DNA of 64,000 nt from Burkholderia ubonensis (lineage in GTDB: Bacteria; Pseudomonadota; Gammaproteobacteria; Burkholderiales; Burkholderiaceae), in contig NZ_CP013422.1 of the NCBI RefSeq assembly GCF_001718695.1, positions 2,122,652 to 2,186,651 of the forward strand, given 5' to 3'. The notes beneath the pieces were generated by a model that ran no database searches, was not told the DNA's origin, and saw only the letters and a program-made list of their open reading frames with translations. The translations under genes and the position numbers were made by a program. Shown piece by piece: positions 1 to 64,000 of the stretch; position 1 is the stretch's first letter; every line of letters starts with the position of its first letter.

Positions 1-2033
1 GGCGTCTCGCGCACGGTCGGCTTCGCTTCGCTGCGCGCGCGCCGGATCGCGAGCACGCCGTACACCGCGATGCTCACCACGACGAGAATGAACAGCCCCG
101 CGAGCGCGGCGTCGATGTAGTCGTTGACGATGATCCGCTTCATCTGCGCGATCGACTTCGCCGGCGCCAGCACCTTGCCTTCGTCCACGGCCGCCTGCAG
201 CTTCGCGGCATGCGCGAGGAAGCTCACCTTCGGGTTCGCATCGAACACCTTCTGCCAGCCGGCCGTCAGCGTGCAGATCAGCAGCCATACGGTCGGCACG
301 AGCGTGACCCACGCGAAGCGCTCGCGCTTCATCTTGAACAGCACGACGGTGCCGAGCACCAGCGCGATCGCCGCGAGCATCTGGTTCGAGATGCCGAACA
401 GCGGCCACAGCGTGTTGATGCCGCCGAGCGGATCGACCACGCCCTGATACAGGAAGTAGCCCCATGCGGCGACACACAGCGCGGTCGCGATCAGGTTCGC
501 CGGCAGCGATTCGGTGCGCTTGAGCGCCGGGTGGAACGTGCCGAGCAGGTCCTGCAGCATGAAGCGGCCCGCGCGCGTGCCCGCGTCGACGGCCGTCAGG
601 ATGAACAGCGCTTCGAACAGGATCGCGAAGTGATACCAGAACGCCATCATCGCCTCGCCGCCGATCACCTGGTGCAGGATGTGCGCCATGCCGACCGCCA
701 GCGTCGGCGCGCCGCCCGCGCGCGCGATGATCGTCGTCTCGCCGACGGCCTTCGCGGTTTGCGTGAGCATGTCCGGCGTCAGCATGAAGCCCCATTGCGT
801 GACGGTGTTCGCGACCGCTTCCGGCGTCGTGCCGAGCACGGCGGCCGGCGCGTTCATCGCGAAGTAGATGCCCGGCTCGATCACGCACGCGGCGACGAGC
901 GCCATGATCGCGACGAACGATTCCATCAGCATCGCGCCGTAGCCGATGAAGCGCGCGTTGGTTTCGTTGTCGAGCAGCTTCGGCGTCGTGCCCGACGAGA
1001 TCAGCGCGTGGAAGCCCGACACCGCGCCGCACGCGATCGTGATGAACAGGAACGGGAACAGGTTGCCCGACCACACCGGGCCGGTGCCGTCGACGAACTT
1101 CGTCAGCGCGGGCATCTTCAGTTCCGGTGCGACGATCAGGATGCCGATTGCGAGACCGACGATCGTGCCGATCTTCAGGAACGTCGACAGGTAGTCGCGC
1201 GGGGCAAGCAGCAGCCACACCGGCAGCACCGACGCGACGAAGCCGTAGCCGATCAGGATCCACGTGAGCTGCGTGCCGCTGAACGTGAACCATGCGGCGA
1301 GCGTCGGCGAAGCGCTCACGTTCTGGCCGAACGAAATCGCCGCCATCAGCCCGACGAAGCCGATGATCGACACTTCGCCGATGCGGCCCGGACGGATGTA
1401 GCGCGTGTAGACGCCCATGAACAGCGCGATCGGAATCGTCGCGGCGACGGTGAACGTGCCCCACGGCGAGTTGGTCAGCGCCTTCACGACGATCAGCGCG
1501 AGCACCGCGAGGATGATCACCATGATCAGGAACGCGCCGAACAGCGCGATCACGCCCGGCACGGTGCCGAGCTCCATCTTGACGAGATCGCCGAGCGAGC
1601 GGCCGTCGCGGCGCGTCGAGATGAACAGCACGATGAAGTCCTGCACCGCGCCCGCGAACACGACGCCCGCCAGAATCCACAGCATGCCGGGCGTGTAGCC
1701 CATCTGCGCGGCGAGCACCGGCCCGACGAGCGGCCCGGCGCCGGCGATCGCGGCGAAGTGATGGCCGAACAGCACGTACTTGTTGGTCGGCACGTAGTCG
1801 AGGCCGTCGTTGTGCCGGACGGCCGGCGTCATCCGCAGCCCGTCGAGCTGCATGACCTTGCTGGCGATGAAGCGGCTGTAGAAGCGATACGCGATCAGAT
1901 ACACGCAGACTGCGGCGATCACGATCCAGAGGGCGCTGACCCGCTCGCCGTGCGCGAGCGCGATGGTGCCGAACGCGAACGCGCCCAATAGCGCGACCGC
2001 AATCCAGATCAGGGTGCTGGAAGCCCGATTCAT
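1..2033 (-). CDS. cstA: Carbon starvation protein CstA family transporter (C-terminal end cut by window edge)
   Basis: Reverse-strand reading frame opening with ATG at 2033 (MNRASSTLIW) and running open to the window edge, 677 codons visible. It is a polytopic inner-membrane protein with CstA-family signatures: GHHFAAIAGAGPLVGPVLAAQ near residue 90, repeated Gly/Ala-rich membrane segments and the stretch GFHALISSGTTPK. CstA/BtsT proteins are pyruvate or peptide transporters induced on carbon limitation. Family length is about 690-700 residues, so only some ten to twenty residues should be missing. The final visible segment is a transmembrane helix followed by a basic tail, as expected for the C-terminus. 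The large forward-strand reading frame over the same DNA is a GC-rich shadow. Confidence 0.93.
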   Translation of the reverse strand, partial: MNRASSTLIWIAVALLGAFAFGTIALAHGERVSALWIVIAAVCVYLIAYRFYSRFIASKVMQLDGLRMTPAVRHNDGLDYVPTNKYVLFGHHFAAIAGAGPLVGPVLAAQMGYTPGMLWILAGVVFAGAVQDFIVLFISTRRDGRSLGDLVKMELGTVPGVIALFGAFLIMVIILAVLALIVVKALTNSPWGTFTVAATIPIALFMGVYTRYIRPGRIGEVSIIGFVGLMAAISFGQNVSASPTLAAWFTFSGTQLTWILIGYGFVASVLPVWLLLAPRDYLSTFLKIGTIVGLAIGILIVAPELKMPALTKFVDGTGPVWSGNLFPFLFITIACGAVSGFHALISSGTTPKLLDNETNARFIGYGAMLMESFVAIMALVAACVIEPGIYFAMNAPAAVLGTTPEAVANTVTQWGFMLTPDMLTQTAKAVGETTIIARAGGAPTLAVGMAHILHQVIGGEAMMAFWYHFAILFEALFILTAVDAGTRAGRFMLQDLLGTFHPALKRTESLPANLIATALCVAAWGYFLYQGVVDPLGGINTLWPLFGISNQMLAAIALVLGTVVLFKMKRERFAWVTLVPTVWLLICTLTAGWQKVFDANPKVSFLAHAAKLQAAVDEGKVLAPAKSIAQMKRIIVNDYIDAALAGLFILVVVSIAVYGVLAIRRARSEAKPTVRET

Positions 2034-2299
2034 GGCGGTTCCTCGTCTCCTATGTGGTTTTAAGTGGATTCGGCGAGAGGTGTGACCGAACCCGCGTGAC
2101 GTCGATGCGTCGCCGCGCACTGTTGTGCGGCGGTGGTCGGTAGTATTCCGTGCAAGGGGAAGGCGTACAAGCGCACAACTACGTATGCATGGCTACGTAG
2201 AATTACGTAGACGCCAGCGGATGCGCGCTGGGCCGACGCGCGCGGCGACATCGCGCGCGCTCGGCCCGGCCCGGCACGTTGCGTACCGGGCGCGGAGGG

Positions 2300-2728
2300 T
2301 TAGTGCTTCTCGTCGACCTTGCGCGGCTTCGGCGGCGACGGCACCTTCGTGTACTGGAATGCCGGCGTGGCCTTCAGCGCGGCCTTCGTCGCGCCCGGCA
2401 GATAGATGTTGCCGTTGCGCACGTCGAGCGATGCGATCGGCACCGCGACGTCATGCGCGGCAACGCCGAGGAAGCCGCCGGCCGACACGATTGCCGCCGA
2501 CACCGAGCCGTCCGGTGCGACGATCAGGTCGCGCACCGTGCCGACCTTCTGGTTCGCGTCGTTGTACACGGTCTTGCCGAGCACGCTTTTCTTCACGCTC
2601 CAGCCTTCGAGCAGCGCCTGCGATTGCTCGACGGTGACGCTGAGCGGCTGCGAGCCGGCGATCTGCGCGTGGGCGCTGACGCTGGACGCGAGGACGGTTG
2701 CTGCGATGAGGATTTTATAGAACTTCAT
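2300..2728 (-). CDS. Periplasmic PRC-barrel domain protein
   Basis: 142 residues from ATG 2728 (MKFYKILIAATVLASSVSAHA), an obvious Sec signal peptide with a likely cut after AHA. I chose this start rather than the upstream in-frame ATG because the upstream 48 codons encode Arg-rich sequence with no family character. The mature part holds a PRC-barrel-like segment (LGKTVYNDANQKVGTVRDLI, then APDGSVSAAIVSAGGFLG) and a short basic Pro-rich tail. PRC barrels bind small ligands or partner proteins; the exact role is unknown. Monocistronic, facing the same way as cstA. Confidence 0.8.
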   Translation of the reverse strand: MKFYKILIAATVLASSVSAHAQIAGSQPLSVTVEQSQALLEGWSVKKSVLGKTVYNDANQKVGTVRDLIVAPDGSVSAAIVSAGGFLGVAAHDVAVPIASLDVRNGNIYLPGATKAALKATPAFQYTKVPSPPKPRKVDEKH

Positions 2729-3172
2729 GCGTATTGCACTCCGGTTCGGTTGTTGTTGATTCCGGGAGCAAAGCGACGCGGGATAACGGCCGATCGGTGA
2801 GTACCGCGCGCTTCGTCGGACGCGTGACGGCCACACTCGCCGCCGCCGCGGGTGTGCATGACGAGCCGGCATGACCGGCCCGCAGCGTGCAACACGCGTT
2901 CATGGTAGCGGCATTCGCCCGATCGTGCGTTGAGCGTGCGACGCCGATGCGCATCGCGCTCGATGAAGATCAAAAGATCGTGCGCGGCGGCGTGGCGGAA
3001 TCGCTGCTGCAGCGTCGAATTTGCGCGACGCTGCCTTCGTCGATGCGCTTTCCGCGGCACGAACGGCTCGGCGTCGCTGCGGACGCCGGGCTTGCGAAAC
3101 GCCGATTCCTCGTGCGCGCTGGACGTCCTCGGGCTGCGGCAGAACTTCGCCGCGAGGTCCGATACGGACAGG
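2729..3172. other. Intergenic stretch, no gene recognised
   Basis: 444 bases between the PRC-barrel gene and DAHP synthase. Several overlapping GC-rich frames are open on both strands, but none shows a start with a ribosome site, a family motif or a plausible amino-acid composition. The right part is downstream of the aroG stop and the left part should hold the promoter of the PRC-barrel gene. Confidence 0.6.
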
Positions 3173-4303
3173 TCACGCGTTGCGCGACGCGCCGCGGCGC
3201 TGCCGCACGGCTTGCGCGAGCACGTCGAGCACCGGCTCCGTCTGCGTCCAGCTCAGGCACGCATCGGTGATCGACACGCCGTACTTCAGCGGCACGCCCG
3301 GCTTCAGGTCCTGCCGCCCCGCCTCGAGATGGCTCTCGACCATCACGCCGACGATCCGGTGCTCGCCCTGCGCCAGCTGCCGTGCGAGATCCTGCGCGAC
3401 GTCAATCTGCCGCTCGTGCGACTTGTTCGAATTCGCATGCGAACAATCGACCATCACCTGCTCGCGCAACCCCGCCGCGCGCAGCACCGCGCAGCTCGCT
3501 TCGACATGCGCGGCGTCGTAATTCGGGCCGTTCTTGCCGCCGCGCAGGATCACGTGCGCGTCGTCGTTGCCGCGCGTCTCGAAGATCGCGGCCATGCCCA
3601 TTTTCGTCATCCCCATGAACGCATGGCTCGCGCGCGCGGCGACGATCGCGTCCGACGCAACCTGCACGCCGCCGTCGGTGCCGTTCTTGAACCCGATCGG
3701 GCAGCTCAGGCCCGACGCGAGCTGCCGGTGGCTCTGGCTCTCGGTCGTGCGCGCGCCGATCGCGCCCCACGCGATCAGGTCGGCGATGTACTGCGGGCTC
3801 AGCAGGTCGAGGAATTCGGTCGCGGCCGGCAGGCCAAGCGCGTTCACGTCGAGCAGCAGCTGCCGCGCGGCGCGCAGCCCTTCGTTGATGCGGAAGCTGC
3901 CGTCGAGCCGCGGATCGTTGATGTAGCCCTTCCAGCCGACCGTCGTGCGCGGCTTCTCGAAATAGACGCGCAACGTGATCAGCAGGTCGTCCTTCAGCGC
4001 GTCGGCGGCGATCTTCAGGCGGCGCGCGTAGTCGAGCGCCTGGTCGTGGTCGTGGATCGAGCACGGGCCGACGACGAGCAGCAGCCGGTCGTCGCGGCCG
4101 TGCAGGATATCGCCGATCGCCTTGCGGGTGTCCTCGACGAGCGTCTGCGTGGCGGGCGGCACTGGCAGCTCGTCCTGCAGCAGCGCCGGGGAGATCAGCG
4201 GACGGACGGCGCCGATGCGGACGTCGTCGATGCGCGTGGTGTCCTGCGTCGCGTCGGCGGTGCCTACCTCGCGATCGTGTGAAGGATTGTCGAGGTTTTT
4301 CAT
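3173..4303 (-). CDS. aroG: 3-deoxy-7-phosphoheptulonate synthase, class I (DAHP synthase)
   Basis: 376 residues. Condenses phosphoenolpyruvate and erythrose 4-phosphate to DAHP, the entry step of the shikimate pathway, in the cytosol. Class I (AroFGH) signatures are present: GPCSIHDHDQALDYA near residue 78, the PEP-binding KPRTTVGWKGYINDP near 116, PIGFKNGTDGG near 200, and the metal-binding Cys in VGPCS. Length compares with about 350 for E. coli paralogues, with a longer polar N-terminus (residues 1-40) that may be linked to feedback control. Which aromatic amino acid inhibits it cannot be read from the sequence. Stands alone, with no other shikimate gene nearby. Confidence 0.93.
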   Translation of the reverse strand: MKNLDNPSHDREVGTADATQDTTRIDDVRIGAVRPLISPALLQDELPVPPATQTLVEDTRKAIGDILHGRDDRLLLVVGPCSIHDHDQALDYARRLKIAADALKDDLLITLRVYFEKPRTTVGWKGYINDPRLDGSFRINEGLRAARQLLLDVNALGLPAATEFLDLLSPQYIADLIAWGAIGARTTESQSHRQLASGLSCPIGFKNGTDGGVQVASDAIVAARASHAFMGMTKMGMAAIFETRGNDDAHVILRGGKNGPNYDAAHVEASCAVLRAAGLREQVMVDCSHANSNKSHERQIDVAQDLARQLAQGEHRIVGVMVESHLEAGRQDLKPGVPLKYGVSITDACLSWTQTEPVLDVLAQAVRQRRGASRNA

Positions 4304-4423
4304 GGTGATCTCCGGGGGACTTCGGGTAGAAATGGCAGGCTCGATTATCTCACCCGGCTGTCGCGGCAGCGGCCGGCGCCGGGTCGCACGCCGGCCCGAT
4401 CCGGCGCGTGCCGTCCGCTTCGC

Positions 4424-5131
4424 TCAGGACGCGTCGGCCGCCCGATCGACTTCGATCCCCAGTTCGGCGGCCATCCGCTCGACGAGCGCCTGCAGCCGTG
4501 CCACCTCATCCGCGAGACGCTTCTGCTCGGCCTTCAGCGCCTCGAACTCGGACGGCGGAACGGAATCGGCCCCGCCTGCATCCTGCGCCGCGAAGTCGCT
4601 CACGCTCACCTCGCCGCACATCAGGTGCATCCAGCGGTTCTCCCGCGCGCCGGCCGCGCGCGGCAGCTTCACGACGAGCGGCGGCTCGCGCGTCGCCAGC
4701 TCTTCCAGGAACGCCTCGACCGACGAGATGTCCGCGAAGCCGTGCAGGCGCGCGGTGTTCAGGCGCAGCTCCGCGGCGGTCTGCGGGCCGCGCAGCAGCA
4801 GGATCGTCAGCAGCGCGATCGCCTGGCTCGGGACGCCGAGCACGCGGTTCATGTTGTGCTCGAAACGCGGCACGCGGCTGCTGCTGCCCTCCATCACGAT
4901 GCTCAGGTGCTTCAGCCCGTCGATCGCGGTCGTCACCTCGGCCTCGGTGACGTTCATCACCGGCGAGCGCGCGGTCTTCTGGTTGCAGCCCGCCGTCAGC
5001 GCATTGAGCGACAGCGGGTACGTATCCGGCACCGTGTGCTGTTTCTCGACCAGCACGCCAAGAATGCGCGCTTCGAGCTGCGTCAGTTCGCGCAGGGCGC
5101 GGGGCGTGGGCAGGTCCGGCGTGGTGTTCAT
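4424..5131 (-). CDS. yceH: YceH-family (DUF480) winged-helix protein
   Basis: 235 residues from ATG 5131 (MNTTPDLPTPRALRELTQLE). DUF480 proteins consist of two winged-helix domains; the first (about residues 10-90) carries LTQLEARILGVLVEKQHTVPDTYPLSLNAL, the second (about 95-175) PSQAIALLTILLLRGPQTAAELR. A C-terminal helical tail (EFEALKAEQKRLADEVARLQALVERMAAELG) looks like a coiled coil. Function in the cell is not settled; the fold suggests DNA or partner binding. The frame stays open further upstream through the tandem repeats, but that extension is only repeated RAQGHKGT-like peptide, so the downstream ATG is preferred. Confidence 0.88.
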   Translation of the reverse strand: MNTTPDLPTPRALRELTQLEARILGVLVEKQHTVPDTYPLSLNALTAGCNQKTARSPVMNVTEAEVTTAIDGLKHLSIVMEGSSSRVPRFEHNMNRVLGVPSQAIALLTILLLRGPQTAAELRLNTARLHGFADISSVEAFLEELATREPPLVVKLPRAAGARENRWMHLMCGEVSVSDFAAQDAGGADSVPPSEFEALKAEQKRLADEVARLQALVERMAAELGIEVDRAADAS

Positions 5132-5344
5132 GATGGCGTCGCAACGTGCAGCGGGTGAAGGGAATCGGTGGCTCGCCGGTCCGGCGGCGCGGACGGGCGA
5201 GCCATATGATAGCTCGCGCGGTGACGCGCGGCGCGCGTGCGGGGCACGGCGCGCCGACTTGCCGCAGCGGGGGCGTGCGGGCGGTATGGCGGGTGGGGGA
5301 TGGTGGGATGTTCGTTGCTGTGGATTCTGGCTGCGGGCGGCGCC

Positions 5345-5680
5345 GTGCCCTTGTGCCCTTGTGCCCTTGTGCCCTTGTGCCCTGGCGTCGCTGCGTCTCT
5401 GCACTCCGGCGTATTCGCCCTTGCGCCCTTGCGCCCTTGCGCCCTTGCGCCCTTGCGCCCTTGCGCCCTTGCGCCCTTGCGCCCTTGCGCCTTTGCGCCT
5501 TTGCGCCTTGCGCCTTGCGCCTTGCGCCTTGCGCCTTTGCGCGTTGGCGTTGGCGTTGGCGTTGGCGTTGGCGTCGGCGTCGGCGTCGGCGTTGGCGTTG
5601 GCGTTGGCGCATTGGCGCGTTCGTGCGTTCGTGCGTCGGTGCGTTTGCCCGTTTGCCCGTTTGCCCGTTTGCCCGTTTGC
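5345..5680. repeat. Cluster of four short tandem-repeat blocks with periods 8, 8/7, 6 and 8
   Basis: Block 1 at 5345-5383 is 4.9 copies of GTGCCCTT. Block 2 at 5416-5539 is nine copies of CGCCCTTG drifting into CGCCTTTG and four 7-bp CGCCTTG units. Block 3 at 5543-5608 is eleven 6-bp GTTGGC/GTCGGC units. Block 4 at 5643-5680 is 4.75 copies of GTTTGCCC. All lie in the gap between yceH and the SDR gene, upstream of both. The blocks share pyrimidine-rich GCCCTT-like cores, as if produced by slippage from related seeds. All frames on both strands stay open through them, which creates long artificial reading frames. Confidence 0.95.
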
Positions 5681-5847
5681 GCGACGCGGACGCCGGCGCT
5701 ACGATACGCGTCACGCGTCGCGACGCTGCGCGATCCGCTCGCGCATTCGCGCCGGCGCATCGGCGCATCGCCTGCCGTGCCGCCGCGCCTCCGCTCCGCA
5801 CGTTCGCGCCCCTGTTCGCTCCCTCATCCGCACACTCGCTCACCCCC

Positions 5848-6615
5848 ATGAATGCAACCGCTTGCGCACCCAGCGTGCGCGCCATCGTCACCGGCCACAC
5901 GCGCGGCCTCGGCGCCGCGCTCGCCGCGCAACTGCTGGCGCGCGGCATCGCCGTGCTCGGCCTGTCGCGCAGCCGCCATCCGTCGCTCGCCGCAACAGCC
6001 AGCGATCGCCTTGTCGAGACCGAGCTCGACCTGTCCGACGCCGCGGCCGTGGCGGCCTGGCTCACCGGCGGCGCGCTGCGCAGCTTCGTCGACGGCGCAT
6101 CCACCGTGCTGCTGTTCAACAACGCCGGCACCGTCGAGCCGATCGGCCCGCTCGACGCGCAGGACCCGGCGGCCATCGCGCGCGCGGTCAGCCTGAACGT
6201 CGCGACGCCGCTGATGCTGTCGGCCGCGCTCGTGCAAGCCGCAGCGGCGCCGACCGAATGCCGCGTGCTGCACGTGTCGAGCGGCGCGGCGCGCAACGCG
6301 TACGCGGGCTGGAGCATCTACTGCGCGACCAAGGCCGCGCTCGACCATCACGCGCGCGCGGTCGCGCTGGATGCGACGCGCGGGCTGCGCATCTGCAGCG
6401 TCGCGCCGGGCGTCGTCGATACCGGCATGCAGGCGACGATCCGCGCGACCAGCGAAGCCGATCGCTTCCCGCAGCGCGAGAAGTTCGACCAGTTGAAAGC
6501 GAGCGGCGCGCTCGCGACGCCGGACGCGGCCGCGCGGCAACTGATCGACTACGCGCTCAGCGATGCGTTCGGCGCCGAGCCGACGGCCGACGTCCGCAAC
6601 CTGCCTGCCGGCTGA
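5848..6615 (+). CDS. Short-chain dehydrogenase/reductase (SDR)
   Basis: 255 residues from ATG 5848 (MNATACAPSVRAIVTGHTRG). Classical SDR: nucleotide-binding TGHTRGLGAAL at about residues 15-25, NNAG at about 91-94, catalytic Ser in HVSSGAAR and YCATK (Tyr-x3-Lys) near residue 154, then the SVAPGVVDTGMQ segment that follows the active site. The arrangement resembles YueD/sepiapterin-reductase-like SDRs, but the substrate cannot be called. Longer upstream starts are repeat-encoded and rejected. The small cupin gene follows after 35 bases on the same strand. Confidence 0.85.
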   Translation: MNATACAPSVRAIVTGHTRGLGAALAAQLLARGIAVLGLSRSRHPSLAATASDRLVETELDLSDAAAVAAWLTGGALRSFVDGASTVLLFNNAGTVEPIGPLDAQDPAAIARAVSLNVATPLMLSAALVQAAAAPTECRVLHVSSGAARNAYAGWSIYCATKAALDHHARAVALDATRGLRICSVAPGVVDTGMQATIRATSEADRFPQREKFDQLKASGALATPDAAARQLIDYALSDAFGAEPTADVRNLPAG

Positions 6616-6650
6616 GCCGATCACCGTCACGCGCCGGTGAGCGCACGGCA

Positions 6651-6956
6651 ATGGGAGCGGCCGCCGGCCACGACGCGCATCGCCCCAAAAGCATCGCGGC
6701 CGGCGTCGCGCCGAAGAAGATGCTGCCGTTCATCGTCCGTCCGCCGCACGATTTCGCCGCGTCGACGTTCCGCGAGCATGACGGCGAGGAATTCCTGTTC
6801 GTGCACAAGGGGCGCATCGAGATCGAGTTCCCGAACGAGACGGTGCAGCTCAAGGCGGGCGACTCGGTCTACTTCAACGCGCTGATTCCGCACCGCACGC
6901 GAAGCCTCGGCACGACGCAGGCGGAGATTCTGGTCATCGTGAGTCACGAAGACTAG
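6651..6956 (+). CDS. Small cupin-domain protein
   Basis: 101 residues from ATG 6651. Nearly all of it is a single cupin barrel: EHDGEEFLFVHKGRIEIEF (cupin motif 1 with a Glu and one His) and LKAGDSVYFNALIPHRTRS (motif 2, with the His). The sequence closely resembles the C-terminal cupin half of XRE-cupin regulators, but no helix-turn-helix part is present upstream, so it is either a free-standing cupin or the surviving half of such a regulator. The first fifteen residues are unlike the rest, and the true start could be a few codons later. Confidence 0.7.
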   Translation: MGAAAGHDAHRPKSIAAGVAPKKMLPFIVRPPHDFAASTFREHDGEEFLFVHKGRIEIEFPNETVQLKAGDSVYFNALIPHRTRSLGTTQAEILVIVSHED

Positions 6957-6988
6957 AATCGTCGCTTCTCCACGCCCAAGGATTCCCG

Positions 6989-7726
6989 ATGGTCAAGAAG
7001 GCCGCCGCGCCGTTCCAGCAGATCAAGACGCTCGTGCGCCGGAACATCGAATCCGGCGACTGGCGTCCCGGGGATCGCATCCCGTCCGAGCTCGATCTCG
7101 CCGCGCAATTCGGCGTCGCGCGCATGACGGTGAACCGCGCGCTGCGCGAGCTGACCGACGAAGGCGCGCTGAAGCGCGTGGCGGGCGTCGGCACCTTCGT
7201 CGCCGAGAACAAGCCGCAATCGAACCTGCTGATGATCGCGCACATCCGCGACGAGATCCGCGCGCGCGGCCACGCATACCGCTGCCGCGTGCTCAGCCGC
7301 GCAAGCGAGCCGGCATCGTTCGACGTCGCGGCCGCGTTCGGCCTGCCGGTGAACACGCCGGTGTTTCACGTCGTCTGCGTGCACGAGGAGAACGGCCGGC
7401 CGATCCAGCTCGAGGATCGCTACGTGAATCCCGCCGCCGCGCCGGGCTTCATCGACCAGGATTTCCAGAGCGAGCCGCCGTCCGAATATCTGTACAACAA
7501 CGTATCGCATCACGAACTGGAGATCGAGCACGTCGTCGATGCATCGCTGCCGACGCACGAGCAGGCGCAGCTGCTCGACATGCGCACCGGCGAGCCGTGC
7601 CTGACGCTCACGCGCCGCACGTGGACCAACGGCCTGCCCGTCACGTTCGTGCACTTCCTGCATCCGGGCAATCGCTACCGGCTCGGCTCGCGCTTCAAGC
7701 CGGGCGCCGGCCGACACCAGACCTGA
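6989..7726 (+). CDS. GntR-family regulator, HutC/UTRA subfamily
   Basis: 245 residues. N-terminal winged helix-turn-helix of GntR type (FQQIKTLVRRNIESGDWRPG, then SELDLAAQFGVARMTVNRAL and GVGTFV, residues about 9-75), followed by a UTRA ligand-binding domain (about 95-235; LEDRYVNPAAAPGFIDQDF, TLTRRTWTNGLPVTF). It is closest in pattern to HutC, the urocanate-responsive histidine-utilisation repressor, but no hut genes are in the window, so its ligand and target are uncertain. It starts 32 bases after the cupin gene, on the same strand. Confidence 0.88.
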   Translation: MVKKAAAPFQQIKTLVRRNIESGDWRPGDRIPSELDLAAQFGVARMTVNRALRELTDEGALKRVAGVGTFVAENKPQSNLLMIAHIRDEIRARGHAYRCRVLSRASEPASFDVAAAFGLPVNTPVFHVVCVHEENGRPIQLEDRYVNPAAAPGFIDQDFQSEPPSEYLYNNVSHHELEIEHVVDASLPTHEQAQLLDMRTGEPCLTLTRRTWTNGLPVTFVHFLHPGNRYRLGSRFKPGAGRHQT

Positions 7727-8009
7727 AGCGGTCACCGCGCCGAGCAACTTATGCCTGGCCGCTAACGCGCGGTTTCCGGGGCGTTCAGTGTCGACCGATC
7801 CGTCGTATCCCGCTACATCGACGCACCGCGCGCTTCCGCCAGAGGCGGCCGCCGAGCGCGCCCATCCAGCGCACGCGCCAGCGCTGCGTTGAACTGCGTA
7901 ATGGCGTGCAGCCTCCACATCAATCGCGGTTGCCGACACGCACCGGCCATGTTAAAAATCGCCCACCGATAGTTGAAAATGAAATGCGGCGATCCAAACA
8001 AGTGCAGAA

Positions 8010-8873
8010 ATGAATAGACCGCTGTTCGACCTGGACCTGCTGCGCGCGCTCGTGATGGTCGCCGATTGCGGCAGCTTCACGACCGCGTCCGCGCGGCTGC
8101 ATTCGACCCAGTCGACCGTCAGCCAGAAAGTGCGGCGCCTGGAGGACATCGCCGGGCACCGGCTGCTCGATCGCGGCGCGCGCGACGTGCGCCCGACCGA
8201 CGCGGGCGTGACCGTGCTCAGCTATGCGCGCCGGATGCTCGCGCTCAACGACGAGATGCTCGAAGCGCTGTCGGGCGCGACCGTCGCGGTGACGATCCGG
8301 CTCGGCGTGCCCGACGATTTCGCGGCGGGCAGCACGACGCACGCGCTCGCGGCATTCAAGCGCCGGCATCCGCAGGTCAAGCTCGAAGTCACCTGCGGGC
8401 TGAGCCGCGACGTCAGCGCCGCATACGACCGCGGCGACCTCGATCTCGTGCTGATCAAGCAGCGGCGCGACAGCCGCGAAGCGGTCGTGCGCTGGCCGGA
8501 GAAGCTGAAGTGGATCGACAGCGCGAAGCATCCGTCGATCGATCTCGACCCGGTGCCGATCGTCGCGTTTCCGCCGCGGGGGCTGTACCGGGACGACATG
8601 ATCAAGGCGATCGAGGAGCGCGGCCGCCGCTGGCGGATCAGCTTCACGACGTCGAGCCTGAGCGGCATCCAGGCCGCCGTCGCCGACGGGCTCGGCATCA
8701 GCGTGCTGCCCGCGCGCGCGGTCACGGCGGAGCACGTCGCGCTGAGCGCGAAGCAGGGCTTCGCGCCGATCGAGAACATGGACATCGCGATCCTGCACCG
8801 CCCCACCGCCGATCCGATGGTCAGGGAACTGACGAAAGCGCTGGCGACGATGCTCGAGCACGAGCAGCACTAA
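8010..8873 (+). CDS. LysR-type transcriptional regulator
   Basis: 287 residues. HTH at about 5-65 (LDLLRALVMVADCGSFTTAS, STVSQKVRRLEDIAG) followed by a periplasmic-binding-like effector domain. The target cannot be named: the downstream gene is a decayed deaminase on the other strand. The upstream gap 7727-8009 (283 bases) holds no recognisable gene and should contain its promoter. Confidence 0.88.
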   Translation: MNRPLFDLDLLRALVMVADCGSFTTASARLHSTQSTVSQKVRRLEDIAGHRLLDRGARDVRPTDAGVTVLSYARRMLALNDEMLEALSGATVAVTIRLGVPDDFAAGSTTHALAAFKRRHPQVKLEVTCGLSRDVSAAYDRGDLDLVLIKQRRDSREAVVRWPEKLKWIDSAKHPSIDLDPVPIVAFPPRGLYRDDMIKAIEERGRRWRISFTTSSLSGIQAAVADGLGISVLPARAVTAEHVALSAKQGFAPIENMDIAILHRPTADPMVRELTKALATMLEHEQH

Positions 8874-8894
8874 GCGCGTGCGGCGGCATTGCGC

Positions 8895-9416
8895 TCAGAG
8901 CAGCACGCCGCCGCGCGCGACGATCTTCCCCGACGACACCACCAGCCGGCGCACGGGCCGCGCGACTACGGCTTCCGCGAACGTCGCCACATCGACGAGC
9001 ACGACGTCGGCGCGCTTGCCGGCCTCCAGGCCGTAGTCGACGAAGCCGCAGCCGCGCGCGCCGCCGTCGGTCACGCAATCGAGCGCGGTCTCGAGCGCGT
9101 CGTCGCGGCGGTAATCGTTGCGCATGGCGATCAGCATCGCGCGCTCGAGCATGTCGGGCGATCCGTACGGCGACCACGTATCGCGTATCCCGTCGTTGCC
9201 GCCGACGACGGTCACGCCCGCCGCGCGGCAGGCGGCCAGCGGCGGCACCGCGACCGACGCCGGCGCGGTCGTGACCAGCGCGACGCCGAGCGCGGCCATC
9301 CGCGCGAGCAGCGCGTCGCGCGCGCGTTCATCGATCTCGCCGAGGCAGAACCCGTGGCTGATCGTCACCTTCCCCTGCATCCCGAGCGCGGCCGTGCGCT
9401 GCAGGATCAGGTCGAG
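8895..9416 (-). pseudogene. Cytosine-deaminase-like amidohydrolase, C-terminal fragment only
   Basis: About 173 residues of an amidohydrolase of the CodA type: LDLILQRTAALGMQGKVTISH, the metal/active-site His in TISHGFCLG, and the Asp region GGNDGIRDTWSPYG, then a normal C-terminus (GKRADVVLVDVATF ... GKIVARGGVLL). A complete enzyme has about 400 residues; the N-terminal half with the HxH metal site is missing. At about 9416 the frame passes without a stop into tyrosine-recombinase sequence, so the visible 210-codon frame (8895-9527) encodes a chimera that is unlikely to be functional. Confidence 0.75.
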
Positions 9417-9855
9417 CTTCGGCTCAGCAGCCAGGCCAATGCCCTCGAGGTATGCATGCATGTACGCTTCGAGCGTGTGATGACACGACATCGTGAGCGC
9501 CTTGCCGCGTTTTTCGTACAGATGCACCTACAGCCAGCGCTGTTGCACATAGACGTCGTCGACCCGCATCGTGAGCGCTGCGCCGATCTGCGTGAACGAA
9601 AACACCATCAACGCGATCCGTGCGCGGTCACGCAGCCCGACCGGCATCCTCACATCGATACTGTCGAGCAGTTACTCCGCTTCAGTCGCGTCGAGCACTG
9701 GCATCTTGCCCTGCTTTGTGGTGTAGGTCGGGCCCTTCACCGGCGCGGCGGAATGTACGGTCCATCTTGGCCGGTGACGAGCCCGTCGAACATGTGACAG
9801 ATCGCTGCCATGCGCTGCTTGACGGTTGCGATCGACGATGCTTTGTGCGCGGGCG
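9417..9855 (-). pseudogene. Degenerate tyrosine recombinase/integrase remnant
   Basis: Reverse-strand translation gives, in pieces, ATVKQRMAAICHMFDGLVTGQ (about 9815-9755), then in a second frame GPTYTTKQGKMPVLDATEAE, a stop, LLDSID-like sequence with GLRDRARIALMVFSF, a second stop, and LYEKRGKALTMSCHHTLEAY. This order matches the middle of phage-type integrases (linker, GLRDRALIALM box, CHH box). One frameshift and at least two in-frame stops kill it. Its 3' part is replaced by the deaminase fragment at about 9416. Confidence 0.7.
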
Positions 9856-10182
9856 AAATCGCACGTTGAATGGCGGATGAGCGCCTCCGATGTGACAACG
9901 TCGATCAAACATTGCGTCATATACCACCATCGCCAAATATTCTCCGATCATTTTCTGCCCGCCGATATGGATCACATCCCTTGCACGTGGCAGGTAGCCA
10001 ATTATTCAAAGACAACTTATTGAGACTGCGGACATCTTTTCTGAGAGACAACACCAGCCCATCGGCCGACGACAACAACCACCCCTCCGTACCGGCATCC
10101 GTCAAACCAACTGTACCGGTACCGTACAGAAAACTGTCGCTAGACTGCCTCCATCCCCGCCTCACCGATGGAGAGTCACGCA
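9856..10182. other. AT-richer intergenic stretch upstream of the exporter gene
   Basis: Lower in GC than its surroundings; no gene recognised. It starts inside or beside the integrase remnant, so it may be leftover mobile-element DNA. The right end holds the palindromic site described at 10111-10129 and the promoter of the exporter gene. Confidence 0.5.
10111..10129. promoter_or_regulatory. Palindromic operator-like site, CTGTAC-N7-GTACAG
   Basis: Perfect 6-bp arms around CGGTACC, with GGTACC itself a palindrome. It lies 54 bases upstream of the exporter start at 10183, where a repressor or activator of that gene would bind. Spacing rules out a LexA box (arms would need N8 between CTGT and ACAG). 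Confidence 0.55.
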
Positions 10183-10800
10183 ATGGAATTCCTCACCTTG
10201 AGCGCGCTGCCCGCCGGCATGCTGTTCGCGCTCGTCACGTCGATCACGCCCGGCCCGAACAACACGATGCTGCTCGCGTCGGGCGTCAATTTCGGCTTCC
10301 GCCGCACGATGCCGCATCTGTTCGGCATCAGTATCGGCGTCGCGATCCTGATGCTGTGCGTCGGCTTCGGTCTCGGCGAGGCGTTCAAGCGCGTCCCCGC
10401 GCTGTACACGATCCTCGAGATCGCGAGCGTCGCGTACCTGCTGTATCTCGCGTGGCGGATCGGCACGTCCGGCGAAGTCAGCGCGCACGGCGGCAAGGCG
10501 CGGCCGATGACGTTCGTCGAAGCCGCCGCGTTCCAGTGGGTCAATCCGAAGGCATGGATGATGGTGCTAACAGCCGCGACGACGGTCCGGCTGTCAGCCG
10601 ACTACGGGATGAACGCCGCGTGGATGGCCGTCGTGTTCATCCTGATCGGCTTTCCGTGCATCTGCCTGTGGGCGGCGTTCGGCCAGGGCTTGCGACATTT
10701 CCTGTCGAACCCGCGCGCGCTGCGCGTCTTCAACGTCACGATGGCCGTGTTGTTGATTCTGTCCCTGTATCCGCTCGTCGCGCACCTGCTGCCGCAATAA
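10183..10800 (+). CDS. LysE/RhtB-family amino-acid exporter
   Basis: 205 residues from ATG 10183 (MEFLTLSALPAGMLFALVTS), preceded by a GGAGAG ribosome site eight bases upstream; an in-frame ATG at 10168 is the alternative. Six membrane helices are visible, with the family signature TPGPNNTMLLASGVNFGFRR at the end of the first helix. Members export amino acids such as threonine, homoserine or leucine; the substrate is not evident. No regulator gene lies beside it. Confidence 0.88.
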   Translation: MEFLTLSALPAGMLFALVTSITPGPNNTMLLASGVNFGFRRTMPHLFGISIGVAILMLCVGFGLGEAFKRVPALYTILEIASVAYLLYLAWRIGTSGEVSAHGGKARPMTFVEAAAFQWVNPKAWMMVLTAATTVRLSADYGMNAAWMAVVFILIGFPCICLWAAFGQGLRHFLSNPRALRVFNVTMAVLLILSLYPLVAHLLPQ

Positions 10801-10908
10801 GCGGCAACGAGCGCGCTCGTTGAGATTCACGGCTCGCTGGCGTACGCTTGGATTCCGGGCGTGCAAAACCGCTGCGCCGGTAGAGCCGCTGCTGTCGGGA
10901 GACAACGG

Positions 10909-11157
10909 ATGAAACCAACGCTGAGAGCAGGCGAGCACATCGAAGGAATGCACTGGGTCGCCGAATATCACCAGGAGACCCATCACATCCGGATTCTGCG
11001 CGAGGACATCGAGGTCGGCACGTATAGCGCGCCGCCGAGCCTGTTCGGCGAGGAGGACGACGTGGGCGCCCCCAACCTCGCCGATCATCGCAGCCGGGAT
11101 GCCGCGCTGCTCGCGTATCTGCGCAACTTCGTCAAGGAACACGACGCGGAAGAATAG
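10909..11157 (+). CDS. Small hypothetical protein
   Basis: 82 residues from ATG 10909 (MKPTLRAGEHIEGMHWVAEY), with a GGGAGA ribosome site at a good distance, which decides against the longer 98-residue frame. Acidic, soluble, with no signal peptide or membrane segment. I do not recognise a named domain. Confidence 0.6.
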   Translation: MKPTLRAGEHIEGMHWVAEYHQETHHIRILREDIEVGTYSAPPSLFGEEDDVGAPNLADHRSRDAALLAYLRNFVKEHDAEE

Positions 11158-11212
11158 CGGCGCTGCCCGGCGCTACCACCGCTACCACCCGGCAGTGCCC
11201 CGGCTTCCTCGA

Positions 11213-12571
11213 TCAATGTCCGAGCGGCTCCGCGTTGCCCGACGACGGCGCAGCCTCATACGGCCGCGCGGTCTGCTTGATCAGCAGCGCGACGCAGGAC
11301 AGCACGCCTGCAACGGCGATCGTCGCGAACACGCCTGCGAACGTGAAGTGGCGGCGCGTCAGCTCGGCGACGAGAAACGAGCCGGCAATCCCGCCGAAGC
11401 GCCCGACGCCGAGCATCCACGCGACGCCGGTGCCGCGCCCCTCGGTCGGATAGAACGCCGCCGCCAGCGCGGGCATCGACGATTGCGCGGTGTTCATCAG
11501 CACGCCGGCGACGAACACGATCAGCACGAGCAGCCCGACGTTGCCGACCGCCTGCCCGATCGCATACACGCTGACGGCCGTCAGCGCATAGCACACGGCA
11601 ATCACGCGGTTCGCATTGAAGCGGTCCATCAGCACGCCGCACAACACGGCGCCGACGCCGCCCAGCGGGAACAGCGCCGAGATCAGCGTTGCGCTTTTCG
11701 GGGTCAGGCCGGCCTCCTTCAGCAGGATCGGCATCCAGTTGATCGACGCGTAGAAGATCACGAGGCCCATGAAGTAGGCCAGCCACAGCATCACGGAGCC
11801 GACGACGTACGAGCGCGACAGCACGACGCCGATGCCCTTGCTGCCCGTCTGCGGCGCCGTCTCCGTCATCACGAACGAGGCGGCGTTCAGCGCGTCGCGC
11901 GAAATGCGCGCCAGCGTCGCGCGGATGCGGTCGACGGGCTGGCTGTTCGCGACCATGAAGCGGACCGATTCCGGCATCTTGACGAGCAGCAGGACGCCGA
12001 GCAGCAACGGCGTCACGCCGCCCAGCATCAGCACGCTGCGCCAGCCGAAATGCGGAATCATCCACGCGGCGAGGAAACCGCCGAACGCGGCGCCGAGCGG
12101 AAAGCCGCAGAACATCAGGTTGATCACGGTCGCGCGGCGCTTGTCCGGGCAGAACTCGCCCATCATCGTGACGGCGTTCGGCATCGCCGCGCCCAGGCCG
12201 ACGCCGGTCACGAAACGCAGGACCGTCAGCTGTTCGATGCCCGACGAGAACGCGGAAACGAGACACGCCGCGCCGAACAGGAACACCGAGCCGAGCAGCA
12301 GCGCGCGGCGCCCGAGACGGTCGGACAGCGGGCCCGACACGAGCGCGCCGCACGCGAGGCCGAACAGCGCGGCGCTGAGCACGGGCGCGAGATCGGGCTT
12401 GGTGAGATGCCATTCGGTCAGCAGCGACGGCGCAATGAAGCCGATCGCGGCGGTGTCGAAACCGTCCAGCAGGACGATCACGAAACACATGAGGAAGACG
12501 AGCCACTGAAAGCCGCCGAACGGCTGCTCGTTGATGAAGGTCTGTACGTTGACGACCGGGGTGCGATTCAT
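11213..12571 (-). CDS. pcaK: 4-hydroxybenzoate/protocatechuate MFS symporter (PcaK type)
   Basis: 452 residues, twelve predicted helices. It belongs to the aromatic acid:H+ symporter family: the DGFDTAAIGFIAPSL motif in helix 1, the loop 2-3 motif GPLSDRLGRRALL, and the loop 8-9 counterpart MDRFNANR. It should import 4-hydroxybenzoate or protocatechuate across the inner membrane, feeding PobA and the pca enzymes. It is the last gene of the leftward pca run, 152 bases after pcaC. Confidence 0.88.
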   Translation of the reverse strand: MNRTPVVNVQTFINEQPFGGFQWLVFLMCFVIVLLDGFDTAAIGFIAPSLLTEWHLTKPDLAPVLSAALFGLACGALVSGPLSDRLGRRALLLGSVFLFGAACLVSAFSSGIEQLTVLRFVTGVGLGAAMPNAVTMMGEFCPDKRRATVINLMFCGFPLGAAFGGFLAAWMIPHFGWRSVLMLGGVTPLLLGVLLLVKMPESVRFMVANSQPVDRIRATLARISRDALNAASFVMTETAPQTGSKGIGVVLSRSYVVGSVMLWLAYFMGLVIFYASINWMPILLKEAGLTPKSATLISALFPLGGVGAVLCGVLMDRFNANRVIAVCYALTAVSVYAIGQAVGNVGLLVLIVFVAGVLMNTAQSSMPALAAAFYPTEGRGTGVAWMLGVGRFGGIAGSFLVAELTRRHFTFAGVFATIAVAGVLSCVALLIKQTARPYEAAPSSGNAEPLGH

Positions 12572-12723
12572 CGCCTGTCTCCTGATATATAAGCGGCGCG
12601 GCTCATCGGCCGCGCCCTCCTTTGTTTGCGCACCGGATTCGATGCGCTGCGTGCCGATGCACTGTCGGCACGTTTGTTGTCAGCCCGTTCATGCGGGCTT
12701 CGTCGTCGGCGTCCGGCAGGCCG

Positions 12724-13110
12724 TCAACCCGCCCCGTCCTGCTCCTTGAAGATCCTGTCCGCGAGATGGAACGCCGAGTTCGCCGCCGGCACGCCGCAGT
12801 AGATCGCGGTCTGCAGCAGCACTTCCTTGATCTCGTCGCGCGTCACGCCGTTGTTGCGCGCCGCGCGCAGATGCAGCGCAAGTTCCTCGCCGCGGTTCAG
12901 CGCGACCATCATCGCGATCGTCAGCAGGCTGCGCGTGTGGCGCGGCAGCCCGTCGCGCGTCCAGATCTCACCCCATGCATAGCGCGTGATCAGGTTCTGG
13001 AATTCCTCGGTTACCTCGGTGCGGCTCTCGATCGAACGGTCGACGTGCGCGTCGCCGAGCACCGCGCGGCGCACCGTCATCCCCGCTTCGTAACGTTGCT
13101 GGTCATCCAT
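12724..13110 (-). CDS. pcaC: 4-carboxymuconolactone decarboxylase
   Basis: 128 residues, typical for free-standing PcaC. Converts gamma-carboxymuconolactone to beta-ketoadipate enol-lactone. CMD-family signatures: ITRYAWGEIWTRDGLPRHTRSL near residue 40, the ELALHLRAARNNGVTRDEIKE segment, and YCGVPAANSAF. Starts 11 bases after the pcaD stop, so it is translated from the same transcript. Confidence 0.95.
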   Translation of the reverse strand: MDDQQRYEAGMTVRRAVLGDAHVDRSIESRTEVTEEFQNLITRYAWGEIWTRDGLPRHTRSLLTIAMMVALNRGEELALHLRAARNNGVTRDEIKEVLLQTAIYCGVPAANSAFHLADRIFKEQDGAG

Positions 13111-13120
13111 CGCGGGCTCC

Positions 13121-13906
13121 TCAGGCAGTCAGGAAATCGAGCAGCGCGCGGTTGAAGCCGTCCGTGCACTCGATGTTCGAGATGTGCGCGGCGTCGAATT
13201 CGACGTGCTTCGCGCCGGGAATCGCGGCCGCGAGCGCGCGGCCCTGGTCGGGCGGCGTCGACAGGTCATGCGTGCCCGTCACGACGAGCACCGGCAGCGC
13301 GATGCCCTTCACTTCGTCGCGCAGGTCGGCTGCGTTCAGCGCGTCGCAGTTCGCCGCATAGCCGTCCTTGTCGGTATGCACGAACGTGTCGCGGATCGCG
13401 TCGATCAGGCGCGGCTCGCGCTCGACGAACGCATTCGTGAACCAGCGCGGCAGCACCGCGTCGGCAAGCGCGGCCATCCCTTCGGTGCGCGCCTTCTGCG
13501 CGCGCGGCGCCCACACTTCCGGCGAGCCGATCTTCGCGGCGGTGTTCGCGAGCACCGCGCGGCCGATTCGCGACGGGAAGCGCGCGGCGAGCGCCGCGCC
13601 CGTCAGGCCGCCCATCGAGATCCCGCAGAAGTGCGCGCGGGCGATGCCGACGTGATCGAGCAGGCCGATCACGTCGCCCGCGAGCTGGTCGATCGTGTAC
13701 GAGCCGGCCGGGGCGGCCGAATGGCCGTGGCCGCGCGTGTCGTAGCGCAGGATGTTGAAGTGCTGCGCGAGCGGGCGGATCTGCGGCGCCCACATCTGCA
13801 GGTCGGCGCCGAGCGAGTTCGAGAAGACGAGCCACGGCGCGTCGTCGCGCGCGGCGCGATCGATCCGGTAATGCAGTTGCACGCCGTTGACAGTGGCGAA
13901 AGGCAA
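13121..13906 (-). CDS. pcaD: 3-oxoadipate enol-lactonase, likely TTG start
   Basis: 261 residues of alpha/beta hydrolase. Hydrolyses beta-ketoadipate enol-lactone to beta-ketoadipate. Nucleophile elbow GISMGG near residue 97, oxyanion region NSLGADLQMW, catalytic His in AAHISNIE near the C-terminus. The only start that fits the family is TTG at 13906 (LPFATVNGVQLHY), with an AAGGAGA ribosome site seven bases upstream; there is no ATG nearby. The frame is open upstream into the true pcaB C-terminus, with no stop between them (see pcaB). Confidence 0.9.
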   Translation of the reverse strand: MPFATVNGVQLHYRIDRAARDDAPWLVFSNSLGADLQMWAPQIRPLAQHFNILRYDTRGHGHSAAPAGSYTIDQLAGDVIGLLDHVGIARAHFCGISMGGLTGAALAARFPSRIGRAVLANTAAKIGSPEVWAPRAQKARTEGMAALADAVLPRWFTNAFVEREPRLIDAIRDTFVHTDKDGYAANCDALNAADLRDEVKGIALPVLVVTGTHDLSTPPDQGRALAAAIPGAKHVEFDAAHISNIECTDGFNRALLDFLTA

Positions 13907-15279
13907 GGGTTCTCCTTGAGGGTTCGGGCCCGCATACGCGGCGAGCACGGCATCGACATAGGCATGCGCCTCGCCGACGTAATGGGCGGGATCGAGCAGG
14001 CTTTTGCGAGCGCGTCGCGCGACAGATGGGCGGACACGGCAGGATCGGCGGCGAGCACGTCGAACAGCGTCGCGCCGGTGCGCACCGCTTCCTTCGACGC
14101 GTGCTCGACGAGATGGTGCGCATCGAGCCGGCCGATCCGGTCGCCGAGCGCGAGCATCACCGCCTCGCCGAGAATCAGGCCGCGCGTCAGGTCGAGGTTG
14201 GCGGCGAGGCGTTCGGTATTGACGTCGAGACCCGCGACGATCTGTGCGATCTGCGCGAGCGCGCCGCCGGTCAGGCGCGCGAGGTCGGGCAGCGCGTCCC
14301 ATTCGGCCTGCCAGCCGCCGAGCGCGCGCTCGTGCTCCTGGACCATCCCCGCGAACACCGTCGCGACGAGGCCCGGCGCGCGCACCGCGGCGGTCAGCAC
14401 CGCCGCGCAGCCGACCGGGTTGCGCTTGTGCGGCATCGTCGACGAGCCGCCCTTGCCGGCCGCGGCCGGTTCGCCGAGCTCGCCGACTTCGGTCTGCATC
14501 TGCAACGACACGTCGCGCGCGATCTTGCCGAGCGTGCCGATGAGCATGCCGAAGCATGCGGCCGCCTCGGCGATGCGGTCGCGCTGCGTGTGCCACGGCA
14601 CGGCCGGCAACGCGAGGTCCAGATCATCTGCAAGGGCCGCCGTTACGCCGCGCGCATGCTCGCGCAAGCTCGCGAGCGTGCCCGCCGCGCCGCCGAACTG
14701 CAGCACCAGCGCACGCGCGCGCAATTCGGCGAAGCGCGCGCGATGGCGCAGCAGCGCGTCGAGCCATTGCGCGAATTTCAGGCCGAGCGTGATCGGCAGC
14801 GCCTGCTGCAGCCACGTGCGGCCGATCATCGGCGTCGCGCGATGCCGGTGCGCGTGTTCCGCCAGCGACGCACAAGCCGCGTCGAGCATCGGTTCGAGCA
14901 TGTCGAGCGTGTCGCGCAATTGCAAGACGGTCGCGGTATCGATGATGTCCTGGCTCGTCGCGCCCCAATGCACGAACTTCGCGGCTTCGGGATCGTCGGC
15001 CTTCACGCGCGCGGTCAGTTGCTTGACGAGCGGAATCGCGAGGTTGCCGCCGAGCGCGGCGTCGCGCGCGAGCGCGTCGGCGTCGAGCTGGTCGGCTTGG
15101 CATGCGCGCTCGATCGGCGCGACGGCGGCGGCGGGAATCACCTGGCGCACGGCGAGCGCGCGCGCGAGCGCCGCCTCGACGTCGAGCATGCGCTGGACGG
15201 TCGCACGGGGCGACCAGATCCGGTTGAGCGGCTCGGTGCCGCAGATGAGGGAGGTCAGGCGGGCGCTGTCTTCGAGCAT
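13907..15279 (-). CDS. pcaB: 3-carboxy-cis,cis-muconate cycloisomerase, frameshifted near its C-terminus
   Basis: Cycloisomerase of the fumarase/aspartase superfamily that converts beta-carboxy-cis,cis-muconate to gamma-carboxymuconolactone. Signature GGSSTMPHKRNPV near residue 285 and early SLICGTEPLNRIWSP. From ATG 15279 the family sequence is intact to about codon 424 (LSRDALAK); there, at 14001-14006, the frame shifts. The remaining C-terminus (SLLDPAHYVGEAHAYVDAVLAAYAG) is in the adjacent frame, which is also the pcaD frame. Restoring one base before the AAAA run repairs it. As written, the uncorrected frame runs on to a stop at 13669 inside pcaD. No stop separates the repaired pcaB from pcaD. 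Mutation, sequencing error or -1 slippage on A-AAA are all possible. Confidence 0.85.
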
Positions 15280-15366
15280 GGCGTCAGGGATGGGAAGCGG
15301 CGTGCGCCTATTGTCCACCGAAGCACGCCGGCGTGCGCTTGAGTGCACATGCCGGCTGCTTCGGGT

Positions 15367-16023
15367 TCAGGCCGCAGCCTTCTGCGTCGCGTCGATCAGC
15401 GGCACGCCGGTCAGCTTCTGCAGCTCGTCGAACGACAGATCGGTGAAGATCTCCGTCACCGCGAGGCCGTCGCGCGTCACGTCGAGCACGGCGAGGTCCG
15501 TATAGACGCGGCTCACGCAGTTGATGCCCGTGACCGGATACGAGCATTGCGCGACGATCTTGCTCTCGCCCTGCTTCGTCAGGTGCTCCATCATCACGAA
15601 CACCTGCTTCGCGCCGATCGCGAGGTCCATCGCTCCGCCGACGGCCGGAATCGCATCGGGCGCGCCGGTGTGCCAGTTCGCGAGGTCGCCCGTCGCGGAC
15701 ACCTGGAACGCGCCGAGCACGCAATAGTCGAGATGGCCGCCGCGCATCATCGCGAACGAATCGGCGTGGTGGAAATACGCGCCGCCCGTGAGCAGCGTCA
15801 CGTGCTGCTTGCCCGCGTTGATCAGCTCGTCGTCTTCGTCGCCGGGCGCGGGCGCCGGGCCCATGCCGAGCAGGCCGTTCTCGCTGTGCAGGAAGATTTC
15901 CTTGTTCGGATCGAGGTGGTTGCCCACCAGCGTCGGCACGCCGATGCCGAGGTTCACGTACGCGCCTTCGGGAATGTCCTGGGCGACGCGCTTGGCCATT
16001 TCATCGCGGGTCAGTCGTTTCAT
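15367..16023 (-). CDS. pcaJ: 3-oxoadipate CoA-transferase subunit B
   Basis: 218 residues from ATG 16023 (MKRLTRDEMAKRVAQDI). Beta subunit that carries the catalytic Glu (LHSENGLLGMG near residue 50). With PcaI it transfers CoA from succinyl-CoA to beta-ketoadipate. It lies 16 bases after pcaI. A longer frame beginning at 16089 overlaps pcaI and adds non-family residues, so the inner ATG is used. Confidence 0.94.
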   Translation of the reverse strand: MKRLTRDEMAKRVAQDIPEGAYVNLGIGVPTLVGNHLDPNKEIFLHSENGLLGMGPAPAPGDEDDELINAGKQHVTLLTGGAYFHHADSFAMMRGGHLDYCVLGAFQVSATGDLANWHTGAPDAIPAVGGAMDLAIGAKQVFVMMEHLTKQGESKIVAQCSYPVTGINCVSRVYTDLAVLDVTRDGLAVTEIFTDLSFDELQKLTGVPLIDATQKAAA

Positions 16024-16039
16024 GTCGGTTTTCCTCGAG

Positions 16040-16759
16040 TCAGGCAGCTTGGGACACCACGGCGCGTTCGGCAGCCAGCTCGGCCGCATGCGCGGCCTGC
16101 GGCACCTCGACGATTCGCTGCACGAAAATGCCCGGCGTCACGATGTGCTCCGGGTTCAGCCCGCCGAGCTGCACGACTTCCGACACCTGGACGATCGACA
16201 CCTTCGCCGCGCTGGCCATGATCGGCCCGAAGTTGCGCGCGGTCTTGCGGTATACGAGGTTGCCCCAGCGGTCGCCCTTGTACGCCTTCACGAGCGCGAA
16301 ATCCGCGTGGATCGGCTTCTCGAGCACGTAGAGCCTGCCGTCGATCTCGCGCGTTTCCTTGCCTTCGGCAAGCTTCGTGCCGTAGCCGGTCGGCGTGAAG
16401 AAGCCGCCGATGCCCGCGCCCGCCGCGCGGATGCGCTCGGCGAGGTTGCCCTGCGGCACCAGCTCGAGCTCGATCTCGCCCGCGCGGTACAGCGCGTCGA
16501 ACACCTGCGAATCGCTCTGGCGCGGGAACGAGCAGATGATCTTGCGCACCCGCTTCGCCTTCAGCAGCGCCGCGAGGCCGGTTTCGCCGTTGCCCGCGTT
16601 GTTGTTGACGATCGTCAGATCGCGCGCGCCTTGCTCGATCAGCGCGTCGATCAGCTCGGACGGCATGCCGGCCGTGCCGAAGCCGCCGATCATGATCGTC
16701 GCGCCGTCGTGAACGTCGGCGACCGCCGACTGAAGCGATTCGAAAATCTTGTTGACCAT
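16040..16759 (-). CDS. pcaI: 3-oxoadipate CoA-transferase subunit A
   Basis: 239 residues. Alpha subunit of the heterodimeric CoA-transferase; signature MIGGFGTAGMPSELIDAL near residue 23 and NNNAGNGETGLAALL near 47. First gene of the pcaI-J-B-D-C-K run, about 98 bases downstream of the palindromic operator at 16858-16891. The ring-cleaving dioxygenase genes pcaGH and the thiolase pcaF are not in the window, so the pathway is completed from elsewhere. Confidence 0.94.
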   Translation of the reverse strand: MVNKIFESLQSAVADVHDGATIMIGGFGTAGMPSELIDALIEQGARDLTIVNNNAGNGETGLAALLKAKRVRKIICSFPRQSDSQVFDALYRAGEIELELVPQGNLAERIRAAGAGIGGFFTPTGYGTKLAEGKETREIDGRLYVLEKPIHADFALVKAYKGDRWGNLVYRKTARNFGPIMASAAKVSIVQVSEVVQLGGLNPEHIVTPGIFVQRIVEVPQAAHAAELAAERAVVSQAA

Positions 16760-16857
16760 GTCTCTTCCTGATACGTACCCGCGGCACGAGGCGCGGCCTG
16801 TCGAGGGGACACGCGCGTCTCGCGTGCCGCGCCGGGCCCGTGTCCGGGCCCGACTTT

Positions 16858-16891
16858 GTTCGCTAATCGAACCATGATTCGATTAGCGAAC
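16858..16891. promoter_or_regulatory. 34-bp palindromic operator upstream of pcaI (IclR/PcaR type)
   Basis: Perfect 14-bp arms GTTCGCTAATCGAA (16858-16871) and TTCGATTAGCGAAC (16878-16891) around CCATGA. Each half resembles the GTTCGATAATCGCAC-like box bound by PcaR, the beta-ketoadipate-responsive IclR-family activator of pca genes. Position about 100 bases before the pcaI start, just behind the pobA stop, fits the pca promoter. No IclR-family gene is in this window, so the regulator acts in trans. Confidence 0.8.
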
Positions 16892-16900
16892 CACGGCCGA

Positions 16901-18130
16901 TCATAGGGTCGTGCACAGCGCGTTGTCAAGGCGGGATGCCTCGGGGGTCTCGTCGTCGAACGGCAGCCCGACGTAGTTCTCCGCGAGCGCCTGGGCGGCG
17001 GCCCGGGAACGCGTCACGTACTTGAGTTCGGCGAGCTTCAGGCGATTGACGAACGGCGTGTCGTCCTCGGACGGGTGCAGCATGTTCGTCATGAAGTAGG
17101 AGAAATGCTCGGCGCGCCAAATGCGGTCGAGGCAGGTTGCCGAATACGCGTCGAGCAGCGCCGCGCCGCCATCCCGGTAGCGCGCGCCGAGCGCGCGGGC
17201 CAGCGCGCGGACGTCGGCGACCGCGAGGTTCATCCCCTTCGCTCCGGTCGGCGGCACGATGTGCGCGGCGTCGCCGGCGAGGAAGAGGCGGCCGTACTGC
17301 ATCGTCTCCGACACGAAGCTGCGCATCGGCGTCACGCTTTTCTGCGTGATCCGGCCCTCGGACGGCGTCCAGCCCGTGTCGTTCGAGAAGCGCGTGTGCA
17401 GCTCGTCCCAGATCCGCGCGTCGGACCATTCGTCGACGTTCTCGTCCGGCCGGCATTGCAGGTAGAGGCGCGTGACGGCGGGCGAGCGCATCGAGAACAG
17501 CGCGAAGCCGCGCTCGTGATGCGCATAGACGAGCTCGTCGAGCGACGGCGCCGCGTCCGCGAGAATGCCGAGCCACGCATACGGGTACACGCGCTCGAAC
17601 GTACGCTGCCGTTCGGCGGGAATGGCCTGCCGCGCGATGCCGTGGAAGCCGTCGCAGCCGGCGATGTAGTCGCAGTCGATGCGGTCCGCGCGGCCGTCCG
17701 CATGCTTGAAGGTGACGTACGGCTTGTCGCCGTCGACGTCGTGCAGCGCGACGTCGCTCACCTCGAAGTGCATTGCATGGCCGTGCTCGACGCCGGCCGC
17801 GATCAGGTCGCGCACCACTTCGTGCTGGCTGTAGACGGTGATCGCGCGCCCGCCGGTCAGCCCGGTCAGGTCGATGCGGTGACGCTGGCCGCCGAACAGC
17901 AGCTCGATGCCGTGATGCTCGAGCCCTTCGCGGCGCATCCGGCTGCCGAGGCCGGCCGCATTCAGCGTGTCGACCGTGCCCTGCTCGAGCACGCCGGCGC
18001 GGATCCGGTTCTCGCAGTATTCGCGCGACCGCGCCTCGACGAGCACGGAATCGACGCCTTGCAGGCGCAGCAGATGGGAAAGCAGAAGGCCGGACGGGCC
18101 GGCGCCGATGATTGCGACCTGGGTGCGCAT
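16901..18130 (-). CDS. pobA: 4-hydroxybenzoate 3-monooxygenase
   Basis: 409 residues. FAD-dependent, NADPH-using hydroxylase that makes protocatechuate from 4-hydroxybenzoate. FAD-binding GAGPSG at residues 9-14, the CDGFHG (DG) motif near 160, and GDAAHIVPPTGAKGMN near 290. Length matches the family (about 394). Transcribed leftward towards pcaI, with 141 bases between its stop and the pcaI start; that gap holds the separate pca operator. Confidence 0.95.
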   Translation of the reverse strand: MRTQVAIIGAGPSGLLLSHLLRLQGVDSVLVEARSREYCENRIRAGVLEQGTVDTLNAAGLGSRMRREGLEHHGIELLFGGQRHRIDLTGLTGGRAITVYSQHEVVRDLIAAGVEHGHAMHFEVSDVALHDVDGDKPYVTFKHADGRADRIDCDYIAGCDGFHGIARQAIPAERQRTFERVYPYAWLGILADAAPSLDELVYAHHERGFALFSMRSPAVTRLYLQCRPDENVDEWSDARIWDELHTRFSNDTGWTPSEGRITQKSVTPMRSFVSETMQYGRLFLAGDAAHIVPPTGAKGMNLAVADVRALARALGARYRDGGAALLDAYSATCLDRIWRAEHFSYFMTNMLHPSEDDTPFVNRLKLAELKYVTRSRAAAQALAENYVGLPFDDETPEASRLDNALCTTL

Positions 18131-18148
18131 TGTTCGTCTCCTGTGTCG

Positions 18149-18180
18149 ACCCGAGTTGGCGCTTCAGCGCTTACTCGGGT
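18149..18180. promoter_or_regulatory. Nested inverted repeat in the pobA leader
   Basis: Outer arms ACCCGAGT (18149-18156) and ACTCGGGT (18173-18180), inner arms GCGCT and AGCGC separated by TC. It lies 19-50 bases upstream of the pobA ATG. It could form a stem in the pobA transcript leader or be a protein-binding palindrome. Confidence 0.5.
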
Positions 18181-18199
18181 CTCATGCAAAGCAACATTG

Positions 18200-18219
18200 A
18201 TTCGAATAGTGAAACGAAT
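18200..18219. promoter_or_regulatory. LysR-type box in the pobA/lysR divergent promoter
   Basis: ATTCG-N10-CGAAT, an interrupted dyad of the T-N11-A kind, in the 165-base gap between pobA and the divergent LysR gene. LysR regulators usually bind such sites in the shared promoter and activate the divergent gene, here pobA. Confidence 0.5.
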
Positions 18220-18295
18220 TTCAGCGCTTTCCCGACTATGCGGCAACGCGATTAAGGAGATAACTTGTATACGCCTCGCAAATAGTGGTGCTCTG

Positions 18296-19222
18296 ATGGA
18301 TGCGCTCGATCTGAACCTGATTCCCTACCTCGTCGCGCTCGACGACACCCGCAACGTGAGCCGCGCCGGCGACCAGCTCGGCGTCAGCCAGCCGCGCGTG
18401 AGCGCGGCGCTCGGCCGCCTGCGCGAATATTTCGGCGATCCGCTGTTCGTGCGCACGTCGCGCGGCATGGAGCCGACGCCGCGCGCGCTGGCGCTGCTGC
18501 CCGCCGCGCGCGACGCGCTCGCGCAGATCGAGCGCGGCCTCGTCGCGCCGCACGACTTCGATCCGGCGACGAGCACGCATACGTTCTCGATCGCGCTGTC
18601 GGACGTCGGCGAGATCGTGTTCCTGCCGAAGCTGCTGCAGGCGTTCGCAACGCGCGCGCCGCATGCGAACCTGCGCTCGGCGTCGCTGTCGCATGACGAA
18701 GTCGGGCGCGGCCTCGAAGCCGGTTCGCTCGATCTCGCGGTCGGCTACTTCCCCGATCTGGACGGCAACAACTTCTTCCAGCAGCGGCTCTTCACGCACC
18801 GCTTCGTGTGCCTGATGCGGCGCGGCCATCCGCTCGAACAGGCGCGGCCGTTCACGGTCGAGCAGTACCTCGCGTGCGGGCATGCGGTGGTGCGAGCGGA
18901 GGGACGCAGCCAGGAAGTGCTCGAGAAATATCTCGCGAAACAGCGGATGCATCGGCGCGCGGTGCTCGAGACGCCGCACTTCATGAGCCTGCCGTTCATC
19001 CTGAGCCGCACCGACCTGATCGCGACGGTGCCGCACGCGATCGGCTACGCATATGCGGCCGAGCACGCGTTCATCACGCCCGTCGAGCCGCCGCTCGCGC
19101 TGCCGCACTTCGACCTGAAGCAGCACTGGCATCGCAAGTTTCACAACGACCCGCGCACCGCGTGGCTGCGCGGCATCGTCGCGTCGCTGTTCAACGACGA
19201 GCAGGACGAGTGGCCGAAGTGA
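18296..19222 (+). CDS. LysR-type regulator divergent from pobA
   Basis: 308 residues from ATG 18296 (MDALDLNLIPYLVALDDTRN). HTH at about 5-65 (VSRAGDQLGVSQPRVSAALGRL), effector domain after residue 90. Divergent placement next to pobA suggests control of 4-hydroxybenzoate use. Bacteria use unrelated PobR families (AraC, IclR or LysR type) for this job, so a PobR role is plausible but not shown. Longer upstream frames are shadows over pobA. Confidence 0.88.
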   Translation: MDALDLNLIPYLVALDDTRNVSRAGDQLGVSQPRVSAALGRLREYFGDPLFVRTSRGMEPTPRALALLPAARDALAQIERGLVAPHDFDPATSTHTFSIALSDVGEIVFLPKLLQAFATRAPHANLRSASLSHDEVGRGLEAGSLDLAVGYFPDLDGNNFFQQRLFTHRFVCLMRRGHPLEQARPFTVEQYLACGHAVVRAEGRSQEVLEKYLAKQRMHRRAVLETPHFMSLPFILSRTDLIATVPHAIGYAYAAEHAFITPVEPPLALPHFDLKQHWHRKFHNDPRTAWLRGIVASLFNDEQDEWPK

Positions 19223-19325
19223 GCCGGCCGCGCGGTTGCCGCGCGACACACGACCGTCGAAAGCATGAAACAATGCTCCCCATCTCGCCGCCGCCGCAGG
19301 CGGCCATACTCGATGGAGCGAATAC

Positions 19326-19955
19326 ATGGGTAAGAAATCCTCGCGGCCCGAACCGGCCGCGTCCCGGCCGAGCCGTTCGGAGGCCGAGGCAGCCGTCCGC
19401 GTGCTGCTGCGCTGGGCCGGCGACGATCCGGCGCGCGAAGGCCTCGTCGACACGCCGGCGCGCGTCGTGCGCGCGTACGAGGAGTTCTTCTCCGGCTATG
19501 CGATCGAACCGCGCGACATCCTCGCGCGCACGTTCAGCGAGGTCGACGGCTACGACGAGATGATCGTGCTGAAGGACATCCGCTTCGAAAGCTACTGCGA
19601 GCATCACATGGTGCCGATCATCGGCCGCGCGCACGTCGCGTACCTGCCGAATCACCGCGTCGTCGGCATCTCGAAGCTCGCGCGGCTCGTCGACGCATTC
19701 GCGAAGCGTCTGCAGATCCAGGAAAAGATGACCGTGCAGATCGCCGACACGCTGTTCGACGTGCTGCAGCCGAAAGGCGTCGGCGTGATTCTCGAAGCCG
19801 CGCACCAGTGCATCTCGACGCGCGGCATCCACAAGCCGGGCGTCGAGATGGTCACGTCGCGCATGCTCGGCACGTTCCGCACCGATCCGTCGACGCGGCG
19901 CGAATTCCTGTCGATCGTCGCGAATCCTTCTTCCGTGAACCTGACGAATACGTAA
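19326..19955 (+). CDS. folE: GTP cyclohydrolase I
   Basis: 209 residues. Converts GTP to 7,8-dihydroneopterin triphosphate, first step of tetrahydrofolate and pterin synthesis. Zinc ligands visible as C91, H94 (YCEHHMVP) and C162 (HQCISTRG). Family motif [21 protein letters not shown] at 113-133. The N-terminal 15 residues are a polar extension. The stop is directly followed by the start of the SDR gene (19955/19956), so the two are translationally linked. Confidence 0.95.
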
Positions 19956-20759
19956 ATGGAGCCTACGAAGCAGACGGCGGATGCGCCGGTGGTGCTCGTG
20001 ACCGGCGCGGCGCGCCGGGCGGGGCGCGCATTCGCCGAGTATTTCGCCGCGCAAGGCTACCGCACCGCGATCCACTTCGACCGCTCGGCCGACGCCGCGC
20101 ACGCGGCTGCCGACGCGATCGCCGAACGCGGGACGGACGCCGTGGCGCTGCAGGCGGACCTGTCGGACGCCGCGCAGGTGGCCGCGCTGATCGACGCGGT
20201 CTATGCGCGCTTCGGCCGCCTCGACGTGCTGGTCAACAACGCGTCGGTGTTCTGGCAGGACCACTTCCCGAGCTTCGACCTCGCCGCGCTCGACCAGGCG
20301 TGGGCCGTCAATTGCCGCGCGCCGATCCTGCTCACGCGCGCGTTCTACGAGCGGGCGCGCGCGGCGGGCGCGCAGGGCGTCGTCGTGAACGTGGTCGACC
20401 AGAAGATCAAGGAGAACTTTCATCGCGACCACTTCAGCTACACGGTCGCGAAGGCGGCGCTCGGCAACCTGACGCAGATGCTCGCGCTGTCGGCCGCGCC
20501 GGTGCTGCGCGTGAACGCGGTGTTTCCGGGCCTGATGCTGCCGAGCGACGACCAGACCCAGGCGGACTTCGAACACGCGAGCCGCGCGTCGACGCCGCTC
20601 GCGCGCATCGCGGGGCCGGGCGACGTCGCGCGCGCGATCCTGCTGCTGACCGGAGCCGCATACAACGGCGTGGATTTCGTCGTCGACGCGGGACAGAACC
20701 TGATCCGCGTCGATCAGGATGTGCTGTACAAGCACCGTTCGCCGTCAGGCAAGCGCTGA
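19956..20759 (+). CDS. folM: SDR, FolM-like dihydropteridine reductase
   Basis: 267 residues. SDR fold with TGAARRAGRAFAEYFAAQGY (cofactor loop with the Arg-rich TGAARR typical of pteridine reductases), NNASVFWQDHF in place of NNAG, and YTVAK as catalytic Tyr-x3-Lys. The NNAS and TGAARRxG patterns are those of FolM/PTR1, NADPH-dependent reductases of dihydromonapterin or dihydrofolate. Direct abutment to folE supports a pterin role. The symbol is by family, not proven. Confidence 0.8.
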   Translation: MEPTKQTADAPVVLVTGAARRAGRAFAEYFAAQGYRTAIHFDRSADAAHAAADAIAERGTDAVALQADLSDAAQVAALIDAVYARFGRLDVLVNNASVFWQDHFPSFDLAALDQAWAVNCRAPILLTRAFYERARAAGAQGVVVNVVDQKIKENFHRDHFSYTVAKAALGNLTQMLALSAAPVLRVNAVFPGLMLPSDDQTQADFEHASRASTPLARIAGPGDVARAILLLTGAAYNGVDFVVDAGQNLIRVDQDVLYKHRSPSGKR

Positions 20760-20773
20760 CGCGCGCGCCGCCG

Positions 20774-21694
20774 TTACGGCTTCTCCGTGCGGTCGCCCTC
20801 GCGCGCCTTGCTCTGCGCGACGCTCGTGCCGGGCGGCACGCTGTGCGTGAGCCACACGTTGCCGCCGATCACCGAGCCGCGGCCGATCGTCACGCGGCCG
20901 AGAATCGTCGCGCCCGCGTAGATCACCACGTCGTCCTCGACGATCGGGTGCCGGGCATTGCCCTTGACGAGCGTGCCGTCGCCGTCGGCCGGGAAGCTCT
21001 TCGCGCCGAGCGTGACGGCCTGGTACACGCGCACGCGCTCGCCGATGATCGCCGTCTCGCCGATCACAACGCCGGTGCCGTGGTCGATGAAGAAGCTCGG
21101 CCCGATCTGCGCGCCCGGGTGGATGTCGATGCCGGTGGCCGAATGCGCGATTTCATTGATGAAACGGGCGAGCAGCGGCACGCCGAGGCGATGCAGCGCA
21201 TGCGCGAGCCGGTGATGCATCATCGCCAGCACGCCCGGGTAGCACAGCAGGATTTCCGTGATGTGCTGCGCGGCCGGATCGCCCGCATACGCGGCCTGGA
21301 TGTCGCTGACGAGCAGCGCGCGAATCGCCGGCAGCTGCTTGCCGAACTTGCGCGCGATGTCGAACGCGCGTTCGTCGAGTTCCGCGGCCGGCGTATCCGC
21401 ATGCTCGGGCAGGAACGGCAGCGCGCGGCGGATCTGCTCGGACAGCACGCGCAGCGTGCTCTCCAGCGTATGGCCGACGTAATAGTCGACGGTCTCGTCG
21501 GTCAGGTCCGGCGCGCCGTAATGCGTCGGGAACATCGACGCGCGCAGGCCGGTCACGATCTTGCAGATCGCATCGCGGGACGGGAGTTCACGGATGCCGC
21601 GCGGATGGCGCGTGCGATGCAGTTCCTCGCGCGACTCGCGCAAACCGGCGACGATCTCTTCGAGGCCCCACTGACGGGCAGGCGATTTCGACAT
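20774..21694 (-). CDS. cysE: Serine O-acetyltransferase (EpsC-type CysE)
   Basis: 306 residues from ATG 21694 (MSKSPARQWGLEEIVAGLRE). Left-handed beta-helix acetyltransferase: HSATGIDIHPGAQIGPSFFIDHGTG with the catalytic His, then hexapeptide repeats (VVIGETAIIGERVRVYQ, VIYAGATILGRVTIGRGSVIGG). Makes O-acetylserine for cysteine synthesis. The long N-terminal helical domain (1-150) identifies the EpsC subgroup. The in-frame ATG at 21757 would add 21 hydrophobic residues of doubtful value. Confidence 0.9.
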   Translation of the reverse strand: MSKSPARQWGLEEIVAGLRESREELHRTRHPRGIRELPSRDAICKIVTGLRASMFPTHYGAPDLTDETVDYYVGHTLESTLRVLSEQIRRALPFLPEHADTPAAELDERAFDIARKFGKQLPAIRALLVSDIQAAYAGDPAAQHITEILLCYPGVLAMMHHRLAHALHRLGVPLLARFINEIAHSATGIDIHPGAQIGPSFFIDHGTGVVIGETAIIGERVRVYQAVTLGAKSFPADGDGTLVKGNARHPIVEDDVVIYAGATILGRVTIGRGSVIGGNVWLTHSVPPGTSVAQSKAREGDRTEKP

Positions 21695-21788
21695 ATGCAA
21701 AAAGCAGGCAGCCGGCGCTGCGCGCGCGGCCGCAAATAAAAGTGACGGGTCTGCCAAGATTACCGCGTTTTTCAGCCGGGGGCCGGTG

Positions 21789-22022
21789 TCAGATCGTGAC
21801 GCTGCTCGCGTCGATCCAGCGCACCGCCCAGTCGCGCGCGTGCGCGATCGCGGCGTCTGCGTCGTTGAACTGGAGCTCCGAAGGAAAGAATCGATTGGCG
21901 ACGAGCTCCCCGTCGCTCGATCGCGAGATCACGACATAGGGTTTGAACGAACCGTCGCCTGCGCGCGCGGGCGCGCAGTTCAACAGGTAACCGCGATGCG
22001 TGAAGGCAGTAGTCGCTTGCAT
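21789..22022 (-). CDS. Small hypothetical protein
   Basis: 77 residues (MQATTAFTHRGYLLNCAPAR). The pattern GYLLNCAPARAGDGSFKPYVVIS followed by DADAAIAHARDWAVRWID resembles short Burkholderia proteins that occur in many copies per genome; it is soluble, with beta-strand then helix character. No function is known to me. Confidence 0.7.
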   Translation of the reverse strand: MQATTAFTHRGYLLNCAPARAGDGSFKPYVVISRSSDGELVANRFFPSELQFNDADAAIAHARDWAVRWIDASSVTI

Positions 22023-22696
22023 GAGTCCGCCACCTCAAGTCCCTTGCATTCTTTTGTTCACGATCCGTCCGTAAGGGTGTTGCGGCGCCCTGGTCGGGGC
22101 GGAAGCGGCCATCCTGCGCCCCTGTCGCCGCTTCATCGGAAAAGAATCATACTCTGTAGAGGAGGCATCTTCTAGCTGAAATAAATCATGACAAATCAGC
22201 GCGCGCCGCACGGCTGCGGCGACCGCACGCGCGCCTTTTCCCGTCGCGTCCGGAACGGGACTTGCTTCGATTCGACACACTTCGCCGCGAGAAAAGCGTC
22301 GGCGCGAGCGCCCTTCCCGCACCGTCCGGCATCGAATTCAACGACGTCGACACGCCCGGCGGCGCCATCGGCAAGCCCCTCGCGTTTCAATCGAACGTTC
22401 GAAACGCTGCCTGTCGCCGCACACGCCCATCCAGCGCCGTGCCGACACATCCGGCAATATCGGCATCGTCCGTGAAGGACACCCCGCCCGCGCCGGTTTC
22501 GATGCACCGGAATTGATCGACGTCATATCCGCGCGAGATTATTGCGATTCAATGAACGCTGCGTACTCATGGGCGCGCGCCGCCCGGCACGACGCTGCAG
22601 AATCACGGCCGTTGGTTTACGCTGCCCCGCAGCCGTGCACGGTCGGCTCGGCCATCCGGCCGGCTTTCGTCGTTCAACCCGCATCTCGGAGAAACC
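22023..22696. other. Intergenic stretch, no gene recognised
   Basis: 674 bases between the small hypothetical gene and the universal stress protein. Short frames on both strands have no recognisable content. The right end must carry the usp promoter; TTGATCGACGTCAT at 22515-22528 has one good half of an FNR/ANR site (TTGAT-N4-ATCAA) and would fit control by the neighbouring FNR gene, but the second half is poor. Confidence 0.5.
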
Positions 22697-23164
22697 ATGT
22701 ACAAGCGTATTCTGGTTGCCGTCGACGGCAGCGATACCTCCCGCCACGCGTTCGATGCCGCGCTTGCGCTCGCGCAAGCACACGGCGCGCAGCTGCAGCC
22801 GTATTACGTCGTCGAGAACGCCGCGATCTACTACAACGTGCCCGGCTACGATCCTTCCGTGCTGCGCGACCAGTTGCTCGCCCAGGGCAACGCGCTCGCG
22901 GCGGAGTTCTCGAAGCAGATGGAGGCGGCCGGCGTGAAGGGCGCCACGCGGATCAACGAGGCATCGTCGCTGAACGACGTGTCGGCGCTGATCCTCGAAG
23001 GCGCGACCGCATTCGGCGCCGACCTGCTGGTGCTCGGCACGCATGGCCGTCGCGGCTTCCGCCGGCTCGTGCTCGGCAGCATCGCCGAGCAATGCGTGCG
23101 GCACGCGTCGCTGCCCGTGCTGCTGATTCCCGCCGCCGCGCACGCGGACGAACAGCACAGCTGA
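22697..23164 (+). CDS. Universal stress protein, UspA family
   Basis: 155 residues. Begins MYKRILVAVDGSDTSRHAFD, the usual first strand and loop, and carries the ATP-binding signature GTHGRRGFRRLVLGS near residue 115 followed by HASLPVLLIP. Such proteins protect cells in stress or low-oxygen states. It sits 126 bases upstream of an FNR-type regulator on the same strand, a pairing often seen in anaerobic-response clusters. Confidence 0.92.
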   Translation: MYKRILVAVDGSDTSRHAFDAALALAQAHGAQLQPYYVVENAAIYYNVPGYDPSVLRDQLLAQGNALAAEFSKQMEAAGVKGATRINEASSLNDVSALILEGATAFGADLLVLGTHGRRGFRRLVLGSIAEQCVRHASLPVLLIPAAAHADEQHS

Positions 23165-23290
23165 ACGATGCGCGCCCACCGCGTGCGACGTCCGTGGCAG
23201 GTGCGCGCCATCGCGACGTTTTGTCACCCGACCGCCACCAACTTGCGGTGGGACAATGATTCCGTCGATTCAACGCCGGAGAAACCGATC

Positions 23291-24037
23291 ATGTTGACGC
23301 CCGTCGCCACACGCCACGCCGCCACGACTCACACCGCCAGCTGGGCACCGCGCCAGGCTGCGCACTGCTCGTCGTGCGCGATGCGGCACCTGTGCATGCC
23401 GCAGGGCCTGGCGCCCGAAGCGCTCAGCCGCCTCGAGACGGTCATCTGCGCCGCGCGCGCGGTCAAGCGCGGCGAAGCGCTGTTCCGCGAAGGCGACGCC
23501 TTCGACAATCTGTACGCGGTGCGCTCGGGTTCGCTGAAGACCGTCGCGACGCGTCACGACGGCCGCGAGCAAGTCACCGGCCTGCATCTCGCGGGCGAGG
23601 CGCTCGGCCTCGACGGCATCTGCGACGACACGCACCCGCGCACCGCGGTCGCGCTCGAAGACAGCTCCGTCTGCGTGATTCCGTACAGCGCGCTCAAGTC
23701 GCTGTGCTCCGAAGCCGGCTCGATGCAGCTGCGCATGCACAAGCTGATGAGCGAGCAGATCGTGCGCGAAACGTCGCAGACGATGCTGCTCGGTTCGCTG
23801 AACGCCGAGGAGCGGGTCGCCGCGTTCCTGCTCGACGTGTCGTCGCGCTACCTGAAGCGCGGCTATTCGCCGACGGAATTCAACCTGCGGATGACCCGCG
23901 AGGACATCGGCAGCTACCTCGGCATGACGCTCGAAACGGTCAGCCGCACGCTGTCGAAATTCCAGAAGCGCGGCCTGATCGAAATGCACGGCCGCCTCGT
24001 GCACATCGTCGACTTCGACGGCCTGCGCCACGTGTGA
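23291..24037 (+). CDS. fnr: FNR-type oxygen-sensing Crp-family regulator
   Basis: 248 residues from ATG 23291 (MLTPVATRHAATTHTASWAP), with GGAGAAA ten bases upstream. N-terminal C26-x2-C29-x5-C35 and C111 (LDGICDDTH) match the four ligands of the oxygen-labile [4Fe-4S] cluster of FNR. cNMP-like barrel about 45-160, then a Crp HTH with RMTREDIGSYLGMTLETVSRTLSKFQKRG, whose E-TVSR recognition helix matches FNR specificity for TTGAT half-sites. It probably activates genes for low-oxygen growth, perhaps the neighbouring usp and the cioAB operon. Confidence 0.92.
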   Translation: MLTPVATRHAATTHTASWAPRQAAHCSSCAMRHLCMPQGLAPEALSRLETVICAARAVKRGEALFREGDAFDNLYAVRSGSLKTVATRHDGREQVTGLHLAGEALGLDGICDDTHPRTAVALEDSSVCVIPYSALKSLCSEAGSMQLRMHKLMSEQIVRETSQTMLLGSLNAEERVAAFLLDVSSRYLKRGYSPTEFNLRMTREDIGSYLGMTLETVSRTLSKFQKRGLIEMHGRLVHIVDFDGLRHV

Positions 24038-24103
24038 CCCGGAACCCGGCCGCGCGCACCGCGTGCGGCCGACCGCAACGCGCGACGCGTCACCGCTCGC
24101 GCA

Positions 24104-24997
24104 TCAATCGAGAAACAGCGCGGCCCGCGCCTTGAGCGCCGCGCTGAAATCGTCGAGCCAGCCGATCGACAGGCGCCAGCTCTGCCAGTACAGCTCGATG
24201 TCGACGGTGCGCCCCGCCGACATCTCGACGAGCTCCCCCGCCGCCAGCTGGCGCTCGATCATCCGGTCCGGACACATCCCCCATCCCAGCCCCGTTTCGC
24301 ACGCGCGCAGATAGCCCGCGACGTGCGGTATCCAGTGCTGCGGCGGATCGAGGTCCGCGCGCGTCACGCGCCGGATGAAGCGCGCCTGCAACCCGTCCTT
24401 CGGATTGAACATCACGCACGGCGCGCGGCGCAGCGCGTCGCGATTGATCCCCGCGCCGAAATAGCGCGCATGGAACGCCGGCGAACACACGGCGTGATAG
24501 CGGATGCGCCCGAGCCGCGTCGAGCGGCAGCCCTGGATCGGCTCGGCCTGCGCGGTCACCGCGCCCTGCACGCTGCCGTCGCGGATGCGCGCCGCGGTGT
24601 GGTCCTGATCGTCGATCACGAGATCGAGCAGCGTCTCGCGCTGCGCGCAGAACGGCGCCACCGCGTCGATGAACCACGTCGCGACGCTGTCGTCGTTGAC
24701 CGCGACGCGCAACGTCGGCCAGTCGGCCGCGAGCGCGCCCGGCAGCGCGGGCATCCGCCCGGACAGCTCCGCCTCGAGCAGCTGCACGCGCTCGGTATGG
24801 CGGCACAGCAGCGCGCCGGAGGTGGTCGCGACGCACGGCTGCCCGCGCTTCACGAGCACGCTGCCGACGCGCTCCTCGAGCAGTTTCACGCGCTGCGACA
24901 CCGCCGACGGCGTGACGTTCAGCTCCTTCGCCGCCCGTTCGAACGAACCGTGCCGGATCACCGCTGCGAGCGCGTCGAGCAATGCATAGTCGAGCAT
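24104..24997 (-). CDS. argP: ArgP/LysG-type LysR regulator
   Basis: 297 residues. LysR HTH (LDYALLDALAAVIRHGSFERAA, TPSAVSQRVKLLEERVG) and an ArgP-type effector domain. Divergent from a LysE/ArgO exporter, 100 bases away, the canonical arrangement in which ArgP/LysG senses lysine or arginine and activates the exporter. The gap contains AT-rich TTAATCACCATTAGCTGATT-like sequence around 25008-25030, the likely binding and promoter region. Confidence 0.9.
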   Translation of the reverse strand: MLDYALLDALAAVIRHGSFERAAKELNVTPSAVSQRVKLLEERVGSVLVKRGQPCVATTSGALLCRHTERVQLLEAELSGRMPALPGALAADWPTLRVAVNDDSVATWFIDAVAPFCAQRETLLDLVIDDQDHTAARIRDGSVQGAVTAQAEPIQGCRSTRLGRIRYHAVCSPAFHARYFGAGINRDALRRAPCVMFNPKDGLQARFIRRVTRADLDPPQHWIPHVAGYLRACETGLGWGMCPDRMIERQLAAGELVEMSAGRTVDIELYWQSWRLSIGWLDDFSAALKARAALFLD

Positions 24998-25097
24998 CAG
25001 ATTTCCTTAATCACCATTAGCTGATTTAGCTTTTCTTAGCCGGTCAGCCCTCGCAGACTAGCGTCACCCGATTCTTTCGTCTACTGCTGCCCCCATC

Positions 25098-25718
25098 ATG
25101 AACTGGCTCGCTTTTTCCCATGGCGCGGCGCTGTGCGCGTCGCTCATCGTCACCATCGGCGCGCAGAACGCGTTCGTGCTCCGTCAGGGCATCATGCGCT
25201 CGCACATCGGCAAGATCGTGCTGCTGTGCGCGCTGTCCGACATGATCCTGATCGGCGCGGGCGTCGGCGGCGCGTCGGTGCTCGTCGAACGCTATCCGAC
25301 GTTCGTCCATGCGGTGCTGTACGTCGGCCTCGCCTATCTCGCGTGGTTCGGCCTCAACGCGTTGCGGCGCGCGTTCAAGCCGGGGCACGCGACGCTCGAC
25401 GTGCGCGGCGACGGCGTCGCGCCGCCGCAGCAGAGCGGGCTCGCGGTCGTGCTGATGACGCTCGCGTTCACGTGGCTCAACCCGCACGTCTATCTCGACA
25501 CGTTCCTGCTGATCGGCACGGCCGGCGCGCGCGAGCCGGAAGGCGCGCGGCTCGCGTTCGCGGTCGGCGCGATGGCGACCAGCGTCGTGTGGTTCCTCGG
25601 CCTGGGGTACGGTGCGCGGCTGCTCGCGCCGTGGTTCCGCAAGGCGGTTGCGTGGCGCGTGCTCGACGGCGCGATCGGCAGCATGGTGCTGTTTCTGGCG
25701 GCCGTGCAACTGCGATAG
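25098..25718 (+). CDS. argO: LysE/ArgO-family basic amino-acid exporter
   Basis: 206 residues, about six membrane helices. LysE/ArgO signature LIVTIGAQNAFVLRQGIMRSH at residues 16-36 and FTWLNPHVYLDTFLLIG near 125. Exports arginine or lysine (and toxic analogues) from the cytosol. Paired with the divergent argP. It is the second exporter of the wider LysE superfamily in the window, but of the ArgO rather than the RhtB branch. Confidence 0.92.
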   Translation: MNWLAFSHGAALCASLIVTIGAQNAFVLRQGIMRSHIGKIVLLCALSDMILIGAGVGGASVLVERYPTFVHAVLYVGLAYLAWFGLNALRRAFKPGHATLDVRGDGVAPPQQSGLAVVLMTLAFTWLNPHVYLDTFLLIGTAGAREPEGARLAFAVGAMATSVVWFLGLGYGARLLAPWFRKAVAWRVLDGAIGSMVLFLAAVQLR

Positions 25719-26010
25719 CGAATGCTCGATCGGCCGCTGCGCGCCGGTGGCGGCTTGCCGGTTTTCGTATCGCCTCGGCCGGGCGCGGCGGCTGGCGTAT
25801 CTGCCGCAGCAGCAAGTATTGCGTCCATCGTGGACGGATCCTCCGCCATTCACCGCCATTTCTCCGTGTCGACGGCGCTGCACGCGCTGCACGTTCCGAG
25901 CCGATCAGCGAGAATGTTCGTGCGCCCCGCGACACCGACGCAGGCAGTTCGATCGTTCGCCATCGCGTCGGATTCGGTCCGGGCCCATCCCGCAGATTCC
26001 GGAGAACAGC

Positions 26011-26958
26011 ATGGCACTACGCACCCTCGGCACGTCTGACATTCAGGTTTCCCCGCTCGCCTTCGGCGGCAACGTATTCGGCTGGACCGTCGACGAGAAC
26101 GCATCGTTTGCGCTGCTCGATGCACTCGCCGACACCGGCATCACCTTCATCGACACCGCCGACGTCTATTCGGCCTGGGCGCCCTGCAACCGCGGCGGCG
26201 AATCGGAGACGATCATCGGCAAGTGGCTGAGGCGCCGCGGCCGTCGCGACGACGTCGTGATCTCGACCAAGGTCGGCCTGCTCGAAGCGCGCGCGGGCCT
26301 GTCGCGCGACAACATCCTGAAGGCCGTCGACGAGTCGCTGCGCCGTTTGCAGACCGACTACATCGATCTTTATTTCTCGCACGCGGACCTCCCGGATTCC
26401 GCGCCGCTCGACGAAACGCTCGGCGCGTACCGGACGCTCGTCGATGCAGGCAAGGTGCGGATCATCGGCGCATCGAACTACAGCGGCGCGCGCCTGCGCG
26501 AAGCGGCCGAGATCAGCCGCCGCGACGGCCTGCCCGCGTATCAGGTCGTGCAGCCCGAATACAACCTCTACGATCGCGCCGAGTACGAACGCGACATCGA
26601 GCCGGTCGCAACGGAGCTGAAGCTCGGTGTCGTCAATTACTACGCGCTCGCGAGCGGCTTCCTGTCCGGCAAGTATCGCAGCGAGGCGGATCTGAAGAAG
26701 AGCGTGCGCGGCGATCGCGTCGCCGGTTATCTCGATGCGCGCGGCCTGCGCATCCTCGCGGCGCTCGACGAGGTGTCGGCGAAGCACAGCACCGAGCCGG
26801 CCGCGATCGCGCTCGCGTGGCAGATCGCGCGGCCGGGCATCACCGCGCCGATCGCGAGCGCGACGTCGCTCGCGCAACTCGCGCTGCTCGGCGAAGCGAT
26901 GCGCGTGACGCTCGACGACGACGATATCCGCAAGATCGACGAGGCCAGCGCGGTTTGA
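26011..26958 (+). CDS. Aldo/keto reductase
   Basis: 315 residues from ATG 26011 (MALRTLGTSDIQVSPLAFGG), with CCGGAGAA seven bases upstream. TIM-barrel reductase with the catalytic tetrad visible in order: Asp in DTADVYSAW, Tyr in VYS, Lys in VISTKVG and His in YFSHADLP. C-terminal NADP-binding region GITAPIASATSLAQL. General-stress AKRs (YghZ/Tas-like) reduce aldehydes; the substrate is unknown. The gap before it (25719-26010) shows no other gene. Confidence 0.9.
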   Translation: MALRTLGTSDIQVSPLAFGGNVFGWTVDENASFALLDALADTGITFIDTADVYSAWAPCNRGGESETIIGKWLRRRGRRDDVVISTKVGLLEARAGLSRDNILKAVDESLRRLQTDYIDLYFSHADLPDSAPLDETLGAYRTLVDAGKVRIIGASNYSGARLREAAEISRRDGLPAYQVVQPEYNLYDRAEYERDIEPVATELKLGVVNYYALASGFLSGKYRSEADLKKSVRGDRVAGYLDARGLRILAALDEVSAKHSTEPAAIALAWQIARPGITAPIASATSLAQLALLGEAMRVTLDDDDIRKIDEASAV

Positions 26959-27345
26959 TATCGCGCGCCGCATGCCCGCGTACCGGAACGCATCCGCCAT
27001 GCGCTACGGCAGGCGCGCGCCGCCCCGGCTGAATCCGTAAAACGGCGCGGCCAGATCCTCCACAAACTGCGAGCGGCGTTCGACGCCGCTCCTGTCACGC
27101 ACCGCATCGGTATCGAACCGGCCGCCGCCTTTTCGTCGCAAGCCTGCATTTTTCCGCTCGGCTCGGTCGCCACCCGCGCCGGTTGTGCGGCTTCGCGCCC
27201 TCGCCTCGCCCGCCATCGTGCAAATCGACCGCACGCCGGGCGAATTCGAAAGCCCTCGCGCACGCGAACGGGCAACATCGGCTCATGCATTCACCGCTCG
27301 CCCACGCCGGCTCGCATCGGCGTCCGTTCTGCCCGGAGAGTTGAC
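26959..27345. other. Intergenic stretch containing a hydrolase fragment
   Basis: 387 bases. Only the reverse-strand fragment at 27004-27130 is recognisable. The right end contains the likely promoter of the small secreted protein gene. Confidence 0.5.
27004..27130 (-). pseudogene. Fragment of an alpha/beta hydrolase (non-heme chloroperoxidase/arylesterase type)
   Basis: Reverse-strand translation FDTDAVRDRSGVERRSQFVE then DLAAPFYGFSRGGARLP and a stop. The RSQF-x2-DL-x2-PFYGFNRPGA pattern is a hallmark of the cap region of chloroperoxidase-like hydrolases. Nothing of the catalytic domain is found around it, so it is a relic of about 40 codons. Confidence 0.45.
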
Positions 27346-27699
27346 ATGAAGCCGATCGACATCAGGTCCATGAAGCCTTGGCGCGCGGTCGCGCTGGCCG
27401 CCGTGGCGGCCGTGGCCGCCGCGCTCACCCACGTCGCCGGATTGCCGACGTTCGACGACGCCGTGCTTTCCGTCGGCGCCGACATGCAGTTGCCGCTGGA
27501 ACGCATCGCAAGCGATGCGCCGGACGCATCCGCACCGGCCGAAAGCGCAGCGTATCGCCCGGCAGCGCGCTCCGCCGCGGCGCATGCGGCGCAGCTGACC
27601 GGTTCGAGCGATGCGCTGCCCCCGCGCGCGACACATCGCGCGTCGCATTCCGCGCCGGCCGACCGGCCCGCGGCCGGCGCTTCGAAAAACTGGATCTGA
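27346..27699 (+). CDS. Small membrane-anchored or secreted hypothetical protein
   Basis: 117 residues. N-terminal basic segment followed by a hydrophobic Ala/Val stretch (AVALAAVAAVAAALTHVAGL, residues 15-34), then a Pro/Ala/Ser-rich unstructured tail. Not recognised. It precedes the YdeP-CIO genes by 136 bases on the same strand and could share their transcript. Confidence 0.5.
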   Translation: MKPIDIRSMKPWRAVALAAVAAVAAALTHVAGLPTFDDAVLSVGADMQLPLERIASDAPDASAPAESAAYRPAARSAAAHAAQLTGSSDALPPRATHRASHSAPADRPAAGASKNWI

Positions 27700-27835
27700 A
27701 CCCGCACCGCACGACGCACGCCGACGCACGCCGACACGCACCGCAACGTGCGAATCCGCAACGCGCAAGGCAACGACTCAATCGCGCCGAACGCGAAGCG
27801 ACGACGATCGAAGCTACCGAAACGAGGAATCTGAC

Positions 27836-30173
<2,338 letters not shown>

Positions 30174-30184
<11 letters not shown>

Positions 30185-31568
30185 TGTCGTCAGCCTGTCG
30201 CGGGCGCAGTTCGCCATGACCGCGATCTTCCACATCCTGTGGCCGATCCTGACCATCAGCCTCTCGGCGTTTCTGCTGCTGGTCGAAGCGCTGTGGATTC
30301 GCACCGGCGACGCGCTGTATTACCGCCACGCGCGCTTCTGGAGCCGCCTGCTCGTGCTGAACTTCGCCGTGGGCGTGGTGAGCGGCATTCCGATGGAGTT
30401 CCAGTTCGGCACCAACTGGGCCGGGTTCGCGCAGTTCAGCGGGTCGTTCTTCGGCAACATCCTCGGCTTCGAAGGCGCGATGGCGTTCATGCTCGAAGCG
30501 GGGTTCGTCGGCGTGATGATGCTCGGCTGGAACCGCGTGTCGCCGAAGGTCCACCTGTTCGCCACGTCGATGGTCGCGCTGGGGTCCACGCTCTCCGCGT
30601 TCTGGATCATGGTGGCGAATTCGTGGATGCAAACCCCCGCGGGCGTGAAGCTGGTGGACGGCAAGCTGGTGGTGACGGACTACGTGGCCGCCATCTTCAA
30701 TCCGGACATGGCATGGGGCGTGTCGCACATGTGGGTGGCCGCGATCGAGACGGGGATGGTCGTGATCGCCGGCATCTCCGCATGGCAGATGCTTCGCCGC
30801 CGCGAACCCGCGTTCTTTGCGCGCTCGTTCAAGCTCGCGCTCGTCATGCTCGCCGTGGTGGCACCGCTGCAGATCTGGCTCGGCGATTCGAGCGGCGTCA
30901 GCGTATTCGCGACGCAACCGGCGAAAGGCGCGGCCATCGAGGGCCACTGGACCACCAACGCACCCGGCACCGGCGCGCCGTGGTCGCTGCTGGCGTGGCC
31001 CGATCGGCAACGACAGCGCAACGACTGGTCGATCGAAATCCCGGGGCTGTTGAGCGTCATCGGCACGCATTCGCTGCACGGGCAGGTGAAAGGCCTCGCC
31101 GACTTCCCGCGCGCCGACCAGCCGCCGATGATCCCGCTGATCTACTACGCGTTCCGCGCGATGGCCGGCATCGGCTTCGTGCTGGCGCTGCTCGCCGGGT
31201 GGACGGCGTACGCGGTGTATCAGGCGCGCGGCGACCTGGCCCGGCTGCTCGCGAGGCGCAGGCTCCTCATCGCGTGGGTGCTCTGCATTCCGCTGCCGTA
31301 CGTCGCCGTGGAAGCCGGCTGGATCGTGCGCGAGGTGGGGCGGCAACCGTGGGTGATCTACGGGCTGCTGCGCACGAGCGACGCCGCGTCGGCCGTGGCG
31401 GCCGCCCCGGTGGCGGGCAGCCTCGCGATGTTCGCCGCGTTCTACGTGGTGCTGATCGTCACGTTCTTCGCGCTCGCGCGGCGCTGGTTGAAGCGCGGCC
31501 CCGACCTCGCCGCGCCGCTGCCCGGCGCCGTCGCGGTCCGCGAGCAGGCGACCGCCGTGACCTATTGA
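30174..31568 (+). CDS. cioA: Cytochrome bd-type (CIO) quinol oxidase subunit I
   Basis: 464 residues, about nine membrane helices. Heme ligands recognisable as His20 (AIFHILWP) and the His in GVSHMWVAAIETG; GRQPWVIYGLLRTSDA is the conserved C-terminal quinol-site segment. The Q-loop is short, as in cyanide-insensitive CIO oxidases, and total length is below the about 520 of E. coli CydA. Reduces oxygen to water with ubiquinol at high affinity in the inner membrane. Overlaps ydeP by 11 bases and is followed by cioB. Confidence 0.93.
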
Positions 31569-31605
31569 TTTCTTATCGACCTCTTTGCGCGCCCCTGCGG
31601 GCGAA

Positions 31606-32601
31606 ATGACGATGAACACTTCCGCTCATTCGATGCTGGCCTTCACGTGGTTCGCGCTGATCGGCCTGATGCTCGTCTTCTATGTCGTCACCGACGGCTT
31701 CGATCTCGGCGTCGGCATGCTCACGTTGCTCAAACGTACGCGCGACGAACGCGACGTGATGGTCGAGACGATCGGCCACGTGTGGGATGCGAACGAGACC
31801 TGGCTCGTCGTGGTGGGCGGCGCACTGTTCGGCGCCTTTCCGGCCGCCTACGCGCTGTTGATGCAGAGCCTCTACGTGCCCGTGATGACGATGATCGCCG
31901 GACTCATCATGCGCGGCGCGGCGATCGAATTTCGTCACGGCGACCGGCACGGGCCGGCGTGGGATACGGTATTCGGCGCGGGCAGCCTGGTGGCCGCGAT
32001 TTCGCAGGGCGTCATGCTCGGCCGCATCGTCACGGGGCTCGCGCCCGGCGCGTTCGGCGTCGCGTTTTCCGGCGTCGCGGCGCTCGGCGTGGTGACGGGT
32101 TATGCGTTGCTCGGCGCCACCTACGTCGCGAAGAAGACGGTGGGCGCCCTCGAACAGTGGGCTCGTCGTATCGCGTTGCTGTGCGCCGTGCTCACCGTGG
32201 CGGCGGCGGCCGTGCTGACGGCGGCCACCTGGGCCGGCAGCGCGGTGGGACGCGAGCGGTGGCTCGAGCCCGGCGTGTTCCCGGTGCTCGCGGCACTGGC
32301 CCTGTGCGCCGCACTGTCGTTCGCGTGGCTGGTCGCTTCGCTCTATCTGGGCAGCGTGCGCGGGCCGTTTCGCGCCGCCGTGGCGCTCTTCGTGGTCTCG
32401 TTCACGGGGCTCGCGGTCAGCGTCTATCCCGACTTCGTGCCCGGCAGGCTCGCCATTCTCGCGGCTTCGTCGGATACGGCGACGCTGGTGTTCATGCTGA
32501 TCGGCATCGGCTTCATCTTTCCGGTGATGATCGGCTACAACCTTTATCAGTACTCGGTCTTTCGCGGCAAGGTGACGGGGACGGCCCGAGCGGGCGACTG
32601 A
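31606..32601 (+). CDS. cioB: Cytochrome bd-type (CIO) quinol oxidase subunit II
   Basis: 331 residues from ATG 31606 (MTMNTSAHSMLAFTWFALIG); ATG 31612 is an equal alternative. Begins with the CydB signature FYVVTDGFDLGVGMLTLL and ANETWLVVVGGALFGAFP. Eight or nine helices. Forms the heterodimer with CioA. No small CydX-like subunit reading frame is evident directly after it. Confidence 0.93.
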   Translation: MTMNTSAHSMLAFTWFALIGLMLVFYVVTDGFDLGVGMLTLLKRTRDERDVMVETIGHVWDANETWLVVVGGALFGAFPAAYALLMQSLYVPVMTMIAGLIMRGAAIEFRHGDRHGPAWDTVFGAGSLVAAISQGVMLGRIVTGLAPGAFGVAFSGVAALGVVTGYALLGATYVAKKTVGALEQWARRIALLCAVLTVAAAAVLTAATWAGSAVGRERWLEPGVFPVLAALALCAALSFAWLVASLYLGSVRGPFRAAVALFVVSFTGLAVSVYPDFVPGRLAILAASSDTATLVFMLIGIGFIFPVMIGYNLYQYSVFRGKVTGTARAGD

Positions 32602-32706
32602 CCCGCTCCGCGCGGCACGACGATCGTTCGGCGGGTCTCGACGTCGCCCCACGCGGGGAGGCAGGGATCGTTGCGGCGTACTCAACCGAACCGAAGGAGT
32701 CTCATC

Positions 32707-33051
32707 ATGAAAACGCTCGCATGCATCGCGCTCGTCCTCGGCACCCTCGCCGCTCCTGCGTCGGGCTTCGCGCAAAGCAACACGCCGCTCACGCGCGCAC
32801 AAGTCCGCGCCGATCTGGTCCGCGTCGAACGCGCTGGCTATAATCCGGCACCCGGAAACGATCCTCGGTATCCGTCGGACATCCAGGCAGCCGAAGCGAC
32901 GGTCGCCGCGCAGCAGCAGGCGGCGAGCGGCTTCGGCAGCGCGCCGGCGGACGGCACCTCGGCAAGCGGCAAGCGCATTCACGCGGCTACGCGCGCAGGC
33001 GCGTCGTGCGTCGGCCCGGCGAGCTTCTGCAATTCCTATTTCGGCAGCTGA
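32707..33051 (+). CDS. Secreted DUF4148 protein
   Basis: 114 residues from ATG 32707, with a GAAGGAG ribosome site eight bases upstream. Signal peptide MKTLACIALVLGTLAAPASGFA; mature part LTRAQVRADLVRVERAGYNP is the DUF4148 signature common in Burkholderia periplasmic proteins, often in many copies per genome. Two Cys at the C-terminus (CVGPASFCNSYFGS) may form a disulfide. Function unknown. Confidence 0.85.
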   Translation: MKTLACIALVLGTLAAPASGFAQSNTPLTRAQVRADLVRVERAGYNPAPGNDPRYPSDIQAAEATVAAQQQAASGFGSAPADGTSASGKRIHAATRAGASCVGPASFCNSYFGS

Positions 33052-33147
33052 CCGCACGTGCCGTACACCGTCCAGCCGAGGCCGCCCGCCGGGCAGCCCG
33101 GCCCGGATACGTGGCGCGCGGGGCAGCCGGCCTCTGTCCCGCACTCT

Positions 33148-34056
33148 ATGAACTTCACTCACCTTCTCGCCTTTTACGAAGTCGCGCGCGCCGGCAGTAT
33201 CAGCGCAGGTGCGGAACGACTGCACGTCAGTCAGCCGGCTGTCACCCGCGAGGTCCGCGAACTCGAGGATCGCATCGGCGTCGTGCTGTTCGACCGGCTG
33301 CCGCGCGGCGTCGCGCTGACCGAAGGCGGCAAGCTGCTCTACGAGTATGCGAGCCGCATCTTCACGCTCGCCGATACGGCCGAGAAAGAGCTCGCGGAGC
33401 TGGCGGGCCTCGGGTCGGGCCACATGAAGATCGGCGCCAGCGGCACGCTCGGCGTGTTTTTCGTCCCCGAAGCGATTGCGCGGTTCAATGCGCTGCATCC
33501 CCGTGTCGCGATCGATCTGACCGTCACGAACACCGAACGCGTGGAAGCGGGCCTGCACGACCTGACCTTCACGATCGGTTTCATCGAAGGGCCGTTCGAC
33601 GAGTCCATTCTCCATGCCCGCCGTATCGGCTCCGACGAAATTGCCGTCATCGCAGCGGCCGGTCACCCGCTTGCGGGCAAGAAAGTACGGGCGCGCGATC
33701 TGGCCGAACGCGCCGTCATCATGCGTGAGCCGGGGTCCGGCACGCGCGCGATCGTCGAAGAATCCTATCGTCGCGCCGGCCTCGAAATCGAGCCGCTGAT
33801 GTCGGTGAGCCATACGGAGGCGATCAAGCGGATGCTGCTGTCCCAGCACGCGCTCGGCTACATTTCGACGCTCAGCGTAACGGACGAATTGCGACGCGGC
33901 GAGCTGACCGTCATCGAAGTCGACGACATGAAGATCGTCAGGCCGCTGCACATGGTCTGGGCGAAAGGGCGCTCGCTGTCCCCCAGCGGCCAGGCATTGT
34001 TCGACCTCGTGGCGAGCGGCACGCTGAACACCGCGATCGCTGCGGGCGCCGAGTAG
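33148..34056 (+). CDS. LysR-type transcriptional regulator
   Basis: 302 residues from ATG 33148 (MNFTHLLAFYEVARAGSISA). HTH at 3-60 (AERLHVSQPAVTREVRELED), effector domain with RIGSDEIAVIAAAGHPLAG. CysB/CbbR-like spacing but no distinctive ligand residues. The longer frame starting at 33058 has thirty Pro/Gly-rich residues before the real LysR start. No clear target nearby. Confidence 0.88.
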   Translation: MNFTHLLAFYEVARAGSISAGAERLHVSQPAVTREVRELEDRIGVVLFDRLPRGVALTEGGKLLYEYASRIFTLADTAEKELAELAGLGSGHMKIGASGTLGVFFVPEAIARFNALHPRVAIDLTVTNTERVEAGLHDLTFTIGFIEGPFDESILHARRIGSDEIAVIAAAGHPLAGKKVRARDLAERAVIMREPGSGTRAIVEESYRRAGLEIEPLMSVSHTEAIKRMLLSQHALGYISTLSVTDELRRGELTVIEVDDMKIVRPLHMVWAKGRSLSPSGQALFDLVASGTLNTAIAAGAE

Positions 34057-34175
34057 CCTGCTGCTTGCCGCCGCGTTGCGTGCTCAGCGCCGCGCGGGGC
34101 TCGCACGGCGTTGCGCGCGGCGAGCGGGCACGCGAGTGTTGCGTTTGTTGGGTGCTTGCCGCGTCGCCGCCGACG

Positions 34176-34748
34176 TCAGCGATCGGTTTCGGTTTCGGCT
34201 TCGGCTTCGTGCAGCACCGACTCCAGAATCATCGCCCCGGCATTGAGCGGCTTCGGACGCGCACGCGGTTGATAGACGGCGTCGCCGATGCGAACGGGTT
34301 CGCCGCTGAGCGCACACACTCCGCTGGCGCGGGCGCGTGTCACGTGCCAGGTCTGGTCGCCATACGAGCAGTGCGTGGAATCGCGCCATGCGATCGTAAC
34401 CACGGTCGAGCTGACACGATCGACGAAACTCACCGAAACGGCTCGGCGCTCGGCATCGCTCGCTCGCACGTTTGCACGATGCGCCATCCCGCGCGCGCGC
34501 AGCGGCTCGCGCGCCGGCGCGCGCAATCGCAGATCGTCACGGCACAGTTGGGACAGCAGACTCAGCGTTTGCTGCCACGGATCCAGCGCGATCACATCGG
34601 TCGAGACGTTCATCGTCGTCCTCATTGCGTCATGGGTTGAACCGTTGCGGCGAGCGTGCTGCGCGATCGCGCGGGCGTCGCTCGATGCGCCGCGAAGAAA
34701 TCCATCGCTGACGGCCAGGAAGGCCGTGACCCGTTCATTGATCGACAT
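34176..34748 (-). CDS. DUF3331 protein
   Basis: 190 residues. C-terminal part carries the DUF3331 pattern: VSSTVVTIAWRDSTHCSYGD, ARASGVCALSGEPVRIGDAV, YQPR. Small Burkholderia-specific family of unknown role. Start ATG 34748 overlaps the end of the AraC gene (the stop of that gene lies inside this start region), so the two are coupled. An inner ATG (34625 or 34613) that begins at the conserved domain is a possible alternative. Confidence 0.72.
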   Translation of the reverse strand: MSINERVTAFLAVSDGFLRGASSDARAIAQHARRNGSTHDAMRTTMNVSTDVIALDPWQQTLSLLSQLCRDDLRLRAPAREPLRARGMAHRANVRASDAERRAVSVSFVDRVSSTVVTIAWRDSTHCSYGDQTWHVTRARASGVCALSGEPVRIGDAVYQPRARPKPLNAGAMILESVLHEAEAETETDR

Positions 34749-35685
34749 TCGTCTTCGCCCTCCAGCAAAACGGCGTCTCTCCGACGAAGCGTTTGAACAC
34801 CGTCGTGAAATGGGCTTGCGAGCGGAAGCCGCAGCCCAGTGCGACGTCGAGCAGCCCGTCGCGTGATTCGAGCAGCAGCTGCTGCGCGCGCTCGATGCGC
34901 CGCCGCATCAGATACTCGTGCGGCCGCAACCCGGTGGCTCGACGAAACTGCGCGGCAAAGTGCATCCGCGTCAGCCCGACACTGTCTGCCATGTCGGCAA
35001 GGCCGATCGGCTCCGCGAGGTTCGCTTCGACGAACTCGACCACGCGACGCATGCGCCACGACGGCAGCGCGGCCGCAACGCGCACCTCGCTCCGGTTGGT
35101 CGAGAAGTGGCGAAGGACCACGCGCGACACGATCGCGAGGCTGATGCTGTCGGCGAACACCTTGCCCAATGCCGCGTGCTCCTTGTGCGACACGGCAAGC
35201 GCCTGACCGAGCCGCTCGAGCGCCGGATCGCGGATCAGCCGCGGATCGTCGATGACGATGTCGCCCGCATGGGGGCGGCCGAAGAGGTCGGCGTAGCACT
35301 CGGCCAATACCGTCTGGGACGCGAACAAGTGCAGCACGTCGCTCGGCGCGCCGAACACGGCGCGACACGCGACGCCGGGCGCCGTTATCTGCGCGGTACC
35401 GGCCGTCAACCGGCCTTCGACGAGCGTGCGGCCCGCGTGCGAAAAAGTCAACGACGTGCATTTGAGGTTGATGCCGATGCAGTGCCAGTTCTCGCCGCAG
35501 TCGTTCGCCACTTCGAGCGTCTGCGCGCCATTGCGTGTCCAGCGCGAAAGGGCGATATCGATATCGCGGCCGACGCCCGGCTCGCGCCACGCGTGCTCCG
35601 CAGCAATAGGGCTGGACGCGCGCGCACCGGCAAGCACGTTGAAACCGGCGGCTGTCTTGCAAGGACTCGACGACGAAAGAATCAT
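34735..35685 (-). CDS. AraC-family regulator
   Basis: 316 residues. C-terminal double HTH (about 205-305: VVEFVEANLAEPIGLADMAD, HFAAQFRRATGLRPHEYLMR and the second helix LLDVALGCGFRSQAHFTTVF), N-terminal sensor region of unknown ligand. Coupled to the following DUF3331 gene by a 14-base overlap. The upstream gap 35686-36455 is long and has no obvious divergent target. Confidence 0.88.
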   Translation of the reverse strand: MILSSSSPCKTAAGFNVLAGARASSPIAAEHAWREPGVGRDIDIALSRWTRNGAQTLEVANDCGENWHCIGINLKCTSLTFSHAGRTLVEGRLTAGTAQITAPGVACRAVFGAPSDVLHLFASQTVLAECYADLFGRPHAGDIVIDDPRLIRDPALERLGQALAVSHKEHAALGKVFADSISLAIVSRVVLRHFSTNRSEVRVAAALPSWRMRRVVEFVEANLAEPIGLADMADSVGLTRMHFAAQFRRATGLRPHEYLMRRRIERAQQLLLESRDGLLDVALGCGFRSQAHFTTVFKRFVGETPFCWRAKTNVDQ

Positions 35686-36455
35686 GGCTGGCTACCTGAC
35701 GGGAACATGAAGCGTTACGCACGAGCGGTGCAGTGAATCCACGGTATCGAAACGACACGCGCTGCACCAGTTATACGAAGGGTTGCTCGAACCGCATCGA
35801 TGGATGAGGCCGGTCATATCGACGTTCAATTCACGATTCGGCACGGCGGCAACCGAACGCCATCGCGTGCGCGGCCGGAACGCCGGCGGCCGATCTCCCG
35901 TCGCGGCAGACACCTGCCGCTCGCGGCAACGGCATCGCTCGCGCGTCGTCGCGCCACGAACCGGCGGCCCGAGCCGTGCGGACGTATCGGCAAGCGCGCG
36001 AAGCCGGTGCGCTCCTCGCTCCATCGCCGGATGATTCCGCGCGCCGTAGCGTGGCCGTTGGTTCGTGGATCAGGTCGTTCATCGCTGACACCTTGCATAA
36101 GCGGTGAGGTGCGCATCCTTGGCGATCACGAGGCACGTCGCCGGATACGGTCGTTGTTCAGTGCTCCCATTGTGATGATCCGACTTGACCTCAGTCGAAC
36201 ACGCGGATGACAAAACTGAAATCTGCGCCGCAGCCACACGCGCGGATGAACCGGGGCTGCTTGTCGGCTACCGGCGTATCCCGGCGTGCGATGGTGCGTA
36301 CGTAACCGTCCCGAGATGAGGTGAGGTAGTCATCGCGTGTGTTGAAAACGGGCAGTGGCTGCGCGGCCGCCATGCATATCGACTGCGGCAAGACATACGT
36401 GTCGCGGGCCGTTCGCCTGGGAACGCACGTTCCGCCGTCGCGCTCCGTCATCCGC
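35686..36455. other. Long intergenic stretch with only doubtful reading frames
   Basis: 770 bases. A reverse-strand frame at 36191-36451 (86 residues, ending ACGCGADFSFVIRVFD) and several Arg-rich frames at 35692-36210 exist, but none has a convincing start, composition or family. It may contain decayed genes. The AraC promoter must lie near 35700. Confidence 0.45.
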
Positions 36456-37262
36456 TCAACGCACCCAGCCCTCGGTCTTCATGATGGCGGCGCCGCGATC
36501 GCTGTTCAGGAAATCGAGGAATTGCTTCGCTTCAGGATCGGCATCCGGGGCGAGCGCAACGTTGACGTCTCGCCAGATCGCCCGGTTCGCGGACAAGCTC
36601 ACGTAATCGGCTTGGTCGGGATGCGTGATCGGCCAGTCCGGCCAGGTGATCCAGGCATCCGCGTCCTTGTCGACGAACATCCTGAAGCTCGGCCCGCTGC
36701 CCTTGCCGAATCCGACGATGTTCCGCCGGAACCGCCTGACGTCGTCGAGACGTCCCATGCGGCCGGCGATGTCCTCCCACGTGCCGGTGCCGGACGTATT
36801 CGCCACGCCCGCGCCTTCGGTGACGACGATGCGCATGCCGTCCGCGAGCAGATCGTCGAAGCCGTGGATGTGTTTCGGATTGCCCTTCTTCACGGCGATG
36901 ACGGCCGGGCGAACATAGATCGGCGTCACGTCGCCCCATCGAAACACCGTGTAGGTTTCGAGCAGCCCGGCCATATCCTCTTCGGAGGTGCCCCACAGAA
37001 TGTCGGCATCGGCCTGCGCCTTGCGGCTCCACGTGGGCTCCGGTCCGCCGGTCACTGCCACCTTGATGCCCGTTTCGTCGGTGAAGACCTTCGCGACTTT
37101 CGCGAATGCGGTATCGGGGCCGCCTGCGCCGTACAGGCGCACGACGCCGTCGCGCGCATCGCGCCGTATCGTCGGATCGGCCGTTTCGTGGGCGGACGCA
37201 CCGCACGCGAACAGCAGTAACGCCAATGACATGGCCATGTTCTTTTTCAATGCGTTCAGCAC
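36456..37262 (-). CDS. AcfC-like periplasmic substrate-binding protein, GTG start
   Basis: 268 residues from GTG 37262, chosen because AAAGGA lies eight bases upstream and no ATG gives a complete signal peptide. Signal sequence LNALKKNMAMSLALLLFACG then ASA. Mature part is a type 2 periplasmic binding fold: VVRLYGAGGPDTAFAKVAKVF, GGPEPTWSRKAQADADILWG, VRPAVIAVKKGNPKHI. The pattern is that of AcfC, an accessory colonisation factor related to sulfate/molybdate binding proteins. It has no ABC permease beside it. Confidence 0.8.
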   Translation of the reverse strand: MLNALKKNMAMSLALLLFACGASAHETADPTIRRDARDGVVRLYGAGGPDTAFAKVAKVFTDETGIKVAVTGGPEPTWSRKAQADADILWGTSEEDMAGLLETYTVFRWGDVTPIYVRPAVIAVKKGNPKHIHGFDDLLADGMRIVVTEGAGVANTSGTGTWEDIAGRMGRLDDVRRFRRNIVGFGKGSGPSFRMFVDKDADAWITWPDWPITHPDQADYVSLSANRAIWRDVNVALAPDADPEAKQFLDFLNSDRGAAIMKTEGWVR

Positions 37263-37323
37263 GATGGATTCCTTTAGGTGGGTCGTTCGAGCGGGAGTCG
37301 GCTTCGATGCGCTTCGGATCGCG

Positions 37324-38310
37324 CTACAGCGCCAGAATCGCGCGCACGGCCTGCATCTCGTCCACGAGTTCCGCAACCGACGCATCGATGCGCGCGCGCG
37401 CCAGCGCGTCGATCTCGAGATCCGGGACGACGCGATAGCGGCCTTCGCTGCAGATCGTCGGCATCCCGAACATCAGGCCGCGCGGAATGCCATACTCGCC
37501 GCCGGACACGATGCTCATCGACACCCAGCGCCCGCCGCTGCCGCGAATCCAGTCGCGCATCTGGTCGATCGCCGCATTGGCGGCCGACGCCGCCGACGAG
37601 GCGCCGCGCGCTTCGATGATCGCCGTGCCGCGGCGCGCGACTTCGGGGATGAACGTGTCGAGATACCAGCGCTCGTCGCCGACACGCATCGGCGCAGGCT
37701 GCTGGTCGATCAGCGCGTGACGGTAGTCGGGGAACATGGTCGGCGAATGATTGCCCCACACCGCCATGCGGCTGACGGCATCGACCGTTACGCCGCATCG
37801 GGCGGCCAGCTTCGACACGGCGCGATTGTGGTCGAGACGGATCATCGCGGTAATCGCATCCGCCGGCAGGTCGGGCGCGTAGTGGCGGGCCACCCACGCG
37901 TTGGTATTGGCCGGGTTGCCGACGACGAGCACCTTCACCTGCCGGTTCGCCACTTCGTTGAGCGCCTCGCCCTGGGAGCGGAAGATGGCGGCGTTCGCGG
38001 CCAGCAGATCGCGCCGTTCCATGCCTTTGCCACGCGGGCGCGATCCGACGAGCATCGCGTAATCGGCATCGCGGAACGCGACGCGCGGATCGTCGCTGAT
38101 TTCGACCGACTGCAGCAGCGGGAAGGCGCAGTCTTCCAGTTCCATCACCACGCCGCGCAGCGCGTCCAGCGCGTGCGGCAATTCCAGGAGCTGAAGGATG
38201 ACGGGCTGATCGTCGCCGAGCAGATCGCCGCGGGCGATTCGAAACAGCAATGAGTAGGCGATTTGACCGGCGGCTCCGGTCACGGCGACACGGCGGGCAG
38301 GTTTGGACAT
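37324..38310 (-). CDS. mdh: Malate dehydrogenase
   Basis: 328 residues from ATG 38310 ([20 protein letters not shown]). NAD-binding [39 protein letters not shown] and the catalytic His in [12 protein letters not shown] mark the MDH type 2 family (about 327 residues). Interconverts malate and oxaloacetate. The genome probably has another copy with the TCA genes on chromosome 1; this one is followed upstream by a dicarboxylate-type transporter and may serve malate use. Confidence 0.93.
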
Positions 38311-38414
38311 GCTGGATCTCCTTCGAGGTTGGGTTCGGTGACGCGGATGGAAAGCTGCGCTGCGGCCGGCCGCGTGTTGCACGTGCCGCCGGCGGCAGCG
38401 GTTCGACGACGGGT

Positions 38415-39566
38415 TCAACCGAGCGCGGGCTGCGCACGGACGACGAGACACGGAGCGTGAAACAGTTCGCCGCGGGCGAGGCCGCGCAGCGTGCGGGACA
38501 GCACGATCAACCAGAGGCTGCCGAGCAGCGCCGCCAGCGCCATCCCGAGCACGGCGAACGCGGCAAAGCCCGTGGTCCGATAGAGACTGAACGTCACGAC
38601 GGTGTAGACGCCGAGCGGGAACGTGAAGCCCCACCATCCGAGATTGAACGGCAGCCCGTCGCGGGAATACCGCAGCGTGAACAGCATCGCCGTGGCGAGC
38701 CACCACAGGCCGGTGCCCCAGAGCAGCAAGCCGCCGATCACGCCGATCTCGCGCGCGACGAGCGCGGTCGCCTCGAACGCCGTGCCGGCGAACGCGTCGG
38801 GCGCGACGTGGCCGAGAGCGAGCAGGCCCAGCGCGCCCGTTCCGATCGGCCCGAGCGTCAGCCAGCTCGACGGACCGAGATCGCGATGCGGCAGCTTGTG
38901 GATCACCAGCCGGAAGAACACGACCGTCAGCACGGAAAACGCGAGCGGCACCGACACGGCCCACAGCACGTACCCGGCGGCCACCAGAAAGCGCGCGGTG
39001 TATGCGTCGACATGCGGCGCGAGGACGGCGGCGCTCGACGCCGCCACTTCCGGCGCGACGATCGGCAGCAACAACACGGCCGTGATGCGCTCGAACGCAT
39101 GGTCCTGCGCGGTGAACATCATGTACGGCACGCCGACTGCGACGGCGAGCGCCAGTACCGCATCGACGCACCACAAGCCGTAGGCCAGTTGGCTCGCCGC
39201 TTCGCCCGCATGCGAGCCGGCGAACATGACCAGCCCGTTGATGATCGGCGCGAGCCCCATCGGCACGGCGCCGAGGAACATCGACTGCAGCGGGTGATGC
39301 AGCATCGGGCGGATCGTTTCCGGATAGAAGATCCAGCGTGCCAACAGCATGCCGGCAAACACCATGTAGAGCGCGCTGTCGGCCACCCACAGCGTGTGGG
39401 CCAACGCCATCTGCCCTGCGAAGTGCCACGGCAATCCGGCAAGGACGAGGAATACGATTCCGTTGCCCATCGTCATCGCGAACCAGTTCGGGGTGAACTG
39501 CCGAATCTTGTCAGCGAGATTTTGTCGGCTATGGGCCGCCGTCGTGCCAGGCCTTGTCGGATTCAT
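38415..39566 (-). CDS. TDT/SLAC1-family transporter (TehA/Mae1-like)
   Basis: 383 residues from ATG 39566 ([20 protein letters not shown]). Ten predicted helices; [20 protein letters not shown] at 25-44 and [22 protein letters not shown] near 310 are typical of the tellurite-resistance/dicarboxylate transporter family. Members carry C4-dicarboxylates or anions. The next gene in transcription order is mdh, 104 bases on, so malate uptake is a reasonable guess. Confidence 0.85.
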
Positions 39567-39980
39567 CGCTGTTCTCTCGAAAGGGATCGAATATCGACAA
39601 TGTAGGTGCGTGCGAAGCATAGGGAAAATACATACTTCGCATGCTTGGCATGCTTTGTATTTATGGATCGCGGCGGGCTGGGCGAAATAGGCTGGGGCGG
39701 CCCGATGTGTATCGGCAGAGTTTTGATTGGCTGCCGGGCAGCCGGTAGCCGAGCGGCGACTGGGATTTGCTGCGGTAGACGTCGACGTAGTCGAAAGAAA
39801 GCCGGCGTCGGAACGTCGCAAACACGATGGATGCGCGTACCGTCCTCAGTTGCCACGTGCGGAAGTGCGTCGCCGACGTGGGAGGCAAGCCGGCGCTCGC
39901 GCTGCGGATAACGAAGAGACCGCTTTCGTCGTCTTCACCACCCGCAGCGCGAGCGACGCGTTCCGCGGTGTCCGGCGACC
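39567..39980. other. Intergenic stretch with a possible transposase relic
   Basis: 414 bases between the fimbrial operon end and the transporter gene. The part near 39600-39660 is AT-rich and should hold the transporter promoter. The rest contains the putative IS3-type fragment at 39690-39840. Confidence 0.45.
39690..39840 (-). pseudogene. Possible IS3-family transposase C-terminal fragment
   Basis: Reverse-strand translation RRRLSFDYVDVYRSKSQS then PLGYRLPGSQSKLCRY. The DYVDVY-x-n-LGYR-P pattern matches the end of IS3-type transposases (typically FDYIEVFYNRxRxHSxLGYxSP), with a few residues lost between. No inverted ends or the rest of the enzyme are visible. Confidence 0.35.
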
Positions 39981-41018
39981 TCAATCGTAGAGAATCTGCA
40001 CCGTCGCCGTCACGGTGAACGGACCGATCTTCGGTGTCCCCAACGACCTTAGCACCGCGCTCATCGGCACGTCGATACGCGCTTGTGTCGCCGAGAAGTT
40101 CGCAAGATCGAACGGCTCGCGCAGCGGCACCTGGCGCCCGTTGCGGTCGAGAATCTCGACGCCGAAGCCGCTGTCGGCTGACGGCAGGACGACGTTGCCC
40201 TGCACCGGATTCGGCGTGTCGAAGTACCCCTGAATCTTCACGGGCGTGTCGCATTGCCGCTTGTCCAGCGCAAGCGAGAACGGTTGAGTCGGCGTCTCCG
40301 GAGAAAAACCCGTCGGGGTCGCCTTCACTTTCCCGAAATCGACGATGCCCGGCTCGGGCGTCACGGTCACGTCGACGACGCAGGGTGACGGCTTCAGGTT
40401 TTGCATTCCGCTCAGGGTGTACCGGAAGCTCGTGTTGCGCGCATTGATCCCCTTCACGCCGTCGAACTGGAACGCCGCATAGCTGTCCTGCGGAATCCCC
40501 ACCCACGTCCCCGCCTTCCTGATGACGACCTGATACGTGATGCTGAGCGGAATCCTCGGGCATCCCCCCAACTTATTAAAATCCCGACGGCTACAGGGCG
40601 GCACGACGATTCCGGTCGGCACCCCCGTGCCCGGCTGGTTGCCCGCCCCGAAATAGTCGACGCCGCGATAGCGGATGCCAATCTCGAGCCCCCACGCCAG
40701 CGGGCTCTCGCCGTTCGGGTTCGCGTAGAACGAAATCGGATCGTCGAACGTCAGCGACTCGCCGCCGAGATCCTTGTAGCAATAGCCGGTCGTCGTGCGC
40801 GGCGGCGACACCCAGATCACGTAGCCGTCGGGTGCGTTGATCGGATAGGTCTGCACGGAGCCGATCGGCTGGACGAACCGGTCGACTCCGTCGCTCGTCA
40901 CGCACCGGACGGCCCACGCGGATTGCGCGACGACCAGGCAGCCGAGCAGCAACATTACGCGCGAGAACAGCCCGATGAGACGGGCACGCACGCCGCGGCG
41001 CGAAATCGCCGCGCTCAT
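39981..41018 (-). CDS. Fimbrial tip adhesin-like protein
   Basis: 345 residues from ATG 41018, which overlaps the chaperone stop in ATGA. Signal peptide ends LLLGCLVVAQSAWA. N-terminal Cys-bearing lectin-like part (VRCVTSDGVDRFVQPIGSVQ ... YCYKDLGG), then a pilin domain (about 210-345: PCVVDVTVTPEPGIVDFGKV, CDTPVKIQGYFDTPNPVQGN) ending in alternating hydrophobics FTVTATVQILYD for donor-strand uptake. Two-domain layout is that of FimH-type adhesins; the receptor is unknown. Last gene of the operon. Confidence 0.85.
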   Translation of the reverse strand: MSAAISRRGVRARLIGLFSRVMLLLGCLVVAQSAWAVRCVTSDGVDRFVQPIGSVQTYPINAPDGYVIWVSPPRTTTGYCYKDLGGESLTFDDPISFYANPNGESPLAWGLEIGIRYRGVDYFGAGNQPGTGVPTGIVVPPCSRRDFNKLGGCPRIPLSITYQVVIRKAGTWVGIPQDSYAAFQFDGVKGINARNTSFRYTLSGMQNLKPSPCVVDVTVTPEPGIVDFGKVKATPTGFSPETPTQPFSLALDKRQCDTPVKIQGYFDTPNPVQGNVVLPSADSGFGVEILDRNGRQVPLREPFDLANFSATQARIDVPMSAVLRSLGTPKIGPFTVTATVQILYD

Positions 41019-41752
41019 TTCGGTTGGCTCCGGCATGCGGATGCATCGCACGCGTACCTGACGGCGGTTTCGCCGCCGGAGTCGTTGATGTGCACGACCG
41101 ACAGCGTTGCCGGCAGCGGGCCTGCCACGTCGGTGGTCGCGGCCGACATCGGCGCCACCATCAGGCCGCCGAACTTCAGCGGTGTCTTGCTCTCCCCGGC
41201 GAACAGCTTGACCACCGTGACGTGATACGGCGTGGGGTTGTCCAGCACGAGCCTGTGCGTCGACGGATCGAGACGCAGCGTCATCGGCAGCGTCGGGTCC
41301 TCGTCGCGCGACGGCTGCACGCCCTTCGGCCGGTAGAACAGCTTCATCTGCGTGTGCAGCGCGATCTGCAGCGCATTGACGGCATCCGTTTTCGGCGGCA
41401 CCTCGCGGATGTTCAGGTAGAACACCGTCTCGCGATCGCTCGGCAGTGCATCGCCCGGCAACCGGACGATTCGCAACACGTTGCGCTCCGTCGGCTCGAT
41501 CCGCTGCAGCGGCGGCAGCACCATGAACGGCGACGTGATCTTCTTGCCGTGCTCGTCTTCGATCCACGACTGGACGACGTACGGGTACTTCTCGCTCTTG
41601 TTTGCCACGGTCACGCTCTGCCACTGCGCATCGCCGTCGTAGATCACGCGCGTACGGTCGGGCACGACGGCCGCATGCACGGTCGCAGCCGCGATCAGCA
41701 TCGTCACGCCGACGGCGGCCGCGAGCCGCATCAACGGGTTCGAATTCATCAT
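41015..41752 (-). CDS. fimC: Periplasmic fimbrial chaperone
   Basis: 245 residues, signal peptide MMNSNPLMRLAAAVGVTMLIA then AATVHA. PapD-like two-Ig fold: VVPDRTRVIYDGDAQWQSVT, the Arg8/Lys112-type subunit-binding residues in RTRVIY and ALHTQMKLFYRP, and the NKS and PTPYHVT strands. Caps pilin subunits and brings them to the usher. Starts one base after the usher stop, with GGAGAT as ribosome site. Confidence 0.92.
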   Translation of the reverse strand: MMNSNPLMRLAAAVGVTMLIAAATVHAAVVPDRTRVIYDGDAQWQSVTVANKSEKYPYVVQSWIEDEHGKKITSPFMVLPPLQRIEPTERNVLRIVRLPGDALPSDRETVFYLNIREVPPKTDAVNALQIALHTQMKLFYRPKGVQPSRDEDPTLPMTLRLDPSTHRLVLDNPTPYHVTVVKLFAGESKTPLKFGGLMVAPMSAATTDVAGPLPATLSVVHINDSGGETAVRYACDASACRSQPK

Positions 41753-44230
41753 TTATCTCCGGGAAAGTGTGTCGGGCTCGGCGCAATCGAGTGGAACCGG
41801 ATCGGCGCCGAGCGTCATCGATTCAGGAAGGACGGGAAGCCGGCAGATGTCGCGGTCGACCACGCGCACCACCAGCTCGGCGTCCTTGCGTACACCGGTC
41901 AGATAGGTCACGCCGTGTTCGCCGACGATGCCGACTTCCTTGCCGGTGCGACGGTCGACCACCGATGCGCCGAACGGCGCGTCCTTGCCTGACGGCAAGC
42001 GCAGCACGACGAGCGCGTTCCGGCCGTGCGTCGTATCGAAATGCACGTAGCCGATCGCGCCGTCGGTCAGGACGACGCGCTGCACCGGGTTCGACACGGT
42101 CGTCTGCAACGACGCGCGATTGGTGTTGACCCGCGCGTCGAACGTGCTGAACGGCGATACCGCGCCGATCACCGCGTAGCCGCGCGCGTCGGAACTCGCC
42201 TGCGTGCCCGAGAACGGCACGTCCGGCACGCCGTCGGTCGACACGAGCAGGCGCGTATCGCCGTTGTAGCTGTTCGCATGCGCGGTCACGCCGTGCTGCG
42301 TCGCGACGAACGAGCCATCGAGTTCGATCGACGCGGACGTGTTCGAGCGCGTATTGGCTGCCGCCTGCACGTTCGCGATGATCGAGCTGAACTGCTTGCG
42401 CAGATTGCCGCTCGCCGATGCGGCGCCGTTGGTCGTCCCCGCGTACAGCGAATAGGAGAGCCCCTTGTCGGTGCCGCCGAGATAGCCGGCCGTCACGTTC
42501 GTGCCGCCGCCGCTGGTCGATGCGACGCTGGTCGTCACCGTCTGGCGCGAACCGAACGGAATCGTCGCCGACACGAACAGCTGGTTGCCGCTGCCGCCGC
42601 CACCGCGAGTGCGGTACGCCGACAGGTTCAGCGAGACGTTGCGCAGCGAACCGATCCGCACGGCCGTCGCGGCCGTCACGCCGATCCGCTCGTCCGACGG
42701 GCGATTCCAGTAGCTCGTATGGTCGTAGGACACGAACGTCGACACGTCCATCACGCGCTTCGCGAGGCTGATCGAGTAGCGCTGCTTGCCGGGCGCGAGG
42801 CCAGCGGCAGTCGGATCGCCGAAATACTGCGGAAACGACGTGTAGGTGCGATCGGAGAAGCGGTAGCCGAAGAAGCGCACGTCCGCGTCGAGCGAATCGA
42901 AGTGCTTCGAATAGTTGAAGCGGTACGAGCGGCCGACGCGCGTTTCACCGCTCCACCACAGCCGGGCGCGCACCGTCGTCACGTCGGCCGACACCGCGCC
43001 GAACGCGCCGAGATTCTTGCCGACGCCGAACGCGAGCGCCGCATAACCCGACGCACCGAGCGCCCCGCCGTAGATCGTGATCTCGTGCGGCAAGCCATAT
43101 GCGGCTTCCACGAAACCGAATGCGGGATCGATACCCGCGCCGCCGAACAGGCGCGGCTTGCCGACCGCCGTGCGGTAACGCAATTCACCTGCGCGCGCGA
43201 GGAACGGCACGGCCGCGCTCTGCACCGTGAAGCGCTGCTCGCTGCCGTCTTCTTCCTGCACGGTCACGTCGAGCGTGCCCTGCACGCTCGTGTTGATGTT
43301 CTGCAGCGCGAACGCGCCCGGCGACACGCGCGTCACGTACAGCACGCGGCCCTGCTGCGACACCGTCACGGTCGCGTTGGTGCGCGCGACGCCCGAGATC
43401 AGCGGCGCATAGCCGCGCATCGACGGCGGCAGCATGCGGTCGTCGCTGCGGATCGTCGCGCCCGTCAGCGCGAACGTGTCGAAGATGTCGGAATTCAGAT
43501 AGCTCTGTCCGAGCGATACCGTCGAGCGAATCTGCGGAAACGCCCGGAACGCGTATAGCCGGTTGAACTGGAACGTCTTGGAGCTGCCGCCGAAGTTTGC
43601 GTTGCCGCCGGACGCGAGCTGCGCTTGATAGTCGCCGCGCAAGCGCCATGCGCCGGCATTGGCGCCGATCGTTCCATAGCTTTGCACCGTGCTCGAATGC
43701 GTGCCGTGACCGTGCGACGTGTTGCCGATCACGCGATAGTCGAGCAACGCGCCGGGGATCCCGTCGCTCCATGCGGCGGGCGGTATGTAGTCGGGGTCGC
43801 TGTATTCGAACGCAATCTGCGGAATCGCGATCCGCAGGCGCGCGGATGCGCGGTCGTGCCGCACCGATGCGCCGTCGATCGCGAGCAGGTCGATGCAGCG
43901 GCCGTCGTACGTGCGCGGCAGCGTGGCGAGCAACGTCTGCTTGAGGCCGATCTGCGCGACGAGGTCGGCCGGCACGCAAGCGACGCTGGTGCCGGGCTGG
44001 TTGCCCTGGACATAGTCGATGGCACGCGCCGCCAGCAGCCTGCCGTTGACGACCACGTCCAGCAAATAGGTGCCGGGCACCGTGTAGTCGGCGTGCGTGA
44101 ACTGCGCGAGGTCGACGTCCTTCGCACCGTCGACATCCAGAAAGTCGGCGTTGAATTCGGTGGCGTGCGCGGTTTTGGCGGTCAGCAGGCAGGTGACGAG
44201 GATGCCGAGAAGGCGACGGGGGGTGTTCAC
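41753..44230 (-). CDS. fimD: Outer-membrane fimbrial usher, GTG start
   Basis: 825 residues from GTG 44230 (NTPRRLLGILVTCLLTAKTA signal sequence, cut after HA). Regions in order: N-terminal chaperone-binding domain (FNADFLDVDGAKDVDLAQFT), beta-barrel with plug (SLGQSYLNSDIFDTFALTGA, LPPSMRGYAPLISGVARTNA), and C-terminal domains ending CRLPVLPESM. The reading frame has no ATG in a sensible place; upstream codons run back into fimA and are not usher-like. Exports and assembles the pilus. Confidence 0.9.
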   Translation of the reverse strand: MNTPRRLLGILVTCLLTAKTAHATEFNADFLDVDGAKDVDLAQFTHADYTVPGTYLLDVVVNGRLLAARAIDYVQGNQPGTSVACVPADLVAQIGLKQTLLATLPRTYDGRCIDLLAIDGASVRHDRASARLRIAIPQIAFEYSDPDYIPPAAWSDGIPGALLDYRVIGNTSHGHGTHSSTVQSYGTIGANAGAWRLRGDYQAQLASGGNANFGGSSKTFQFNRLYAFRAFPQIRSTVSLGQSYLNSDIFDTFALTGATIRSDDRMLPPSMRGYAPLISGVARTNATVTVSQQGRVLYVTRVSPGAFALQNINTSVQGTLDVTVQEEDGSEQRFTVQSAAVPFLARAGELRYRTAVGKPRLFGGAGIDPAFGFVEAAYGLPHEITIYGGALGASGYAALAFGVGKNLGAFGAVSADVTTVRARLWWSGETRVGRSYRFNYSKHFDSLDADVRFFGYRFSDRTYTSFPQYFGDPTAAGLAPGKQRYSISLAKRVMDVSTFVSYDHTSYWNRPSDERIGVTAATAVRIGSLRNVSLNLSAYRTRGGGGSGNQLFVSATIPFGSRQTVTTSVASTSGGGTNVTAGYLGGTDKGLSYSLYAGTTNGAASASGNLRKQFSSIIANVQAAANTRSNTSASIELDGSFVATQHGVTAHANSYNGDTRLLVSTDGVPDVPFSGTQASSDARGYAVIGAVSPFSTFDARVNTNRASLQTTVSNPVQRVVLTDGAIGYVHFDTTHGRNALVVLRLPSGKDAPFGASVVDRRTGKEVGIVGEHGVTYLTGVRKDAELVVRVVDRDICRLPVLPESMTLGADPVPLDCAEPDTLSRR

Positions 44231-44294
44231 ATTGATCAGCCGGACGAATGCGTGGAACGGGGGGAGCCGAGCTCCCCCCAGGAGCTCCCGGCGA

Positions 44295-44807
44295 TTACTG
44301 GTAGCGCACGGTGAAGTTGGCGACCGCGTTCGCGATACCCGGCGTGACCGCTGCGGCCGTCGCCTCATACATCGCGCCGAACGTCACGGTGTTGCCGCTC
44401 TTCGACAGCACAACCGGGGACGACTGCTCGGTGCCGTTCTTCAGGTAATCGTTCGCGCCCGCCTGCAGGCGAATGCCGACGTTGCTCGCGCTGCCGGTCG
44501 TGGCGATCAAGTCTGCGTTGGTGGCGTCGGACGCGCCCGTGAACGTGAAGAACGCGTTGGTCTGCGTCGACGTATCGCAGTCGGTGAGCACGATGTTGAA
44601 ATTCTTCGCCTCCGAACGATCGCCGACCTTCTTGAACACGTGCGACGGAACCTGACCGAGCGACACGGTCTGGTCGAGCGTTTCCTGGCTGATGCCGCAT
44701 GCGCCCGCGACGATCTCGCCCTGGAACCGGATCGTGCCCGGGGTCGCCGCCGCAAACGTCGATGCCGAAACTGCGGCGAGCGCCGCTGCTGCCAAAATCT
44801 TTTTCAT
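44295..44807 (-). CDS. fimA: Type 1-like major fimbrial subunit
   Basis: 170 residues from ATG 44807 (MKKILAAAALAAVSASTFAA signal peptide). Pilin fold with GTIRFQGEIVAGACGIS, the second Cys in LTDCDTSTQTNAFF (disulfide), and a penultimate aromatic in NFTVRYQ, the usual C-terminus for donor-strand exchange. First gene of the operon, 64 bases before the usher. Confidence 0.93.
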   Translation of the reverse strand: MKKILAAAALAAVSASTFAAATPGTIRFQGEIVAGACGISQETLDQTVSLGQVPSHVFKKVGDRSEAKNFNIVLTDCDTSTQTNAFFTFTGASDATNADLIATTGSASNVGIRLQAGANDYLKNGTEQSSPVVLSKSGNTVTFGAMYEATAAAVTPGIANAVANFTVRYQ

Positions 44808-45463
44808 TTTCCTATCCGTAACTTTTGTCGAATTGAATGCACGCAAAATTGCGTACGGAGCGGATTGTCTCGACCACGGATCGGCGGCGGAATCTTAGTA
44901 GTGAGAAATGCGATGGGAGGTATCGCGAACGGTCTGGTGCTCGCGAAATGCGTGCGCTGAGGGCTGCGTTTGGCCGCGTTTTGGACCGTGGCCAACGAGA
45001 CATCGAATTTGGTCGATCACATCGCGGCCGAGAGAGCCGCACTCGTGTTCGGCGCATGGATTCGTATGGGTCAGACGGGATGAGTATCGGATGCGTCGAA
45101 CAGTTGGCGACGGCAGTCGGCGAATTATCGACAACCATCGGTATGGCAGTACGGCGGTCAATGCGAACGCCACGATCGCGGCCGAGCGGCTTCGGCGCGA
45201 TCGCGTCCGGACGATGCGCAATCGCGGTCGGCCAGCACGCGAGCGACACGGCAAGCGACCTCCCTGCACTCGGCACGAATGCGAGGGCAACCGGCACGCG
45301 TAAAGTCGCGCGCCGCGGCGCTGCAATTCCTTACATCAATAGGCGAGGAGCAGCCCCATTCGTGGAGCCCCACCCTTCAAACCCATCCAACCCCAAATCC
45401 CACCCTTGACACCCTATCTTTCGATATATATCTTTAGATATGTTTTTCGACATATAGGACTCG
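44808..45463. other. Divergent regulatory gap between the fimbrial operon and the PadR gene
   Basis: 656 bases without a convincing gene. It must carry the fimA promoter (near 44830-44900, locally AT-rich) and the padR promoter (45410-45460). I looked for an invertible promoter flanked by inverted repeats and saw none. Confidence 0.5.
45419..45456. promoter_or_regulatory. Operator-like AT-rich repeats before the PadR/YqjI gene
   Basis: Direct repeat TTTCGATATATA (45419-45430) and TTTCGACATATA (45445-45456), 26 bases apart, with a small palindrome ATATC-TTTA-GATAT at 45428-45441 between them. They end eight bases before the padR start, so they overlap its promoter and are probably where this autoregulatory repressor binds. 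Confidence 0.6.
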
Positions 45464-46174
45464 ATGATGCGACACACCCCTTTCGATGGCGACGCCCGCT
45501 GCCGCGGCCACGGCCATCATCCCGGCCTCGAGTGGTTCGCCAGCCTGCGGCACGCGATCGGCCGCCATCGCCGCGGCCGCGATCCGTTCGGCGGCGGCCC
45601 GTTCGGCGGCCGTGGCGGACGCGGCGGCTTTGGCGATTTCGGTGACGACGGCATGCCGCGCGGCCGGCAGTTCAGCGCCGATGACCTGCAATTGATGCTG
45701 CTGGCGCTCCTCGCCGACCAGCCGAGCCACGGCTACGAGCTGATCAAGGCGCTCGACACGCGCTCGAACGGCTTCTACAGCCCGAGCCCCGGCATGGTCT
45801 ACCCGGCACTGACCTATCTGGAGGAAGTCGGCTTCGTCGCGTCGCAGGCGGAGGGCAACCGCAAGCGCTACGCGCTCACCGACGCCGGCCGCGCACACCT
45901 CGACGCGCAGCGCGAACGCGTCGACACGCTGTTCGCACGCCTCACCCATCTCGCGCGCAAGATGGAATTCATGCGCCGCGCGTTCGCCGGCGAAACGGCT
46001 GGCGAAACCGCGGACGAGTCGCACGGCGGCTGGCTGCCGGAATTCGTCGAAGCGCGCGTCGCGCTGAAGCATGCGCTGCTGCACAGGAGCGGCGCGTCCG
46101 CCGACGAGCAGCGCCGCATCGCCGCGATCCTGCGGCGCGCGACCGCCGAAATCGAAGGCCGCAGCGGCGCGTAA
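45464..46174 (+). CDS. yqjI: PadR-family regulator, YqjI-like
   Basis: 236 residues. The N-terminal 65 residues are rich in His, Gly and Arg (RCRGHGHHPGLEWF, FGGGPFGGRGGRGGFGDFGD), the metal-sensing extension of YqjI. The PadR winged helix follows (LQLMLLALLADQPSHGYELI, MVYPALTYLEEVGFVASQAE, RKRYALTDAG). YqjI represses the adjacent ferric-siderophore reductase gene yqjH and itself, responding to nickel and iron. The gene order here is the same. Confidence 0.88.
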   Translation: MMRHTPFDGDARCRGHGHHPGLEWFASLRHAIGRHRRGRDPFGGGPFGGRGGRGGFGDFGDDGMPRGRQFSADDLQLMLLALLADQPSHGYELIKALDTRSNGFYSPSPGMVYPALTYLEEVGFVASQAEGNRKRYALTDAGRAHLDAQRERVDTLFARLTHLARKMEFMRRAFAGETAGETADESHGGWLPEFVEARVALKHALLHRSGASADEQRRIAAILRRATAEIEGRSGA

Positions 46175-46211
46175 CCCATGCCGCACCACCACAAACCATC
46201 AGGAGCACGGA

Positions 46212-47036
46212 TTGATACAGAACACACCGGAGCGCACCGTGACCCGCGTGCGCCATCCGCTCAAATTCCGCTTGCTGCAAGTCGTGCGCGTGCGTGCGAT
46301 CACGCCGCACCTGCTGCGTGTCACGCTGAGCGGCCCCGATCTCGCGGATTTCGAATCGGCGTCGTTCGACGATCACGTGAAGGTGTTCCTGCCGCCGCCC
46401 GGCGCGGAGCGACCGGCGCTGCCGACGCTCGGCGCGAACGGCCCGGAATTCCCGGCAGGCGAGCCGAAGCCCGTCGCGCGCGACTTCACGCCGCGGCGCT
46501 TCGATCGTACGAAGTGCGAACTGGATCTGGAATTCGTGCTGAACCACCCGGGCCCGGCGTCGCAGTGGGCCGCGCAGGCGCGCGTCGGCCAATGGCTCGG
46601 CATCGGCGGCCCGCGCGGTTCGTTCGTCGTGCCGACCGGTTTCGACTGGCATCTGCTGATCGGCGACGACACCGCGCTGCCGGCCGTCGCCCGACGCCTG
46701 GAAGAGCTGCCCGCGGGCTCGCGCGCGGCGGTCGTGCTGGAAGTCGCGGACCGCCGCGCGCAAATCGCGTTCGACACGCGCGCGGAAGTGCATGAAATCT
46801 GGCGCTTTCGCGCCGAAGCCGACACAAGCGACGGCGATGCGCTGCTGAATGCGGTGCGCGAGCTGCCGCTGCCGTCCTCCGGCGACGGATACGTGTGGGC
46901 GGCCGGCGAAGCGCTCGCGATGCGCGCGGTGCGGCAGCATCTGACCGGCGAGCGGGGCGTCGACAAAGCGCGGATTCGCGCGGCGGCCTACTGGAAGCGC
47001 GGCGCAGCGGCCGTGCATGAAACGCTGGAAGACTGA
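46212..47036 (+). CDS. yqjH: Siderophore-interacting protein, YqjH-like, TTG start
   Basis: 274 residues. FAD-binding SIP domain (VTRVRHPLKFRLLQVVRVRA, ARDFTPRRFDRTKCELDLEF with the flavin-binding RxYT-like RDFTPR) and a C-terminal NAD(P)H-like part (HLLIGDDTALPAVARRLEEL, YVWAAGEALAMRAVRQHL). Reduces ferric siderophores to release iron. No ATG precedes the first conserved residues; TTG 46212 with AGGAG six bases upstream fits. It follows yqjI after 37 bases. Confidence 0.87.
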   Translation: MIQNTPERTVTRVRHPLKFRLLQVVRVRAITPHLLRVTLSGPDLADFESASFDDHVKVFLPPPGAERPALPTLGANGPEFPAGEPKPVARDFTPRRFDRTKCELDLEFVLNHPGPASQWAAQARVGQWLGIGGPRGSFVVPTGFDWHLLIGDDTALPAVARRLEELPAGSRAAVVLEVADRRAQIAFDTRAEVHEIWRFRAEADTSDGDALLNAVRELPLPSSGDGYVWAAGEALAMRAVRQHLTGERGVDKARIRAAAYWKRGAAAVHETLED

Positions 47037-47154
47037 CGCAACGGGCGCTTTCGCGCGGCGGGCTTGGCATCGGCGCCGCGGCTGGTATATATGTATGTCT
47101 GCGACGCCGCTGTCGCGCGACAGCCGCCGCAGTCCGCACCAGGAGCGCCCGGTC

Positions 47155-47379
47155 ATGACAAATGAAAACCACGCTGCGCCTTTCCTTCGCCACCTGAAGA
47201 TTGCCGGCTACTGCGGCCTCGCGGCCGTCGCGCTTGCGCTGTTCGTCGCGATGTGCGCGATCCTCAAGGAAAGCGCGCTCGAGCGCGACGCCGCGCGGCA
47301 TACGGGCGAAACGCCCGAACTGCACGAAGCGGGCGGCGGCACGTCGGCGTCGGCCGACGCGGCCAAGACAGCCGGTTGA
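47155..47379 (+). CDS. Small single-pass membrane protein
   Basis: 74 residues from ATG 47155 (MTNENHAAPFLRHLKIAGYC). One hydrophobic helix (GLAAVALALFVAMCAILKES, about 21-40) and an acidic, Ala-rich tail. Not recognised. Ends 37 bases before the convergent PAP2 gene. Confidence 0.55.
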   Translation: MTNENHAAPFLRHLKIAGYCGLAAVALALFVAMCAILKESALERDAARHTGETPELHEAGGGTSASADAAKTAG

Positions 47380-47416
47380 CGTCGGCAACCGGCGCTTCAC
47401 GCGCGCCGCAGCCCGC

Positions 47417-47998
47417 TCACGGCGTGCGCTCGCGCCCCATCATGACCGCGTGCACAGCGTCGCCGATGCGTTCGAGCAGATCGACGGCCCGGTAACCGTA
47501 CAGGTGCGCGGCCAGCGCGCCGGCGGTGCCGACCAGCACGCCGCCCGCCATGTCGAACGGCCAATGGACGCCGACATAGATCCGCCCCCACGCGATCGCG
47601 GCGGCCATCGCCGCCATCACGAGACCCGTCATGCGCGTCGCGCCGCCGAGCAGCATGCCGACCGCCACGCTCCAGACGAACGTCATGTGATCGCTCGGAA
47701 ACGAGCCGTCCGGCGCATGCGGGATCAGCTGCGCGCCGACGCCGGCCATGAACGGCCTCGGCGAGAACCAGAAATGCGACAGCACCTGTGCAAGCGCGAG
47801 CGCCACGCACGCGCCGACGCCGGCTTCGATGGCCTGGCGCCGCGTCGTGCGCACGCCGAACAGCCAGGTCAACAGCACCATCGCCGGAATCGCATAGACG
47901 AGCCAGTCGGCGGCGAAAAAAGCGACGCGGGCCACCGCGGGGTGCGGCGCGGCGCCGGCATTGACGGCGTCGAACAGGGTGAGATTGAGGTTCTGCAT
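47417..47998 (-). CDS. PAP2-family phosphatase, BcrC-like undecaprenyl-diphosphatase
   Basis: 193 residues, about five membrane helices. Active-site motifs FWFSPRPF, PSDH (GSFPSDHMTFVWSVA) and GRIYVGVHWPFDMAGG. The PSDH form and the short length match BcrC-type enzymes, which recycle undecaprenyl diphosphate and give bacitracin resistance. The Lys of the usual KX6RP motif is replaced by Ser, as far as I can align it. Confidence 0.85.
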   Translation of the reverse strand: MQNLNLTLFDAVNAGAAPHPAVARVAFFAADWLVYAIPAMVLLTWLFGVRTTRRQAIEAGVGACVALALAQVLSHFWFSPRPFMAGVGAQLIPHAPDGSFPSDHMTFVWSVAVGMLLGGATRMTGLVMAAMAAAIAWGRIYVGVHWPFDMAGGVLVGTAGALAAHLYGYRAVDLLERIGDAVHAVMMGRERTP

Positions 47999-48435
47999 GA
48001 ATCCGGTCAGGTGTGGGCCGATGGGGAGACCGGGCGCGCCGGTCGGATGCGAACGATGCTAGTGCTCACTCGCTTATGTGATCGTTAACGCGCGACGACG
48101 GCAGCCGAAGCGGTCCGCGCGCGAACGCACTTAGAACGTGCACCGCAGCAAGAGTTCACACAATTGACATATTCCCGCGCCACCTTCGCCCGCGAAGGCT
48201 CACCTACCTTCCCGTAAATACTCACCTTTTTCATATCGCGGCATCGCTGCGTGCCCCGGAAATGCGGCCATCGCGGGCGATCGCCGTGGTTCAACTCACT
48301 CGTCTCAACATTTACGCCGCAACGGATCCGAAATCGGCAACAATTTATTCCAGTTGCGGCATCGCACAACGACGGCGCGCAGGCATACGATTTAGACCCA
48401 CTCACCCCCGTAGCGCTCGACAACAAGGAGTCCGC
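47999..48435. other. Intergenic stretch carrying two inverted iteron-like sites
   Basis: 437 bases between pap2 and adc. Besides the two origin-type sites at 48187-48226, which are listed separately, no gene is recognised. The region is more AT-rich than its surroundings and includes the promoter of the ketone-body operon. Confidence 0.6.
48187..48226 (-). repeat. Two distal iteron-like sites, reverse orientation, 22 bp apart
   Basis: CGCCCGCGAAGGCTCACC (48187-48204; three mismatches to the reverse-complement consensus CTCCCGAAAAnnCTCACC) and TTCCCGTAAATACTCACC (48209-48226; two mismatches). The 22-bp start-to-start spacing is the same as for the first two copies of the main array (62595 and 62617). 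About 14 kb from that array. Confidence 0.65.
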
Positions 48436-49176
48436 ATGAAACCCAGCGATGTCCGATCGAAAGCGTTTGCGATGCCGTTGACCAGCCCTGCCTTCCCGAT
48501 GGGCCCTTACCGTTTCGTCGATCGTGAGTTTCTGATCATCACGTATCGCACCGATCCGGACCGTCTGCGCGAAATCGTGCCTGAACCCCTGCAGGTCACC
48601 GAGCCGCTCGTGCATTACGAATTCATTCGCATGGCCGACTCCACCGGCTTCGGCGATTACACCGAAAGCGGCCAGGTGATCCCCGTCGAGTACAACGGCC
48701 AGCCGGGCAGCTACACGCTCGCGATGTACCTCGACGACCATCCGCCGATCGCCGGCGGCCGCGAGCTGTGGGGCTTCCCGAAGAAGCTCGCGTCGCCCAC
48801 GCTGCAAGTGAACACCGATCACATCCTCGGCACGCTCGACTACGGCAAGGTGCGCGTCGCGACGGGCACGATGGGCTACAAGCACCGCGAGCTCGACATT
48901 GCCGAGCAGGCCAGGCGCCTTGCCAGCCCCAATTTCCTGCTGAAAATCATTCCTCATGTCGACGGCACGGCGCGCGTCTGCGAGCTGGTGCGCTACTACA
49001 TGGAGGATATCCAGATGAAAGGCGCATGGACCGGCCCGGCCTCGCTCGAGCTGTCGCCGCATGCGCTCGCGCCGGTCGCCGACCTGCCGGTGCTCGAGAT
49101 CGTCGAGGCCCGGCATATCGTCGCGGATCTGACGCTCGGGCTCGGCGAAGTCGTCTACGATTACCTGGCGCAGTAA
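48436..49176 (+). CDS. adc: Acetoacetate decarboxylase
   Basis: 246 residues from ATG 48436 ([20 protein letters not shown]), with AAGGAGTCC upstream. The Schiff-base lysine lies in [10 protein letters not shown] (K116 or K117) near the position of Lys115 in the clostridial enzyme, beside the pKa-lowering second lysine. Decarboxylates acetoacetate to acetone and CO2. First gene of an operon with 3-hydroxybutyrate dehydrogenase and a patatin-like protein, all concerned with ketone bodies or polyhydroxybutyrate. Confidence 0.93.
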
Positions 49177-49229
49177 CCAGCACGTCCCAGGGGCCTCCCC
49201 TGTCCATCCTTCACCACGGGAAATTCGAA

Positions 49230-50015
49230 ATGAGCAATCTGAATGGCAAGACCGCAGTCGTCACCGGCGCCGCAAGCGGCATCGGCAAGGAAATCGCGCT
49301 GGAGCTGGCGAAAGCGGGCGCGGCGGTGGCGATCGCCGACCTGAACCAGGACGGCGCGAACGCCGTGGCCGAGGAAATCAAGCAGGCGGGCGGCAAGGCG
49401 ATCGGCGTCGCGATGGACGTGACCAACGAGGACGCCGTCAACAGCGGCATCGACAAGGTGGCCGAAACGTTCGGCTCGATCGACATCCTCGTGTCGAACG
49501 CGGGCATCCAGATCGTCAACCCGATCGAGAACTATTCGTTCGCCGACTGGAAGAAGATGCAGGCGATCCACGTCGACGGCGCGTTCCTGACCACCAAGGC
49601 GGCGCTCAAGCACATGTACAAGGACGATCGCGGCGGCGTCGTGATCTACATGGGCTCGGTGCACTCGCACGAGGCGTCGCCGCTGAAGTCGGCGTACGTG
49701 ACCGCGAAGCACGGGCTGCTGGGGCTTGCGCGCGTGCTGGCGAAGGAAGGCGCGAAGCACAACGTGCGCTCGCACGTCGTGTGCCCGGGCTTCGTGCGCA
49801 CGCCGCTCGTCGACAAGCAGATTCCGGAGCAGGCGAAGGAGCTCGGGATCAGCGAGGACGAAGTGGTGAAGAAGGTGATGCTCGGCAACACGGTGGACGG
49901 CGTGTTCACGACGGTGCAGGACGTCGCGCAGACGGTGCTGTTCCTGTCGGCGTTCCCGAGCGCCGCGCTGACCGGCCAGTCGTTCGTCGTCAGCCACGGG
50001 TGGTTCATGCAATAA
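49230..50015 (+). CDS. bdhA: 3-hydroxybutyrate dehydrogenase
   Basis: 261 residues from ATG 49230 ([20 protein letters not shown]). SDR with TGAASGIG at 12-19, NAGIQ near 90, catalytic YVTAK near 155 and the family-specific tail SALTGQS-like [17 protein letters not shown]. Interconverts 3-hydroxybutyrate and acetoacetate with NAD. Follows adc by 53 bases. Confidence 0.93.
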
Positions 50016-50145
50016 CGTCGCGCGCCTTGCGCGCCTCCGGAACGGAGGCGCATCGCGAACCACGGCTTATTCTCGCAACGGAGCGCGTCGGTCGACGTCG
50101 CTCCGTTCATCCCCGCCGTCGACGGCGGATTTCCCGGAGCAACTG

Positions 50146-51363
50146 ATGAAACCGCACGCCCGCACCGAAAGGCAGGCCGTCGATGCGACGGACCTGCGAC
50201 ACGAGGCCGGTGCACCGGCAACGGCGCGGTCGCTGCCATACGAGACGATCGCACTCGTGCTGCAGGGCGGCGGCGCGCTCGGCGCCTATCAGGCCGGCGT
50301 GTTCGAAGGCTTGCACGAAGCGGGCATTCCGCTCGACTGGATCGCGGGCATCTCGATCGGCGCGCTCAACACCGCGCTGATCGCGGGCAATGCGCCCGAG
50401 CATCGCGTCGAGCGGCTGCGTCAGTTCTGGGAAACGATCTGCCAGCCGGCGTTCTTTCCGGCGGTCCCCGCGGCATTCGAGTTCGCGCTGTTCAACAGCA
50501 TCGATCAGGTCCGCACGTTCTTCACCGCATCGCAGGCCGCGAGCGCGATGATGCAGGGCCAGCGGGGTTTTTTCGCGCCGCGCTTCCCGCCGCCGCTGCC
50601 GGGCGTGTCCGATCATCCGGACAAGGTCAGCTGGTACGACACGTCCGCGTTGCGCTCGACGCTGCTCAAGCTGTGCGATTTCGATCGCATCAACTCGGGT
50701 GAGACCCGTGTATCGGTCGGCGCGGTCAACGTCGGCACCGGCAATTTCGTCTACTTCGACAACGCGCGCATCCGCCTCGAGCCGGAACACTTCATGGCGT
50801 CCGGCGCGCTGCCGCCCGCGTTCCCGCCGGTCGAGATCGAAGGCGAGTACTACTGGGACGGCGGCGTCGTGTCGAACACGCCGCTAATGGAAGTGCTGCG
50901 CGCGCGCCCGCGCCGCGACACGCTCGCGTTCCAGGTCGACCTGTGGAGTGCGCGCGGGCCGCTGCCGCGCTCGCTGGCCGACGTCGCCGAGCGCACGAAG
51001 GACGTCCAGTACTCGAGCCGCACGCGTTTCGTCACCGATACGCTGCAGCGCGAGCAGCGCTATCGCAACGTGCTGCGCCAGGTGCTCGACATGGTGCCGG
51101 AGGAGCAGCGCAAGACCGATCCGTGGTGCATCGAGGCGGACGCGATGTCGTGCGGGAAGAAATACAACATCCAGCACCTGATCTATCAGCAGAAGGCGTA
51201 CGAGCATCACTACAAGGACTACCAGTTCGGTCTGTCGACGATGCGCGACCACTGGGCCGCGGGTCTCGACGACATCCGCAAGACGCTCGCCGTCAAGGAC
51301 GGCCTCGCGTTGCCCGTCAACGACGCGGGCTTCGTGACGCACGACATTCACCGCAAGCGGTGA
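50146..51363 (+). CDS. Patatin-like phospholipase/acylhydrolase (DUF3734)
   Basis: 405 residues. Patatin core with oxyanion loop LQGGGALGAYQAGV near 40, nucleophile serine in GISIGA near 70, and the catalytic Asp in DGGVVSNTP near 245; a DUF3734-type C-terminus follows (YNIQHLIYQQKAYEHHYKDY). Lipid acyl hydrolase, probably acting on membrane lipid or storage polymer. It closes the adc-bdhA operon, 130 bases after bdhA; this three-gene order is common in Burkholderia. Confidence 0.88.
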   Translation: MKPHARTERQAVDATDLRHEAGAPATARSLPYETIALVLQGGGALGAYQAGVFEGLHEAGIPLDWIAGISIGALNTALIAGNAPEHRVERLRQFWETICQPAFFPAVPAAFEFALFNSIDQVRTFFTASQAASAMMQGQRGFFAPRFPPPLPGVSDHPDKVSWYDTSALRSTLLKLCDFDRINSGETRVSVGAVNVGTGNFVYFDNARIRLEPEHFMASGALPPAFPPVEIEGEYYWDGGVVSNTPLMEVLRARPRRDTLAFQVDLWSARGPLPRSLADVAERTKDVQYSSRTRFVTDTLQREQRYRNVLRQVLDMVPEEQRKTDPWCIEADAMSCGKKYNIQHLIYQQKAYEHHYKDYQFGLSTMRDHWAAGLDDIRKTLAVKDGLALPVNDAGFVTHDIHRKR

Positions 51364-51425
51364 CGTCGTGCCCGGGCGGACCGGCGCGCTGCCTGCGCCG
51401 GTCCGTTCCTCCTTCCGAATCCGAC

Positions 51426-51890
51426 ATGCCAATTTTCATTGCTCTGTTCGCGCTCATCGCTCTCGCGTGGGGCGCGGTTCATACTTTTCACGTGATCGCC
51501 ACGCAGTTCGGCGAGCCGGCCGCGGTGGCCGCCGCGGTGCTTGCCGCCGCGCTGCTGACGGCGCTGGTCGCGTGGTGGATCAAGCGCCGCCGCGACATCG
51601 CGCCGAACACGAAGGAAGAGGGCTGGACCCACATCGTGCATCGCGCGTGGGGCGAACTGCGCGTGTCCGCGACGCAGGGGCTGCTGTGGCTGTCGCACGA
51701 TGGCGCGGACGGCCGCTATACGCTGTCGCAGCTCAACGGCTGCCAGGCCGCAACGATCGGCGGCCGCTGGCATCTCGTCGTGCAGGTTCGCGATGCCGCG
51801 CGCGGCGAATGGAAGCTGCCGATGACGGACAAGCGCGATGCACAGCGCTGGGCGCGCGTGCTCATGCTGGCGAAGGACCAGCGGCTGTGA
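51426..51890 (+). CDS. Membrane-anchored hypothetical protein
   Basis: 154 residues from ATG 51426 (MPIFIALFALIALAWGAVHT). Two hydrophobic helices (1-20 and 30-50), a basic cytosolic turn (WWIKRRRDIAP) and a soluble C-terminal domain with several Trp (GWTHIVHRAWGELRVSATQG). Not recognised. The longer upstream frame overlaps the patatin gene. Confidence 0.65.
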   Translation: MPIFIALFALIALAWGAVHTFHVIATQFGEPAAVAAAVLAAALLTALVAWWIKRRRDIAPNTKEEGWTHIVHRAWGELRVSATQGLLWLSHDGADGRYTLSQLNGCQAATIGGRWHLVVQVRDAARGEWKLPMTDKRDAQRWARVLMLAKDQRL

Positions 51891-51917
51891 CGCGGTGCGG
51901 GCCGGCACTGAATCACG

Positions 51918-51935
51918 ATCCCGCAAAAGCTCACC
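51918..51935 (-). repeat. Distal iteron-like site, reverse orientation
   Basis: ATCCCGCAAAAGCTCACC, two mismatches to the reverse-complement consensus. It lies in the 56-base gap between the convergent ends of the membrane protein gene and the LysR gene. Confidence 0.65.
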
Positions 51936-51946
51936 TTTGGCGCGCA

Positions 51947-52870
51947 TCACGCGACACCGTCGCCCTCCGCGTCGTTCAGATGCGCGAGCTCATCCGCGAG
52001 AAAGTCGACGCACACGCGCACTTTCGCCGACGTCGCGACCCGTTCCGGATAGACGGCCCAGACGTTCGCGGGCTGGGTCGCGTCCGGCAGCACGCGACAT
52101 AGCGCGCCGCGCGCGATCAGCGGCCCCGCTTCCCAGATCGACCGCAGCACGATCCCGCGCCCTGCGAGCGCCCATTGCACGGCAACTTCGCCGTGATTCG
52201 TCGACAGCGCGCCGCCGACCTTCACGGTCTGCGTCTCGCCGCGCACGTTCATGCGCCACACGCCGAGCGGATGATCGCGCTCCTTGATCGCGAGGCATTC
52301 GTGCGACGAAAGGTCCGCGAGCGTGCGCGGCGTGCCGCGTCGTGCGAGATAGTCGGGCGACGCGCAAAGCACGCGATAGTTCGCGGCAAGGCGGCGCGCG
52401 ATCAGGTGATCGGCGATCTCGTCGCCGATCCGGATGTCGAGGTCGAACCCTTCGCCCGCGACGTCGACGAGCCGGTCGAACAGATCGAGCCGCACGTTCA
52501 GCTGCGGATAGCGCTCGGTGAACGCGAGCAGCGCCGGCGCGACGACGTGCCGGCCGAAGCCGAAGCTGCTCGAGATGCGCAGCGTGCCGCGCGGCACCGT
52601 GCGTGTGGTCGACACGTCCTCGACGAGATGATCGACGTCCTCGAGAATCTTCTCGGCGTGCGCGAGCACGCGTTCGCCGGCTTCCGTCACCGCGACGCGA
52701 CGCGTCGAGCGGTGCAGCAGCCGCGTACCGAGCTGCGCTTCCAGTTGCGCAATGCGCTTGCTGACATACGCGGGCGACACGCCGAGCTGCTCGGCCGCCG
52801 CACTGAAGCTCGTCAGGCGGACGACGATGCTGAACACGCGCAGGTCGTCCAGGTTCGGCGATTTGTTCAC
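51947..52870 (-). CDS. dmlR: LysR-type regulator, DmlR-like
   Basis: 307 residues. HTH (LDDLRVFSIVVRLTSFSAAA, LGVSPAYVSKRIAQLEAQLG) and the C-terminal effector domain of the DmlR group. Divergent, 124 bases from a D-malate/tartrate dehydrogenase gene; in E. coli DmlR activates the divergent dmlA in the presence of D- or L-malate. The gap is AT-rich near 52890-52935, fitting a shared promoter. Confidence 0.85.
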   Translation of the reverse strand: MNKSPNLDDLRVFSIVVRLTSFSAAAEQLGVSPAYVSKRIAQLEAQLGTRLLHRSTRRVAVTEAGERVLAHAEKILEDVDHLVEDVSTTRTVPRGTLRISSSFGFGRHVVAPALLAFTERYPQLNVRLDLFDRLVDVAGEGFDLDIRIGDEIADHLIARRLAANYRVLCASPDYLARRGTPRTLADLSSHECLAIKERDHPLGVWRMNVRGETQTVKVGGALSTNHGEVAVQWALAGRGIVLRSIWEAGPLIARGALCRVLPDATQPANVWAVYPERVATSAKVRVCVDFLADELAHLNDAEGDGVA

Positions 52871-52994
52871 GATTCGTGGAAAGTCGGTTAACCTTTTCGG
52901 CGATTTTAATCCGAATGGAAATAAATAGAATGAGGTCGTCTACCGCTGCGCGCGTTGTCCGCGGCGGCCCGAATCGATCTGGAGGAGCATTCGC

Positions 52995-54080
52995 ATGAGC
53001 GACAGGATTTACAGAATCGCCGTCATCCCCGGCGACGGCATCGGCCGTGAAGTGATGCCCGAAGGCTTGCGCGCGCTCGACGCGGTGACGGCCCGCTTCG
53101 GCATCCGCTTCGACTTCACGCACATCGAATGGGCAAGCTGCGACTACTACGCGCAGCACGGCCGGATGATGCCGGAGGACTGGAAAGCGCAGCTGTCGGG
53201 CATGGACGCGATCCTGTTCGGCGCGGTCGGCTGGCCCGCGACCGTGCCCGATCACATCTCGCTGTGGGGTTCGCTGCTGAAGTTCCGCCGCGAATTCGAC
53301 CAGTACATCAACCTGCGTCCCGCGCGCCTGTTCGACGGCGTGCCGTCGCCGCTCGCCGGCCGCCGCGCCGGCGACATCGACTTCATGATCGTGCGCGAGA
53401 ACACCGAAGGCGAATACTCGTCGGTCGGCGGCACGATGTTCGAAGGCACCGACCGCGAGGTGGTCGTGCAGCAATCGATCTTCACGCGGCACGGCACCGA
53501 GCGCGTGCTGAAGTTCGCGTTCGAGCTCGCGCAGCGGCGCGCGAAACGCCTGACGGTTGCGACGAAGAGCAACGGCATCGCGATCAGCATGCCGTGGTGG
53601 GACGCGCGCGCGGCCGAGATGGCCGAACGCTATCCGGACATCGTCTGGGACAAGCAGCACATCGACATCCTGTGCGCGCGCTTCGTGCTGCAGCCGGACC
53701 GCTTCGACGTCGTCGTCGCATCGAACCTGTTCGGCGACATCCTGTCGGATCTCGGCCCCGCATGCACGGGCACGATCGGCATCGCGCCGTCCGCGAACCT
53801 CAACCCCGACCGCACGTTTCCGTCGCTGTTCGAGCCCGTGCACGGTTCGGCGCCCGACATCGCGGGGCAATTCATCGCGAACCCGATCGCGATGATCTGG
53901 TCGGCGGCAATGATGCTCGACTTCCTCGGCAACGGCGCCGGCCGCGAGCGCGACGCACACGACGCGATCGTCGCCGCGATCGAGGACGTGCTGCGCAACG
54001 GGCCGCGCACGCGCGATCTCGGCGGCCAGGCGGCAACGCAGGAAGTCGGCGAGGCGATCGCCGCGCGGATCGCCGGCTGA
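52995..54080 (+). CDS. dmlA: D-malate/tartrate dehydrogenase (decarboxylating)
   Basis: 361 residues. Isopropylmalate-dehydrogenase superfamily: AVIPGDGIGREVMPEGLRAL at 9-28, RENTEGEYSSVGG near 135, KSNGIAISMPWWD near 193, LFGDILSDLGPACTGTIGIA near 247. The sequence variants (EYSSVGG; PWWD) are those of DmlA/TtuC rather than LeuB. Oxidises D-malate to pyruvate and CO2 with NAD. Confidence 0.92.
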   Translation: MSDRIYRIAVIPGDGIGREVMPEGLRALDAVTARFGIRFDFTHIEWASCDYYAQHGRMMPEDWKAQLSGMDAILFGAVGWPATVPDHISLWGSLLKFRREFDQYINLRPARLFDGVPSPLAGRRAGDIDFMIVRENTEGEYSSVGGTMFEGTDREVVVQQSIFTRHGTERVLKFAFELAQRRAKRLTVATKSNGIAISMPWWDARAAEMAERYPDIVWDKQHIDILCARFVLQPDRFDVVVASNLFGDILSDLGPACTGTIGIAPSANLNPDRTFPSLFEPVHGSAPDIAGQFIANPIAMIWSAAMMLDFLGNGAGRERDAHDAIVAAIEDVLRNGPRTRDLGGQAATQEVGEAIAARIAG

Positions 54081-54289
54081 TCGGACTCCGTGGAAGGCGC
54101 GCGGCGCGGACGATCGTCGGCGGTGAGATGCACGATCGGTCGTCGCGCACCTTGGGCGCAAGGCACGGTGTCGATGTCTGGTCGATACGCGTGCTTTGCG
54201 CGTCCGCGCAATCGCACCGTTGGCTGCGAAGATCGATCGGTGAGTCGCCGCGCTCGAGTCGTCACACCGTCGCGCGCTAAAGCCATGTT

Positions 54290-54334
54290 CTCCCGAAAAC
54301 GCTCACCTCAGCGCGGCTCCCGTATTCCCTCACC
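54290..54334 (-). repeat. Two distal iteron-like sites, reverse orientation
   Basis: CTCCCGAAAACGCTCACC (54290-54307), a perfect match to the reverse-complement consensus and identical, once inverted, to the array copy at 63426. CTCCCGTATTCCCTCACC (54317-54334) has three mismatches. They lie in the 292-base convergent gap between dmlA and the DUF1348 gene, which has no other recognisable content. Confidence 0.8.
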
Positions 54335-54372
54335 GTTGAACACGAACGCCGCGCGTCTTCCTGCGTGTTGCG

Positions 54373-54852
54373 TTACAACCCGAGATCGGACAGGCCCGGA
54401 TGATCGTCGGGACGGCGGCCGAGCGGCCAGTGAAAGAGCCGGTCCGCTTCGCGGATCGGCATGTCGTTGATGCTCGCGTGGCGATGCGCCATCAGGCCGT
54501 TCTCGTCGAACTCCCAGTTCTCGTTGCCGTACGAGCGGAACCAGTTGCCCGCATCGTCATGCCATTCATAGGCAAACCGCACCGCGATGCGGTTGCCGTC
54601 GAACGCCCACAACTCCTTGATCAGCCGGTAGTCGAGCTCGCGCGTCCATTTCCGCTGCAACAGTCCGACGATTGCGTCGCGGCCGGTCACGAACTCCGCG
54701 CGGTTGCGCCAGCGGCTCTGCGGCGTATAAGCGAGCGACACGCGTTGCGGGTCGCGGGTGTTCCACCCGTCCTCGGCGGCGCGGACCTTCTGTCGCGCCG
54801 TCTCCAGCGAAAAGGGTGGAACGGGCGGACGGACTTCGGGGGAAACGGACAT
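54373..54852 (-). CDS. DUF1348 (NTF2-like) protein
   Basis: 159 residues from ATG 54852 ([20 protein letters not shown]), GGAG seven bases upstream. Compact SnoaL/NTF2-like fold: [59 protein letters not shown]. Family of unknown function, often next to TetR genes as here (59 bases after the tetR stop, same strand order), which suggests it is a target of that repressor. Confidence 0.88.
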
Positions 54853-54911
54853 GGGATGCTCCTGTGGAGGGTTCAGGCTGCATGCGGTCGCGCGCAGCCG
54901 GTCGGGAAACG

Positions 54912-55526
54912 CTAATTCGCTGCTCGCGACACGGCGTCGAGCAACAGTTCGGCGGTGGCGCGCGCATCCCGGGCGGCCGTCGCGTCGCCGCTCACGAGCG
55001 CCACGCCGATCGCGCCGTCGATCAGCACGAGCCACTGGCGCGCAACGCGCGCGAGCGTGCGGCGCTCGATTCCCGCGTCGTCGGCCAGCGCGTCGAGCCG
55101 TTCGCGCACGAACGCCAGCAATCGCGCCTTGTGCGCCCGCGCGACGATCCGCACCGGATCGTCGGCGTCCGCGATCTCGCCCGACGCGTTCAGGAACGCG
55201 CATCCGTGGAAATCGGGCTGCAAGAACCAGTCGCGCAATACGTCGAACATGCCGAGCAGCTGCGTGCGCGGCGTCTTGCCGCGCGCGAGCGTCGCATCGA
55301 CGAACCAGCGCATCCAGCGTTCGTCGCGGCGTTCGAGCGCCGCAACGACCAGCGCTTCCTTCGATTCGAAGTGCGAATAAAAGCTCTTGCGCGCCGCGCC
55401 CGACCGTTTCACGATCGCGTCGACGCCGGTTGCATGGATACCGCCCGAATAGATCAGCGCTTCGGCCGCATCGAGCAGACGGTCGCGCACGGGTGGTTCT
55501 GGGGTGAGGTCTTGGGGCGTGTTCAT
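54912..55526 (-). CDS. TetR-family regulator
   Basis: 204 residues from ATG 55526 ([20 protein letters not shown]). TetR HTH at 13-60 ([40 protein letters not shown]) and a ligand domain. A perfect 20-bp palindrome begins nine bases upstream of the start, so autorepression is likely. Downstream in the same direction is the DUF1348 gene. Confidence 0.9.
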
Positions 55527-55534
55527 GCGTTTAC

Positions 55535-55554
55535 GGTAGAACGATCGTTCTACC
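55535..55554. promoter_or_regulatory. Perfect 20-bp TetR operator palindrome
   Basis: GGTAGAACGATCGTTCTACC, no mismatches and no spacer, located 9-28 bases upstream of the tetR ATG. Placement and form are typical of an autorepressor site. Confidence 0.85.
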
Positions 55555-56246
55555 TCGTCAAGCTCGGGAGCGAGTACCCCTGCGGCTGGCAGGGCGTTGC
55601 TTCGGTCGTGGGATGAGGGGTGGATGCGCGCGAGCGTATTTTTGTAGTGGTCGGTTTCCGGCTCGAGGCAGAGGCGTCGCTTGCGTATCGGCATGCGATG
55701 CGATGGGGACTCTTCGAGGTATATCCGGCGTGGATAGTGAACGACCGGACATCGCACTCTGCGATGCCCGAAACGCTGGCTCGTCGTGCCGAGCCTGTCG
55801 CTGGAACCGAGGGGGTTGAGCGGTGAGTGGACCGAATCGCAGCCGGCTCACCGCTCGCCGTTCGATGCGGGCCGGCGTGCCTTATGGTGAGCTCGCATAC
55901 GGTCGCTCTGCTCGCGCTCGACGTGGCGTGGCGAATCGACGGCATGCCGGCGTGATGACGCGGAAAGCATGCGCCCTTCGAGCACCGCAAGTTGAATAGA
56001 GGAGTGACGCGTAAGCGCGGCGGCGCGCGAAGCGTTGCCGCCTAGCCGTGACGCATGCATCACGGCCACGGATCAACCACTCGTACATGACGCACGCGCA
56101 CGGTGATTACAGCGTCATACGAGATGCCATTGCGGCTCCCGAATATCCTCACCTCAAGCGTCTGTCGGCGCGGCAGGCTTCGACAAACGCTCGAGACGAA
56201 ACGGCGCGGCGGCCGTCAAACGCGCCGCTCGTGCCGCTGCAGACGC
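55555..56246. other. Intergenic stretch with one inverted iteron-like site
   Basis: 692 bases between the tetR promoter and the tdh stop. A forward frame at 55620-55826 and a reverse frame at 55550-55990 are open, but neither has a recognisable family or ribosome site. The iteron-like site at 56136 is the only feature I can support. Confidence 0.5.
56136..56153 (-). repeat. Distal iteron-like site, reverse orientation
   Basis: CTCCCGAATATCCTCACC, one mismatch to the reverse-complement consensus. Lies in the gap downstream of tdh. Confidence 0.75.
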
Positions 56247-57275
56247 TCACGCGGTCCAGTCGAGAATCACCTTGCCGCTTTCGCCGGACAGCATCGCCGC
56301 GAAGCCCTTCTCGTAATCGTCGACGGCGTAGCGGTGCGTGATGATCGGCGACAGGTCGAGACCACTTTGCAGCATTGCGACCATCTTGTACCAGGTCTCG
56401 AACATTTCGCGGCCGTAGATGCCCTTGATCTCCAGCCCCTTGAAGATCACCTGGTTCCAGTCGATCGCGGTCTGCGCGGGCGGAATGCCGAGCAGCGCGA
56501 CCTTGCCGCCGTGGTTCATCGCCTCGAGCATGCCCGTGAACGCGCTCGGCACGCCGGACATCTCGAGCCCGACGTCGAACCCTTCAGTCATGTGCAGGTC
56601 GGTCATCACGTCGCGCAGCGACTCGCGCGCGACGTTGACCGCGCGCGTCGCGCCCATCTTGCGCGCGAGTTCGAGCCGGTAGTCGTTGATGTCGGTGATC
56701 ACGACGTTGCGCGCGCCGACGTGCTTCGCGATCGCGACGGCCATGACGCCGATCGGGCCGGCGCCGGTGATCAGCACGTCCTCACCGACGAGGTTGAACG
56801 ACAGCGCCGTGTGCGTCGCGTTGCCGAACGGGTCGAAGATCGACGCGAGATCGTCGGAAATCTCCGGCGGGATCTTGAACGCGTTGAACGCGGGAATCGC
56901 CAGGTATTCGGCGAACGCGCCCTCGCGATTGACGCCGACGCCGATCGTGTTGCGGCACAGGTGCCGGCGCCCCGCGCGGCAGTTCCGGCAGAAGCCGCAG
57001 GTAATGTGGCCTTCTCCGGACACGCGATCGCCGATCGCGAAGCCGCGCACTTCCTGCCCCATCTCGACGATCTCGCCGACATATTCGTGACCGACGTGCA
57101 TCGGCACGGGAATCGTCTTCTGCGCCCAGTCGTCCCACTTCCAGATGTGGATGTCGGTGCCGCAGATCGCCGTGCGGCGGATCTTGATCAGCACGTCGTT
57201 GTGCCCGACCTCGGGGCGCTTCACGCGCGTGAGCGACAGGCCGGGACCGCGTTCGAGCTTTGCCAGTGCTTTCAT
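56247..57275 (-). CDS. tdh: L-threonine 3-dehydrogenase
   Basis: 342 residues, family length 341-343. Zinc medium-chain dehydrogenase: catalytic zinc site [13 protein letters not shown] near 38 and [12 protein letters not shown] near 63, structural zinc [15 protein letters not shown] near 93-107, NAD-binding [17 protein letters not shown] near 170. Oxidises threonine to 2-amino-3-ketobutyrate. Second gene of a kbl-tdh operon, 12 bases after kbl. Confidence 0.96.
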
Positions 57276-57287
57276 GGGCGGTCTCCG

Positions 57288-58487
57288 TCAGACGATGCCG
57301 AGCGACTTGCCGACGCGCACGAACGCGGCGACCGCCTGATCGATCTGTTCGGGCGTATGCGCGGCGCTCATCTGCGTGCGAATGCGCGCGCGCCCGCGCG
57401 GTACGACCGGGAACGAGAAGCCGATCACGTAGACGCCTTCGGCAAGCAGCGCATCGGCCATGTTCGTCGCGAGCTGCGCATCGCCGAGCATCACCGGGAT
57501 GATCGGATGCGCGCCCGGCACCAGCGTGAAGCCGGCCTCGGTCATCTGCTGGCGGAAGCGCGCGCCGTTCTCGCGCACGCGCTCGCGCAGTTTCGCGCCT
57601 TCGTCGCTGCCGAGCAGCTCGAGCACCTCGAGCGACGCCGCGGCGATGCTCGGCGTGAGCGTATTCGAGAACAGATAAGGGCGCGAACGCTGGCGCAGCA
57701 GCTCGACGATCTCCCGCCGCGCGGCGACGTAGCCGCCCGACGCGCCGCCCAGCGCCTTGCCGAGCGTGCCGGTGATGATGTCGATGCGCCCCTCGACGCC
57801 GCAGTATTCGGGCGTGCCGCGCCCATGCTTGCCGATGAAGCCGACCGCATGCGAATCGTCGACCATCACGAGTGCGCCGTAGCGGTCGGCGAGATCGCAG
57901 ATGCCCTTCAGGTCGGCGATGATGCCGTCCATCGAGAACACGCCATCGGTCGCGATCAGCTTGTGCCGCACGCCCGCCGCGTCGGCTTCCTTGAGCTTCG
58001 CTTCGAGATCCGCGAGATCGTTGTTCTTGTAGCGATACCGCTGCGCCTTGCAGAGGCGGATGCCGTCGATGATGCTCGCGTGATTCAGCTCGTCGCTGAT
58101 CACGGCGTCCTTCTCGTCGAGCAGCGTTTCGAACAGCCCGCCGTTCGCGTCGAAGCAGCTCGAATAGAGGATGCTGTCGTCGGTGCCGAGGAATGCGGCG
58201 AGCGCGCTTTCCAGCTGCTTGTGCACGGTCTGCGTGCCGCAGATGAAGCGCACCGATGCCATCCCGAACCCGTCCTGGTCGAGACCGGCCTTGGCCGCGG
58301 CGATCAGGCGCGGATCGTTGGCCAGACCGAGATAGTTGTTCGCGCAGAAATTCAGCACGCCGGCGCCGCCGGCGAGGCGCACGGCTGCCGCCTGCGGGCT
58401 CGCGATCTCGCGCTCGGTCTTGTAGAAACCATCCGCGCGGATCTGGTCGAGCGTCCCGCGCACCTGGGCGAGAAAGGCATCACGCAT
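57288..58487 (-). CDS. kbl: 2-amino-3-ketobutyrate CoA ligase (glycine C-acetyltransferase)
   Basis: 399 residues from ATG 58487 ([20 protein letters not shown]). PLP enzyme of the alpha-oxoamine synthase family; cofactor lysine in [14 protein letters not shown] near 245, [16 protein letters not shown] near 50, [16 protein letters not shown] near 210. Splits aminoketobutyrate to glycine and acetyl-CoA. A GC-rich hairpin (arms GGCCGCCGC and GCGGCGGCC, 58521-58544) sits in its leader. Confidence 0.96.
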
Positions 58488-58647
58488 CGCAAAGCTCCTG
58501 ACATGAATCGCAACCCGCCGGCCGCCGCTCGTGGCGGCGGCCCGGCAGCCTGCTACTGTTATAGTCGGTCGTTCGGTTGACCGCATTTATCCGTTATTCC
58601 GAACTAAAATTCGAAATACCGAACAACTCTAAGCGAACGGAATTCAA
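58488..58647. promoter_or_regulatory. Divergent promoter region between kbl and the XRE-cupin regulator
   Basis: 160 bases; AT-rich from 58555 to 58640. Repeated ACCGAAC/CCGAAC-like words (TTCCGAAC near 58597, TACCGAAC near 58617) and TTCGG words (58573) are candidate half-sites for the regulator. The GC hairpin in the kbl leader lies in its left part. Confidence 0.5.
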
Positions 58648-59259
58648 ATGGCAAGCTCCTCCGGTTCGCGGCGCACACCCGCCGACGCCGCACCGTCGCC
58701 GGCCGCCGCGACGCCGCCGCGCGTCGGCGAACAGATCCAGCGCCTGCGCAACGAACGCAAGCTCACGCTCGACGACCTGTCGCGCGCGGCCGGCGTGTCG
58801 AAGTCGATGCTCTCCGAGATCGAGCGCGACAAGGCGAACCCGACGATCGCCGTCGCGTGGCGGCTGACGAACGCGCTCGGCATCACGCTCGACGAGCTGT
58901 TCTCGCAGCCGAAGTCGCAGGAGACGATCCGCGTCGACGGCCCGCACGACATCCCGACGCTCGCCGGCCACGACGGCCGTTACCAGCTGCGCGTCTGGGG
59001 CCCGATCGATCTCGCCGGCCGGTTCGAATGGTACGAACTGACGCTGCCGGGCGGGGGCGCGCTCGTCTCGAACGCGCACGAGCCGGGCACACGCGAGCAC
59101 CTGACCGTGCTGCAGGGCACGATGGAAATCGAGGCCGCGGCGGCCGTCCGCCGCCTGAAGAGCGGCGATACCGCACGCTACCCGGCCGACGCGCCGCACG
59201 CGATCCGCAATCCCGGCAAGGCCGAAGCGAGAGCGTTGTTGATCGTGATTCATCGCTGA
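58648..59259 (+). CDS. XRE-family regulator with C-terminal cupin, probably of kbl-tdh
   Basis: 203 residues. XRE HTH at about 26-80 (VGEQIQRLRNERKLTLDDLS, AGVSKSMLSEIERDKANPTI, AVAWRLTNALGITLDELFSQ) and a cupin at about 115-200 (GGGALVSNAHEPGTREHLTV, LKSGDTARYPADAPHAIRNP). Such regulators sense amino acids or small metabolites. Divergent from kbl with a shared 160-base gap, so control of threonine degradation is likely. Its cupin resembles the free cupin at 6651 in type. Confidence 0.9.
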   Translation: MASSSGSRRTPADAAPSPAAATPPRVGEQIQRLRNERKLTLDDLSRAAGVSKSMLSEIERDKANPTIAVAWRLTNALGITLDELFSQPKSQETIRVDGPHDIPTLAGHDGRYQLRVWGPIDLAGRFEWYELTLPGGGALVSNAHEPGTREHLTVLQGTMEIEAAAAVRRLKSGDTARYPADAPHAIRNPGKAEARALLIVIHR

Positions 59260-59297
59260 CGGGCCGTCGAGTCGGCCAAATGGCCAGTTGCGCAAAA

Positions 59298-59317
59298 TAC
59301 TGTATGTTTGTACAGTA
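59298..59317. promoter_or_regulatory. LexA (SOS) box
   Basis: TACTGTATGTTTGTACAGTA. The core is CTGT-N8-ACAG and the outer TA/TA bases also match the enterobacterial consensus. It lies 70 bases upstream of the ATG at 59387, a suitable promoter position. Confidence 0.85.
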
Positions 59318-59386
59318 CGAACATTCCGCCACGCATGGCCGGGGTTGGCGCACCGAGGCGCCCGTTCCGGTCGACAGGAGCCTGCG

Positions 59387-59764
59387 ATGACCGAAGAACA
59401 AGATTTGGCCGCGCTCAGCTTCAAGGCTGCTGCGCATGACCTCGAACAGATCGTTCGGCATATTGCCGAGCGCTACATCCGCCAGGAGGTGCCGCTGACG
59501 TGGCGCCTGCTGCACGCGATCGAAGCCGAGGCATTGGCGGATCTCGGGTTTGCCAGCCGGCACGAGGCCGGCATGCGTCAACTGTTCGAACGGCCGTCGG
59601 ACATGACGTTTCCCGAAACGGACGACCCGACCGACTTCGGCAAGTCCAACGCCCTGCCCGCGGTGTTCTCGTTCGCGGTGCTAGCGTACGAGGCAGCGGA
59701 CAAAGCGCAGAACCATGCAGCCCGCGAGCGCGTCCACCGTCCGTCGAAGGCGTGGGGCGACTGA
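59387..59764 (+). CDS. Hypothetical protein under a putative SOS box
   Basis: 125 residues from ATG 59387 (MTEEQDLAALSFKAAAHDLE), with AGGAG eight bases upstream. Acidic, mostly helical (DLEQIVRHIAERYIRQEVPL, TWRLLHAIEAEALADLGFAS), with no membrane segment. I do not recognise a family. It is separated by 73 bases from the recombinase-like gene on the same strand and may share its transcript, so DNA-damage induction could extend to that gene. Confidence 0.7.
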   Translation: MTEEQDLAALSFKAAAHDLEQIVRHIAERYIRQEVPLTWRLLHAIEAEALADLGFASRHEAGMRQLFERPSDMTFPETDDPTDFGKSNALPAVFSFAVLAYEAADKAQNHAARERVHRPSKAWGD

Positions 59765-59837
59765 TATTCGCCATGAGAAGCGCGGACTGCCGGCGCTCGC
59801 CCAGGCTACTGCCCGCGATGTTGCGCAAAGGGCTACC

Positions 59838-60878
59838 ATGCACGCAACTAACGGAATGAATCAAATGTCTCTCCCAACATCCCCCGACACCCCGGCACGC
59901 CCTGAGGAAAAGGATTTGTTCGACCGTCACGCATCGGACTGGATCGCATCGCCCGAAGCCGCGTTCGACGCTTGGCTTGCCATGCAGGACTACCGCCGGT
60001 CGTCCGCCGACGTCTATCGCGCGCAGTGGGGGGCGTTTCTGACCTGGCTGCGCACACATCAGAAAAATCTCGCGTCGGTCGACACCGCATCGATCGCACA
60101 CTTCGTCGGCGAGCTGCCGATCAAGAAAACGCAGCGAATGCGCTATTTGCGGCTGATCGAGCGTGTGCTCGATCATATCCGGCGCAGCGAATTCGGATCG
60201 ACCAACCCGGCACGCTTCATTGCTCAGGATGGCGAAGCGACCTGGCGCAAGGCGCGTGACAACGAGCCGACCGGCTTTCTCGCGCCGGCCGAGCGCGCGA
60301 AGCTGCTTGCCTACCTGTTTTCGCCGATCGGCGTAACCGGCGCCGCACACTGGAAAGAGCGTCGCGACCGCGCGCTCGTTGCCGCGTTTCTCGGCGCCGG
60401 CGTGAAGACCGGCGAAGCCCGCGTGCTTACGATTAGTTGCATCAGTCCGGGCGGCACATCACTGCAGATTCCGTCGACACATCCCGATTTCGCACGGGAA
60501 ACGCATCTGGCGTCATTCGCGATCGCGCTGTTCGATGCGTGGCTCGCGGAACGCAAGCGTCAGGACATTCCGGGCGACCTCGTCTTTCCGGCATCGCACG
60601 CGGGGCGTCCGATGCACAAGGCGACGATGTTGCGTGCGATCGACGCGATCGTGGAATCAGCGGGCCTCGCATCGTCGCGCACTGCGCGCGCGAGTCCGCA
60701 GACGCTCCGCAACACGTACGCCGCGGAGCTGTTCGAGCACGATGTACCGCCGGAACGTGTCGGCAAATGGCTCGGCTTCGTGCGGCCCATTTCATCGAAC
60801 CGGCTGCACCGTGCGTGGAAGAACTGGCGAGAGGAACTCCTCAACGGTGATGAGGCGGATCGGGACGAAACTCACTGA
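59838..60878 (+). CDS. Tyrosine-recombinase-fold protein lacking catalytic residues
   Basis: 346 residues from ATG 59838 (AAAGGG five bases upstream; inner ATGs at 59856 and 59865 are alternatives). An N-terminal SAM-like core-binding domain (about 40-125) is followed by a recombinase catalytic fold (RDRALVAAFLGAGVKTGEARV, SPQTLRNTYAAELFEHDVPP, RVGKWLGFVRPISSNRLHRA). By alignment to XerC/D boxes the first Arg is K190, the His of HxLR is Q288, the third-box His is F314, and the nucleophilic Tyr position is L323; only R291 remains. It probably binds DNA but does not cut. It sits 1.7 kb from the iteron array, suggesting a role in replicon maintenance. Confidence 0.8.
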   Translation: MHATNGMNQMSLPTSPDTPARPEEKDLFDRHASDWIASPEAAFDAWLAMQDYRRSSADVYRAQWGAFLTWLRTHQKNLASVDTASIAHFVGELPIKKTQRMRYLRLIERVLDHIRRSEFGSTNPARFIAQDGEATWRKARDNEPTGFLAPAERAKLLAYLFSPIGVTGAAHWKERRDRALVAAFLGAGVKTGEARVLTISCISPGGTSLQIPSTHPDFARETHLASFAIALFDAWLAERKRQDIPGDLVFPASHAGRPMHKATMLRAIDAIVESAGLASSRTARASPQTLRNTYAAELFEHDVPPERVGKWLGFVRPISSNRLHRAWKNWREELLNGDEADRDETH

Positions 60879-60947
60879 AGGGCGGCCGGCTGCTTACGGG
60901 TGTGATCCGTGAGCAGCCTTGATCCACTGGGCCTCACCGTTGCACAG

Positions 60948-60989
60948 CTCCCGAATAATCTCACCTTGACGGTCCCGAATTACCTCACC
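60948..60989 (-). repeat. Two origin-proximal iteron-like sites, reverse orientation
   Basis: CTCCCGAATAATCTCACC (60948-60965, one mismatch) and GTCCCGAATTACCTCACC (60972-60989, three mismatches), 24 bp apart, in the 140-base gap between the convergent recombinase-like and KfrA-like genes. Confidence 0.75.
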
Positions 60990-61018
60990 TTGCGCGACGG
61001 CAGTGCTGCTCTGCAGTG

Positions 61019-62200
61019 TCAGTCGCGTGCAAACCGCGTAGCTGCTTCGAAACGGGATGGCCAGAATCCCGATGCATGGTCGCATTCGGGGCACGACACT
61101 TCGAACCCGTTGTCGCCATGCGACAACTCCGGCTCGCCATCGCAACGCGGGCACCGGCTCGGTACAGGCACCTCGTGATCCAGCGACGTCCCAATTGCGG
61201 AAAACGCGTCGGCGTCCAGTTGACCCGCATCAGCCAGACGCCGCATCAGCGCCGAAATCTCGGGGCTCATCCCGCGGCTCGCGCGTAACGTGTTCGCGTC
61301 ACGCGTTGCGCGCTCGAGCTCGTCGCTCTGGCTGCGCAGTTGTTCCTCGAGGCGGTCCGCGCGAGTCTTCGCAGCACTCAATTGCTGCAGAAAATCGAAT
61401 TCCTTGCGCTGCACGTCGCGCAGCCCGGCCTGATACGTCGACGCCATACTGCGCAACGAGTCCAGCTCGACCAGCATCGGCTTGACCCGGCGCTCGGCCT
61501 CGGCCACCGCATCCTTGATCTGCTGCGCGTAATGCTCGGTTCGTTGCTGCAACTCGGCTTGCAGCGCATCGATGCGGTCGCGCAGCGCAGCGTTCTGCGT
61601 CTGTTCGGCATCGACGCGGCCGGTGGCCGCGGCCAGTTCTTTTTCGAGCCGTGCGATGGTGGCGAGGAGTGTGGCTTCGTTCGCCGAGCCGTGCGTCGAC
61701 TGCGACGCCAGCTGTACTTCCAGTTCGGTCAGGCGCGCCTGCAACTGATCGTTGCGGGTTTCGCTGCGTGCGATGGCCGCTTCGAGCGTTTCCTGGCGAA
61801 CGGCGGCGTCGCGTAAACGTTGTTCCGCGTCGACCATGCTCGAGCGGATTTGCTCGCGATCGCCATCGAGACTCTCCTTCGCTGCCTTCAGCGCCTCGTC
61901 ATAGAGCGCGGTGAGCAAAGCCCCGGCTTTCTCTTCGACTGCTTTGGGAATCGCTGCGCCGTCGAGCTTGATTTTCGACGCGGCGCGAATCCGCTCCCAG
62001 AAATGGTCGATGTCCTTCGGAATGTCGCTGGCGCTGCCGGTCTGGGTGAGATCGCGGACATTGGCGGCCGACGGCCGAATACCAAGATCGAAGAACAGGC
62101 GCTTGCACGCGTGTAGCGAGAGTTCCTGGCGTCGTGCACCGCTTGCGCGCAGCGATTCCAGCTCTCGTCGGATAGCTTCACGTATTTCATCCAGCGTCAT
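61019..62200 (-). CDS. KfrA-like coiled-coil DNA-binding protein with C-terminal zinc ribbon
   Basis: 393 residues. N-terminal KfrA_N-type domain (about 1-110: IREAIRRELESLRASGARRQ, RLFFDLGIRPSAANVRDLTQ), a long alpha-helical coiled coil (about 115-325), and a C-terminal CPRC-x20-CPEC pair (VPSRCPRCDGEPELSHGD, FEVSCPECDHASGFW) suggesting a zinc ribbon. KfrA proteins of broad-host-range plasmids bind their own promoter and help stable inheritance, perhaps as nucleoid-like scaffolds. Transcribed away from the iteron array, so its promoter lies in the origin region. Confidence 0.85.
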   Translation of the reverse strand: MTLDEIREAIRRELESLRASGARRQELSLHACKRLFFDLGIRPSAANVRDLTQTGSASDIPKDIDHFWERIRAASKIKLDGAAIPKAVEEKAGALLTALYDEALKAAKESLDGDREQIRSSMVDAEQRLRDAAVRQETLEAAIARSETRNDQLQARLTELEVQLASQSTHGSANEATLLATIARLEKELAAATGRVDAEQTQNAALRDRIDALQAELQQRTEHYAQQIKDAVAEAERRVKPMLVELDSLRSMASTYQAGLRDVQRKEFDFLQQLSAAKTRADRLEEQLRSQSDELERATRDANTLRASRGMSPEISALMRRLADAGQLDADAFSAIGTSLDHEVPVPSRCPRCDGEPELSHGDNGFEVSCPECDHASGFWPSRFEAATRFARD

Positions 62201-62476
62201 GATGGAGCTCGTCGGTGTTCGATGTTGCGATCATAACGAAATACGTGTTCTTTGATACCTTATTTGGTTGGTCGTGGCGAATTTACGTCAATTTGTATGG
62301 CAGGCGTGGCTGTGCGTCGTTTTCGTCGATAGAGACCGTACATATCGTGAAACAAAGCGAAGATTGACCGCCAAGTCCTTGTTTTATCAGGATATACCGG
62401 AGGCCATCAAAAACACCGATATGTTTCACATGCTGGCGCATCTGGGCTACGGTCGGTGTTCGGCGAGTAGCGTCTC

Positions 62477-62485
62477 TGTGGAAAA
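62477..62485 (-). promoter_or_regulatory. DnaA box
   Basis: Reverse complement TTTTCCACA fits the relaxed consensus TTWTNCACA. A second one, TTTTGCACA, lies at 62932-62940 on the forward strand, inside the iteron array. Confidence 0.55.
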
Positions 62486-62536
62486 CTCGGTGAACTGAGT
62501 CTTGAGAGTAATAGAAGTAAACACCTTTGAACCCTT

Positions 62537-62551
62537 AGTTAAAAACGTTAA
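62537..62551. repeat. Dyad GTTAA-AAACG-TTAAC at the edge of the iteron array
   Basis: Perfect 5-bp arms with a 5-bp spacer, 44 bases before the first iteron. Size and GTT...AAC ends are reminiscent of partition or initiator sites, but it does not match a parS sequence I know. Confidence 0.4.
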
Positions 62552-62594
62552 CGCCACGGCACAGCCTTATGTAGCAAGGGTTTCCGGCCGGCAA

Positions 62595-63881
62595 GGTGAA
62601 GCTTTACGGGAATCAAGGTGACCTTCTCCGGGAGTCGACGTGATGGGGTTCGGGGAGCTGCGTGAGCCGTTGCAGGAAAGGTCGTGAGCGGATTCAGGAC
62701 CACAGTAAAACATCAAATTTGGCCAAGGTGAGGCTTTTCGGGAGCTCGCATCCCCAGAACCCTCATGGCGCCTGCATACACAGTTGTCTGCCTGTGCAGC
62801 GATGGGTGAGAACTTGCGGGTTCCGTTTCCCGCCCTGTTTTTGCCCATCTTTTAGGCAATTCCGACAAAAGGTGAGGTTTCACGGGACGTCACAGGTTTT
62901 TACTGTGAGGTTTTTCGGGAGTCTACGGTGTTTTTGCACAGAAAAAGTGCGCTCGAGCGCCTGTGGCCGGGGAAAGGTGAGTCTTTTCGGGAGCGAAGTG
63001 CGGGGTTTCCGGGCGGGATTCCGTTGAGGTGAGGTTTTTCGGGGGACGAGTCACAGGCCGGAGGAGCACTTCAAAGGTGAGCCTTTTCAGGAGTGTCAGT
63101 TGCACAAAAAGGCATCAGAGGTGAGCTTTTTCGGGACCCAGGAGGGTCTTGATTCGCCGGAAAGCCCACGGGAGGCGGCGAAAATCGGTTTTTTGCTGTG
63201 CCTCTTTTTGGCAAAGGTGAGATTTTTCGGGAGCGGCCATCGGGGCACCGTGCCGATTCATAGGTGCTACAGGTGAGGTTTTGCGGGAGGGTGTGTCGCC
63301 GAACTTGTGAGCCAGAGGATCTCGTAAGTACCGGGCGCGATTGACATTTTTGATACTGCGACGGTTACGGTGAGGTTTTTCGGGAGTGACGTTGGTGGCA
63401 GTTCCGACGTCGAATTCGTCGAAAAGGTGAGCGTTTTCGGGAGGAGCGAATACCTGAGCCTAGATGTGTCGGGGATGCCCCGGCTCCTCGCGCACAGTCT
63501 GTGGAGTCCATAAGGTGAGCGTTTTCGGGAACATCCGGTTTCCAGGCGCTGTACAATGCGCGCCCGCGGTTGCGAAACGATCTCGGCAGGCTTGTGGGAG
63601 CGGTCCTCGGCTGGTATCGCCGTTACGTCGGACGGACTTCGCGGGTGCGGTTTGCGTCGCTGTACATGCATACAGGATCCACAGAAGCATCCGCTGACGT
63701 CCCGGTGAGGCACGGGTCCCGCTGAGTCGTAAAATTACGACAAATCGAAAGGTGAGCCGATACGGGAGCAAGTTGCGCACGTGTCCGGCACAGGCGAAAA
63801 TCTGTGAAGTTAGCGCATCCCGCGACACATCTGGATTGGCCCGAAACGCCGTAAATCCGGACTGGTGAGGGTTTTCGGGAG
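62595..63881 (+). repeat. Iteron array of a secondary-chromosome replication origin
   Basis: Sixteen direct 18-bp copies, consensus GGTGAGnnTTTTCGGGAG, start at 62595, 62617, 62727, 62871, 62904, 62976, 63028, 63076, 63120, 63216, 63272, 63369, 63426, 63514, 63751 and 63864. Nine match the twelve-plus fixed positions perfectly or with one change; the first two, 62871 and 63751 are the most diverged. Spacing is irregular (22 to 237 bp). The stretch 62591-64000 has no credible gene. Direct iterons, a DnaA box inside (62932) and one before them, and the neighbouring KfrA-like gene identify an initiator-binding origin. The initiator gene is not visible and is expected to the right. Confidence 0.85.
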
Positions 63882-64000
63882 TCGGTTGGGGTGAGTGCGG
63901 CGTGACACGTCCGCATCACCGCGTATGGTGAGCATGTCGTTCTGGACGCACATCACCACAGGCGCTATCCTTCCGTGAAACTTCTCCTCCGACCCGACGC
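63882..64000. other. Right edge of the window, no gene recognised
   Basis: 119 bases after the last clear iteron. GGTGAGCATGTCGTTCTG at about 63926 shares only the first six bases with the iteron. No ribosome site or start can be assigned. Confidence 0.4.

What the first reader, a model, noticed from the sequence alone, without database searches (positions are those of the whole stretch)
48187..60989. Eight distal copies of the origin iteron, all inverted and all intergenic, spread over 13 kb
Sites matching CTCCCGAAAAnnCTCACC occur at 48187, 48209, 51918, 54290 (perfect), 54317, 56136, 60948 and 60972. Every one lies between genes, and every one has the opposite orientation to the sixteen-copy array at 62.6-63.9 kb. 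In the first 47 kb I found none with comparable match. Pairs recur with spacings of 22, 27 and 24 bp. Known parallel: Vibrio cholerae chromosome 2, where RctB-binding iterons lying tens of kb from the origin lower initiation by titration or handcuffing. Inference: a distributed copy-number control zone flanks this Burkholderia origin. The inverted orientation would suit pairing (handcuffing) with the array by looping. I know of no description of this for Burkholderia.
Basis: partly seen in the sequence, partly recalled or inferred. Interest (0 to 1): 0.9.

Follow-up and report, generated by a model that had tools for sequence, protein, structure and literature searches.

The report
Scattered initiator-type sites around chromosome 2
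In Burkholderia-type bacteria, short DNA sites like those at the second chromosome's copying start point also lie outside it, on both flanks, inside a gene and on the third chromosome; evolution has kept many of them, so they probably help control when these chromosomes are copied.

Summary
All eight distal iterons exist, opposite to the 16-copy array (24 window matches; 0.29 expected). Seven score 20-30 bits; 48187 is weak but belongs to a 22-bp pair seen in relatives. Matches are far denser here than on chromosome 1.

They are under selection. In 36 Burkholderia loci distal sites run 170:1 against the array orientation, none lies in a mapped gene, and site columns are more conserved than their surroundings.

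The system is larger than reported: a cluster 98-101 kb away, in both orientations; a right-side iteron inside a squalene/phytoene-synthase gene (AGG codon in 29 of 30 genomes, 1 of 914 at its other arginines); and chromosome-2-type iterons on chromosome 3, 18-43 kb from its origin in seven genomes measured, and beside that origin in 18 of 23 genomes (not this one). Four relatives with a 61-72 kb chromosome 2 keep rep, par and array but no distal site of 18 bits.

Most likely role: initiator titration or handcuffing, as for Vibrio RctB (inferred; no binding data). Du et al. 2016 mention other c2 iterons and a 140-kb cluster in a legend; I found no description of their conservation, polarity, in-gene or chromosome-3 sites.

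The parts
62595..63881 (-). Origin iteron array: 16 copies matching CTCCCGAAAAnnCTCACC, all on the - strand, directly upstream of rep (rep starts at the base after the window, C3:1)
   Evidence: matches; alignment, 86% mean column identity; rep ORF; Rep3_N and Rep3_C domains
60948..60965 (+). Distal iteron, 29.1 bits; convergent gap between tyrosine recombinase and kfrA-like gene
   Evidence: a site in this gap in 36 of 36 Burkholderia and 43 of 44 sister-genus loci; footprint
60972..60989 (+). Distal iteron, 23.0 bits, 24 bp after the previous one
   Evidence: a pair exactly 24 bp apart with both sites at 18 bits or more in 16 of 36 and 17 of 44 loci
56136..56153 (+). Distal iteron, 24.1 bits, between a TetR-family gene and a zinc-binding dehydrogenase gene (read by me as threonine dehydrogenase)
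   Evidence: site within 300 bp of the 3' end of that dehydrogenase gene in 28 of 36 Burkholderia and 0 of 44 sister-genus loci; site columns 0.88 versus 0.53, n=12
54290..54307 (+). Distal iteron, exact consensus, 29.6 bits; convergent gap between an Iso_dh-family gene and a DUF1348 gene
   Evidence: a site in this gap in 33 of 34 Burkholderia loci with both genes mapped; site columns 0.91 versus 0.58, n=32
54317..54334 (+). Distal iteron, 20.3 bits, partner of 54290 (27 bp; 27-31 bp in relatives)
51918..51935 (+). Distal iteron, 28.1 bits; convergent gap between a short ORF without Pfam match and a LysR-family gene
   Evidence: site within 300 bp of the LysR 3' end in 30 of 30 Burkholderia loci with the gene mapped
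48209..48226 (+). Distal iteron, 27.0 bits, between PAP2 and acetoacetate decarboxylase genes (divergent)
   Evidence: sites at 17.3-18.6 kb in other genomes
48187..48204 (+). Weak distal iteron, 11.0 bits, 22 bp before 48209; read as a decayed member of the 22-bp pair seen in relatives
59877..60878 (+). Tyrosine recombinase (Phage_integrase domain) beside the array; search bait
61019..62200 (-). KfrA-like DNA-binding protein gene
   Evidence: KfrA_N, 3.5e-19

Best explanation
The distal sites are binding sites of the chromosome-2 initiator (a Rep3-family protein encoded at C3:1-1365), kept by selection, and they act as negative control of initiation. When forks leave the origin, sites 3-16 kb to the left, 13.4 kb to the right and 98-101 kb to the left are duplicated early, bind Rep and pair with origin-bound Rep (handcuffing), and so prevent a second initiation in the same cycle. 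Shown here: the sites, their conservation, the polarity of the left zone, their concentration on chromosome 2, DNA-level selection inside a gene, and their absence where chromosome 2 is very small. Inferred: that Rep binds them, that the effect is inhibitory, and that titration plus handcuffing is the mechanism.
For: Motif identical to the origin iterons. Concentration on chromosome 2 near the origin; reversed-pattern control 18 against 74 hits genome-wide and 0-1 per genome in 61 genus genomes. Footprints: site columns 0.83-0.91 identity versus 0.49-0.71 around them in four alignments. Site kept at the same gene ends: 36 of 36, 33 of 34, 30 of 30 and 28 of 36 Burkholderia loci. Orientation 170 against 1 in 36 Burkholderia loci (related loci and paired sites, so not independent events). 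Convergent gene contexts for three of five window locations, which argues against promoter control. In-gene site with AGG, ATT/ATA and GGG codons in 29, 29 and 30 of 30 genomes against 1 of 914, 33 of 523 and 44 of 330 elsewhere in the gene, and AGG or AGA in 14 of 14 further loci although the next residue varies. Four genomes with a 61-72 kb chromosome 2 keep rep, parAB and array but have no site of 18 bits or more outside the array and no detected kfrA, while three genomes of the same genus have 6-8 distal sites of 18 bits or more. In Vibrio cholerae extra RctB sites about 40 kb from ori2 bind RctB and lower copy number (PMC3937223, passages).
Against: No binding or copy-number data. The far cluster contains both orientations, and sister genera have 33 of 220 distal sites in the other orientation. 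In sister genera the site beside the dehydrogenase gene is absent (0 of 44). More distant Rep relatives (about 31-41% identity) have diverged iterons and mostly few extra sites in the stretches read: 1 in 6 loci of one type, 0, 1 and 2 in another, 6, 2 and 2 in a third, so the layout is not general to this Rep family. Loss in the small replicons could be general decay. Deleting one such Vibrio site gave no growth phenotype (PMC3937223).
Confidence: 0.62

Rival explanations
1. Inter-chromosome wiring: chromosome-2-type sites on chromosome 3 (beside its origin and 18-43 kb from it) make chromosome-3 initiation depend on, or compete with, chromosome 2, so that part of the distributed set is a coupling device rather than self-limitation.
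For: A chromosome-2-type iteron in the same gap in 28 of 30 loci read, 18-43 kb from the c3 iteron array and opposite to it in seven genomes measured: own 18.6 and G011 32.6 kb upstream of rep3, G002 18.0 kb, and by positions G016 19, G031 22, G023 35 and G053 43 kb. One or two chromosome-2-type iterons (15 bits or more) beside the c3 array in 18 of 23 chromosome-3 origins: 14 measured at 1.6-1.8 kb upstream of rep3, 4 measured only from the array (0.68-0.73 kb); no reversed-control hits. No chromosome-3-type site of 20 bits or more in seven chromosome-2 origin loci of six genomes.
Against: This genome lacks the pair beside ori3, as do 4 others of the 23. Two of 30 loci lack the far site. Several of the origin-side sites score only 15-17 bits. 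Chromosome 3 is only loosely timed in the cell cycle and can be cured from most species tested (PMC4948915 passages). Recognition by the chromosome-3 Rep (36% identical) was not excluded.
Confidence: 0.2
2. The sites organise the origin domain (bridging, segregation or positioning) rather than limit initiation; their polarity serves looping.
For: Inward polarity of the left zone and of the right in-gene site. B. cepacia ori2 makes extensive contacts with chromosome 1 in Hi-C (PMC13342612 passage).
Against: A ParAB system is already present. The far cluster has outward sites. The reported contacts are between replicons, not along the arm.
Confidence: 0.1
3. The initiator doubles as a transcription factor and the sites regulate the neighbouring genes.
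For: One window location (48187/48209) lies between divergent genes, one (56136) between genes in the same direction.
Against: Three of five window locations lie between convergent gene ends, and one conserved site lies inside a gene.
Confidence: 0.05
4. Chance or non-functional relics of array duplication.
For: A few isolated matches elsewhere look like this: C1:935611 (20.4 bits) is not conserved and C3:1112982 (25 bits) sits in an open frame with ordinary codons.
Against: Concentration, conservation and codon evidence.
Confidence: 0.03

Closest known systems
[quoted passage not shown] passages of PMC3937223, PMC6090056)
   Same: Origin-type initiator sites repeated outside the origin on the same secondary chromosome, near the origin, so duplicated early; titration of the initiator proposed from copy-number tests there.
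   Different: Rep3-family initiator, not RctB; iteron has no GATC; most window sites within 16 kb with one polarity; a tandem cluster; sites on a third chromosome; binding untested here.
V. cholerae RctB sites inside coding sequences (passage of PMC11711613)
   Same: Initiator sites can lie within genes.
   Different: Here codon bias over 30 genus genomes plus 14 other loci indicates DNA-level selection; no ChIP data here.
Vibrio crtS
   Same: A site for the chromid initiator on another replicon.
   Different: crtS is on the primary chromosome, is not an iteron and enhances initiation; here the one intergenic chromosome-1 candidate was not conserved and the other replicon is chromosome 3.
Iteron plasmid incompatibility loci (P1 incA; recalled, no call) and E. 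coli datA (named in PMC3937223)
   Same: Extra initiator sites that lower initiation.
   Different: Distances of 3-100 kb and spread over two replicons.
c2 iterons of B. cenocepacia J2315 (Du et al. 2016, PMC4948915)
   Same: Same consensus and the same kind of second cluster, 140 kb anticlockwise, mentioned in a supplementary legend.
   Different: The passages and legends I saw do not discuss conservation, polarity, in-gene sites, chromosome-3 sites or function; the S1 table itself was not seen.

Membership tests
Iteron-type (Rep3) replicon | Initiator with Rep3 winged-helix domains | tested here: met
   Rep3_N 1.3e-11, Rep3_C 7.8e-10; weak sequence match to the R6K pi protein in PDB (E 0.0073)
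Iteron-type (Rep3) replicon | Direct repeats upstream of rep | tested here: met
   array directly upstream of rep in 77 of the 78 named loci where rep was mapped (the array of the 78th, L116, lies below my position filter but is listed)
Iteron-type (Rep3) replicon | Rep binds the repeats | not testable with these tools
   indirect only: four reduced genomes keep rep and array without detected kfrA
Extra-origin initiator titration sites (RctB/datA type) | Origin-type sites outside the origin on the same replicon, early replicated | tested here: met
   (position; timing inferred)
Extra-origin initiator titration sites (RctB/datA type) | Sites bind the initiator | not testable with these tools
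   no binding data
Extra-origin initiator titration sites (RctB/datA type) | Extra copies lower copy number | not testable with these tools
   needs bench work
RctB iterons proper | Methylation site GATC in the iteron | tested here: not met
   consensus CTCCCGAAAAACCTCACCTTT has none
crtS-like licensing site | Conserved initiator site on the primary chromosome | tested here: inconclusive
   own C1: no match with 0-1 mismatch, 3 with 2; the one intergenic candidate, C1:935611, is not conserved. crtS itself is not an iteron, so a site of another kind would be missed; other genomes' chromosome 1 was seen only in a cut list.

The most novel reading that the evidence does not exclude
The chromosome-2 initiator sites form one control network over two chromids. 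Polar sites flanking ori2 set its once-per-cycle firing, and chromosome-2-type iterons placed beside or upstream of ori3 make chromosome-3 initiation sense chromosome-2 initiator or replication state. This would be an inter-replicon coordination system independent of the primary chromosome and unrelated to crtS.
Probability: 0.3. Interest if true: 0.9.

Novelty: new variant of a known kind. Interest (0 to 1): 0.72.

Why it matters
Du et al. [quoted passage not shown] A conserved, mapped set of candidate control sites makes that question testable with ChIP-seq and a handful of deletions. The in-gene iteron and the chromosome-3 iterons would not be expected from a simple plasmid-origin model.

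Tried and rejected
A conserved chromosome-1 iteron was looked for. The one intergenic candidate, C1:935611, was rejected: 13 of 62 genomes (own included) matched any part of its 801-bp neighbourhood and no other genome matched across the site. C1:591477 and C1:2785144 lie in long open frames and were not followed. C3:1112982 (25 bits), near the middle of chromosome 2, lies in a long open frame with ordinary codons and was set aside as chance. C2:586907 (19.6 bits) lies in a long open frame and was not followed. The two ends of contig C1 held no DnaA box, so oriC1 itself was not tested. KfrA as the binder of the iterons was rejected because four reduced genomes keep the array without detected kfrA.

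Limits. The profile search R1 is not exhaustive: 150 candidates per genome were scored, it did not list C1:935611, and one search's listing was cut at about E 0.2; chromosome counts therefore rest on the mismatch search. The 1.7-kb cut misassigned 16 array copies in L220 and L221; corrected counts are given. In sister genera 130 of 220 distal sites had no mapped neighbour, so their intergenic place was not tested. In one search the hit of L308 was dropped because it is chromosome-3-type. The small replicons were read in pieces, so a site across a joint could be missed. In one search, 38 genomes matched nearly the whole chromosome-3 neighbourhood and 12 only parts of it; the 30 best were read. 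Reversed-sequence controls were not always zero: 2 hits at 14 bits in L253, 1 at 15 bits or more in each of L168, L171 and L187.

Full report
WHAT WAS CHECKED. The window is the last 64 kb of contig C3 (2,186,651 bases) of a three-contig genome (C1 3,268,347; C2 1,229,847); C3:1 is the first base of rep. I read C3 as chromosome 2, C1 as chromosome 1 and C2 as chromosome 3: C2 has its own c3-type iteron array (917334-918274) and a Rep homologue at 918534-919766, 36% identical to the chromosome-2 Rep. The closest named loci found are from Burkholderia species.

OBSERVATION. All eight sites and the 16-copy array are present (24 matches, shuffles 0.29). With a matrix trained only on the array, seven distal sites score 20-30 bits and 48187 scores 11.0. 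Nothing else in window 1-47000 exceeds 11.4 bits. Sequences read backwards gave 0 hits in 80 loci at 18 bits.

WHOLE GENOME. The mismatch search found 74 matches with up to 3 mismatches, against 18 for the reversed pattern. By my tally, matches with at most 2 mismatches are 25 in C3:2085203-2186532, 3 on the rest of C3 (one of them the in-gene site below), 1 on C2 and 3 on C1. Outside the window on the same arm are a lone site (C3:2110562, 18.8 bits) and a cluster of 11 at C3:2085203-2088694, 98-101 kb from rep: eight on + with 23-24 bp steps and one gap of 91 bp (three of the eight score only 11.8-13.7 bits), then three on - about 3 kb further. The + group lies between a 183-aa ORF without Pfam match and an acetyltransferase-domain gene that read towards each other. 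Two-part clusters were read in five other genomes (L127, L129-L132), about 132-170 kb from the array by the positions. At 18 bits this genome has 16 sites in the array and 16 outside it in the stretches of chromosome 2 scanned (7 in the window, 8 in the cluster, 1 lone).

CONSERVATION. With the recombinase beside the origin as bait I obtained the 80 best named loci: 36 Burkholderia and 44 from Paraburkholderia, Trinickia, Caballeronia and strains named Burkholderia that group with them by identity. In the 36, distal sites of 18 bits or more are 170 on + and 1 on -, the array 566 on - and 0 on +; in the 44, distal 187 and 33, array 560 and 0. These are related loci with paired sites, not independent events. 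None of the distal sites falls in the 15 mapped genes, but in the 44 sister-genus loci 130 of 220 sites have no mapped neighbour. Sites recur at the same gene ends: recombinase-kfrA gap 36 of 36 and 43 of 44; Iso_dh-DUF1348 gap 33 of 34; beside LysR 30 of 30; beside the dehydrogenase gene 28 of 36 Burkholderia but 0 of 44 sister-genus loci. Alignments of four gaps show site columns at 0.90, 0.83, 0.91 and 0.88 mean identity against 0.71, 0.49, 0.58 and 0.53 for the rest (n = 36, 44, 32, 12). In 20 genus genomes (up to about 18.6 kb upstream of rep; 12 are the same records as named loci) distal sites of 15 bits or more are 131 in rep orientation and 0 opposite, after moving 16 array copies in L220 and L221 that my distance cut had misplaced. 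Usual positions are about 3.05, 7.9, 9.6-10.8, 12-13.5 and 17.3-18.6 kb, often as pairs 24, 27-31 and 22 bp apart; L202 and L218-L221 deviate.

AN ITERON INSIDE A GENE. On the right arm, 13.4 kb from the start of rep, a squalene/phytoene-synthase gene (PF00494) contains an iteron on the - strand (own 10.8 bits), pointing to the origin like the left sites. In 30 genus genomes (the 30 best of 62 that matched, own included) its arginine codon is AGG in 29, while the other arginines of the gene use AGG 1 time in 914; isoleucine is ATT or ATA in 29 of 30 (33 of 523 elsewhere) and glycine GGG in 30 of 30 (44 of 330 elsewhere). Of 20 right flanks from other genomes (19 outside the genus and G006), 14 have the gene near rep, and all 14 carry AGG or AGA there, while the next residue is I or V at the free positions of the motif; 10 of 14 reach 14 bits, with 2 reversed-control hits, both in L253. 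I read this as selection on DNA rather than protein.

CHROMOSOME 3. A chromosome-2-type iteron (own C2:899974, 32.2 bits) lies in a convergent gap beside a DUF429 gene in 28 of 30 loci read. It lies 18-43 kb from the c3 array, opposite to it, in seven genomes measured. One or two chromosome-2-type iterons, 33-34 bp apart when two, also lie beside the c3 array in 18 of 23 origins examined (14 measured at 1.6-1.8 kb upstream of rep3), not in the own genome, G021, G036, G050 or G057. Seven chromosome-2 origin loci from six genomes had no chromosome-3-type site at 20 bits. In four of the five genomes measured against rep3, chromosome 3 has a distal site of its own 10.5-12.3 kb on the rep side, pointing inward; for the fifth, G011, it is at 11.7 kb in a separate stretch.

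NATURAL EXPERIMENT. Within one unnamed genus (g8), four genomes of 1.1-1.2 Mb have a whole chromosome-2 contig of 61-72 kb with rep, parAB and 8-11 array copies of 15 bits or more, no other site of 18 bits or more (two of 15.1) and no detected kfrA; one has a partial recombinase match. Three genomes of 3.3-3.8 Mb in the same genus keep 6-8 distal sites of 18 bits or more, all opposite to the array. This fits an accessory control role but could be general decay. Rep relatives at about 31-41% identity have changed iteron letters and mostly few extra sites nearby, so the layout was seen only in Burkholderia and its sister genera.

MECHANISM. Convergent placement speaks against promoters; identity with origin iterons, expected early duplication and the Vibrio precedent speak for initiator titration and handcuffing. 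Binding and effect are inferred. The chromosome-3 sites suggest coupling between chromids, the boldest reading not excluded.

LITERATURE. Searches in the open-licence library found Du et al. 2016 (passages and legends; supplementary table not seen), which already notes a second c2 cluster and other copies. From PMC6090056, PMC11711613, PMC13342612 and PMC3937223 I saw passages only. In these listings and passages I saw no description of the conservation, polarity, in-gene site or chromosome-3 iterons; most papers of subscription journals are not held.

Noticed in passing
L033:13426-13446 (C3, right of rep): Conserved iteron embedded in a squalene/phytoene-synthase gene with rare codons AGG, ATT/ATA and GGG.
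   Followed up: yes
L032:9975 (C2:899974, chromosome 3): Exact chromosome-2-type iteron on chromosome 3 in a convergent gap beside a DUF429 gene, present in 28 of 30 loci read.
   Followed up: yes
L289, L292-L301, L303, L305-L307, L309-L311 (chromosome-3 origins): One or two chromosome-2-type iterons beside the c3 array in 18 of 23 genomes, absent from the window's own genome.
   Followed up: partly
L285 (C2:929011) and L291 (G011:C4, 140 kb from rep3): Chromosome 3 has its own distal c3-type iterons, at 10.5-12.3 kb on the rep side pointing inward, and in G011 two at 140 kb, one inward and one outward.
   Followed up: partly
L031:7204-7455 (C3:2085203-2085454): Tandem iteron cluster with 23-24 bp steps 101 kb from the origin, next to a 183-aa ORF without a Pfam match.
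   Followed up: partly
L035:12563 (C3:2110562): Lone 18.8-bit iteron between the cluster and the window; conservation not tested.
   Followed up: no
window 59877-60878: A tyrosine recombinase gene lies within 3 kb of the chromosome-2 array in Burkholderia and sister genera (it was the search bait, so presence in the loci is by selection); role unknown.
   Followed up: no
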